Positions 1-36,482 of a DNA stretch of 36,482 nt are shown piece by piece (position 1 is the stretch's first letter; every line of letters begins with the position of its first letter). Source of the stretch: Deltaproteobacteria bacterium (GTDB lineage: Bacteria; Desulfobacterota; Binatia; DP-6); assembly GCA_005888095.1 (NCBI GenBank), contig VBKF01000163.1, positions 1-36,482 of the forward strand, in the 5' to 3' direction. The position numbers were made by a program, and so were the translations under genes. A model generated the notes under the pieces. It was not told the origin of the DNA, did no database searches, and worked only from the letters and a program-made list of their open reading frames with translations.

Positions 1-2283
1 GAAACCATCTACGAGGAGCTGGGTGCCGCCGAGCGGGCGAGGCTGCACGGGCGCATCGGCGAGGTGCTCGAGACTCTCCACGAGATGGACCCGACGCCGC
101 ACCTGGCAACCCTCGCGCATCATTTCCTCGAGGCGGTGCCGGCGGCCGGTGCGGAGAAGGCGATCGCATACAGCACCCGGGCCGCGCGGCACGCTGAAGC
201 GTCCCTGGCGTACGAGGACGCGGCGGTCCTGTTCGAGCGCGCGCTCGACGTCCTCGCCGAAGGGCGTCCGGCCGACGCGCGCCAGCGCTGCGAGCTGCTG
301 CTCGCGCGTGGCGGCGCGCAGTGGAAGGCCGGCGATGGCCCCGCGGCACGTGAGACGTTCCGACAGGCCGCCGACCTCGCGCGACGGATCGGAGACGCGC
401 CGCTCCTGGCCCGCAGCGCGCTCGGCTTCGCCGGCGAGGGTTCGCGTCTGCTCTGGGTGCGGAGCGGGGTCATCGACCAGCCCCGCATCGAGCTCCTCGA
501 GGAGGCGCTCCACCGCCTCGGGGACGGCGACCCCGGGCTCCGGGCGCAGCTCCTCGCGCGCCTGGCGATCAACCTCTACTGGGATCCGCAGCCGGCGCGG
601 GTCCTCGCCCTGAGCGAGGAGGCGCTCGCGCTCGCCCGGCAGCTCGGGGACCCGGGGCAACTCGCCGCCGCGCTCCGTGCTCGGCTCATCGCGCTCTGGC
701 GGCCGGAGACGGCGGAGGCGCGCCTCGCGATCGCCGACGAGATCGTGACCCTCGGCCAGCGGACGGGCAACCGCGAGCTCTCGCTTCTGGGGCACCGGTT
801 TCGCATCGTTGGATTCCTCGAGTTTGGCGACGTGGTTGCGGCCGACCGCGAGATTGAGGCGTGGGCGCAGATCGCGGGCGAGCTGCGCCAGCCGCTTTAC
901 CTGACTGACCTGGCGATGTGGCGGGCGACGCGAGCGATCATGGACGGTCGCTTCGCCGACGGCGAGGAGCAGGCGAAGCGCGCGGTCGAGCTCGGTCAGC
1001 GGGAGCACGACGCGCAACCGATCATGCGTTACGAGATTCAGACGTTCGTCCTCCACTTTCACCAGGGTCGTCTCGACCAGCACCTCAGACGGTCGCAGCC
1101 CCGCGCCGACGTGCCCGCCCCGATGTTACAACGCTGCTTCCGTGCATTCTGGTGGAGCGAGACGGGTCGCAAGGCCGAAGCACGGCTCGAGCTGTCCGCG
1201 CTGGCGAAGGAGGGCTTTCCGCTGCCCCACGACGGGGCCTGGGTGGTCTCGATGGGCCTGCTCTCCGCCGTCGCCGCGGAGCTGAACGACCGCGCGAGTG
1301 CGGCGCAGCTGTACGACCTCCTGGTGCCCTACGCCGGTCGCATCGGGATCGCGGCCGCGGGGCTCGCGTGCTCGGGGTCCGTCTCCTACCACCTCGGCTT
1401 GCTGGCCTCGACGCTCGGCCGCGTCGCCGACGCGATTCGCCACTACGAGGATGCCGCGACGGTGCACGAGCGCATGGGGGCGCGACCCTTCCTCGCGTGG
1501 ACCCAGCTCGCGCATGCTCGCGTGCTCCTCACGTGCGATGCCGGCGCGCGCCGCCACGAGGCGGCGGCTCTCCTCGCGAGCGCGCTCGCCACCGCGCGGG
1601 AGCTCGGGATGGACGGGCTCGTGGCGACGGTGCGCCGTCTCGGTCTCGACACCGCGGCAACCGTCGAGGCGCTGGAGCCGGCTGACGGCGAGGCGGTCTT
1701 TCGCCACGAGGGAGACTTCTGGACCATCACGTTTGCCGGCAAGTCCGTACGCGTGAGGCACGGCAAGGGGCTCGGCGACATCGCCGTCCTGCTCGCCAAC
1801 CCGGGCCGGGAGATTCACGTCGCCGATCTGATCGCCGCCTCCACGGGTGCGCTACCCGACGCGCGCGGCGCCCCCGCCGCGGAGCTCGTTGCGCAGGGGC
1901 TCCGGGTATCCGCAGGCGTCTCCGGAGACCCCGTCCTCGACCGCCGGGCACGGGCGGACTACCGCGAGCGGCTGGCGGATCTGCACCGCGAGCTGGACGA
2001 CGCCGAGCGCTGCCACGACGAGGGACGCGTGGCGCGCGCGCGCGCGGAGCTCGACTTCATCGCCGGGGAGCTGGCGTCGGCCTTTGGCCTCGGCGGCCGC
2101 GGCCGACAGGCCGGCAGTCCGATCGAGCGCGCCCGCAAGGCGGTCGCCTCGCGCATTCGCTTCAGCCTGACGCACATCGCGCGGGTTCATTCCGCCATGG
2201 CGCGCCACCTCCGTCGCTACATCCGGACCGGCACGGTCTGCACCTACGTGGTGCCCGACGAGCCCGTGCGCTGGAGCGTCTGA
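1..2283 (+). CDS. TPR-rich C-terminal part of a large AAA-ATPase/MalT-type regulator (5' partial)
   Basis: The frame is open from base 1, so the true start and presumably an N-terminal ATPase (and perhaps a cyclase or kinase-like) domain lie upstream. The visible ~760 residues are mostly alpha-helical, with Ala/Leu/Glu-rich TPR-like repeats (for example around 'AARHAEASLAYEDAAVLFERAL'-type helices). A distinct C-terminal module follows: a 'GDFWTITFAGKSVRVRHGKG' segment and then 'LLANPGREIHVADL', as found at the C-terminus of many predicted ATPases that carry TPR sensor regions. The last ~110 residues are a charged helical tail ending near 'RTGTVCTYVVP'. By family knowledge such proteins are cytoplasmic signal-responsive regulators; the ligand and target cannot be read from the sequence. 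Confidence is good for the class and low for any specific role. Confidence 0.7.
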   Translation, partial: ETIYEELGAAERARLHGRIGEVLETLHEMDPTPHLATLAHHFLEAVPAAGAEKAIAYSTRAARHAEASLAYEDAAVLFERALDVLAEGRPADARQRCELLLARGGAQWKAGDGPAARETFRQAADLARRIGDAPLLARSALGFAGEGSRLLWVRSGVIDQPRIELLEEALHRLGDGDPGLRAQLLARLAINLYWDPQPARVLALSEEALALARQLGDPGQLAAALRARLIALWRPETAEARLAIADEIVTLGQRTGNRELSLLGHRFRIVGFLEFGDVVAADREIEAWAQIAGELRQPLYLTDLAMWRATRAIMDGRFADGEEQAKRAVELGQREHDAQPIMRYEIQTFVLHFHQGRLDQHLRRSQPRADVPAPMLQRCFRAFWWSETGRKAEARLELSALAKEGFPLPHDGAWVVSMGLLSAVAAELNDRASAAQLYDLLVPYAGRIGIAAAGLACSGSVSYHLGLLASTLGRVADAIRHYEDAATVHERMGARPFLAWTQLAHARVLLTCDAGARRHEAAALLASALATARELGMDGLVATVRRLGLDTAATVEALEPADGEAVFRHEGDFWTITFAGKSVRVRHGKGLGDIAVLLANPGREIHVADLIAASTGALPDARGAPAAELVAQGLRVSAGVSGDPVLDRRARADYRERLADLHRELDDAERCHDEGRVARARAELDFIAGELASAFGLGGRGRQAGSPIERARKAVASRIRFSLTHIARVHSAMARHLRRYIRTGTVCTYVVPDEPVRWSV

Positions 2284-2331
2284 CGGCGATCGCCGCCTCG
2301 GGCTGAACTCCCCGTCGCCGGGCGCCCCCGC

Positions 2332-2471
2332 GCCTCTGGCAGATTGCTACACGGTTTCTAGCGCCTCCCCGTCAGGGGCCGCCTCACGACAGGCAAGGTC
2401 CCCGAAAGGGGGGATATCCGCATGAGAGACGGACGATGGTTGGCCACGCTCCTCGGCGTCCTGCTGTGGGG
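2332..2471 (+). repeat. Leader repeat copy 1 (140 nt: structured leader, SD and signal-peptide start)
   Basis: This is about 90% identical over 140 nt to 3745-3884, and its first ~80 nt recur at 3254-3335. It contains potential hairpins: GCTA/TAGC around the 'TACACGGTTTC' segment, CCCC/GGGG, GCCT/AGGC, and CCCC-GAAAGG-GGGG. The last one contains the purine-rich Shine-Dalgarno region ahead of ATG 2422. The final ~50 nt encode the first 17 residues of a signal peptide shared with copy 3. Its function is unknown; an RNA leader or a recombination substrate are the obvious options. Confidence 0.75.
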
Positions 2472-2490
2472 ACTCGATGCGCTACTCTGA
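2422..2490 (+). pseudogene. Orphan 22-codon signal-peptide mini-ORF
   Basis: ATG 2422 follows the conserved leader and purine-rich SD. It encodes MRDGRWLATLLGVLLWG, which nearly matches the N-terminus of the intact secreted protein starting at 3835 (MRDRRWLAALLGVLLWG). After residue 17 the match ends and the frame stops at TGA 2488-2490. It overlaps the next gene (ATG 2477) by 14 nt in another frame. The simplest reading is a truncated 5' gene end left by recombination inside the repeat. A less likely reading is an upstream ORF that couples translation to the following gene. Confidence 0.5.
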
Positions 2491-3235
2491 TGCGATTGCT
2501 CTCGCCGTAGTCCTGATGACGCACGGGTCCCCGGGGGCCGCTGTCGCGCAAGCCTCCAGCCCCAATCCTCCCCCGGCTGCGCTGGCCACGATCCAAATGT
2601 CCGGCCGCGGCTTTGAAGAGGGACTTCAAGACGGCGACAGATTTCAGGTGCGCCTCTTCATCTGGTCGCTGGAAGGAGCGGCGCAGTCGATTCTGGGGCC
2701 CGATGTTTCGCTGTTCGAACCCGGTTGCGTGGCACAGTTCGGCAGAGGAGTTCAGTGTGCCCAACTGCTCGTGGTGGGTAACGCCTACATTCTCGAGACG
2801 TTCGACACCTCGTCGCCAGACTTGGTCGGACACAACGCATTTCGGCTCGCCGGGGAGGTGTGGCGAATCTACTTCGATCCTGCTCCGGACGGCACGAGAA
2901 GCTTCGAAGACCTGGAGTCGTTCGAGAAGGGTGACCCTGTCGCGGTCTACAAGGTGAGAGAATTCGCGACCGCGGACCCTGTAGCCGACGTCGTCTGGGC
3001 AAGAAACGACCAAGAGCTGCTCAGGAGCACACCCTTCACGCTCCGGGGCGTCACGGTTGACTTCAAGAACGTCGCCCCACGGCTGATGGGGTTGGGCCAC
3101 GCCCGGGTCCCTCAGTCCGACCCAAATCCTCAACCGATTCCAACGAATGAGCCGCCATTTGAGTCCAAAGGGCCGGGATTCTTCCTCCTCCATACTCCGA
3201 TCTCCGGGACCTTTTCGGCGGTTCAGTCGAAGTAA
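2477..3235 (+). CDS. Secreted protein of unknown function
   Basis: This 252-residue protein is not a family I recognise. The N-terminus has a basic start, a hydrophobic stretch (AIALAVVLM) and an 'AVAQA' cleavage-like site near residue 26, so Sec export is likely. The mature part is mixed alpha/beta with two cysteines (in 'PGCVAQ' and 'VQCAQL'), many aromatic and acidic residues and a Pro-rich stretch near 'DPNPQPIPTNEPP'. The start at 2477 has 'GTGGGGA' just upstream as a possible SD and overlaps the preceding 22-codon ORF. Base composition is visibly less GC-rich than its neighbours, with more A/T third positions, which suggests separate ancestry or recent acquisition. It lies between two copies of the leader repeat. 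Confidence 0.6.
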   Translation: MRYSDAIALAVVLMTHGSPGAAVAQASSPNPPPAALATIQMSGRGFEEGLQDGDRFQVRLFIWSLEGAAQSILGPDVSLFEPGCVAQFGRGVQCAQLLVVGNAYILETFDTSSPDLVGHNAFRLAGEVWRIYFDPAPDGTRSFEDLESFEKGDPVAVYKVREFATADPVADVVWARNDQELLRSTPFTLRGVTVDFKNVAPRLMGLGHARVPQSDPNPQPIPTNEPPFESKGPGFFLLHTPISGTFSAVQSK

Positions 3236-3253
3236 GGTGGCGGCCGCGTCGAG

Positions 3254-3335
3254 GCCTTCTGGCAGATTGCTACACGGTTTCTAGCGCCTCCAGACCAGGG
3301 CCGCCGCCCGACAGGCCAGGCCCTCGAAAGGGAGG
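3254..3335 (+). repeat. Leader repeat copy 2 (~82 nt, without the signal-peptide part)
   Basis: This shares the 'TCTGGCAGATTGCTACACGG' core, the CCGACAGGC element and the CCTC-GAAAGG-GAGG hairpin with copies 1 and 3, with a 1-nt deletion near 3290. Similarity stops exactly after GGGAGG. There the sequence continues directly into the coding sequence of a beta-helix fragment, not into ATG plus a signal peptide. That junction is the main evidence that the repeat marks a recombination boundary. Confidence 0.7.
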
Positions 3336-3717
3336 CATCTTCAACTCGGGCACGCTCGTGCTGAGCGCAAGCGCCGTCGTCGACAATTCGACGGCCGGTG
3401 CCGGCGGCGGCGGCATTGCAAACGACACCGACGCCGTTCTTACGCTCACCGACGGCACGGTGACCGGCAACACGGCCAACAATGGCGGTGGTCTGGGCAA
3501 CCTTGGTACCGTGACCATCGTGCGCACGACGCTCAGCGGCAACTCGGCGCAGGTCGAAGGCGGAGGGCTCGCGGGCCCCGGTACGAACATCGTGATCGAC
3601 AGCATCATCAGTGGTAACCAGCGCGGCGTCGACCGGCCGCAGGACGGCGACGCAGACGGCGTCGCGACGTGCGACATCGGTGCGTTCGAGCGGACGCGTC
3701 CACGCCCGGCAAGGTGA
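3336..3717 (+). pseudogene. C-terminal fragment of a choice-of-anchor Q / right-handed beta-helix surface protein
   Basis: The frame reads '(G)GIFNSGTLVLSAS', then 'GGGGIAND', 'LTDGTVTGNTANNGGGLGN' and 'TLSGNSAQVEGGGL', the repeating rungs of secreted parallel beta-helix proteins. It ends 'DGDADGVATCDIGAFE', the family's usual C-terminal signature. There is no signal peptide or ATG; the only candidate start is GTG 3358 inside a rung, and the upstream sequence is leader repeat copy 2. The segment normally found between the last '...SGN' rung and 'RGVDRPQ' (unpaired-strand 'GxNLVG' and 'PLADNGGPTxTHAL' elements) is also missing: 'IISGN' runs straight into 'QRGVDRPQ'. It is therefore truncated at the 5' end and internally deleted, and probably not functional. 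Confidence 0.7.
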
Positions 3718-3744
3718 CCGGCTGCCGTCGCGAGGCGCACCTGT

Positions 3745-3884
3745 GCCTCTGGCAGATTGCTACACGGTTTCTGGCGCCTCCCGGTCAGGGGCCGCCTCCC
3801 GACAGGCGAGACCCTCGAAAGGGAGGATATCCGAATGAGAGACCGACGATGGTTGGCAGCGCTCCTCGGCGTCCTGCTGTGGGG
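3745..3884 (+). repeat. Leader repeat copy 3 (140 nt, intact context)
   Basis: Same length and ~90% identity to copy 1, with the same hairpin elements. Differences from copy 1 include a paired C-to-T and G-to-A change in the last hairpin (CCCC/GGGG becomes CCTC/GAGG), which keeps the stem. Here the leader joins correctly to a full-length secreted protein starting at 3835, so this copy probably shows the native arrangement of leader, SD, ATG and signal peptide. Confidence 0.75.
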
Positions 3885-4419
3885 GGCTGCGGGTCTTGCG
3901 GACATCACGAATACGACGCCCTACGACTACGACTCTCCGCCGACGCCGGGGAAGGAGCGAGGCACCTACATGGCGGCGGGCACGGGGTCGTTCGGACCCG
4001 ATTGCTTCTTCACCTTCATCGGGACGGCCAAGTACCTCCCCAACCGGGACGGCTCCGGCGGCAAGCACTGCACCAAGGGCAACATCGAGCTGACCGGGAG
4101 CGGCGCGGGCTGCGCATTCAAGCCCTTCGAGAGCATGCTTGTGGTCATCGAATCCGACTACACCTACAACGGCGACGGCACCTTGTGTGAACATGCCAGG
4201 CTCGTCGGTGGACCGCTCGCCGGGACGGAGTTCCCCTTGCACACCTACGTCGATACCGATGGCCGCTGGGTGTTCCCCACGGTGCAGGACATCGCGTACG
4301 CCTGTCCCAACGCGGCTTCCAACACCACGGGCCTGACGGTGCAGGGACCCGGCTTCAAGATCGGCAGGTTCGGCGACGATCCGTCGGGGTCGGGCGTGCT
4401 GCCCTGTACGAATCCCTGA
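3835..4419 (+). CDS. Secreted protein of unknown function downstream of the structured leader
   Basis: This 194-residue protein starts at ATG 3835, six bases after the GGGAGGATAT Shine-Dalgarno region. MRDRRWLAALLGVLLWGAAGLA is a clear signal peptide, with cleavage likely after 'GLA'. The mature part is rich in Gly, Thr, Tyr and Asp and has six or more cysteines (in 'PDCFF', 'HCTKG', 'GCAFK', 'LCEHA', 'YACPN' and 'LPCTNP'), suggesting a disulfide-stabilised exported domain. I recognise no domain family. A strong inverted repeat follows at 4453-4484, so it is probably a single-gene transcript. It shares leader and signal-peptide DNA with the truncated ORF at 2422. Confidence 0.7.
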   Translation: MRDRRWLAALLGVLLWGAAGLADITNTTPYDYDSPPTPGKERGTYMAAGTGSFGPDCFFTFIGTAKYLPNRDGSGGKHCTKGNIELTGSGAGCAFKPFESMLVVIESDYTYNGDGTLCEHARLVGGPLAGTEFPLHTYVDTDGRWVFPTVQDIAYACPNAASNTTGLTVQGPGFKIGRFGDDPSGSGVLPCTNP

Positions 4420-4452
4420 GCTGGTCGACCCCCGGGGCGGGACACCACAGCG

Positions 4453-4484
4453 CGCGGCCGCGGTGGTCGGGCACCGCGGCCGCG
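4453..4484 (+). terminator. Perfect 12-bp GC hairpin
   Basis: CGCGGCCGCGGT pairs perfectly with ACCGCGGCCGCG across an 8-nt loop, 33 nt after the stop of the secreted-protein gene. No T-run follows, so it is a candidate terminator or transcript-end stabiliser rather than a textbook intrinsic terminator. Confidence 0.5.
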
Positions 4485-4547
4485 TCCGTCACGCGATCAT
4501 GAGCCGAAGCGGGCGCAACCGCCGCCGGAGCGGATCGAGCCGGAGTC

Positions 4548-4667
4548 TACGGCCTCTCCGGCGTCGGCTCGAAAGCGGGCGGGCCGGACTACCTCCTCCA
4601 GTTCGTCGAGCCGCGTGTCGTGACCGAGAACACGAACCGCCAGGGCTTCGCGCCGCTCGAGCGCTGA
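4548..4667 (+). pseudogene. 3' remnant of an L-glutamate gamma-semialdehyde (1-pyrroline-5-carboxylate) dehydrogenase
   Basis: Reading from 4548 gives 'YGLSGVGSKAGGPDYLLQF' followed by 'VEPRVVTENTNRQGFAPLER' and TGA. This is the typical C-terminal end of the ALDH4-like dehydrogenase of RocA/PruA and PutA-type enzymes ('GxGSKAGGPDYLLQF...RxxTENTxRRGFAP'). In the same frame there is a stop at 4500-4502 and no start codon in between, and homology is lost upstream of the Tyr. About 40 codons remain of a gene normally over 500 codons long. It sits between the hairpin and the convergent gene ending at 4677, and supports deletion or rearrangement at this site. Confidence 0.7.
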
Positions 4668-4676
4668 TCGGACGGC

Positions 4677-5651
4677 TCAATCGAGCGCGAAGTCCGCGCT
4701 CGCCTGGTAGCGGCCGTCGTCGTAGAGGAGCGTGCCGGCGCCGACGCTCTCCCGCACCTCGAAGGCAGCCGTGCACGAGCTCGCGCCGTCGACCGGGACG
4801 CCGATCGCCCCGTCGCACGGATCGGGCGCCAGGTAGCCGCAGGCGTTCGTGTAGCGCGCGTTGTCGGCCAGGAGCGCGAGGCGGTAGACGTCGAGCGCGA
4901 GGCCGCTCGCGCCGTGGCTCGTGAGCATCATCGCGAACTGGACGACCTTGAAGCCAGGACGCGGCGAGCAGTAGCCGGCGAAGGCGACCTCGGACACGGC
5001 GTCGATCGTGAGCGAGGCAGTCGGGCGCGTCGCCGAGGGGATGGCGAACTCGGACGACGAGACGGCGCTCGTGGTGTAGTACTGGCCGAGCGTCAGCCGC
5101 CCCGACGTGACACCCTCGTGTACCTGGAAGACGAGCCCGCAGGTGAGCTCGCCACCGGGCGCCACGCTGGTGAAGATGTCGCACGCGCCTGGACGCGCCG
5201 ACGGCGGATACGGACCGTAGTAGGCGCCGTACGACGCGTAGTCGAGACCGGCGGCGTGGAGCACGATGCCGACCGGAGAGACGTTCCCGGCGCCGCCGTT
5301 CCGGATCATCACGTCGAGGGCGACGAATTCGGACCCGGGTGCCGGCACGCCGAGGCCGATCTCGTAGAGCGTCTGCACGTTGGACGCCTCGAGCTGGACG
5401 ACACCGGACGGGAACGTTGTCGTCGTCGGGAACGAGAACGTCGTCGTCGTCACGCTGCACACCGCGCCGTCGTGCTTGCACTGCCGGATCGTCGCACGTC
5501 GACAGGCCTGACGCCGGCCGCCGACCTGCACGCAGGCCGCGATGGCGGCTGCGCAGTGACGCCGGCAGAACCTGCTCGCCCGGGCGTGCGCTAGACCCCC
5601 GCTCCCGAGCAGCACCATCGCGAGAAAGGCGGCGGCCACGCGGTTCCGCAT
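4677..5651 (-). CDS. Secreted protein with Cys-rich N-terminus, Thr linker and two DUF4352-like beta domains
   Basis: 324 residues. ATG 5651 is preceded by a good SD (TAAGGAG). Residues 1-24 are a signal peptide (AFLAMVLLGSGGLAHA). Residues ~28-66 contain six cysteines in a helical pattern (CRRHC, AAC, QACRR, QCKH, VCS), then a linker 'TTTTFSFPTTTTF'. Two beta-rich modules follow, at about 85-185 ('FVALDVMIRNGGAGNVSP...CDIFTSVAPGGELTCGLVFQV') and 195-324 ('VVQFAMMLTSHGASGLALD...CTAAFEVRE'). They resemble each other and the telokin-like DUF4352 fold of exported proteins. The role is unknown; a surface or periplasmic binding protein is plausible. The linker and Cys cluster resemble exported proteins of Binatota-like genomes (inference). 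Confidence 0.65.
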   Translation of the reverse strand: MRNRVAAAFLAMVLLGSGGLAHARASRFCRRHCAAAIAACVQVGGRRQACRRATIRQCKHDGAVCSVTTTTFSFPTTTTFPSGVVQLEASNVQTLYEIGLGVPAPGSEFVALDVMIRNGGAGNVSPVGIVLHAAGLDYASYGAYYGPYPPSARPGACDIFTSVAPGGELTCGLVFQVHEGVTSGRLTLGQYYTTSAVSSSEFAIPSATRPTASLTIDAVSEVAFAGYCSPRPGFKVVQFAMMLTSHGASGLALDVYRLALLADNARYTNACGYLAPDPCDGAIGVPVDGASSCTAAFEVRESVGAGTLLYDDGRYQASADFALD

Positions 5652-5930
5652 GGCCGCTCCTTACGTTGCCTGTCGCGTCGCCGTCAATGAGAAAGGGTAT
5701 AGCGCATTTCAAACGGCCGATTTGACGCTGCCCCGCCCCGCGGATCCCCGTGGTAGCCCGCATACGCAGCGGACAAACGGGGGGTTCAATCCTTGGGGGG
5801 TGGGACGGCGCGGCGGAGAGGGGCTGCAGGAGGCTGTAGTCCAAGTGTGCGGCGGCCACCCCGGCCAGCCGTCGGGGTCTGAGGGCCAGACTCAGGCGGG
5901 GTGTCCCCTCGATGGGCACCCCGAGCACGG
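5652..5930. other. Gene-free interval, ~280 bp
   Basis: No convincing coding sequence. The 5652-5720 side is A/T-richer and should hold the promoter of the minus-strand gene starting at 5651 (a TATACC-like -10 element is visible on the minus strand). The 5898-5922 side holds a hairpin behind the minus-strand dehydrogenase. Confidence 0.5.
5898..5922 (-). terminator. GC hairpin downstream of the diiron operon
   Basis: GGGGTG and CACCCC pair, extended by CCC/GGG with a one-base bulge, 9 nt beyond the stop of the Gfo/Idh/MocA gene. There is no clear T-run, so this is a modest terminator candidate. Confidence 0.4.
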
Positions 5931-6914
5931 TCAGCCGTCCGGCCCGCTGACCGTGACAGGCGCTCCGCTCTCCGCCGAGCGGTGGCAGGCCTCGGCGATG
6001 AGCACCGCCCGCGCCCCGTCCTCGGGCGTGGCCAGCGGCGGCTCGCCGTCCAGGATGAGCCGGGCGAAGGCGCGCAGCACCTCGCGCACCGTCGGGACGA
6101 GCTCGCCGAGCGGCAGGGGCGTGCGCTCCAGGCCGCGCACCGCATACGCGGAGCCGAGCTGATGGTCGCCGACGAGCTGGCCCTCGTCGCCGGCGACGTC
6201 GATCAGCCCCGAGCGGCCCCGCGTGGCGCGGCAGCCGCTCACCGCGACGAGCGCGTCGCTGCCGGCGAGCCGGAGCACCGCCGCGAAGTTGTCCTCCGTG
6301 CGCAGGGTGCGGACACGGGCCGCGCGGCAGAACACCTCGGTGACCTCGCATCCGGTGAGGAACCGCACGAGGTCGAAGCTGTGCACGCCGGTGTGCAGCA
6401 GGATGCCGCCGCCCGACATGGACGGATCGTCGAGCCAGACGAGCGGCGAGGGCTCGAAGCGCTGGTTCAGGACGACCGCGTGCAGCGCGCCGATCTCGGG
6501 CAGGCGCGCGCGGATGGCGCGCACGACGGCGTTCCAGCGGAGCGTCTGGGCCATGAGGCACGGGACGCGGGCGGTGCGCAGCACGCGCACGACCTCGACG
6601 GCGGCAGCGCCCGTGGTGGCGAGCGGCTTCTCGATCAGCAAGGGCTTCCCCGCGGCCGCGACGGCCTCGGCGATCGCGGGGTGGAGGACGGGCGGCACGA
6701 CCGCGATCACCGCCTCGACGGCCGGATCTGCGACGAGCGCCCGCCAGTCGGCGTGGAAGCGGCAGCCGAGGCGGGCGGCGTCATCGCGGCCTCGGCTCGC
6801 GTCACGCCGGGAAAGCGCGGCGAGCGCGAGCTCCGGAACGTCTGTGCGCATATGCGCCAGGTAACGCTGCCCGTGCTTGCCCGCTCCGACGAGCCCGACC
6901 CCCACCCGCCGCAT
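5931..6914 (-). CDS. Gfo/Idh/MocA-family NAD(P)-dependent oxidoreductase
   Basis: 327 residues. ATG 6914 lies 11 nt after the stop of the upstream diiron gene and gives the expected family N-terminus. The Rossmann motif VGLVGAGKHGQ (GxGxxG) is at residues ~6-16, and the conserved 'EKPLATT' is near residue 95, where the Lys acts in catalysis in this family. The C-terminal alpha/beta domain carries 'GGGILLHTGVHSFDLVRFL' with the His typical of the substrate site. Family members oxidise or reduce sugars, inositols and other polyols; the substrate cannot be told here. It is the last gene of a four-gene minus-strand operon with an SCP2-like protein and two diiron proteins, so it may process the oxygenated product or supply a cofactor-dependent step (inference). 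Confidence 0.85.
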   Translation of the reverse strand: MRRVGVGLVGAGKHGQRYLAHMRTDVPELALAALSRRDASRGRDDAARLGCRFHADWRALVADPAVEAVIAVVPPVLHPAIAEAVAAAGKPLLIEKPLATTGAAAVEVVRVLRTARVPCLMAQTLRWNAVVRAIRARLPEIGALHAVVLNQRFEPSPLVWLDDPSMSGGGILLHTGVHSFDLVRFLTGCEVTEVFCRAARVRTLRTEDNFAAVLRLAGSDALVAVSGCRATRGRSGLIDVAGDEGQLVGDHQLGSAYAVRGLERTPLPLGELVPTVREVLRAFARLILDGEPPLATPEDGARAVLIAEACHRSAESGAPVTVSGPDG

Positions 6915-6925
6915 CCGGACCGCGG

Positions 6926-8023
6926 TCAGGAGTCGAGGCGGGGCAGCCGGCTCCGCTCGCGGCGATCGCCGAGGCCGGCCGACGCCGCGCGCTCGAAGTA
7001 CTCCTCGAGGGCGGCCGCGAACCAGCGGCGCGCGAAGCGGCTGCCCACCGCGAGGCGCTCGCGATCGAGCGACCCGGCGGCGAGGAGGACGAGCGGCTCG
7101 AGGAACTCGGGGCTCCCGGCGATGCCGAGGACCACGTGTTCGGTGCGGTCGAGGTACTCGCCGAGCGCCACGACCTTGGCGGGCTGATGGGCCAGGTGAT
7201 AGCGCATGTGGCCCACGCCGTACGCCACCGAGCGCGCGACGTCCTGCATCGCGAGCGTGCCGAGCAGCCGGTCGGCGCGCGTCTCCGCCAGCGTGGCGAT
7301 CGCCCGGTACATGGCCAGCACGAAGCCGCCGAGCAGCAGGTTCATGCCGAGCGACGCCTCGGGATAGGTCTCGGCCGAGAGCAGCTCCTTCAGCGCCTGC
7401 TCCGCCGACGTGCTCGCCCGCCCGAGCCCCTGTCCGCTCGCGAGCGCGCGCTTGCGGCAGGCCTCGACGTGTCGCGCCTCGTCGATCATCTGGGCGCAGA
7501 GGAAGCTCTTCAGCTCGAGGAGCTCCTGGTTGATCGAGAAGACCCACTTGCTCGGCATCTCCATCGCGACCAGCGCCACCTCCTCGAGCAGGGTGCAGAG
7601 CTGGGCCCTCGCCGCGTCGCGCACGGGGTCGGCGCCCGCCGCGAGCTCCCCCCACGGGACGTCGACCGCCGGCGCCCAGCGGCGGGACTTGGCCTCCTCG
7701 TAGAGGGCCACGACGTTGTCGGACCAGACGTCGCTCCGGCGGTTCACGGTGTAGCCGAGGTCGGGGAGCTTGGTGACCAGCACGCTGCCGCGCGCCGCCA
7801 TGCTGTACCGGTTGCGGATCAGCTCGGGGATCGCGTCGTAGCCGTAGGGGCCGAGGTTGCAGTCCTCGTAGGTGAGGCCGCGGCGCGGATCGGCCGGACG
7901 TGCCCGCACGCGGGCGCCCTGCGCCTGGTACCACTCGAGGGTGAGGTTCCCGGAGAGGATGCTCGTGACGAGCTCGATCAGCTGCTCGTCCTCGAAGAAG
8001 TTCTTCTCCGCGTAGTAGGCCAC
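6926..8023 (-). CDS. Diiron ferritin-like paralogue with a degenerate metal site (putative non-catalytic partner)
   Basis: 365 residues, clearly paralogous to the next gene upstream (shared 'GLT..D...GxYG...PELIR', 'YEEA..R.W', 'DVPWGEL' and 'EASL'). It keeps a Glu at 148, the first ExxH (E182/H185 in 'DEARHVE') and E222. In the second metal motif the paralogue's DEARHVGYG is DVARSVAYG here, so the Glu and His ligands are Val262 and Ser265. The Glu at paralogue position 233 is Gly, and position 151 is Ala. A normal two-iron centre therefore seems impossible. By analogy with other diiron families that pair an active with an inactive subunit, it may be a structural partner of the upstream enzyme. 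It starts 7 nt after that gene and lies 11 nt before the dehydrogenase. Confidence 0.75.
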   Translation of the reverse strand: MAYYAEKNFFEDEQLIELVTSILSGNLTLEWYQAQGARVRARPADPRRGLTYEDCNLGPYGYDAIPELIRNRYSMAARGSVLVTKLPDLGYTVNRRSDVWSDNVVALYEEAKSRRWAPAVDVPWGELAAGADPVRDAARAQLCTLLEEVALVAMEMPSKWVFSINQELLELKSFLCAQMIDEARHVEACRKRALASGQGLGRASTSAEQALKELLSAETYPEASLGMNLLLGGFVLAMYRAIATLAETRADRLLGTLAMQDVARSVAYGVGHMRYHLAHQPAKVVALGEYLDRTEHVVLGIAGSPEFLEPLVLLAAGSLDRERLAVGSRFARRWFAAALEEYFERAASAGLGDRRERSRLPRLDS

Positions 8024-8030
8024 GCGCGGC

Positions 8031-9155
8031 TCAGGCGGCCATCGTCTGCTTGCGCATCTCCACCATCTTCCAGAGCCGCGACCGCTCGCGCCGCTCGGGC
8101 AGGCCGCACTTGGCGAGCCGCTCGAAATATTCGTCGGTCTGCTTCAGCTGGAAGGCGTTCGTGATGCGGACCCCTTCCGCGATATTTTCCTTCTTGAGGC
8201 CCTTGCCGGAGAGGATGATGAACGGCTCGAGCACCTCGGTGGCATAGCCGCCGCCGAAGACGAAGTTCTCGGCCTCGTCGAGGTGGTGGTGGATCGCCTC
8301 GCGCCGCTCGGGGAAGTGGTCGAGCACCCACTTGAGATGCTGCATGCCGTAGCCGACGTGGCGCGCCTCGTCCTGCATGACCAGCCGGAAGAGCTTCTTG
8401 TCGCCCTCGGTGGGGGAGATGTACTCGCTGAAGCGGAAGAGCGTGAGCACCATGCCCTCGGCCTGGAGGTGGAGCGCGAGGGAGGCCTCGGCGAAGCTGT
8501 CGGCATCGCGCAGGAACTTGAGATTGAACTCGTTCTGCGCACTCGCCCGCATGAGGCCCCAGCCGGTGGAGAGCGCGCGCTTGCGGAAGATCTCGGCGTG
8601 CCGCGCCTCGTCCATCGCCTGCGTGGCGATGAAGTTCTTCACCTCGAAGAAGTCGGCGTTGAGGCGTCCCATCCACTTGGCGGGGACGTCGGTGGCGATC
8701 ATCTCGACCTCGGTCAAGAAGGTGAGCAGCTGGGCGTACGCCTTGCCGATGTCCTCGGGCAGGTCGACCGACTGGAGCTCAGCCCATGGGATGTCGGTCG
8801 TCGCGTTCCACTGCCGGGTCATCGCCTCCTCGTAGTAGCCCTCGATGTTGTACGCCCACACCTCGCTCTTGCGGCTCACCTCCGCCTGGAGGTCGGGCAG
8901 CCCTTCGGGCATGACGGCGCCGCGGGGCGCGAAGCTCCGGTTCTCGCGGATCAGCTCCGGCATCTCGGTGAAGCCGTAAGCCCCGACGTCGAGGTCCCGG
9001 AACGTGAGGCCGCGCCGCGCGTTCTCGGGCCGGCAGGCGACACGCTCGCGCGGCACGTCCATCCACGAGAGGTCGAGGTCGCCGCGCATCATGCGCCGGA
9101 AGCGGTCGACGAAGGCCTGGTCCTCGGTGAAGTCGGTCGTGCTCAGGTAGCTCAT
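8031..9155 (-). CDS. Diiron ferritin-like oxygenase-type protein with complete ligand set
   Basis: 374 residues. ATG 9155 overlaps the preceding stop in ATGA, and the sequence starts MSYLSTTDFTEDQ. It has the four-helix diiron pattern: Glu149/Glu151 ('LTEVEMIA'), E183xxH186 ('MDEARHAE'), Glu223/Glu233 ('AEASLALHLQAEG') and E263xxH266 ('QDEARHVGYG'). This carboxylate/His set is shared by the R2-like, acyl desaturase and N-oxygenase branches of the ferritin-like superfamily, which activate O2. I cannot assign a branch or substrate. The coupled SCP2-like gene suggests a hydrophobic substrate. Its degenerate paralogue directly downstream suggests a hetero-oligomer. Confidence 0.8.
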   Translation of the reverse strand: MSYLSTTDFTEDQAFVDRFRRMMRGDLDLSWMDVPRERVACRPENARRGLTFRDLDVGAYGFTEMPELIRENRSFAPRGAVMPEGLPDLQAEVSRKSEVWAYNIEGYYEEAMTRQWNATTDIPWAELQSVDLPEDIGKAYAQLLTFLTEVEMIATDVPAKWMGRLNADFFEVKNFIATQAMDEARHAEIFRKRALSTGWGLMRASAQNEFNLKFLRDADSFAEASLALHLQAEGMVLTLFRFSEYISPTEGDKKLFRLVMQDEARHVGYGMQHLKWVLDHFPERREAIHHHLDEAENFVFGGGYATEVLEPFIILSGKGLKKENIAEGVRITNAFQLKQTDEYFERLAKCGLPERRERSRLWKMVEMRKQTMAA

Positions 9156-9664
9156 GGGACACTCCTCCTCGGCTCGTCGCGCCGTGCGGGGGGTCGGGAG
9201 CCGTCGGGGTACACGTAGTCGACGCGGGCGGAGAGGTCGAGGAACTCCTGGATGCTCTCGGCAAAGCGGTAGAGCTTGTCGTGACCGTCGGGGTCGTCGT
9301 AGCGCACCCGCAGCCGCTCGCCGAAGTGCGTCAGCGTGTTCAGGCTCTGGGCGGTGTCGGCCGCGCCGAGCGCGTGGATGGTGTCGAACATCTCCCGCCA
9401 CGCGCCGAACGGCCCTTCGACCACGAAGTCGGTCTCGACACCCGCCAGGCCCTCCATCACGCGGACGCAGTCGAAGACCTCGAAGCGCAGCGCGAACTCG
9501 GCTGGCTCTCCGCCGTTGTCCGGGCTAATGCGAACCCCGAACGTGGTGTCGAAGAAGCCGAGTCGGCTGAAGCGCTCCCGCTCCGCCCGCATCGCGTCGC
9601 GCAAGGCCTCGAAGAACTCGCGGGACGGGAACCGGATCGGCGAGGGAGCGGGCACACGGGGCAC
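9152..9664 (-). CDS. SCP2-like (sterol/lipid carrier domain) small protein
   Basis: About 170 residues if translation begins at GTG 9664 (GTG 9655 is also possible); sequence further upstream in this frame overlaps the divergent nth gene and is unlikely to be coding. The pattern 'FALRFEVFDCVRVMEG', then 'ETDFVVEGPFGAWREMFDTI' and 'ESIQEFLDLSARVDYVY' resembles the alpha/beta SCP2 fold of small lipid-binding proteins. Family resemblance is moderate and rests on pattern only. The stop overlaps the start of the catalytic-type diiron gene (ATGA), making it the first gene of the operon. A role in presenting a hydrophobic substrate is inference. Confidence 0.6.
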   Translation of the reverse strand: MPRVPAPSPIRFPSREFFEALRDAMRAERERFSRLGFFDTTFGVRISPDNGGEPAEFALRFEVFDCVRVMEGLAGVETDFVVEGPFGAWREMFDTIHALGAADTAQSLNTLTHFGERLRVRYDDPDGHDKLYRFAESIQEFLDLSARVDYVYPDGSRPPARRDEPRRSVP

Positions 9665-9686
9665 GTTACTCCAAACGTCGGATCGG

Positions 9687-9700
9687 AAAAAGGCCTTTTT
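9687..9700. promoter_or_regulatory. A/T palindrome between divergent genes
   Basis: AAAAAGGCCTTTTT is a perfect 14-bp palindrome centred in the 58-bp gap between the diiron operon (leftward) and nth (rightward). It stands out in a GC-rich region. It could be an operator or part of overlapping promoters; no specific regulator can be named. Confidence 0.35.
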
Positions 9701-9722
9701 TCGCGGCGCGCGGGCGTTCGAC

Positions 9723-10364
9723 GTGACCCGCGCGCTCGCGGTGCTCCGGCGCGCCATGCCTGCCTGGCGTGCGCCCGTCGTCGCGGCCTTCGCGCGCGAG
9801 CGGAGAGACCCGTTCTCGATCCTGGTCTCGTGCCTGCTGTCGCTGCGCACGCGCGACGAGACGACGGGCCCGGCGAGCCGGCGGCTCTTCCGGCTGGCGC
9901 GGACACCGGCGGCGCTCCTCCGGCTCTCGCCGCGGACCATCGAGCGCGCGATCTACCCGGTCGGCTTCTACCGGACGAAGGCGCGGACGCTCCGCGCGCT
10001 CGCCCGGCTGCTGCTCGAGCGGCACCGGGGCGGCGTGCCCGCCGACCTCGACGCGCTCCTCGCCCTCCCGGGGGTGGGACGGAAGACCGCGAACCTCGTG
10101 CTCACCGACGCCTTCGGCCTCCCCGGCATCTGCGTCGACACCCACGTGCACCGCATCACGAACCGCTGGGGCTACGTCGCGACGCGCACGCCGGCGGCCA
10201 CCGAGATGGCGCTCCGCGAAAAGCTTCCCCGGCGCGAGTGGCGGGGTCTCAACACGCTGCTCGTCGCCTTCGGCCAGACGATCTGCCGCCCCCTGTCGCC
10301 GCGTTGCAGTGCGTGCCCGCTCGACGCGATGTGCCCGCGCCGCGGCGTCGGCCCGTCGCGCTAG
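9723..10364 (+). CDS. nth: Endonuclease III (DNA glycosylase/AP lyase)
   Basis: About 213 residues from GTG 9723; starts at GTG 9741 or ATG 9756 are possible and would clip the first helix. The helix-hairpin-helix 'LPGVGRKTANLVL' contains the catalytic Lys, 'VDTHVHRI' contains the catalytic Asp, and the C-terminal 'CRPLSPRCSACPLDAMC' fits the C-x6-C-x2-C-x5-C [4Fe-4S] ligand set. It removes oxidised pyrimidines and cleaves abasic sites in base excision repair. The N-terminus is slightly short against the E. coli enzyme. It is divergent from the diiron operon and convergent with the lipase-like gene, with only 4 nt between stops. Confidence 0.92.
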   Translation: MTRALAVLRRAMPAWRAPVVAAFARERRDPFSILVSCLLSLRTRDETTGPASRRLFRLARTPAALLRLSPRTIERAIYPVGFYRTKARTLRALARLLLERHRGGVPADLDALLALPGVGRKTANLVLTDAFGLPGICVDTHVHRITNRWGYVATRTPAATEMALREKLPRREWRGLNTLLVAFGQTICRPLSPRCSACPLDAMCPRRGVGPSR

Positions 10365-10368
10365 GCGC

Positions 10369-11019
10369 TCAGCATGCCTCGAGGGCGAGCGGGGGCGTCG
10401 GCGGCCGCGCCACGATCCCGAGCGGGAAGCTCAGGAAGCGCGCCACCTCCTCGAGCACCATGGGGTGATAGAGGAGTCCCCAATGACCGCAGTCGGGCGC
10501 GAGCACGATGCGACCGTGCGGGCCGTAGACCGGATGCGGGGCCACGACGAAAAGATCATAGGCGCCGAAGACGGCGAGCTCGCGCGGCGGGATGCGAGTC
10601 GAGAAGTATGGCGCGCCGAGCGTGACGACGCGGCGGACGCGGCCGCCATCGCCGATCTCGGTCAGGTAGCGGGCGATCAGGCCGCCCAGGCTGTGCCCGA
10701 CGAGGTCTACCTGCGACGCGCCCGTGGCGAGGCAAGCCGCCTCCACCATGCGCCCGAGCCGGCAGGCGAGTCGCTGGTAGTCGAGGCGGGGCGGATAGGA
10801 GAAGCTCATGAAGTTCCGGATGCCGCGGCTGGCGAGGTGACCGCGCAGCGCGAGGAAGTTGGTCGGGTCGCCGAGGAAGCCGTGCACCAGGACGACGGGC
10901 GTCGGGTGGGGCGCGGCCGGATCGAAGCGCTGCGCACGCAAGAGGAGCCGAAACGGCATGGCGAGCGCGGCCGTTCCCAGCGCCGTGACCTCGTTCCCCA
11001 CGATCCGCAAGCTGATCAT
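10369..11019 (-). CDS. Alpha/beta-hydrolase, triacylglycerol lipase-like
   Basis: 216 residues from ATG 11019, which has a GGGAGG SD; upstream in-frame sequence is not needed. 'VVLVHGFLGDPTNF' carries the oxyanion HG motif, 'VDLVGHSLGGLIARYL' carries the nucleophile serine (GHSLGG), and 'DCGHWGLLYHP' offers the catalytic His, followed by 'LEEVARFL'. The N-terminal hydrophobic segment (ALGTAALAMPFRLLL) may be a membrane anchor or part of the fold. It fits the family of small lipases/esterases acting on acyl esters; the substrate is unknown. Monocistronic, convergent with nth and divergent from the ferredoxin gene. Confidence 0.8.
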   Translation of the reverse strand: MISLRIVGNEVTALGTAALAMPFRLLLRAQRFDPAAPHPTPVVLVHGFLGDPTNFLALRGHLASRGIRNFMSFSYPPRLDYQRLACRLGRMVEAACLATGASQVDLVGHSLGGLIARYLTEIGDGGRVRRVVTLGAPYFSTRIPPRELAVFGAYDLFVVAPHPVYGPHGRIVLAPDCGHWGLLYHPMVLEEVARFLSFPLGIVARPPTPPLALEAC

Positions 11020-11180
11020 CCCCGCCTCCCCTCGACCCCTCGCGAGCGGGCGCCGGTTGCCGTCGGACGCTGCTTCTTTGCCGAGACGCGTCCGGCTTGT
11101 CAAGAAAAAAGCGAACGGTTGCAAAGGGCTCGGACGGGCGCTAGGAGCACCTCAGGTCCCTTCCTCCGCGAGGAGACGGC

Positions 11181-11534
11181 ATGGCGTACATCATCACGCG
11201 GCTCTGTCGCGACTGCCTCGACACCGGGTGCGTGGCCGTCTGCCCCGTCGACTGCATCTACGAGTACACGGGCTCGGATCGAGCGCAGTGGCCGAATCAG
11301 CTCTACATCCACCCCGACGAGTGCATCGACTGCGGCGCGTGCGAGCCGGAGTGTCCGTGGCAGGCGATCTTCGAGGAGGTCGCCGTGCCCGACGTCTTCA
11401 AGGACGACACGCCGCTCAACTACAAGATCATGGAGGACATGAGCGACTTCAAGGTCGCTCAGCACAAGAAGATCGATCACCCCACCGGCGAGCAGGTGGC
11501 GGCCAACAAGCAGAAGTGGGGGTGGACGGGCTGA
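11181..11534 (+). CDS. 7Fe/8Fe-type ferredoxin
   Basis: 117 residues, ATG 11181 with a GAGGAG SD. There are two cysteine clusters: '[17 protein letters not shown]' near the N-terminus (spacing typical of the atypical or [3Fe-4S] site) and '[12 protein letters not shown]' (C-x2-C-x2-C-x3-CP, a [4Fe-4S] site). The ~50-residue C-terminal tail is charged and ends 'KQKWGWTG', as in many FdxA-like proteins. It is a soluble low-potential electron carrier; the partner is unknown. It is 1.5 kb from the diiron operon, so a role as its reductant is possible but not shown by the layout. Confidence 0.88.
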
Positions 11535-11537
11535 GGG

Positions 11538-12263
11538 TCAGCTGCTCCGGCCGCTCACGACGACCCGCGGCCCGAGCTTCGCCTCGAGCTCCCTCAGCTT
11601 GGTCTCGAGTTCGAGAACGCGCCGGCCGCTCTCTTGGCGCTCGGCGAGCCCGATCCTGCGCTTCTCCTCCAGCTCCTGCGCCAGCGTGCGGGCGAAGCGC
11701 TCGGCCTGGCGCTGGCGACGGACGCTGGCGACGGCGATCGCGGCCGCCGTTCCGAGCCCGAGCACGAGCAGCACGAGCAGCACCTGCGCGCCGAGCAACC
11801 AGCGCTCGGCGTTGGCCAGCCGCGCCGCGCGGGACTCGGCCGCGTCGGCGGCCTCGCGGGCCTGGCGTACCTGCTTGGTGAGGGCGTCTCTCTGCTCGGC
11901 CGATTCGGCGAGCGCCTTCGCGAGCCGGCCGTTGTCGCGCTCGAGTGCTGCGACGCGGTCGCTCAGCTCGCGGGCCGCCGCGTTGGGGATACGGTAGACG
12001 AAGCCGGAGGCGACCCGGGTCGGGTCGTTGATGCCGTTGGCTGCGAGGAAGGCCGGCAGGTCGTTCGGGGGCACGCCGAACATGGCCGCCACGGCGCTCG
12101 GGTGATCGCCGGGACGGGAGCGGTAGACGAACGTCCGACCGCCGTCGTCGCTGGTGAAGAGCGGCGCCTCGGCTGGGGTCGCGCGGGCCACGAGGACGAG
12201 CGTCGCCGCCGCGAGGAGCGTCGTTGCCGCGACGACGGACACGAACTGCATTCGATCGCGCAT
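11538..12263 (-). CDS. LysM-like, coiled-coil membrane protein
   Basis: 241 residues from ATG 12263 (ATG at residue 5 also possible). Residues ~8-30 are a signal peptide or first membrane helix (VVAATTLLAAATLVLVARATPAEA). Residues ~45-92 resemble a LysM module ('FVYRSRPGDHPSAVAAMFGV...LAANGINDPTRVASGFVYRIP'). A coiled coil (~97-150) is followed by a transmembrane helix (LLGAQVLLVLLVLGLGTAAAIAVA) and a second, cytoplasm-facing coiled coil. The arrangement suggests a cell-envelope protein with a peptidoglycan-facing LysM. The function is unknown. It ends 3 nt from the convergent ferredoxin gene. Confidence 0.65.
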   Translation of the reverse strand: MRDRMQFVSVVAATTLLAAATLVLVARATPAEAPLFTSDDGGRTFVYRSRPGDHPSAVAAMFGVPPNDLPAFLAANGINDPTRVASGFVYRIPNAAARELSDRVAALERDNGRLAKALAESAEQRDALTKQVRQAREAADAAESRAARLANAERWLLGAQVLLVLLVLGLGTAAAIAVASVRRQRQAERFARTLAQELEEKRRIGLAERQESGRRVLELETKLRELEAKLGPRVVVSGRSS

Positions 12264-12290
12264 CAGGGCTGGGCCTCGGCGGCAACTTAA

Positions 12291-12304
12291 CCCCGGGCCC
12301 GGGG
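12291..12304 (-). terminator. CCCCGGGCCCGGGG palindrome behind the TPR gene
   Basis: Perfect 14-bp GC palindrome in the 67-bp gap after the TPR gene stop (12331), followed on the minus strand by TTAAGTTG. It could fold as a small hairpin that ends or stabilises the TPR transcript; weak as an intrinsic terminator. Confidence 0.3.
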
Positions 12305-12330
12305 CTCGGCAATGCGGGCTTGTACCTAAT

Positions 12331-13452
12331 TCAGGGCGTGACCGTCGCCATGACGGTTCCGGAGGAGGCGTCGGCGATCTCCACCCGCACCGGCCCGTCG
12401 ACGTGGTTGGCGTTCTGCGCGCTGCGCAGCTCCTCGCCCATGTGGGTCGTGAACTTCTCGCGTACGGCCGGCGGCATCGCCTCCATCGGGAAGTTCTCGA
12501 CCAGCACGCGCCCCGCTGCAGGGCCGCTCCACTCGAAGCGGACGATCTTCGGACCAACGATCGGGTGGCTGCGGAACGCCCGCTCGACCGCGCTCTGGAA
12601 GGGCGAGGAGGCGGTTCCGGCCTTGTCGCCCGACAGGCGCGCGATCATCTCGTCGATCTGGTTGCGGACCGCGTCCTCGCCGGCCACGTTGCGCGCCGTC
12701 CGCAGCTCCGCCAGGGCGCCCGTGTCGTCGCCCTGCTGGTGGTAGGTGACGGCCAGGTTGTAATGCGCCTGGACGAACGACGGGTTCCGCTGGATGACCG
12801 CCTTGTAGGTGGCGACCGCACGGCCCACGTCGCCGGCGTACAGGTACATGGTACCGAGGTCGGTGCGCGCAGTCGGGTCGTCGGGGCGGAGCGCCAGGTA
12901 GCGTTCGAACAGGGGGATCGCCTCCTTGTGCTCCTCGCGGTCGTAATGGACGTTGGCGGCGCCACGGAGCGCGTCGGGGTGCTTCGGGTCGGTCTCGAGG
13001 ACGTGCTCGAAGGCCGCCAGGGCATCGGGGTAGTAGGCGGGATCGAGCTGCGCCGCGCGGTACTCCACCTGCCCGAGCCTCGCCCAGGCGTCCGCGTCCT
13101 GCGGCTTCTCCTTGGCCTTCGCCGCCAGGTCGGCGATGAAGGATTTCACCTCCGCGGGGAGCGCGAGGGGGACCGTCGGGTGCCCCTCGGGGAGCTGCTG
13201 GGACCCGGGCGCGGGCGGCGCCGACGCGGCGCGCGGCCCCCCGGGTGCCCGGCCCTGCGCAGGGACGAGGATCAACGTCCAGATGGCGAGCCCGGCGCTC
13301 AGGAAGACGCCCAGGACCGCCGCGCCCGCCGCGGTCAGCCGCCAAGGTCTCTCCCGGGCCGGGACGCCGCCCAGCGACTCGCCGCACTCCGCGCAGAATT
13401 TCGCGCCCGTGCGGGGGACGGTCCCGCACTGCGCGCAGCCACGAGCTCCCAT
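12331..13452 (-). CDS. Zinc-ribbon, single-TM, TPR-repeat protein
   Basis: 373 residues from ATG 13452. The N-terminal zinc ribbon has C6, C9, C20 and C23 (CAQC...CAEC). A transmembrane helix at ~38-62 and a Pro/Ala-rich linker follow. Residues ~115-270 hold TPRs: 'DADAWARLGQVEYR', 'HPDALRGAANVHYDREEHKEA', 'PTARTDLGTMYLYAGDVGRA' and 'FVQAHYNLAVTYHQQGDDTGA'. The C-terminal ~90 residues form a separate mixed domain ending 'SSGTVMATVTP'. It is probably anchored in the inner membrane with the ribbon in the cytoplasm and the TPRs outside, a scaffold for a protein complex. The partner is unknown; the adjacent divergent histidine kinase is one candidate. Confidence 0.7.
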   Translation of the reverse strand: MGARGCAQCGTVPRTGAKFCAECGESLGGVPARERPWRLTAAGAAVLGVFLSAGLAIWTLILVPAQGRAPGGPRAASAPPAPGSQQLPEGHPTVPLALPAEVKSFIADLAAKAKEKPQDADAWARLGQVEYRAAQLDPAYYPDALAAFEHVLETDPKHPDALRGAANVHYDREEHKEAIPLFERYLALRPDDPTARTDLGTMYLYAGDVGRAVATYKAVIQRNPSFVQAHYNLAVTYHQQGDDTGALAELRTARNVAGEDAVRNQIDEMIARLSGDKAGTASSPFQSAVERAFRSHPIVGPKIVRFEWSGPAAGRVLVENFPMEAMPPAVREKFTTHMGEELRSAQNANHVDGPVRVEIADASSGTVMATVTP

Positions 13453-13510
13453 CGGCCAGATGGATTCTAATGAAAAGCCGGCCCACGTCCTAGAGGCGTC
13501 AATTCTGTAG

Positions 13511-13561
13511 CGCAGCGTCGCGTGCGAGAGACGCCGCCCATGGGCGCCCATCGACGCTGCG
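13511..13561. promoter_or_regulatory. Nested inverted repeats in the divergent TPR/kinase intergenic region
   Basis: CGCAGCGTCG (13511-13520) and CGACGCTGCG (13552-13561) are perfect 10-bp inverted arms around a 31-nt core. The core includes the 12-bp palindrome ATGGGCGCCCAT at 13540-13551. It lies between the leftward TPR gene (start 13452) and the rightward kinase (start ~13607), as expected for a shared operator or a leader hairpin. Confidence 0.4.
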
Positions 13562-13606
13562 GTGCCCATGAGCGGCGGCATGCGCCTTGCTCGGTGTGAG
13601 CCGACG

Positions 13607-14656
13607 ATGGGTGAGGCGGCGCGGGTGCTCGGGGCGGAGGAGGCGGATGTCTTGGCGCTTGCACTGCGCGCCACGGCGGACGGGGTGGCGATCATCGAGC
13701 GGAGCGGGCGCATCCGCTTCGTCAACCGCGCCCTCGCCGAGGCGTGGGGGGCGCCGGTCTCGGCCATCGTCGGCCGGCCGGCCGGCGACTTCGTGCGGCT
13801 GCCCGGGAGCGGCGCGCCGCTCGACACCGTGCTCGCCGCCGCCGAGCAGGGCTCCTGGCGAGGCGAGCTCGGCAAGGCAGGCGTCGAATCGCCGCGCGGC
13901 GCGTGGGACGTCACGTTCAGCCGGGTGGCCGGGGCGAACGCGCTGGTCGCCGTTTTCCGCGACTGCAGCGAGCAGCACGCGCTCGAGCAGCTCCGTGCCG
14001 ACTTCCTCTCGATGATCACGCACGACATCAAGGCCCCGCTCACGGTCATCCTCGGGTACACGGAGCTCCTGACCGAGGGCGAGTCCCGCCCTGCGGACAT
14101 GCCGCCCGACATCCTCGGGCACATCCGGGAGAGCGGCGAGAAGATCCATGCCCTGGTGTCCAACTTCCTCGACGTGTCGCGCATCGAGGCCGGCCGCCTC
14201 GTCCTCGACCGCCGCCTCATCGACCTGGGCGGGGTGGTGGCGCAGGCGGTGGATCAGCACGCCTGGAGCGCGCGCCGCAAGGGGCTGGCGCTGTCCATCG
14301 AGTCCGGGAGGCTGCCGGCCGTGGTCGCCGACGAGTCGCAGATGGAACGCGTGGTCGGCAATCTGGTCGGGAACGCGATCAAGTACACGCCGGCGGGTGG
14401 TGTGATCCAGGTGACGACGGGACGCCACAACGGCCACGTCACGGTCGCCGTGCGGGACACGGGACGGGGCATCCCGGCTCATGAGCTGCCCCATCTCTTC
14501 GAGAAGTACCGCCGGGTGCGGGACAAGCACCGGACCGAGGGCACCGGGCTCGGCCTGTTCATCGCCAAGACGATCGTCGAGGCGCACGGCGGCCAGATCC
14601 GGGTCGAGAGCGCACCGGGCACCGGGTCGACGTTCACGGTGCTGCTGCCGGCCTAG
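13607..14656 (+). CDS. PAS-domain sensor histidine kinase
   Basis: 349 residues from ATG 13607; in-frame starts at 13562, 13568 and 13580 would add a non-conserved extension. A PAS fold occupies ~14-115 ('ADGVAIIERSGRIRFVNRALAEAWG'). The HisKA box 'ADFLSMITHDIKAPLTVILG' has phospho-acceptor H129. The HATPase_c domain carries the N box 'VVGNLVGNAIKYTP', G1 'DTGRGI', F box 'LPHLFEKYRR' and G2 'GTGLGLF'. No transmembrane segment is visible, so it is a cytoplasmic sensor. No response regulator lies nearby in the window. Its 3' end overlaps the convergent L,D-transpeptidase gene by 23 nt. Confidence 0.9.
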   Translation: MGEAARVLGAEEADVLALALRATADGVAIIERSGRIRFVNRALAEAWGAPVSAIVGRPAGDFVRLPGSGAPLDTVLAAAEQGSWRGELGKAGVESPRGAWDVTFSRVAGANALVAVFRDCSEQHALEQLRADFLSMITHDIKAPLTVILGYTELLTEGESRPADMPPDILGHIRESGEKIHALVSNFLDVSRIEAGRLVLDRRLIDLGGVVAQAVDQHAWSARRKGLALSIESGRLPAVVADESQMERVVGNLVGNAIKYTPAGGVIQVTTGRHNGHVTVAVRDTGRGIPAHELPHLFEKYRRVRDKHRTEGTGLGLFIAKTIVEAHGGQIRVESAPGTGSTFTVLLPA

Positions 14657-15596
14657 CGTCCCAGGCGGTCGGCTCCGCCGTCGCCGGGGACGCCGCGCGC
14701 AGCGTCACGTCCTCGGGGGTGCCCCAGGTCCGCGCGACGACCTCGGCGACCCGCGACCAGTCGACACGGTCTCCGAGGCCCGCGGCTCGGAGTCGGGCGA
14801 GGACGCTCTCGAGCTCCACGGGCTTCCCCTGGTACACGTCGTGGTGTACCTCGAGGAAGATGGAGCCGAGCCGGTCACGCGCGATCTTCACCGGCTCGTA
14901 GACGACCTCCACGGCGGTGCCGTCGCGCGCTTCCCGGAAGAGTCGCTCCGCGTGCTCGGGGAGGAGACGCAGGCAACCGTGGCTTGCGTACTTCCCGACG
15001 CTCGCGGGGGCATTCGTGCCGTGCAGCCCGTAGCCTGGATTCGAGAGCTGGATCCAGTACTTGCCGAGCGGGTTGTCGGGCCCCGGGCCGACGACCGAGA
15101 CGAGGGGCTCGCCGCGGGCGCGCATCTCTGCCTGGATCGAGGCGGGCACGCGCCAGACGGGATCCTCCCGCCGCCCGACGACGCGGTATCGGCCGGGCGG
15201 CGTCGCCCAGTCGATGCGGCCGATGCCGACCGGAAAGCGCGCGTTGAGCTGCCCGTGCTCGAACCAGTAGAGCGTCCGATCGGCGAGGTCGATGACCATG
15301 CCGTCGGCCCCGCGCCGTGGCACGACATGGCGGTCGGAGACCTTGAGCCGCATGCCCGGCCGCAGGCGATCGGTCTCCGCAAGACCGTTCAGGCTCGAGA
15401 AGAGGTCGCGGTTCATGGTGAAGCGGCCGGTGATCGACCAGACGGTGTCGCCGGGCGCGACCGTGTACTCGTGCTCGCTGCCGGCGATCAGGTCGTAGAT
15501 GCGCGGCGTCGCCGCCTCGGCACGGGCGGTGTCGAGGAGCAAGAGCCCGATCGCGAGCGCCCCCGACCAGGAGCGGAGAGTCCACATCGCCACCAT
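14634..15596 (-). CDS. LysM and YkuD-domain L,D-transpeptidase
   Basis: 320 residues (ATG 15596; ATG 15587 is the alternative). Signal peptide ~1-29 (ALAIGLLLLDTARAEA). LysM at ~42-86 ('YTVAPGDTVWSITGRFTMNR'...'LRPGMRLKV'). The YkuD catalytic domain spans ~98-235, with 'HGTNAPASVGKYASHGCLRL' containing the active-site Cys208 and conserved His206. It acts in the periplasm, forming 3-3 peptidoglycan cross-links or attaching proteins to peptidoglycan, with LysM binding glycan. The C-terminal ~80 residues are an Ala/Pro-rich tail. It overlaps the histidine kinase 3' end on the opposite strand. Confidence 0.88.
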   Translation of the reverse strand: MVAMWTLRSWSGALAIGLLLLDTARAEAATPRIYDLIAGSEHEYTVAPGDTVWSITGRFTMNRDLFSSLNGLAETDRLRPGMRLKVSDRHVVPRRGADGMVIDLADRTLYWFEHGQLNARFPVGIGRIDWATPPGRYRVVGRREDPVWRVPASIQAEMRARGEPLVSVVGPGPDNPLGKYWIQLSNPGYGLHGTNAPASVGKYASHGCLRLLPEHAERLFREARDGTAVEVVYEPVKIARDRLGSIFLEVHHDVYQGKPVELESVLARLRAAGLGDRVDWSRVAEVVARTWGTPEDVTLRAASPATAEPTAWDARPAAAP

Positions 15597-15695
15597 GATA
15601 GTCGTCCGCGGACGAGCTTGACAGCGTGAACGGGTGCGGGCGACGCTCCGACCGATGGGCTGCGATACGCCTAGCAGGCCGAGGCGGAGCGGCTT

Positions 15696-15726
15696 GCCCG
15701 GGAGCTCGGGGGGTGAGCTCCCGGGC
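15696..15726 (-). terminator. Perfect 12-bp hairpin behind the XRE gene
   Basis: GCCCGGGAGCTC pairs with GAGCTCCCGGGC across a 7-nt loop, starting 8 nt after the XRE gene stop. There is no T-run, so it is a terminator or mRNA-stabiliser candidate. Confidence 0.45.
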
Positions 15727-15734
15727 CCCGGCGC

Positions 15735-16022
15735 TCACGTTCCGTCGCCGCTCGCTGGTCCGGCGACGTAGCGCTCGGCCACCGCAACCTCGCCGAGCCC
15801 TGCGACCGCCGGCTCCGCCTCCTCGTCGACCAGGAACCACTCCATGGGGCGCCCCGTGTAGCGCGCGATCCGGAAGAGCACGTCGGTCGCCGGGATGCGG
15901 CCGTTCAGGTAGTTGTAGACGGCCGAGAGGCTCAGCCCGAGGTCGTAGGCGAAGGCCTTCGGCTCGTCGGCGACGATCTCGCGGAGCTTGCGGGTGAAAG
16001 CGGGGACGCTGACGTTGCTCAT
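15735..16022 (-). CDS. Small XRE-type helix-turn-helix protein
   Basis: 95 residues from ATG 16022, which has an AAGGAG SD 7 nt upstream; that SD decides the start over a longer in-frame extension. Residues ~8-60 form a Cro/CI-like HTH ('FTRKLREIVADEPKAFAYDL', then 'LSLSAVYNYLNGRIPATDVL'), with 'IARYTGRPMEWFL' as the fourth helix. The C-terminal tail is acidic. It probably binds DNA as a dimer. The target is unknown; autoregulation or control of the adjacent transpeptidase or transporter is possible. The gene begins ~30 nt behind a strong intrinsic terminator (16052-16087), which leaves no room for a normal promoter in between. Confidence 0.75.
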   Translation of the reverse strand: MSNVSVPAFTRKLREIVADEPKAFAYDLGLSLSAVYNYLNGRIPATDVLFRIARYTGRPMEWFLVDEEAEPAVAGLGEVAVAERYVAGPASGDGT

Positions 16023-16051
16023 CGCGGCTCTCCTTTTCGGTTGGCCCCGCC

Positions 16052-16087
16052 AAAAAAAAGGCCACCGGTCCTTGCGGGCCGGTGGCC
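16052..16087 (-). terminator. Strong intrinsic terminator with T8 tract, upstream of the XRE gene
   Basis: On the minus strand a 9-bp stem (GGCCACCGG/CCGGTGGCC, 10-nt loop) is followed directly by eight T. This is the best intrinsic terminator in the window. It stops leftward transcripts entering from 16117-17590, or acts as an attenuator in the XRE leader because the XRE start is only ~30 nt beyond the T-run. Confidence 0.8.
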
Positions 16088-16098
16088 TTTCATTCGAC

Positions 16099-16134
16099 GG
16101 AGGGGGTTCCGACTCTCTAGGCTGGGGAACCTCC
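16099..16134 (-). promoter_or_regulatory. Second hairpin preceding the XRE-leader terminator
   Basis: On the minus strand GGAGGTTCC and GGAACCCCCTCC pair (GGTTCC/GGAACC perfect, plus GGA/TCC) around a ~15-nt loop, ending 11 nt before the terminator stem. Two successive hairpins ahead of a T-run and a regulatory gene resemble an attenuation leader, but no antiterminator alternative was proven by eye. Confidence 0.35.
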
Positions 16135-16281
16135 CGCCGCCGCCAGGCCACCGGCCCGAATTCGCGTCCGCTTGGTCGCGCACGCCATCGGGCCGTGCCA
16201 GCTCACGGCGTCACGCACGACGCCGACCGGCTGATGCTGCGGCATCAGAAACAACGCGGTCGGCTGGGTCGAGCGTGCCAT
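16117..16281 (-). CDS. Possible small protein (54 aa) ahead of the terminator
   Basis: ATG 16281 with an 'AGGACGGGA' purine-rich stretch upstream opens a 54-codon frame ([20 protein letters not shown]...). It stops 30 nt before the stem of the strong terminator at 16052-16087. I recognise no domain and no signal peptide. It occupies the gap between the ABC permease and the terminator; it could be a real small gene, a leader peptide, or chance in a GC-rich frame. Confidence 0.25.
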
Positions 16282-16357
16282 GGTTCCCGTCCTGGATTCC
16301 TTGTACGCCGGGCGGCGATCTCGATGCAAGGATGGCGTTTCCACGCTCGTCCCGGAC

Positions 16358-17586
16358 TCACTCGTGCCGGAGGGCGACGATCGGGTCGAGCCGGGCCGCC
16401 CGCCGCGCCGGGTAGACCCCGAAGACCAGCCCCACGGCGCCGGAGAAGAGGAAGGCGAGGGCGACGGCGGACGGCGAGAGGAGGATGGGCCAGCCTGCCA
16501 GGTGGCCGATCAGGAGCGCCGCGCCGACGCCCAGGACCGTCCCGAGCACGCCGCCCGTCATGCTGAGCACCGCCGACTCGACGAGGAACTGGAGGAGGAT
16601 GTGGCGCGCCTTGGCGCCGACGGCCAGCCGGATGCCGATCTCGCGCGTGCGCTCGGTCACCGACACGAGCAACACGTTCATGATCCCGATGCCGCCGACG
16701 ACGAGCGAGATGGACGCGATGGTGGCGAGGAGCTGCGTCATCACCCGGCTCGCCACCAGCGACGCCTCGAACAGCTCGGCCATGTTGCGCACGGTGAAGT
16801 CGTCGTCCTGGCCGGGCGGCGTGCGATGGCGCTCGTGCAGCAGCCGGTGGATCTCCTGCTCCGCCGACACGGCTTCCTCCGGGCTCGGCGAGGAGATCAT
16901 GATCAGGTTCACCGTGCCGAGGAACGCCGCGCCGATCACCCGCCGCTCGGCGGTGCCGAACGGGACGATCACGACGTCGTCCTGATCCTGCCCCCAGGAC
17001 GTCTGTCCCTTGGCCGTGAGCACGCCGATCACGCGCAGCGGGACGTTCTTGGCCCGGATCGTCGCGCCGAGCGGGTCCTCGCCGGGCGCGAACAGCTTCT
17101 CGACGACGGTGCGGCCGAGGACCACGACCTTGGCGGCGCCGTCCTCGTCGGACGCGGTGAAGAAGCGGCCGCGGGCGAGCGGCCAGTCGCGCACCAGGGT
17201 GTAGGAGGGCGGGCTGCCCTGGATCGCCGTCGACCAGTTCTGGTTGCCGTACGTCACCTGTGCGATGTCGCGTTTCATCCAGGTCACCGCCGCCACGGAC
17301 GGGCACTCCTTCTCGATCGCATGCGCGTCGGCGACCGTGAGCGTGCTGGCGCCGCCCCAGCCCGAGCGGATGCCGCCGGCCGTCGTCGCGCCGGGAAAGA
17401 CCATCACGATGTTCGGTCCGAGGCTCGCGAGCTGCGCCTGGACGGACGCGTCGGCTCCCTGGCCGACGCTCACCATGGCGATCACCGCCGCGACACCGAT
17501 CACCACGCCGAGCGCGGTCAGCGCCGAGCGCGTCCGATGGCGGCCGAGGGCCTGGAGCGCCGTGCGCACGGTCATGCGGGCGAGCT

Positions 17587-17590
<4 letters not shown>
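16358..17590 (-). CDS. MacB-type ABC transporter permease (FtsX/MacB_PCD)
   Basis: 410 residues, ATG 17590 overlapping the upstream ATPase stop (ATGA). TM1 follows '[28 protein letters not shown]' and a large periplasmic MacB_PCD domain spans ~45-270. Three C-terminal TM helices include the FtsX signature '[28 protein letters not shown]', and the protein ends '[18 protein letters not shown]'. It works as a dimer in the inner membrane with the ATPase and the HlyD/MacA-type adaptor encoded just upstream, exporting from the periplasm by the mechanotransmission mechanism known for MacB. The substrate (peptide, lipid or small molecule) is unknown. No TolC-like gene is in the window. Confidence 0.88.
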
Positions 17591-18291
<701 letters not shown>

Positions 18292-18298
18292 GGGGGTG

Positions 18299-19504
18299 TC
18301 AATGGGCCCGCCGCGCGGGCGCGAAGCTCGGGGCGCTGCCGGGGGGCGCCGGTGGAGCGCTGCGGTGCAGCGCGGTGATGACACGGTCGCCCTCGCGGAG
18401 CCCGCCCGTCACCTCGGTGAAGCGGTCGTCCGCGATGCCCGTCGTGACGCCGACGGCGTGCGGATGCTCGTCCGCGCCGATCACCCATACGCGAGGGCCT
18501 CGCTCGCCGGGCGCGTCCGCGGCGGCCGCTGACCCGCTGTCTCCGGCGACCGCGGGCGGCCGGAAGCGCAGCGCGCCGGTCGGCACACGGAGCGCGTCGG
18601 GCCGGCTCGCCGTCGTGATGGTGACGTTCGCCGTCATGCCGGGCTTGAGACGCAGGTCCTCGTTCTCGACGCCGACGACGACGTCGTAGGTCACCACGTT
18701 CTGCACGGTCACCGGCGCATTGCGCACCTGCGCGACGCGGCCGCGGAAGGTGTCGGCGGGGTAGGCGTCGACGGTGAACGACACGTCCTGGCCAGGGGCG
18801 ATGCCGCCGATGTCCGACTCGCTGACGCTCGCGTCGACCGCCATCTTGGCGAGGTCGCCGGCGACCAGGAAGAGCGTGGGCGTCTGGAACGTGGCCGCCA
18901 CCGTCTGGCCGACGGCGACGTTCCGCGCCACCACCACGCCGTCGACCGGCGAGGTGATCTCGGTGTAGTCGAGGTTCACCTGGGCCTCGCGCAGCTTCGC
19001 CTCGGCGGACTGGATCTGCGCCTCGTCGAGGGCGACCTGGGCGCGCGCCTGCCGGTCCAGGCTCACCGCCAGGTCGAGGTCGCTGGCGGAGACGATGCCG
19101 CCGCCCCGCAGCGAGCGGGTGCGCTCGAGCGTGACGGCTCGCAGCGCCGCGTCGGCGCGATCCTTGTCGAGCTGCGCGCGGGCGTTGGCGAGCGCGGCGG
19201 TCGCGTCGTCCACCTTCACCTGGAACGGACGCGGGTCGATCCTGGCGAGCAGCTGCCCGCGTCGGACGGGGGTGTTGAAGTCGGCGTAGATCGCCTGGAT
19301 CGGTCCCGAGACGTACGTGCCCACCTGCACGGTCGTCACCGGGTTGACGGTACCCGTGGCCGCGACGCTCGGGGTGATCGGCCCGCGGTCGGCCGGGGCG
19401 GTGACGTATTCGGGATCGCCGGCGCTCCGGCGCGTCCAGCCGAGGACCAGGTAGCCGACGACTCCGAGCGCGGCGAGGACGAGCCCGAGGGCGAGGCGGC
19501 GCAT
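18299..19504 (-). CDS. MacA/HlyD-type periplasmic adaptor (membrane fusion protein)
   Basis: 401 residues with an N-terminal TM anchor (LALGLVLAALGVVGYLVLG). The biotinyl-lipoyl halves are 'ATGTVNPVTTVQVGTYVSG...QLLARIDPRPF' and 'YTEITSPVDGVVVARNVAVGQTV'. They flank an alpha-hairpin (~95-160, Ala/Gln-rich coiled coil with 'QLDKDRADAALRAVTLERTR'). A beta-barrel and membrane-proximal domain ('LKPGMTANVTITT', 'ALRVPTGALRF') follow. It links the MacB-like permease to an outer-membrane channel encoded elsewhere. First gene of the three-gene export operon. Confidence 0.88.
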   Translation of the reverse strand: MRRLALGLVLAALGVVGYLVLGWTRRSAGDPEYVTAPADRGPITPSVAATGTVNPVTTVQVGTYVSGPIQAIYADFNTPVRRGQLLARIDPRPFQVKVDDATAALANARAQLDKDRADAALRAVTLERTRSLRGGGIVSASDLDLAVSLDRQARAQVALDEAQIQSAEAKLREAQVNLDYTEITSPVDGVVVARNVAVGQTVAATFQTPTLFLVAGDLAKMAVDASVSESDIGGIAPGQDVSFTVDAYPADTFRGRVAQVRNAPVTVQNVVTYDVVVGVENEDLRLKPGMTANVTITTASRPDALRVPTGALRFRPPAVAGDSGSAAAADAPGERGPRVWVIGADEHPHAVGVTTGIADDRFTEVTGGLREGDRVITALHRSAPPAPPGSAPSFAPARRAH

Positions 19505-19552
19505 CTACTGCGCGATCATGAAGCGCCTCCGCCCCGAGTCAAGGCGTGCGGA

Positions 19553-20959
19553 TCAGCCGGCGGCGCGCGGCCGGACGGGCAGCTCGGCTTCCGCCTCGCG
19601 CCGCACGCGGGCGAGCTCCTCGCGCCCGATCCCCTGCAGCGTCGGGTCCCGGCGCAGGAGGAGGACGATGCCTCCCGGCACCGACAGCGGGATCTTCTCG
19701 ATCCAGAAGCCGAGGTTGCCGATCAGGAACGCCTTGGCGGCGCCCGCCCGGCTGCCGAGGAGCCAGACGAAGACGAGCTCGCGCACGCCCTCGCCCGAAG
19801 CCGACGGGGCGACGAACGTGCCGAAGGTCATCACCGCGGAAGCGAAGAGGACCTCGCTGGCGCGCACGTGCTGCGCCGCCAGCGACATCGCGTTGGCGAA
19901 GTACATGAGCGTCGTCGTGAGCTGACCGACGATCGCGAGGGCGAGGGCGAGGACGAGATACCTTCGGCGATCGCCGTACGCGGTGGCGGCGTCGACGGCG
20001 CTCGCCGCGAAACGCCGCGCTCGCTCGCCGGGCAGGAGGCGGAGCCAGCCGCGGAACCAGCCCGGTTGGAGGAGGATCAGGACGCCGAAGACGGCGGTGG
20101 CGGCGAGCGGCAGCTTCATGGCGCCCACCAGCTCGCCGATCGACTGCCCGTGCGTGATGCGCCCCGCAAACGGCATGAAGAGCAGGATCACGGCGAACAG
20201 ACCGACCAGGCCGAGGACGCGCTCCACGGCCAGCACCGTGGTGCACTCGACGGGCCGCCGCGTCAGGCGAATCGTGTCGTAGAGGCGCCAGGCATCGAGT
20301 CCCATGGTGCTCGGCGTGACGATGCCGAAGTACCGGCCGATGAAGTAGCTCCGCGTGAGGAAGCCGAAGCCGAGCTCGATCCCCTGCCCGCGCAGCAGGA
20401 CCTGCCAGCGCAGCACATTGGCGAAGATGCCGGCGAGCTTGATCGCCATCGCGGCGAGGAACCAGGGCAGGAAGACGCCCAGCCGCAGGCTGCGGATCTC
20501 GGCCCACAGCTCGCTCGGCTCCGCGGGCACGAGCTGGAATCCCTGCAGGCGGAAGTAGACCTCGGGCGGCGCCTCGGCGAGGCGTACCGGCACGAAGCGG
20601 CCGCCCGCGGCGGGCGAGAAGACGGTCACCAGGCCGCCCTCCCCGCAGTGCCGGAGCGGTTTGAAGCGGCGCGTCGAGCCGTCGGTGGTGCGCACGAACA
20701 CGGCGCGCTCGGCGGCGGCCAGGCAGACGTCGGCCAGGGAGACGGGTACCCGTGGCGGGGGGAGCGGCGCGCCGTGCAGGCGCGCGCGCAGCCGGCCGAC
20801 CAGGCCCGGGAAGTCGGGGTTGGTCGCCTCGAAGGTGCCGGGGACGGCGAGGTCCGCGGTCCGCACCGGCACGTAGCCGCCGCCGTACTCGATGAAGATG
20901 GCCACGAAGATCCCGAGCGTGACGGCGAACTTGAGCAGCAGGGCGAGCGTCTGCTTCAT
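19553..20959 (-). CDS. Flippase-like integral membrane protein (LPG-synthase TM/UPF0104 type) with large insertion
   Basis: 468 residues. TM1 (LALLLKFAVTLGIFVAIFI) is followed by an unusually long ~125-residue hydrophilic, beta-rich segment ('GTFEATNPDFPGLVGRL', 'VYFRLQGFQLVPAEP'). After it come seven or more TM helices with the family pattern 'AIKLAGIFANVLRWQVLLRG', 'SYFIGRYFGIVTPSTMGLDAWR', 'VLAVERVLGLVGLF' and 'PSASGEGVRELVFVWLLG', where the Arg/Glu-rich motifs are typical. Relatives include MprF's flippase half and YbhN-like proteins that move lipids or lipid-linked precursors. There is no catalytic C-terminal half, so a flippase-like role is inferred. The gene stands alone, 48 nt from the MacA-like gene. 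Confidence 0.75.
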   Translation of the reverse strand: MKQTLALLLKFAVTLGIFVAIFIEYGGGYVPVRTADLAVPGTFEATNPDFPGLVGRLRARLHGAPLPPPRVPVSLADVCLAAAERAVFVRTTDGSTRRFKPLRHCGEGGLVTVFSPAAGGRFVPVRLAEAPPEVYFRLQGFQLVPAEPSELWAEIRSLRLGVFLPWFLAAMAIKLAGIFANVLRWQVLLRGQGIELGFGFLTRSYFIGRYFGIVTPSTMGLDAWRLYDTIRLTRRPVECTTVLAVERVLGLVGLFAVILLFMPFAGRITHGQSIGELVGAMKLPLAATAVFGVLILLQPGWFRGWLRLLPGERARRFAASAVDAATAYGDRRRYLVLALALAIVGQLTTTLMYFANAMSLAAQHVRASEVLFASAVMTFGTFVAPSASGEGVRELVFVWLLGSRAGAAKAFLIGNLGFWIEKIPLSVPGGIVLLLRRDPTLQGIGREELARVRREAEAELPVRPRAAG

Positions 20960-21147
20960 GCGGGAAAGCTAGCGCGGTCTGCGGGCAGCATACGCGTATG
21001 TTTATCGCACAGTTTTCGATGCCGACAAAACCGCGAGCGCCGCAGCGCCCCCGCGGGCGCGCTCTATGGCACCCGTTCGGGGCTCGTGATACAGAGCGCG
21101 CCGGAACGGATCGGTAGCCGAGCGGATCAGAAAGGGGGTGAGCTCAG

Positions 21148-21381
21148 GTGAAACGGATCGGCGTGATGATGGTCCTGGCGACAGCCGTGCTCGTCGGCTC
21201 GCCGGCGCTGGCGGCGCACAAGAGGCCGAGCGTCTCGTGCAAGCAGATCAAGGACGCGATCGCGGCCGGCAAGTCCGAAGAGGACGTGCAGAAGGACCTG
21301 AAGGTCTCGGCGGCGCGCGTGAAGAGCTGCACGGCTCCGGCGCCCGCCAAGCGCGGCAAGAAGTCGGCCAAGAAGACCTGA
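21148..21381 (+). CDS. Small secreted, very basic protein
   Basis: 77 residues from GTG 21148, with AAAGGGGG 12-20 nt upstream. The signal peptide is MKRIGVMMVLATAVLVGSPALA with an 'ALA' cleavage motif. The mature ~55 residues hold two cysteines (in 'VSCKQI' and 'KSCTAP') that could form one disulfide. A short helical-looking stretch 'IKDAIAAGKSEEDVQKDLKV' resembles a mini-HTH-like repeat of exported small proteins. The tail is Lys-rich (KRGKKSAKKT). I do not recognise the family. A strong hairpin at 21411-21444 follows, shared with the convergent glnA. Confidence 0.6.
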   Translation: MKRIGVMMVLATAVLVGSPALAAHKRPSVSCKQIKDAIAAGKSEEDVQKDLKVSAARVKSCTAPAPAKRGKKSAKKT

Positions 21382-21410
21382 CCCGGCGCCGCGCGGGACG
21401 GGAAGGAAGC

Positions 21411-21444
21411 AACGGCGGAGGGGCTCACGGCCCGCTCCGCCGTT
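21411..21444. terminator. Bidirectional hairpin between convergent genes
   Basis: AACGGCGGAG pairs with CTCCGCCGTT (10 bp), extended by GGGC/GCCC inside the loop. It lies between the small secreted gene (rightward) and glnA (leftward, ending 21466), placed to terminate both. The T-run is weak. Confidence 0.55.
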
Positions 21445-21465
21445 CAGCTTCTGAAGCTCGGCCGC

Positions 21466-22923
21466 TCAGGCGTCGAAGTAGAGCGCGAACTCGTACGGGT
21501 GCGGCCTGAGACGCATGGCGCTCACCTCGTTCGCCATCTTCCACTCGATCCAGGTCTCGATGACGTCCGCCGTGAAGACGTCGCCCTTCAGCAGGAAGTC
21601 GTGGTCGCGCTTCAGGTGCTCGAGCGCCTCGTCGAGCGAGCCCGGCATCTTGGGCACGTCCTTCAGCTCCTCGGGCGTGAGGGCGTAGATGTCCTTGTCG
21701 AGCGGGTTGCCGGGGTTGAGGCGTCGCTCGACGCCATCGAGGCCGGCCATCAGCATCGCCGAGAAGGCGATGTAGCCGTTGCAGGCCGGATCCGGGAAGC
21801 GGACCTCGATGCGCTTGGCCTTGGGCGACGGCGAGTACATCGGGATGCGCACGCCCGCGGAGCGGTTGCGGCTCGAGTACGCGAGGTTGATCGGCGCCTC
21901 GAAGCCGGGCACCAAGCGGTGATAGGAGTTGGTGGTCGGGCAGGTGAAGGCGGCGAGCGCCGGCGCGTGCTTCAGGATGCCGCCGATGTAGTGCATGGCG
22001 AGCTCGCTCATGCCGCCGTACTTGTCGCCGGCGAAGAGCGGCTTCTCGCCCTTCCAGATCGACTGGTGGGTGTGCATGCCGCTGCCGTTGTCGCCGAAGA
22101 TCGGCTTCGGCATGAAGGTCGCGGTCTTGCCGTAGCGGCGCGCGACGTTCTTGACGACGTGCTTGTACCACATGAGCGCGTCGCCCATCTTGACGAGCGA
22201 CAGGAAGCGCAGGTCGATCTCGGCCTGCCCGGCGGTTGCCACCTCGTGGTGGTGCTTCTCGACCCGGTAGCCGAGCTTCTCGAGCTCGCGCACCATCTCG
22301 CCGCGGATGTCCTGCTGGGTATCCGTCGGCTGCACGGGGAAGTAGCCCTCCTTGTAGCGGGGCTTGTAGCCGAGGTTCTTGCTCGCGACGACCTGGCCGC
22401 TGCGGTCGTTCAGCGTGTCCGACTCTCGACCCGTGTTCCACTGCCCCTCGGCGGAGTCGATCAGGTAGAAGCCCGTGTGCTGGTTCTGCTCGTACCGGAC
22501 CTCGTCGAAGACGAAGAACTCGGGCTCGGGCCCGAAGTAGGCGACGTCGCCGATGCCGGTCGATTTGAGATACGCCTCGGCCTTGCGCGCGATGTTGCGC
22601 GGGTCGCGCGAGTAGTCCTCCTTGGTGACCGGGTCGACGATGTTGCAGATCAGGCTGAGCGTCGGCAGCGCCGTGAACGGGTCCATCACCGCGGTGGTGG
22701 GATCCGGGACGACCAGCATGTCCGAGGCGTGGATCGGCTGCCAGCCGCGGATCGACGAGCCGTCGAACCCGTTGCCCTCCTCGAACAGCTCCTCGGTCAG
22801 CTCGCTGGGTGGGATCGTGAAATGCTGCCAGATGCCGAGCAGGTCGAGGAACTTCAGGTCCACGGCCTCGATCTTGTTGTCCTTCGCGAACTTCAGCACG
22901 TCCTTTGATGTCTGGGTTGCCAT
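21466..22923 (-). CDS. glnA: Glutamine synthetase, type I
   Basis: 485 residues, slightly longer than the usual ~470. The beta-grasp N-terminal domain includes '[12 protein letters not shown]'. Catalytic motifs are '[10 protein letters not shown]', the metal-binding '[17 protein letters not shown]', the ATP-loop '[19 protein letters not shown]', and 'NRSAGVRIP'. '[10 protein letters not shown]' keeps the adenylylation tyrosine (about Tyr413), so control by a GlnE-type adenylyltransferase is possible. It condenses glutamate and ammonia with ATP in the cytoplasm as a dodecamer. It is the last gene of amtB-glnB-glnA, 26 nt after glnB, and so is under the sigma-54 promoter upstream of amtB if there is no internal promoter. 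Confidence 0.95.
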
Positions 22924-22949
22924 ACCGAGCCCCTCCTCCGGCTCAAAAG

Positions 22950-23324
<375 letters not shown>

Positions 23325-23362
23325 TTATGCCACGCCGTCGTTCCTTGTAAAGATCGTCGCCT

Positions 23363-24829
23363 TCACTCCGCCACCTTGGCGGCGAGCGCGGCGGGATGCT
23401 CGATCGACCGCGCCGCGAACGCGCTCTGCCCGATCGGCCCGTAGCCGCCCGCGCCGAACACGTAGGCGCTCTCGCCGTGCTGCGAGAGATCGAGCCCCGC
23501 GAACTCGTCGTCGTCGGCGGCGCGCAGCCCGCCCGTCACCGCGCTGGTGATCGCCAGGCACGCGAGCGAGCCGGCGATGGCGAGCCCGTAGGAGACGAGC
23601 ACGGCGAGCACCTGGTTCCCGAGGAGTCCCCACTGCCCCGAGATGAAGAGCCCTTCGCTCACCGCCGGACCCTTGGGCGCGAAGACGTCGGGATTGATGC
23701 GCGCCGTCGCCCACAGCCCCGTGGCGATCGCGCCCCACGTGCCGCCCACGCCGTGCACGCCGACGACGTCGAGGGCGTCGTCGTACCAGCCGAGCGCGGC
23801 CTTCAGGTTGCACGCCGAGTAGCAGAGGACGCCGGCCACCGCGCCGATGACGAGGGCCGGCATCGGCTCGACGAAGCCCGACGCCGGCGTGATGGCGACG
23901 AGGCCGGCGACCGCGCCGCTCGCCGCCCCGAGCACCGTCGGCTTCCCCTTGCCGAGCCACTCGGCGCCCATCCACGAGAGCGCCGCGGCGGCCGTCGCGG
24001 TGTTGGTGGCGACGAAGGCGCTGGTCGCGAGCGCGTTCGCGGCCACGGCGCTGCCCGCGTTGAAGCCGAACCAGCCGACCCAGAGGAGCGCGGCGCCCGT
24101 CACCGTCAGGGGCAGGTTGTGCGGCGGCATGGGCTCGCTGCCGAAGCCGAGACGCTTGCCGATCACGATCGCGCAGACGAGCGCCGACGTCCCGGAGCTG
24201 ATGTGCACGACGGTGCCGCCCGCGAAGTCGAGCGCGCCCCAGACCTTGCCGACGAGGCCGCCCGTGCCCCACACCATGTGCGCGAGCGGGTCGTAGACGA
24301 GCGTCGCCCAGAGCAGCGAGAAGACGACGAAGGCGCTGAACTTCATGCGCTCGGCGAACGCGCCGGTGATGAGCGCGGGCGTGATGATGGCGAACATCGC
24401 CTGGTAGATCATGTAGGTCTGGTGCGGGATGGTCGGCGCGTAGTCGGCGTTGGGCGTGAGGCCGACATGCCGGAGCCCCAGCCACTCGAGCCCACCGACG
24501 ACGTGGCCGTGGTCGGGCCCGAACGCCAGGCTGTAGCCCCACAGCACCCACTGCACGCTGATCAGCGCCATCATGATGAAGCTCTGCATGACGACGCTGA
24601 GCGTGTTCTTGCTGCGCACGAGTCCGCCGTAGAAGAGCGCGAGCCCCGGCGCCGTCATCATGAGGACCAGCGCCGACGAGGTGAGCATCCACGCGGTGTC
24701 GCCGGAGTCGATCTTGGGGACCTCGTCGGCGAGCGCCGGAGCCGCGCGGCCGAGAATTCCCACGGCCGCCACGAACAGGCCCGTACGCCACGGCAGCGTT
24801 GCCCTGCACGACCGATTGGTGATCGCCAT
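23363..24829 (-). CDS. amtB: Ammonium transporter AmtB
   Basis: 488 residues from ATG 24829, with AGGGGG SD 6 nt upstream; sequence farther upstream in frame is non-coding and holds the promoter. A signal peptide ([19 protein letters not shown]) precedes 11 TM helices. Family motifs are '[17 protein letters not shown]', 'DPLAHMVWG', '[18 protein letters not shown]' (pore His) and '[25 protein letters not shown]' (second pore His). The C-terminal tail binds PII in known homologues. It imports ammonium as a trimer in the inner membrane. First gene of the nitrogen operon. Confidence 0.95.
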
Positions 24830-24859
24830 GCTGGTCCCCCTGCTCGCCTTGATGCGAGC

Positions 24860-24875
24860 AGCAACCCTGGTGCCA
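24860..24875 (-). promoter_or_regulatory. Sigma-54 promoter of the amtB-glnB-glnA operon
   Basis: The minus strand reads TGGCACCAGGGTTGCT, an exact match to the -24/-12 consensus TGGCAC-N5-TTGCW with GG and GC separated by 10 nt. Expected transcription start is near 24849, giving a ~20-nt leader with the SD before ATG 24829. It implies RpoN and an enhancer-binding activator such as NtrC (inference). I did not find a convincing NtrC site by eye. Confidence 0.85.
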
Positions 24876-25008
24876 CGGTCGAGGGCTCGGTGGCAAGAGA
24901 AGGGGAACCAGGGACGTGGTCGGCGAAAACCCGCGATGCCCAAGCCGTGGGCGGCGCCTGCTTTTTGTGCAGCGGGAGGTCTGTACCGACGTGGAGCCGG
25001 CGGGGGCT

Positions 25009-25029
25009 TCGCGGGCAGGAAGCCCGCGA
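25009..25029 (-). terminator. 8-bp hairpin behind the small coiled-coil gene
   Basis: TCGCGGGC and GCCCGCGA pair perfectly across a 5-nt loop, 12 nt beyond the stop at 25041. There is no T-run. It separates that gene from the amtB promoter region. Confidence 0.4.
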
Positions 25030-25040
25030 CCGGAGCGACG

Positions 25041-25490
25041 TCAGACCCGCAGCCGACCCCGCTGGCGGCGTTCCTTCCGCCGCTGCGCCAGTCGCGCGAG
25101 ACCCCAGCCCGCGAGCATGCCGGCGATGAGCGCCGTCCAGGGGACGCCGGCCACGCCGTCCGCGGCCGGGTCGGCGGATGCAGCCGGGAGCCGCTCGTCG
25201 AGGCGGCGGGAAAGGTCTCGGTCCACGGTCGCCAGCCGCTCGAGCTCGGTGCGCAACCGTTCGATGTCCGCCGCCGTCGCGGGCTCCGGACGGTCACGAA
25301 GCGCATCAAGGTCGGCTCGGAGCGCACGGACCTCGTCGAGAAGTCCGGCGGCTCCCGAGCCGGAGTCCGCCACCCGAGCCCCGCCCGGCGCGACGTCGAC
25401 CGCGGTCGCCATCGCGCGCCTGGCCGGAACGGGTGCGCCCGCGAAACCCACCGCGAGCGCCAAGCCGAGGGACCGGCTCCAGCCCTTCAC
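25041..25490 (-). CDS. Small exported/membrane coiled-coil protein of unknown function
   Basis: 149 residues from GTG 25490. The N-terminal hydrophobic segment (LGLALAVGFAGAPVPA) looks like a signal peptide. Residues ~50-100 are a heptad-rich coiled coil ('LLDEVRALRADLDALRDR', 'DIERLRTELERLATVDRDL'). A single TM helix (VPWTALIAGMLAGWGLARLA) is followed by a very basic tail (RRKERRQRGRLRV). I recognise no family. It lies between tRNA-Pro and the nitrogen operon, same strand. Confidence 0.55.
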   Translation of the reverse strand: MKGWSRSLGLALAVGFAGAPVPARRAMATAVDVAPGGARVADSGSGAAGLLDEVRALRADLDALRDRPEPATAADIERLRTELERLATVDRDLSRRLDERLPAASADPAADGVAGVPWTALIAGMLAGWGLARLAQRRKERRQRGRLRV

Positions 25491-25539
25491 TCGAGAGCGC
25501 CTCCAGAAGGCCCTTCTCCCCCGCGGCGCACCACGACAG

Positions 25540-25613
25540 TCGGGGTGACTGGATTTGAACCAGCGGCTCCTGCGTCCCGAACGCAGTGCTCTTCCAGGCT
25601 GAGCTACACCCCG
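25540..25613 (-). tRNA. tRNA-Pro (anticodon CGG)
   Basis: The minus strand folds into a complete cloverleaf. The acceptor is CGGGGTG/CACCCCG. The anticodon arm is CTGCG-TTCGGGA-CGCAG with anticodon CGG. The T arm is CTGG-TTCAAAT-CCAG. The discriminator base is A and CCA is not encoded. It reads the CCG codon, common in this GC-rich genome. Confidence 0.95.
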
Positions 25614-25817
25614 TGCAGGAACGCCGTGGGAGAGTAGTCGCTGTTAACACACCCGCTCCAGAAAAGGAAGGTCGCGGTGGGTGCTGAGACGGGCCGTTTC
25701 ACCGGCGCGTTCACGGCAGCCCGGCACCGTGCGGGTTCCTGCGTCTTTCCGCCCGGCATGCGGCTTGCCTTTGCGGACCGGCCAGCGGCGCCGCGGGGGC
25801 GCCAGAAGGAGGTGGAG

Positions 25818-26150
25818 ATGCAACGGATCAGCAAGGCGGTGGTGGCGGGGCTCCTCTGCGGGCTCATGCTCGTCGGGTCCGGGCGCGGCGCCGTCGCCGC
25901 CGGCGCCGCGCCGGTCGAAGAGGGACGCCGCGTCGACCTGAACACGGCGAGCGCGGAAGAGCTCGCGCGGCTCCCCGGCATCGGGCCGGCGAAGGCGCAG
26001 GCGATCATCGAGCACCGCGCGCAGGAGCCCTTCGCGAAGCCCGAGGACCTGATCAAGGTCAAGGGGATCGGCGAGAAGCTCTACGACCGGCTGAAGGACC
26101 AGATCACCGTGGGCGAGCAGAAGCCCGTTTCCAAGGGCCGCGGCGGCTGA
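25818..26150 (+). CDS. ComEA-like helix-hairpin-helix protein
   Basis: 110 residues from ATG 25818, with an ideal AAGGAGGTGG SD that decides this start over a longer in-frame opening. A signal peptide (AVVAGLLCGLMLVGSGRGAVAAG) precedes a double HhH module: 'VDLNTASAEELARLPGIGPA', then 'KAQAIIEHRA' and 'PEDLIKVKGIGEKLYDRLKD'. This is the ComEA/SLBB-less competence DNA-binding type, periplasmic and single domain. It may bind incoming DNA together with the type IV pilus encoded at 32460 onward, or serve another DNA-binding role. The tail is short and basic. Confidence 0.85.
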   Translation: MQRISKAVVAGLLCGLMLVGSGRGAVAAGAAPVEEGRRVDLNTASAEELARLPGIGPAKAQAIIEHRAQEPFAKPEDLIKVKGIGEKLYDRLKDQITVGEQKPVSKGRGG

Positions 26151-26191
26151 GCCGCGGCGTGTGGCCGGAACCGGGGGCGGGCCGAAAACGA

Positions 26192-26208
26192 GGGCGGGCG
26201 GCCCGTCC
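26192..26208. terminator. Small GC hairpin between convergent comEA-like and rpe genes
   Basis: GGGCGGG pairs with CCCGTCC (one G-U) across a 3-nt loop, between the two convergent stops. There is no T-run; weak candidate. Confidence 0.3.
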
Positions 26209-26221
26209 CCCCGGCCTGACG

Positions 26222-26875
26222 TCAGCGCGCGCCGCCGCGCAGCGCGCGGATCGCGGCGGCGTAGTCGTGGGACTCGAAGACGGCCGATCCCGCGACCAGG
26301 ACGTCCGCACCGGCCTCCGCCGCGAGCGAGGCGTTGTGAGGCTTGATGCCGCCGTCCACCTCGATGAGGAAGCGGGTGCCCGTCTCGGAGCGCAGCCGCC
26401 GCGCCGCGGCGAGCTTCTCCAGCGACCCCTCCACGAACACCTGCCCGCCCCAGCCGGGATTCACGCTCATGACCAGCAGCAGATCGATCAGCTTCATGAA
26501 CGGCCGCACCTGCTCGAGCGGCGTCGGTGGGTTGAGCGCGAGGCCGGGCCGGGCGCCGGCCGCCCGGATCGCGGCGAGCGTGGCCGGGACGTCGGTCTCG
26601 GCCTCGACGTGCACCGTGACGCCGGTCGCGCCGGCGCGCACGAACTCGGAGACGTGGCGCTCGGGGTGTTGAATCATGAGGTGCACATCGAGGGGCAGCG
26701 TCGTGGCGCGGCGCAGCGCCTCGACCACCGCTGGCCCGACGGTGATCGGCGGCACGAAGTGTCCGTCCATGACGTCGACGTGGAGCCAGTCGGCGCCGGC
26801 GGCGGCGGCCGCTCGCACCTCGTCCGCGAGCCGGCCGAAGTCGGCCGACAGGATGGAGGGCGCGATCGCCGGCAC
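26222..26875 (-). CDS. rpe: Ribulose-phosphate 3-epimerase
   Basis: 217 residues from GTG 26875, which gives the family's usual start 'VPAIAPSILSADFGRL'; no ATG fits and no clear SD is seen. The TIM barrel shows 'DWLHVDVMDGHFVPPITVGP' (metal-binding His/Asp), 'DVHLMIQHPE', 'LLLVMSVNPGWGGQVF' and 'FLIEVDGGIK' with the catalytic Asp. It interconverts ribulose-5-phosphate and xylulose-5-phosphate in the pentose phosphate or Calvin cycle. It ends the priA-def-fmt-rsmB-rpe series, 52 nt after rsmB, a neighbourhood commonly seen for rpe in bacteria. Confidence 0.93.
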   Translation of the reverse strand: MPAIAPSILSADFGRLADEVRAAAAAGADWLHVDVMDGHFVPPITVGPAVVEALRRATTLPLDVHLMIQHPERHVSEFVRAGATGVTVHVEAETDVPATLAAIRAAGARPGLALNPPTPLEQVRPFMKLIDLLLVMSVNPGWGGQVFVEGSLEKLAAARRLRSETGTRFLIEVDGGIKPHNASLAAEAGADVLVAGSAVFESHDYAAAIRALRGGAR

Positions 26876-26927
26876 GACCGTCGTGTAACGGAAGGTCGCC
26901 TGCGATTCCAGGGCAATGTCCCGTGCT

Positions 26928-28286
26928 TCAGTCGCGCGCGCGCAGGCGGGCCGCGAAGAAGCCGTCCAGGCCGTGGAGGTGGGGCAGGGTGCGGAAGAAC
27001 CCCTTGCCGTCGGCGAGCGGAGCCGCGGCCGGCGGCAGATGGTCGCGGACATCCTCGACCACCAGGCGCGGATGGGCCGCCGACAGCGCGGCGACGACCT
27101 GCTCGTTCTCCTCGGACGCGAGGGTGCACACGGCATAGACGAGGACACCGTGCGGCCGGACGAGGGGCGCAACGCCGGCGAGGATCTCCCGCTGGAGCGC
27201 CGCGAAGCGTGGAATGTCCTCCGGCCGCCGGCGCCAGCGGAGCTCGGGGTGACGGCGCAGCGTGCCGAGGCCGCTGCACGGCGCGTCCACCAGCACGGCG
27301 TCGAACGAGCCGGCGAGGGGCGGATGCCGCGCGTCGCCCGCGGCGGCCACGACGGTGCGGGCGCCGAGGCGCGTCGTCTCCACGAGCACCCGGCGGAGGC
27401 CGCCGGGGCGCCTGTCGAGCGCGAGGACGAAGGCCTCCGCCCCGAGCAGCTCCGCGACGTGCGCGGTTTTTCCTCCCGGCGCGGCGCAGGCATCGAGCAC
27501 CCGCATCCCGGGCTCGAGGCCGAGGAGCGGCGCGATCAGCTGCGAGGCCTCGCCCTGGAAGGCGAAGCGGCCCTCGTGCCAGGCGCCGAGCGCGCGCAGC
27601 CGCGCGGCGCCGTGCTCGACCAGAAGCCCGCCCGGCGCCCACGGGCCCGGCGTCGTGGAGAGGCCGTCGGCCGCGAGCTCCGCCTGGAGCGCGTCCCTCG
27701 TCGTGACGGTCCGATTGGCACGCAGCGCCGTCGGCGCCCGCTCGTTGTTGGCCGCGAGCAGCGCGGGCAGCGCCTCCGCGCCGAATTCGTCGGCCCAGCG
27801 GGCGACCAGCCAGCGCGGATGCGACCACTCGACGGCGAGGCGTCCGAGCGGATCGCCGGCGGCGGGCGGGAGCGCGAGGCCGGCAGCGCCCAGCGCCGCA
27901 GCGCGCCGGAGGACCGCATTGACGAGCCCGCTCGCTCCCGCCCCTGCCGTGCGGGCCAGCCGGACACTGGCGTCGACCGCCGCATAGGCCGGCACGCGGT
28001 CGAGAAAGAGGAGCTGGTAGAGGCCGAGACGGAGCGCGGCGCGGACGGGCGCATCGAGACGGTCGACCGCCGTGTCGCGCACGAGCTGGGCCAGGTGGGC
28101 GTCGAGGCGGCCCTGCCAGGCGAGGGTCCCGTAGACGAGCCGCGTCGCCAGTGCCTGCTCGCGCGGCGGAAGGGGCGTGTCGGCGAGCCGGCGCGCGAGC
28201 AGGACGTCGGCAAAGGCCGCGGTGCTCTCGACCCGGATGAGGACTTCGAAGGCGAGACGCCGGGCGTCGGTCGCCGCCGTCCTCAC
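26928..28286 (-). CDS. rsmB: 16S rRNA (cytosine-967-C5)-methyltransferase
   Basis: About 452 residues from GTG 28286 (GTGA overlap with the fmt stop); ATG 28301 is an alternative 15 nt upstream. The N-terminal NusB-like domain is ~5-140 ('ARRLAFEVLIRVESTAAFAD', 'PVRAALRLGLYQLLF'). The SAM-dependent domain contains 'VLDACAAPGGKTAHVAEL', the 'VDAPCSGLGTLRRHPE' motif IV Cys and the catalytic Cys in 'YAVCTLASEENE' (usually S/T before C; here Val). It modifies C967 of 16S rRNA. Position and coupling to fmt are as in many proteobacteria. Confidence 0.9.
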   Translation of the reverse strand: MRTAATDARRLAFEVLIRVESTAAFADVLLARRLADTPLPPREQALATRLVYGTLAWQGRLDAHLAQLVRDTAVDRLDAPVRAALRLGLYQLLFLDRVPAYAAVDASVRLARTAGAGASGLVNAVLRRAAALGAAGLALPPAAGDPLGRLAVEWSHPRWLVARWADEFGAEALPALLAANNERAPTALRANRTVTTRDALQAELAADGLSTTPGPWAPGGLLVEHGAARLRALGAWHEGRFAFQGEASQLIAPLLGLEPGMRVLDACAAPGGKTAHVAELLGAEAFVLALDRRPGGLRRVLVETTRLGARTVVAAAGDARHPPLAGSFDAVLVDAPCSGLGTLRRHPELRWRRRPEDIPRFAALQREILAGVAPLVRPHGVLVYAVCTLASEENEQVVAALSAAHPRLVVEDVRDHLPPAAAPLADGKGFFRTLPHLHGLDGFFAARLRARD

Positions 28287-29227
28287 GCGGCGCCGAGGCA
28301 TGTGCCGGGCGGCACGGGATGGCCGGCGAGGAAGTCGGCCGCCGCGAGCCGGCGCCTCCCCTCGAGCTGCACCTCGAGCAGCCGGAGCCGACCCGCGCCC
28401 GTCATGACCAGGATGCCACCGGGGCCGGTGTCGAGCACCGCGCCGGGCGGCGCGGCGGCCGGCCCCGGCTCGGGAACCGCGCGGTGCACCTTCAGGACGC
28501 GCCCGCCGAACGTGGTGAACGCCGAGGGGACGGGGGCGAAGGCTCGCACGACGCGCGCCAGCTCTTCCGCGGGCCGCCACCAGTCGAGCCGGCCCTGCTC
28601 GCGCTCGATGCGTGGCGCGAAGGTGACGCCTTCGGTCGGCTGCGGGCGCGGACGCAGCGTGCCCTTCTGGAGGCCGTCGATCGCCTCGGCCAGCGCCGCG
28701 GCGCCGAGATGGGCGAGCCGGTCGCCGAGGGTGCCGGCGGTGTCGTCGTCGGCGATCGGCGTCTGCCGCTCGAGGAGGATGTCCCCGGCATCCATCTCCT
28801 CGTTCATCACCATGATGGCGACGCCGGTCACCCGGTCGCCGGCCAGGATCGCCCACTGGACCGGCGCGGCGCCGCGGTGTCTGGGCAGCAGCGAGGCGTG
28901 GACGTTGATCGCGCCGTGCGGCGGGATGTCGAGCACCGGCCGCGGCAGGATCTTCCCGTACGCCGCGACGACGATCAGATCGGGTGCGAGCCGCCGGAGC
29001 TGTTCCTGGAACACGGCATCCCGCACGCGCTCCGGCTGGAGCACCGGGACACCGTGGGCGAGGGCCAGCCGTTTGGTTTCCGGTGCGACGAGCGCGAGTC
29101 CGCGGCCGCGCGGCCGGTCGGGCTGAGAGACGACCGCCACCACCGGGTCGGGGCGGGCAAGCAGATGCTCGAGGATCGGGCACGCGAAGGCGGGCGTGCC
29201 CATGAAGACGATGCGCCAGGGGGTCAC
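28283..29227 (-). CDS. fmt: Methionyl-tRNA formyltransferase
   Basis: 314 residues, full length. 'IVFMGTPAFACPILEHLL' starts the Rossmann fold. The catalytic site is 'NVHASLLPRHRGAAPVQWAI' (Asn and His) and 'EMDAGDILL' (Asp). The C-terminal OB-like domain binds tRNA. It formylates Met-tRNAfMet from 10-formyl-THF in the cytoplasm. It lies 21 nt downstream of def and overlaps rsmB by 4 nt. Confidence 0.95.
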   Translation of the reverse strand: MTPWRIVFMGTPAFACPILEHLLARPDPVVAVVSQPDRPRGRGLALVAPETKRLALAHGVPVLQPERVRDAVFQEQLRRLAPDLIVVAAYGKILPRPVLDIPPHGAINVHASLLPRHRGAAPVQWAILAGDRVTGVAIMVMNEEMDAGDILLERQTPIADDDTAGTLGDRLAHLGAAALAEAIDGLQKGTLRPRPQPTEGVTFAPRIEREQGRLDWWRPAEELARVVRAFAPVPSAFTTFGGRVLKVHRAVPEPGPAAAPPGAVLDTGPGGILVMTGAGRLRLLEVQLEGRRRLAAADFLAGHPVPPGTCLGAA

Positions 29228-29248
29228 GGCTCTGCCGCGCCCCGCCGG

Positions 29249-29797
29249 TTAGATGAGGACGGGGCGCGCTCCGGTCGCGCCCTTCCGCCCCTGCCGCTCG
29301 AGCTTGCGCCGCCGAGCGCGGTAGAGGTCGCGCTTCAGCCGCGAGAGACGGTCGAGGAAGAGCTTGCCCTCCAGATGATCGATCTCGTGCTGCAGCGCGA
29401 CCGCGAGCAGCTCCTCGCCCTCGACCTCGACCTCCTGCTCCTCGGGCGTCCAGGCGCGCACCAGGACGCGGCGCGCGCGCGTCACGGGCGCCGTGAGATC
29501 CGGCACCGAGAGGCAGCCCTCCTCCCAGACGATGGTGCCCTCGCGCTCGACGATCTCGGGGTTGATGAGCTTCAGGAGGCGCTTCCCCGGCGACTCGTCC
29601 TCGTCGTGCACGTCGAGCACGATGACGCGCTGGCTGACGCCCACCTGGGTCGCGGCGAGGCCGACGCCCGGCGCGGCGTACATCGTCTCGGTCAGGTCCT
29701 CTATCAGCCGCACCACGTCGGAGCCGATACACGCCACCGGGGCAGCGCGCTGCTTGAGGAGCGAGTCTGGGTAGGCGAGTATCGGACGGAGGGGCAT
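29249..29797 (-). CDS. def: Peptide deformylase
   Basis: 182 residues. The three diagnostic motifs are present: 'GVGLAATQ', 'EEGCLSVP' (metal Cys) and 'QHEIDHLEGKLF' (HExxH metal site). It removes the formyl group from nascent peptides as a metal-dependent (Fe2+) hydrolase. The C-terminal tail 'LYRARRRKLERQGRKG' is basic, as in helices that contact the ribosome. It sits between priA and fmt, 27 nt after priA. Confidence 0.95.
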   Translation of the reverse strand: MPLRPILAYPDSLLKQRAAPVACIGSDVVRLIEDLTETMYAAPGVGLAATQVGVSQRVIVLDVHDEDESPGKRLLKLINPEIVEREGTIVWEEGCLSVPDLTAPVTRARRVLVRAWTPEEQEVEVEGEELLAVALQHEIDHLEGKLFLDRLSRLKRDLYRARRRKLERQGRKGATGARPVLI

Positions 29798-29824
29798 GGC
29801 GGGGCGAGGCGGGCCAACTCCGAT

Positions 29825-32026
29825 TCATAACATGCTGTACGGATCGACATCAACGGCGAGCCGGACGTGCGCGCGGCCGAGCGCGGGTCCGCAGGCGGCG
29901 GCGAGCCGCGCGAGCGCGCGCAGCGCGCGCACGTCGGGCGCGCGCAGGAGGATCTGCCAGCGATACCGGCCGCGCACCCGCTCCACGGGCGGCGGCGCGG
30001 GGCCGAGGACCGCGTCGTCGGCGAGCTGGAGGGCGCGCGCCTGGCGGCGGAGCCGCGCCGCGACCTCGCGCGCGGCGTGCTCGACGCGCGCGCCGTCGCG
30101 ACCCTCGAGCCGGAGGTTCACCAGGCGCGAGAAGGGCGGGTAGCCGAGCGCCCGGCGCCGCTCGAGCTCCCGCGCCATGAAGCCCGCGTAGTCGTGCGTC
30201 GCGGCGGCGGCGACGCTCGGATGCTCGGGACGGAAGGTCTGCACGATCACCCGGCCGGGCGCGTCGCCGCGGCCGGCGCGCCCGGCCACCTGCACGAGGA
30301 GCTGGAAGGTACGCTCGGCGGCGCGGAAGTCGGGGACGTTGAGCGAGAGGTCGGCGAGCAGCACCGCGACCAGCGTCACGCCGGGCACGTCGTGACCCTT
30401 GCTCACCATCTGCGTGCCCACGAGGATATCGGTGTCGCCCGACTGCCAGCTCCCGAGGATGCGTCGCTGCGCACCCGGCCGCTGGGCGGCGTCGCGGTCC
30501 AGCCGCTCGACGGCGGCGAGCGGGTGGACCGCGCGCAGCGCGGCCTCGATCTGCTCCGTGCCGACGCCGAACGCGGCCAGCGGCGGTCCCCCGCAGGCGG
30601 GGCACGCCGGCGGCGGGCGACGGCGATGATGGCAGTGATGGCACACCAGCGCGCGCGCCGCCCGGTGCCAGGTGAGCGTCACGCTGCAGTGCGGGCAGGT
30701 CGCCGCCACGCCGCACGCCGGGCACTGGAGGTAGGCGGCGAAGCCGCGGCGGTTGAGGAAGACGAGCGTCTGCTCGCCGCGGGCGAGGTTCGCGGCGAGC
30801 GCCGCACTGAGCTCGTCGGTCAGCAGCCCCGGCGGTCGCCCGCGCAGACGCACGAGCTCGATCGGCGGCAGCGGGTGGGCGGTCGGCCGGTCGGGCAGCT
30901 CGAGGAGCACGTGGCGGCCGTCACGGGCGGCCTGGTAGCTCTCGGCCGACGGCGTCGCCGAGGCCAGCACCACCACGGCGCGGGCCAGGCGGGCGCGCAC
31001 GATGCCCACGTCGCGCGCGTTGTAGCGCAGCCCGTCCTCCTGCTTGTAGGCCGGGTCGTGCTCCTCGTCGACGACCACGAGGCCGAGCCGCGGCAGCGGC
31101 GCGAAGACGGCCGAGCGCGCGCCGACCACCAGCCGTGCGCCGCCGTGGCGGACCCGCCGCCACTCGTCCCAGCGTTCGCGCGGCCCGAGCCCGCTGTGCA
31201 GGACGGCCAGCGCGTCGCCGAAGCGGGCGCGCACGCGGTCCACGAGCTGATGCGTGAGCGCGATCTCCGGCACCAGCAGCAGCACGTCGCGCCCGGCGGC
31301 GAGGGTGTGCTCGGCGGCGGCGAGGAAGACCTCCGTCTTGCCGCTGCCCGTGACGCCGTGCAGCAGGAAGGACGCCGCGTCTCTGGACGCGATGGCCGCG
31401 GCGATGGCGTCGAGCGCGCTCCGCTGGGCCGGTGCGAGCGCGGGCCGCGGCGCTGCGGTTTCCGCACCCGGTGGGCGTCGGCGCGGGCGGAGCCCCGCTT
31501 CGGCCAGCCCGGCCGCGACCAGCGCCCGTACGGCCGGCGCGTCGAGCCCGCCGGCGCGCGCCGCCTGGCCGCCGAGCTCACCGCCAGGCGCGGCGCACAG
31601 CACCCGGTAGGCGCGGGCGCGCGCCGGGGCACGGCGCGCGAGGGCCGCTTCCTCCTCGGGCGTGAGCCGGCGCAGCAGGCGGACGACGCGTTCGCGGCCG
31701 GGAGCCGGCAGGGCCACGGGGACGACGGCGGCGAGTACCTCGGCGAGCGAGGCCAGGTAGTAGCCGGCCGTCCAGCGGCAGAGCTCGAGCAGGTCGGGCG
31801 GCACGAAGGGATCCGCGTCCAGCACGTCGAGGATGGGGCGGAGCTCGCCGGGTGGCGCGACGTCGACGAAGCCGGCCACCACGCCCGTGCGCGTCTGCCG
31901 CCCGAGCGGCATGCGGACCCGCATGCCGGGTCGGACGAGCGGGCGCAGCGGCTCGGGCACGCGATAGGTGAAGAGGTCGTGCAGCGGCACGGGCGGGAGC
32001 GGTGCAATTTGGACGAGGCCGTGCAT
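29825..32026 (-). CDS. priA: Primosomal protein N' (replication restart helicase PriA)
   Basis: 733 residues, full length. The N-terminal 3'-binding domain (~5-100: 'PLPPVPLHDLFTYRVPEPL', 'RVRMPLGRQTRTGVVAGFV') is followed by a winged-helix region. The helicase lobes have Walker A 'LHGVTGSGKTEVFL', DEEH box 'VVVDEEHDPAYKQEDG' and 'VLASATPSAES'. Zinc-binding cysteines lie in 'CPACGVAATCPHC', 'CHHCHH' and 'CPACGG', with 'VQVAGRAGRGDAPGRVIVQT' as motif VI. It reloads the replisome at stalled forks. First gene of the housekeeping operon and divergent from pilM. Confidence 0.95.
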   Translation of the reverse strand: MHGLVQIAPLPPVPLHDLFTYRVPEPLRPLVRPGMRVRMPLGRQTRTGVVAGFVDVAPPGELRPILDVLDADPFVPPDLLELCRWTAGYYLASLAEVLAAVVPVALPAPGRERVVRLLRRLTPEEEAALARRAPARARAYRVLCAAPGGELGGQAARAGGLDAPAVRALVAAGLAEAGLRPRRRPPGAETAAPRPALAPAQRSALDAIAAAIASRDAASFLLHGVTGSGKTEVFLAAAEHTLAAGRDVLLLVPEIALTHQLVDRVRARFGDALAVLHSGLGPRERWDEWRRVRHGGARLVVGARSAVFAPLPRLGLVVVDEEHDPAYKQEDGLRYNARDVGIVRARLARAVVVLASATPSAESYQAARDGRHVLLELPDRPTAHPLPPIELVRLRGRPPGLLTDELSAALAANLARGEQTLVFLNRRGFAAYLQCPACGVAATCPHCSVTLTWHRAARALVCHHCHHRRRPPPACPACGGPPLAAFGVGTEQIEAALRAVHPLAAVERLDRDAAQRPGAQRRILGSWQSGDTDILVGTQMVSKGHDVPGVTLVAVLLADLSLNVPDFRAAERTFQLLVQVAGRAGRGDAPGRVIVQTFRPEHPSVAAAATHDYAGFMARELERRRALGYPPFSRLVNLRLEGRDGARVEHAAREVAARLRRQARALQLADDAVLGPAPPPVERVRGRYRWQILLRAPDVRALRALARLAAACGPALGRAHVRLAVDVDPYSML

Positions 32027-32040
32027 CCCTGGCCAGCGTG

Positions 32041-32357
32041 TTAGAGACGACGCTCCCGCCTGTCAATTTTCGGACGCGTCACGAACACACCCCGCTGCCA
32101 CGAATTGAACGCTCGCGTTGCAGCCGCTCGCCGAGAAACGTGTGGTTTCCGGGCTTCCGGGGGTGGCACCTCGCTTGCTCCTCGACGGGCAGCCCCTCCT
32201 TTCTGCACACGAGAAGACCTGGCCGCGATGGGCGCGGCCGGGTCTTCTCGTTTCTGGGCTCCGCTCGTCGCCGGAACGCCGGCACGTGGGTTGCACATCC
32301 TGCCCGCCCGACGCGAGCGAGTGGGAGAAAACACTCGCAACATTAGCTAACTATGCT
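32041..32357. other. Non-coding interval with several hairpins (possible ncRNA or leader)
   Basis: No convincing protein gene between divergent priA and pilM. Apart from the large hairpin at 32211-32249 it holds GCCGG-AACG-CCGGC (32270-32283) and GCGAGTG-N8-CACTCGC (32317-32338). The concentration of perfect stems suggests a transcribed, structured RNA on the plus strand ending near 32250 or 32340; no promoter or known family was identified. Confidence 0.35.
32211..32249 (+). terminator. Long hairpin (9 + 7 bp) in the priA-pilM gap
   Basis: GAGAAGACC/GGTCTTCTC (9 bp) continues, after one T/G mismatch, as GGCCGCG/CGCGGCC (7 bp) around a 5-nt loop. It is followed on the plus strand by GTTTCT. 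It is a terminator-like end for a plus-strand transcript, yet no gene ends upstream on that strand in the gap. Confidence 0.55.
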
Positions 32358-32386
32358 TTGACAAGCCGTAGGGCCGGGCGCATACT
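32358..32386 (+). promoter_or_regulatory. Sigma-70-like promoter of the pilMNOPQ operon
   Basis: TTGACA (32358-32363), a 17-bp spacer and CATACT (32381-32386). This predicts a start near 32393 and a ~67-nt leader to the pilM start. The -35 is perfect and the -10 matches 4 of 6. Confidence 0.6.
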
Positions 32387-32459
32387 CGCCGCGGGGTTCA
32401 GGTCGCGGGCGCCTGCCAGGCTCGAGGGGGTTGGTTGTGGAGATGAGGAGGATCAGGCC

Positions 32460-33578
32460 TTGGCGCCAGCAGAAGGTGTGACCCCGCGCTCGCTCGTCCG
32501 GCGCGTCCTCGCCGCCAAGCTCTCGAATCCCTTTCGCCGCGCGGCCGGGTTTCTCGTGCTGGACATCGGGTCTAGCAGCGTGAAGCTGGCCGAGGTGCAC
32601 CATGGTCCCAGCGGACCGCGGCTCGCGACCCTCGACATGGCCCCCCTGCCCCCCACCGTGGTGCAGTCGAACGTGGTGCAGGACGAGGGGCCGGTGGTCG
32701 ATGCCGTCCGGGCCATCATGGCGCGCCGCGGCGTGCAGGCGCGGCAGGTGATCACGGCCGTGCCCGGGCCCGCGGTCATGGTGAAGAAGGTCCTGCTGCC
32801 CGCCCAGACCGGCGCGGCGGTCGAATCGGCGGTGCTCGCCGAGGCGGGGCACTTGATCCCGGACTCCCTCGACAACGTCAACCTCGACTACCAGGTCATC
32901 GACCTGATCGAGGCCGGCAACAAGATGGAGGTCCTGGTCGTCGCGGTGAAGAAGGAGATCATCAACAGCTACACCAACGCCATCCGCGCGGCCGACCTGG
33001 AGCCGGTCGTGGTCGATGTGGACTACTTCGCGCTCGAGAACATGTTCGAGCTGAACTACGACCCGCCCGGGGGGCACCCCCTGGCGCTGGTCAACATCGG
33101 CGCCCGCTACTCCTCGATCAACATACTCAAGAACGGCCGCTCGACCTTCACGGGAGATGTCCCGGTCGGAGGGGCCGAGTACAACGACGCGCTCGTCCGC
33201 CAGCTCGGGGTGTCCCCGGCGGACGCCGAGGCGCTGAAGCAGGGGCGGGCCGCCGGCGGCGCCGACCCGGCCGCGGCCGAGCAGGTCCTCGCCTCGGTCA
33301 CCGAGCTCATCGTCGAGGAGATCCAGCGCGCGCTCAGCTTCTTCTGGACCGCCGCCACCGACGAGCCGCTCGGCGCCGTCTTCCTCTCCGGCGGGCCGGC
33401 ACGCATGCCCGGGCTGTCCGCCGAGCTCAAGCAACGGCTCGACTGCGTGGTCGAGGTGGCGGATCCCTTTCGCCGCGCGCAGGTGGAGCGCCGGGTCGAC
33501 CGGCTGCTCATCGAGGCGAGCGGCCCGTCCCTCGCCATTGCCGTCGGCCTGGCCACCCGCCGTCCGGGGGACAAATGA
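32460..33578 (+). CDS. pilM: Type IV pilus assembly protein PilM
   Basis: 372 residues from TTG 32460, chosen because AGGAGG lies 8 nt upstream (32446-32451); the longer frame runs through the promoter. Actin-like fold: phosphate-1 'FLVLDIGSSSVKLAEVHHG', then 'ALVNIGARYSSINILKNGRS' and 'GAVFLSGGPARMPGLSAELK' (adenosine motif). Cytoplasmic ATP-binding PilM recruits the N-terminus of PilN and links the inner-membrane alignment complex to the pilus motors. First gene of pilMNOPQ; its stop overlaps pilN by 4 nt. Confidence 0.92.
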   Translation: MAPAEGVTPRSLVRRVLAAKLSNPFRRAAGFLVLDIGSSSVKLAEVHHGPSGPRLATLDMAPLPPTVVQSNVVQDEGPVVDAVRAIMARRGVQARQVITAVPGPAVMVKKVLLPAQTGAAVESAVLAEAGHLIPDSLDNVNLDYQVIDLIEAGNKMEVLVVAVKKEIINSYTNAIRAADLEPVVVDVDYFALENMFELNYDPPGGHPLALVNIGARYSSINILKNGRSTFTGDVPVGGAEYNDALVRQLGVSPADAEALKQGRAAGGADPAAAEQVLASVTELIVEEIQRALSFFWTAATDEPLGAVFLSGGPARMPGLSAELKQRLDCVVEVADPFRRAQVERRVDRLLIEASGPSLAIAVGLATRRPGDK

Positions 33579-34186
33579 TCCGCATCAACCTGCTGCCCGC
33601 CGAGGACGCGGCGCGCGCCGCGGGGCGCCGCCACGACCTGGCGCTCGGGGTGCTCGTGCTCGCCATGGCCACCTTCGGGCTCATCGTCGCCCACACCTGG
33701 CAGCGCGCGCGGGTCGTCGTTGCCGAGCGCGAGCAGCGGCGCATCACGCAGGAGCTGGTCGCGATTCAGGGACCGTACGCCGACGTGACGCGCATGGAGC
33801 AGCAGAAGCAGGAGCTGCGCGAGAAGCTGCGCGTGATCGCCGAGCTGGAGGCACGGAAGGTCGGTCCCGTGCGCCTGCTCGAGGACCTCTCGGGTGCGAC
33901 GCCCGACAAGCTCTGGCTCCTGGAATTCGCCGACACCGGCGGCGCGGTGAAGATCTCTGGGCTCGGCGTCGACGAGCAGACGGTGGCGGACTTCCTGCGC
34001 CGGCTCGCGAGCTCACCGTACTTCCGGCGGATCGACCTCGAGGAGACGAGCCAGGTGGACCAGGACGGCATCAAGCACAAGAAGTTCGTGATCAGCGGCG
34101 AGATCGACTACACGGGCGGCGGCCCGCGCGGGGCGACCGAGGCGTCCGCCGCCAGGCCCGGCAAGGGCCCGGGAGCGGGACGATGA
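33575..34186 (+). CDS. pilN: Type IV pilus assembly protein PilN
   Basis: 203 residues. The cytoplasmic N-terminus 'MIRINLLPAEDAAR' carries the INLLP motif that docks into PilM. One TM helix (~22-42, ALGVLVLAMATFGLIVA) is followed by a periplasmic coiled coil ('EQQKQELREKLRVIAELEAR') and a ferredoxin-like PilN domain ('DKLWLLEFADTGGAVKISG'). It pairs with PilO in the inner-membrane alignment complex. ATGA overlaps join it to pilM and pilO. Confidence 0.92.
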   Translation: MIRINLLPAEDAARAAGRRHDLALGVLVLAMATFGLIVAHTWQRARVVVAEREQRRITQELVAIQGPYADVTRMEQQKQELREKLRVIAELEARKVGPVRLLEDLSGATPDKLWLLEFADTGGAVKISGLGVDEQTVADFLRRLASSPYFRRIDLEETSQVDQDGIKHKKFVISGEIDYTGGGPRGATEASAARPGKGPGAGR

Positions 34187-34812
34187 TCCTCGGGGTGCTC
34201 GACGACGTGCTCGATCGGCCAACCGGGCAGAAGCTCGGGCTCCTCGCCGGCGTCATCGTCGCCGTCGCGGTGCTCGACTGGCAATACTGGTACGGCCCGC
34301 AGGCGCGCGCCCTCACCGAGGCGCAGAGCCGCGTCACCGAGCGGCGTCTCGAGCTCGAGGGCAAGCGGGCGAAGGCGAACGCGCGCGCCGAGGCCGAGCG
34401 CCAGCTCCGCGATCTGACGGCCGAGCTGCGCCGCGCCCAGGCCCGGCTCCCCGACCAGCGCGAGATCGCCGACCTGCTCTCGAGCATCGCGGCGAGCGGG
34501 CGCTCCGCGGGCCTCGAGATCACGCTCTTCCGTCAGAAGCCCGAGGCCTACCACGACTTCTACGCCGCCGTGCCGGTGGAGATGCAGATGCGCGGGACGT
34601 ACCACGAGCTCGCGACCTTCCTCGATCGGGTGAAGCGGCTCGACCGCATCGTGAACGTGACGGACATCCACCTGACGAAGCCGCACATCGACAACGAGCG
34701 CATGCTGCTCGAGGCGACCTGCATGGTGACCACCTTCCGCTTCCTCGACGAGGCCGAGCGGCAGAAGCTGCTCGAGGAGAAGAAGAAGAAAGAGGGCGGG
34801 AAGGGCGCGTGA
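34183..34812 (+). CDS. pilO: Type IV pilus assembly protein PilO
   Basis: 209 residues from ATG 34183 (ATGA overlap with pilN). One TM helix (~18-35), a long coiled coil (~40-95, 'QLRDLTAELRRAQARLPDQ') and a periplasmic core with 'GLEITLFRQKPEAYHDFYAAVPVEM' and 'YHELATFLDRVKRLDRIVNV', typical of PilO. It forms a heterodimer with PilN and binds PilP. The tail is Lys/Glu-rich (EEKKKKEGG). Confidence 0.92.
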   Translation: MILGVLDDVLDRPTGQKLGLLAGVIVAVAVLDWQYWYGPQARALTEAQSRVTERRLELEGKRAKANARAEAERQLRDLTAELRRAQARLPDQREIADLLSSIAASGRSAGLEITLFRQKPEAYHDFYAAVPVEMQMRGTYHELATFLDRVKRLDRIVNVTDIHLTKPHIDNERMLLEATCMVTTFRFLDEAERQKLLEEKKKKEGGKGA

Positions 34813-35312
34813 GGATGTCCATGAGCCGACGGATGGTCTGGGGTCTACTGCTGGCGGTCGGGATCGCGACCGCAGCTCGGGCGCAGGCGCGGAGCGGCGT
34901 CGTGCCGGCGGTCGAGCCCGCGCCGGCGGCCGAACCGGCACGGGCCGTCGAGCCGGAGGACGATCCACCCTACGACTCCGCGGGGCGGCGTGACCCGTTC
35001 AAGCCGCCGCGGGCGGTGACGGCCACGCTGTCGGGGGAGGCCCGCACGCCGCTCCAGCGCTACGAGGTCGGACAGCTCAGGCTGGTGGCCATCATCTACG
35101 AGGCGCACGAGCCGCGCGCCGTCGTCGAGGACGACGACGGGCTCGGCTACATCCTGAAGGCCGGCACGCTGGTCGGCGCGAACGGCGGCCACGTGCGGAC
35201 GATCGAGCGCGGCCGGATCGTGATCGAGGAGGACTCGGTGGACTTTTACGGCGAGCACCATCCGACTGACGTTGTGCTGGAGCTACGGACGGCCGAGAGG
35301 GGGAAGCGATGA
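34809..35312 (+). CDS. pilP: Type IV pilus assembly protein PilP
   Basis: 167 residues from GTG 34809 (GTGA overlap with pilO); ATG 34815 is possible. Signal peptide (VWGLLLAVGIATAARA), with no clear lipobox cysteine, unlike classical lipoprotein PilP. A Pro/Ala/Glu linker and the 'GRRDPFKPP' motif precede the beta-sandwich ('LRLVAIIYEAHEPRAVVEDD', 'GYILKAGTLVGANGGHVRTI'). It connects PilNO to the secretin PilQ in the periplasm. Confidence 0.9.
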   Translation: MRMSMSRRMVWGLLLAVGIATAARAQARSGVVPAVEPAPAAEPARAVEPEDDPPYDSAGRRDPFKPPRAVTATLSGEARTPLQRYEVGQLRLVAIIYEAHEPRAVVEDDDGLGYILKAGTLVGANGGHVRTIERGRIVIEEDSVDFYGEHHPTDVVLELRTAERGKR

Positions 35313-36482
35313 GGAGGTTCCAGCCTGCCGTGCTGGCGCTCATGCTCGGAGCAGCATGCGCGCCCGCGAGGACCGCGTCCGTCTCGGGGTCGGCCTCGCT
35401 CGCGATCGCGGACGACGGGATCGGCAGCGCCGATCCGGCCGTCGCGGACGATCATACGCCCGCCGGCGACGCGCCCGCGGGCGAGGCGCCCGCCCCCGAG
35501 GCGGTGGCGCCCGAGGTCTCGGATGCGCCGTGGGTCGCCGTGCGCAGCGTGGACGTGGAGCGCGCCGGCACGGGCCGGCGCGTCACGATCGCGCTGACGC
35601 GCGCGCCCGACGGGCTCCGGGAGTTCCTGCTCGGCAAGCCGCCGCGGCTGGTGATCGACCTCGAGGGTCCGCACGCGCCCGACGCGCAGCGAGAGGCACG
35701 CTTTCCGCTGACCGACAGCGTCGTGTCGCGGGCCCGTGTGGCCGCGCACGAGGGGCGCCTGCGCGTCGTGCTGGACCTTGGCCGGAGCCTTCGCCAGCAC
35801 GCGGTTCGTGCCGACGGCGCCACGCTGATCGCCGAGCTCGGCGATACCTCCGACCCGGTCGCGGAGGCCGCGCCGCCCGAGCCCGCCGTCGAACCCGTGG
35901 CGTACGTGGCGTCCGCGGCCGAGCCCGCGCCTGCGCCCGCGGCCGAGCCGGCACCGCCGCCGGTGGTCGAGGCTGCGCCTCGACGCCCGCTCGACCCGCC
36001 GCCTCCACCCGTGGCCGATCCGCCGGCACCGGATCCCGCGCCTGAAGTCGAGCCTGCGCCGGCCCCGCCGCTTCCTCCCCGTCGCGCGGCGGTCCCCCGG
36101 CCGAAGGAGCATCACGCGACGCCCGCGACCGGCGGCACGGCGGGCTTCAACGGGGAGCGCATCTCCCTGGACTTCAAGGACGCGGACATCCAGAACGTGC
36201 TCCGCGTGCTGGCCGACGTGAGCCACCTGAACATCATCGCCACCGACGACGTGAAGGGGAAGGTGACGCTCCACCTGACCGACGTCCCATGGGACCAGGC
36301 GCTCGACCTCGTGCTGCGCTCGAACCGGCTCGAGATGAGCCGCCAGGGGAACGTCGTGCGCATCTCGACCGTGGCGCGGCTCAAGGAGGAGCGCGAGGCG
36401 TTGCGGGCCGCCCAGGAGGCGGAGCGGGAGCTCGAGCCCCTGCGCGTCAAGTACGTCAAGGTCAACTACGCCCGCGCCGACG
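35309..36482 (+). CDS. pilQ: Type IV pilus secretin PilQ (3' partial)
   Basis: The first ~391 residues; the frame is open to the end of the window. An N-terminal hydrophobic export segment ends in 'GAACAPA', a possible but atypical lipobox. An AMIN domain lies at ~70-170 ('VTIALTRAPDGLREFLLGKP', 'RLRVVLDLGRSL'). A long Pro/Ala/Glu-rich linker (~190-265) leads to the secretin N-domains ('ISLDFKDADIQNVLRVLADV', 'NIIATDDVKGKVTLHLTDVP', 'LDLVLRSNRLEMSRQGNVVRI'). The beta-barrel gate region is beyond the window. It forms the outer-membrane pore for the pilus fibre; ATGA overlap with pilP. Confidence 0.92.
   Translation, partial: MRRFQPAVLALMLGAACAPARTASVSGSASLAIADDGIGSADPAVADDHTPAGDAPAGEAPAPEAVAPEVSDAPWVAVRSVDVERAGTGRRVTIALTRAPDGLREFLLGKPPRLVIDLEGPHAPDAQREARFPLTDSVVSRARVAAHEGRLRVVLDLGRSLRQHAVRADGATLIAELGDTSDPVAEAAPPEPAVEPVAYVASAAEPAPAPAAEPAPPPVVEAAPRRPLDPPPPPVADPPAPDPAPEVEPAPAPPLPPRRAAVPRPKEHHATPATGGTAGFNGERISLDFKDADIQNVLRVLADVSHLNIIATDDVKGKVTLHLTDVPWDQALDLVLRSNRLEMSRQGNVVRISTVARLKEEREALRAAQEAERELEPLRVKYVKVNYARAD

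What the first reader, a model, noticed from the sequence alone, without database searches (positions are those of the whole stretch)
5931..9664. Candidate two-component diiron oxygenase operon: active and degenerate paralogues with an SCP2-like and a dehydrogenase gene
Two paralogous ferritin-like proteins are encoded back to back. The first has both ExxH motifs and four carboxylates. The second has lost Glu and His of the second motif (DVARS instead of DEARH), one helix-E Glu (Gly232) and one helix-B Glu (Ala150). Upstream is a coupled SCP2-like protein and downstream a Gfo/Idh/MocA dehydrogenase. Pairing of an active and an inactive diiron subunit is known in methane/toluene monooxygenases and in yeast ribonucleotide reductase, but these proteins do not read as either. 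The SCP2-like gene hints at a sterol, lipid or hydrocarbon substrate.
Basis: partly seen in the sequence, partly recalled or inferred. Interest (0 to 1): 0.65.

Follow-up and report, generated by a model that had tools for sequence, protein, structure and literature searches.

The report
Diiron enzyme with metal-less twin subunit
A little-studied bacterium and its relatives carry a conserved three-gene module - a small protein shaped like a lipid carrier, an iron enzyme, and a twin of that enzyme that has lost its iron-binding site but is still kept intact by selection - which looks like an undescribed multi-part oxygenase for a greasy substrate.

Summary
A (8031-9155 -) has all six ligands of a dimetal site; B (6926-8023 -), 41% identical, has lost four of six; an SCP2-fold protein S (9152-9664 -) overlaps A by 4 bp; a Gfo/Idh dehydrogenase follows B. 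In the class, 36 of 148 genomes carry B and all 36 also carry A; where both lie on one contig (34 fetched loci and the window) they are adjacent, A first. The six ligands are invariant in 37 of 37 A; 0 of 36 scorable B has the set. B is one old clade, sister to A, under purifying selection. S is tied to the enzyme: 79 of 85 S places lie within 300 bp, same strand, of a diiron match, in either gene order. Degenerate partners arose at least once more. Gfo/Idh is not core (6 of 39 records). Best reading: heteromeric diiron oxygenase with A catalytic, B a non-catalytic subunit, S a carrier of a hydrophobic substrate. It works like PaaA/PaaC or the methane monooxygenase alpha/beta pair but matches neither family by sequence. 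Complex formation, metal content and substrate are untested.

The parts
9152..9664 (-). S: SCP2-fold protein, 170 aa, GTG start with GGAG upstream; its stop overlaps the A start (ATGA)
   Evidence: immediately upstream of A in 34 of 36 fetched A loci
8031..9155 (-). A: ligand-complete diiron-type (R2-like ferritin fold) protein, 374 aa; E151, E183, H186, E233, E263, H266
   Evidence: ligands invariant in 37 of 37 A rows; model pLDDT 84.4, best fold matches VlmB 6d9f/8wvr Z 23.4
6926..8023 (-). B: degenerate paralogue, 365 aa, GTG start, 7 bp after A; A150, G232, V262, S265 in place of ligands, E182xxH185 kept
   Evidence: B clade sister to A; dN/dS 0.05-0.25 in 13 pairs
5931..6914 (-). Gfo/Idh/MocA dehydrogenase, 11 bp after B; clade-specific neighbour, not core
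   Evidence: Pfam PF01408 7.5e-21; homologue found in 6 of 39 records searched
11181..11534 (+). FdxA-like 4Fe-4S ferredoxin on the other strand; possible electron donor, weak link
   Evidence: NCBIfam FdxA_Actino 85.8 bits, below its cut-off of 125; a ferredoxin-type gene follows S in 6 solo loci (Pfam checked for two of them)

Best explanation
S-A-B is a three-gene module for a heteromeric O2-activating diiron enzyme acting on a hydrophobic substrate. A binds two metals and does the chemistry. B, an old duplicate that keeps the fold and the second-shell residues but no dimetal site, takes the place of one protomer of an ancestral homodimer as a structural or regulatory subunit, as PaaC does beside PaaA. 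S, an SCP2-fold protein, holds the greasy substrate and hands it to A (or helps gate the site). Electrons probably come from a ferredoxin encoded elsewhere in most of these genomes. Shown: gene content, conservation, ligand patterns, predicted folds of A and S, selection, linkage. Inferred: metal binding, A-B contact, S function, oxygenase chemistry, the ancestral homodimer.
For: A: six ligands invariant in 37 of 37; the model fold ties with VlmB, aldehyde-deformylating oxygenase, R2-like oxidase and methane monooxygenase hydroxylase, Z 23.4-22.4. B: no complete ligand set in any of 36 scorable rows; E233 and E263 in 0, H266 in 1, E151 in 2, E183 in 7, H186 in about half, while Q261, D262, R265, Y269, E149, Q179 and R185 stay at 97% or more in both sets. 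Ligand columns vary more in B than random sets of A-invariant columns (p 0.002). B dN/dS 0.05-0.25 in 13 hand-picked close pairs. A-B adjacent, A first, gaps 1-280 bp, in 34 of 34 fetched loci holding both. S: all 58 genomes with S have a diiron match, and 79 of 85 S places are within 300 bp of one on the same strand. Further degenerate-partner lineages outside B. Contrast: 98 of 100 wider homologues keep all six ligands, the other two are gapped there.
Against: No complex was modelled or seen. The mirror of A and B identities (r 0.95) is expected from vertical descent alone. Window B keeps one ExxH pair, and about half of B rows keep H186. S could act by protein contact rather than lipid binding. 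No ferredoxin gene is regularly adjacent in the A-B loci and reductases were not searched for. No substrate or product is indicated. The contrast set was fetched partly with a DEARHVEA pattern, so it favours the first ExxH.
Confidence: 0.58

Rival explanations
1. S is an effector protein that docks on A/B and controls O2 and substrate access, as MmoB does in methane monooxygenase (recalled), not a lipid carrier.
For: Small alpha/beta protein linked to the diiron genes in either order; its invariant residues include W81, D121, R125 and Q131 (numbering), which could be a docking face.
Against: The predicted fold is SCP2, a lipid-cavity fold (Z 13.3 to 2cx7); the SCP2 domain of UbiJ is proposed to bind a polyisoprenoid tail (abstract of PMC9499169).
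Confidence: 0.17
2. B is not a subunit of A but a separate fold-only protein (for example a hydrophobic-ligand binder or a regulator) that is merely co-expressed.
For: Ligand columns have drifted to many different residues, and B has its own invariant residues such as Y52, Y91, Q166, S173 and Y275.
Against: Next to A in 34 of 34 loci holding both, never found without A in the 148 genomes; degenerate partners recur beside active ones elsewhere.
Confidence: 0.17
3. B keeps a different metal site or a metal-free radical, so it is a second catalyst.
For: E182xxH185 kept in the window lineage; the D2 degenerate copies share a fixed pattern at five of the six former ligands in 4 of 4 genomes.
Against: Across 36 B rows no common set of replacement ligands is left at the six columns.
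Confidence: 0.05
4. B is a decaying pseudogene.
For: Ligands lost; G209's B match contains one TAG and is split over two contigs.
Against: No internal stop in 35 of 36 B matches, dN/dS 0.05-0.25 in 13 pairs, 85 columns at 97% identity or more; the clade spans eight families.
Confidence: 0.01

Closest known systems
Phenylacetyl-CoA epoxidase PaaA/PaaC (PaaABCE)
   Same: Active diiron subunit plus same-fold structural subunit in one heterodimer, and an extra small subunit (passages of PMC4498308)
   Different: No PaaA_PaaC Pfam match at E<=1 among 33 diiron rows (A and solo types) or 28 B rows; PaaA and PaaC are 17% identical, A and B 41%; an SCP2-fold protein instead of PaaB
Bacterial multicomponent monooxygenases (MMOH alpha/beta with MmoB)
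   Same: Diiron alpha, metal-less beta, small alpha/beta partner (layout recalled); MMOH is among the fold matches of A at Z 22.4
   Different: No phenol/methane hydroxylase Pfam match at E<=1; no gamma subunit or MmoB was recognised in the four-gene cluster
VlmB / R2-like ligand-binding oxidase / AurF superfamily
   Same: Nearest by profile (VlmB homologue 6d9f, 2.7e-11) and by fold; AurF matches in 15 of 33 rows, best 6.6e-8
   Different: 14-21% identity in the fold alignments; far below the R2lox cut-off (26.7 against 194 bits); a linked SCP2 gene is not known to me for them (recall, not searched)
UbiJ (SCP2 domain of the Ubi metabolon)
   Same: SCP2-fold protein proposed to hold the greasy tail of biosynthetic intermediates (abstract of PMC9499169); fold match Z 8.5
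   Different: No SCP2 Pfam match for S; S is tied to a diiron gene, and the S-A-B module is patchy, in 37 of 148 genomes of the class (with G255)
Yeast ribonucleotide reductase Rnr2/Rnr4
   Same: Active and metal-less R2 paralogues as heterodimer (recalled)
   Different: Ribonuc_red_sm matches are weak: window A 17.2 bits against a cut-off of 33.6; R1 genes were not searched for

Membership tests
Diiron carboxylate R2-like ferritin superfamily (A) | Four carboxylates and two His in E-(ExxH)-E-(ExxH) order on a helical bundle | tested here: met
   37 of 37 A rows; model and fold search
Diiron carboxylate R2-like ferritin superfamily (B) | Complete dimetal ligand set | tested here: not met
   0 of 36 scorable B rows; fold inferred from 41% identity to A, not modelled
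PaaA_PaaC | Match to the Pfam family | tested here: not met
   not among families at E<=1 for 33 diiron rows and 28 B rows
Bacterial multicomponent monooxygenase | Match to the hydroxylase alpha/beta Pfam family | tested here: not met
   not among families at E<=1
Bacterial multicomponent monooxygenase | Dedicated reductase and effector in the cluster | tested here: inconclusive
   only a ferredoxin motif scan was run; reductases and effectors were not searched for
R2-like ligand-binding oxidase | Score over the NCBIfam equivalog cut-off | tested here: not met
   A: 26.7 bits against 194
AurF family PF11583 | Score over the gathering cut-off | tested here: inconclusive
   15 of 33 diiron rows match at E<=1, best 6.6e-8; window A itself does not
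SCP2 (S) | SCP2 fold | tested here: met
   model, Z 13.3, rmsd 2.6, 126 residues to 2cx7
SCP2 (S) | Pfam SCP2 sequence match | tested here: not met
   0 of 33 S rows at E<=10
SCP2 (S) | Binds lipid | not testable with these tools
   needs protein
Active/inactive diiron heterodimer | A and B form one complex | not tested

The most novel reading that the evidence does not exclude
An undescribed class of multicomponent diiron oxygenase that reached the alpha / metal-less beta / small partner layout independently of methane monooxygenase and PaaABCE, with a dedicated SCP2-fold protein as substrate-loading subunit, and in which the metal-less partner evolved at least twice from the same SCP2-coupled family.
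Probability: 0.35. Interest if true: 0.8.

Novelty: new variant of a known kind. Interest (0 to 1): 0.6.

Why it matters
Why some diiron oxygenases carry a metal-less twin subunit is, as far as I know, still debated. Here is one family in which solo intact enzymes, old A-B pairs and a second lineage of pairs exist side by side, all tied to the same SCP2-fold partner, so the step can be compared and tested. It would also be a new way of delivering a water-insoluble substrate to a soluble oxygenase.

Tried and rejected
Gfo/Idh as a core subunit: rejected, homologue in 6 of 39 records: next to B in the window, L134, L135, L136 and (about 200 bp) L137, 4.3 kb away in L139.

Hopanoid as the general substrate: rejected as general. 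Hopene cyclase was found in 85 of 143 genomes of the class at E<=1e-50. Of the 37 S-A-B genomes, 34 were in that sample and 25 matched; the other nine (G018, G056, G274, G275, G277, G279, G281, G282, G283) have no match even at E<=1e-20, and the three unsampled ones do. Four of the nine are 98-100% complete. The oxidosqualene-type model lit up the same 85 genomes.

Wider operon: neighbours beyond S-A-B differ between families, so there is no pathway context for A-B. Around solo homologues and D pairs there are luciferase-like monooxygenases, short-chain and acyl-CoA dehydrogenases, an epoxide hydrolase and TetR regulators: a catabolic flavour only.

S fused to a 1037-residue protein in L183: rejected, an artefact of my extension through a stop codon. 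Three independent origins of degenerate partners: not shown; D1 and D2 degenerate copies held together are not rejected (p 0.34), so at least two. The B+D1 rejection is modest (p 0.0275), involves long branches, and the groups were chosen after seeing the tree; only L187, L188 and L189 stood for D1 and D2 there.

Diiron genomes without S: 9 of 67 in the comparison. Three (G216, G248, G250) were not in the sample and do carry S; the other six (G220, G259, G260, G270, G294, G295) hold only remote relatives at 27-30% identity and have no S at E<=1e-5. S places not near a diiron match: 6 of 85 (two in G209, one each in G230, G226, G217, G281); in G230 a degenerate diiron gene lies between, in G226 no diiron gene was found in the fetched stretch.

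Papers: the rows listed (20 of 142; 12 of 448; 3 of 3; 12 of 12; 5 of 5; 6 of 7; 10 of 418; 12 of 65) showed, by title and start of abstract, nothing on an SCP2-linked diiron pair; one open-licence library only. PMC4498308 and PMC8262859: passages found by term; PMC9499169: abstract and outline; all others: listings only.

Full report
What is there. On the minus strand of the window lie four tightly packed genes: S (9664-9152, GTG start), A (9155-8031, start overlapping the S stop as ATGA), B (8023-6926, GTG, 7 bp after A) and a Gfo/Idh/MocA dehydrogenase (6914-5931, 11 bp after B). The genome is a 5.46 Mb assembly in 271 contigs.

The paralogues. A and B are 41% identical. A reads E151, E183xxH186, E233, E263xxH266. 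B reads A150, E182xxH185, G232, V262xxS265. Neither passes a Pfam or NCBIfam cut-off. A profile of A and its solo homologues (33 rows) finds the VlmB homologue 6d9f (2.7e-11), then R2-like ligand-binding oxidases. The A model (pLDDT 84.4, pTM 0.83) matches VlmB (Z 23.4), aldehyde-deformylating oxygenase (22.7), R2-like oxidase (22.4) and methane monooxygenase hydroxylase (22.4); these are tied, so the fold gives the superfamily, not the reaction.

The pair is conserved. In the phylum, 6 of 198 genomes matched the B query at E<=1e-20: the window's own and five of the same class. In the class, 67 of 148 genomes matched at E<=1e-15, the window's own included; 36 have a B orthologue and 37 an A orthologue. 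The odd one is G255, whose contig ends inside A. In G334, and partly in G209, A and B are on different contigs. Where both are on one fetched contig, A precedes B on the same strand in 34 of 34 loci, gap 1-280 bp. In 37 A rows all six ligands are invariant. Of 37 B rows one is a fragment without these columns; in the other 36, E151 is kept in 2, E183 in 7, H186 in about half, E233 in 0, E263 in 0, H266 in 1. Non-ligand residues around the site, such as Q261, D262, R265 and Y269, stay fixed in both sets. Among 148 columns invariant in A, the six ligand columns are more variable in B than random sets of six (p 0.002). B has dN/dS 0.05-0.25 in 13 hand-picked close pairs, A 0.02-0.13. B is therefore a maintained protein that has lost its metal site.

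History. In a 56-row maximum-likelihood tree A and B are each one clade (100/100) and sisters (100/99); the 112-row quick tree agrees. So one duplication preceded the spread of the pair over eight families. Two other kinds of tandem pair exist: D1 (G215; G217 in two contigs) and D2 (G230, G237, G238; G236 in pieces), an intact gene followed by a degenerate one. Holding the D1 or D2 degenerate copies with B is rejected (p 0.0275 and 0.0074); holding D1 and D2 together is not (p 0.34). Degenerate partners thus arose at least twice, with the caveats given under Tried and rejected. As a contrast, of 100 wider homologues in loci L022-L098, 98 have all six ligands and the other two are gapped there, although 23 of those loci hold two such genes; that set is biased towards the first ExxH by the patterns used to fetch it.

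The partner S. A 33-row S alignment has no SCP2 match in Pfam, but its best PDB profile hits are SCP2 entries (E 0.03) and the model is SCP2-like: Z 13.3 to 2cx7 and 12.8 to 1wfr, then 10.0 and below. S lies directly upstream of A in 34 of 36 fetched A loci; of the two others, L110 ends 55 bp upstream of A, and in G209 (L158) S is on another contig. Beside solo homologues and D pairs S lies downstream, in 19 of the 20 loci fetched for them. Over the class, 58 of 143 genomes have S, all 58 have a diiron match, and 79 of 85 S places are within 300 bp of one on the same strand, 32 with S first and 47 with the diiron gene first. Of the 67 diiron genomes, the only ones without S are six that hold remote relatives. 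Linkage that survives a change of gene order points to a working partnership. One Actinomycetota MAG (L022) has a homologue, S and a ferredoxin in a row, though its diiron gene lacks about 40 residues including the E233 region.

Electrons and context. A ferredoxin-type gene follows S on the same strand in L180, L182, L183, L185, L173 and L022 by motif; Pfam was checked for L173 and L022. Next to A-B no such gene is regular; the FdxA-like gene at 11181-11534 recurs only in L134, L135 and L170, of the window's family. Gfo/Idh homologues were found in 6 of 39 records.

Mechanism. Most likely A is the catalyst, B its metal-less partner subunit, and S the carrier that brings a hydrophobic substrate to A. 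The precedents are PaaA/PaaC, where a same-fold structural subunit makes a stable heterodimer with the catalytic one (passages of PMC4498308), and UbiJ, whose SCP2 domain is proposed to hold the tail of ubiquinone intermediates (abstract of PMC9499169). The substrate is open. A self-made hopanoid is unlikely as the general substrate, since 9 of 37 S-A-B genomes show no hopene cyclase.

Limits. Nothing here shows that A and B touch, that A binds metal, or that S binds lipid. The surveys hold one genome per species, many incomplete, and phyla other than the window's were reached only through one capped scan.

Noticed in passing
L188 7444-8607, L189 8980-10212, L192 4862-6130, L196 6531-7835: The D2 degenerate copies share a fixed pattern at the six ligand positions (L/M/F, Y, M, N, C, H) in 4 of 4 genomes, unlike the drifting B copies; a repurposed site is possible.
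   Followed up: partly
L184 7446-8558 (G273): A solo, S-linked homologue with E233K and E263Q while its near sister L181 is intact at the six positions: a recent loss of ligands without a tandem partner; an intact homologue lies elsewhere in the same genome (L185).
   Followed up: no
L178 5449-7863 and L173 2945-5359: A NorB-like protein (COX1 with NorB cytochrome c-like domain, Pfam for L178) starts 40 bp after S in L178; a homologue lies about 2.4 kb after S in L173. Reductase or dismutase was not checked.
   Followed up: no
L190 7791-8870 and 9277-10356 (G222): Two intact homologues in divergent orientation, the second followed by S.
   Followed up: no
G199:C184:1499-3394 and G200:C4:6266-8161: Second cyclase genes that fit the oxidosqualene-type model far better than the hopene model: candidate sterol makers; neither genome matched A or B.
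   Followed up: no
L028, L030, L032-L037 and others: 23 of the distant loci, many titled Reyranella, Enhydrobacter or Rhodospirillales, hold two AurF-like diiron genes, often 2-4 kb apart, both with complete ligands except one cut by a contig end.
   Followed up: partly
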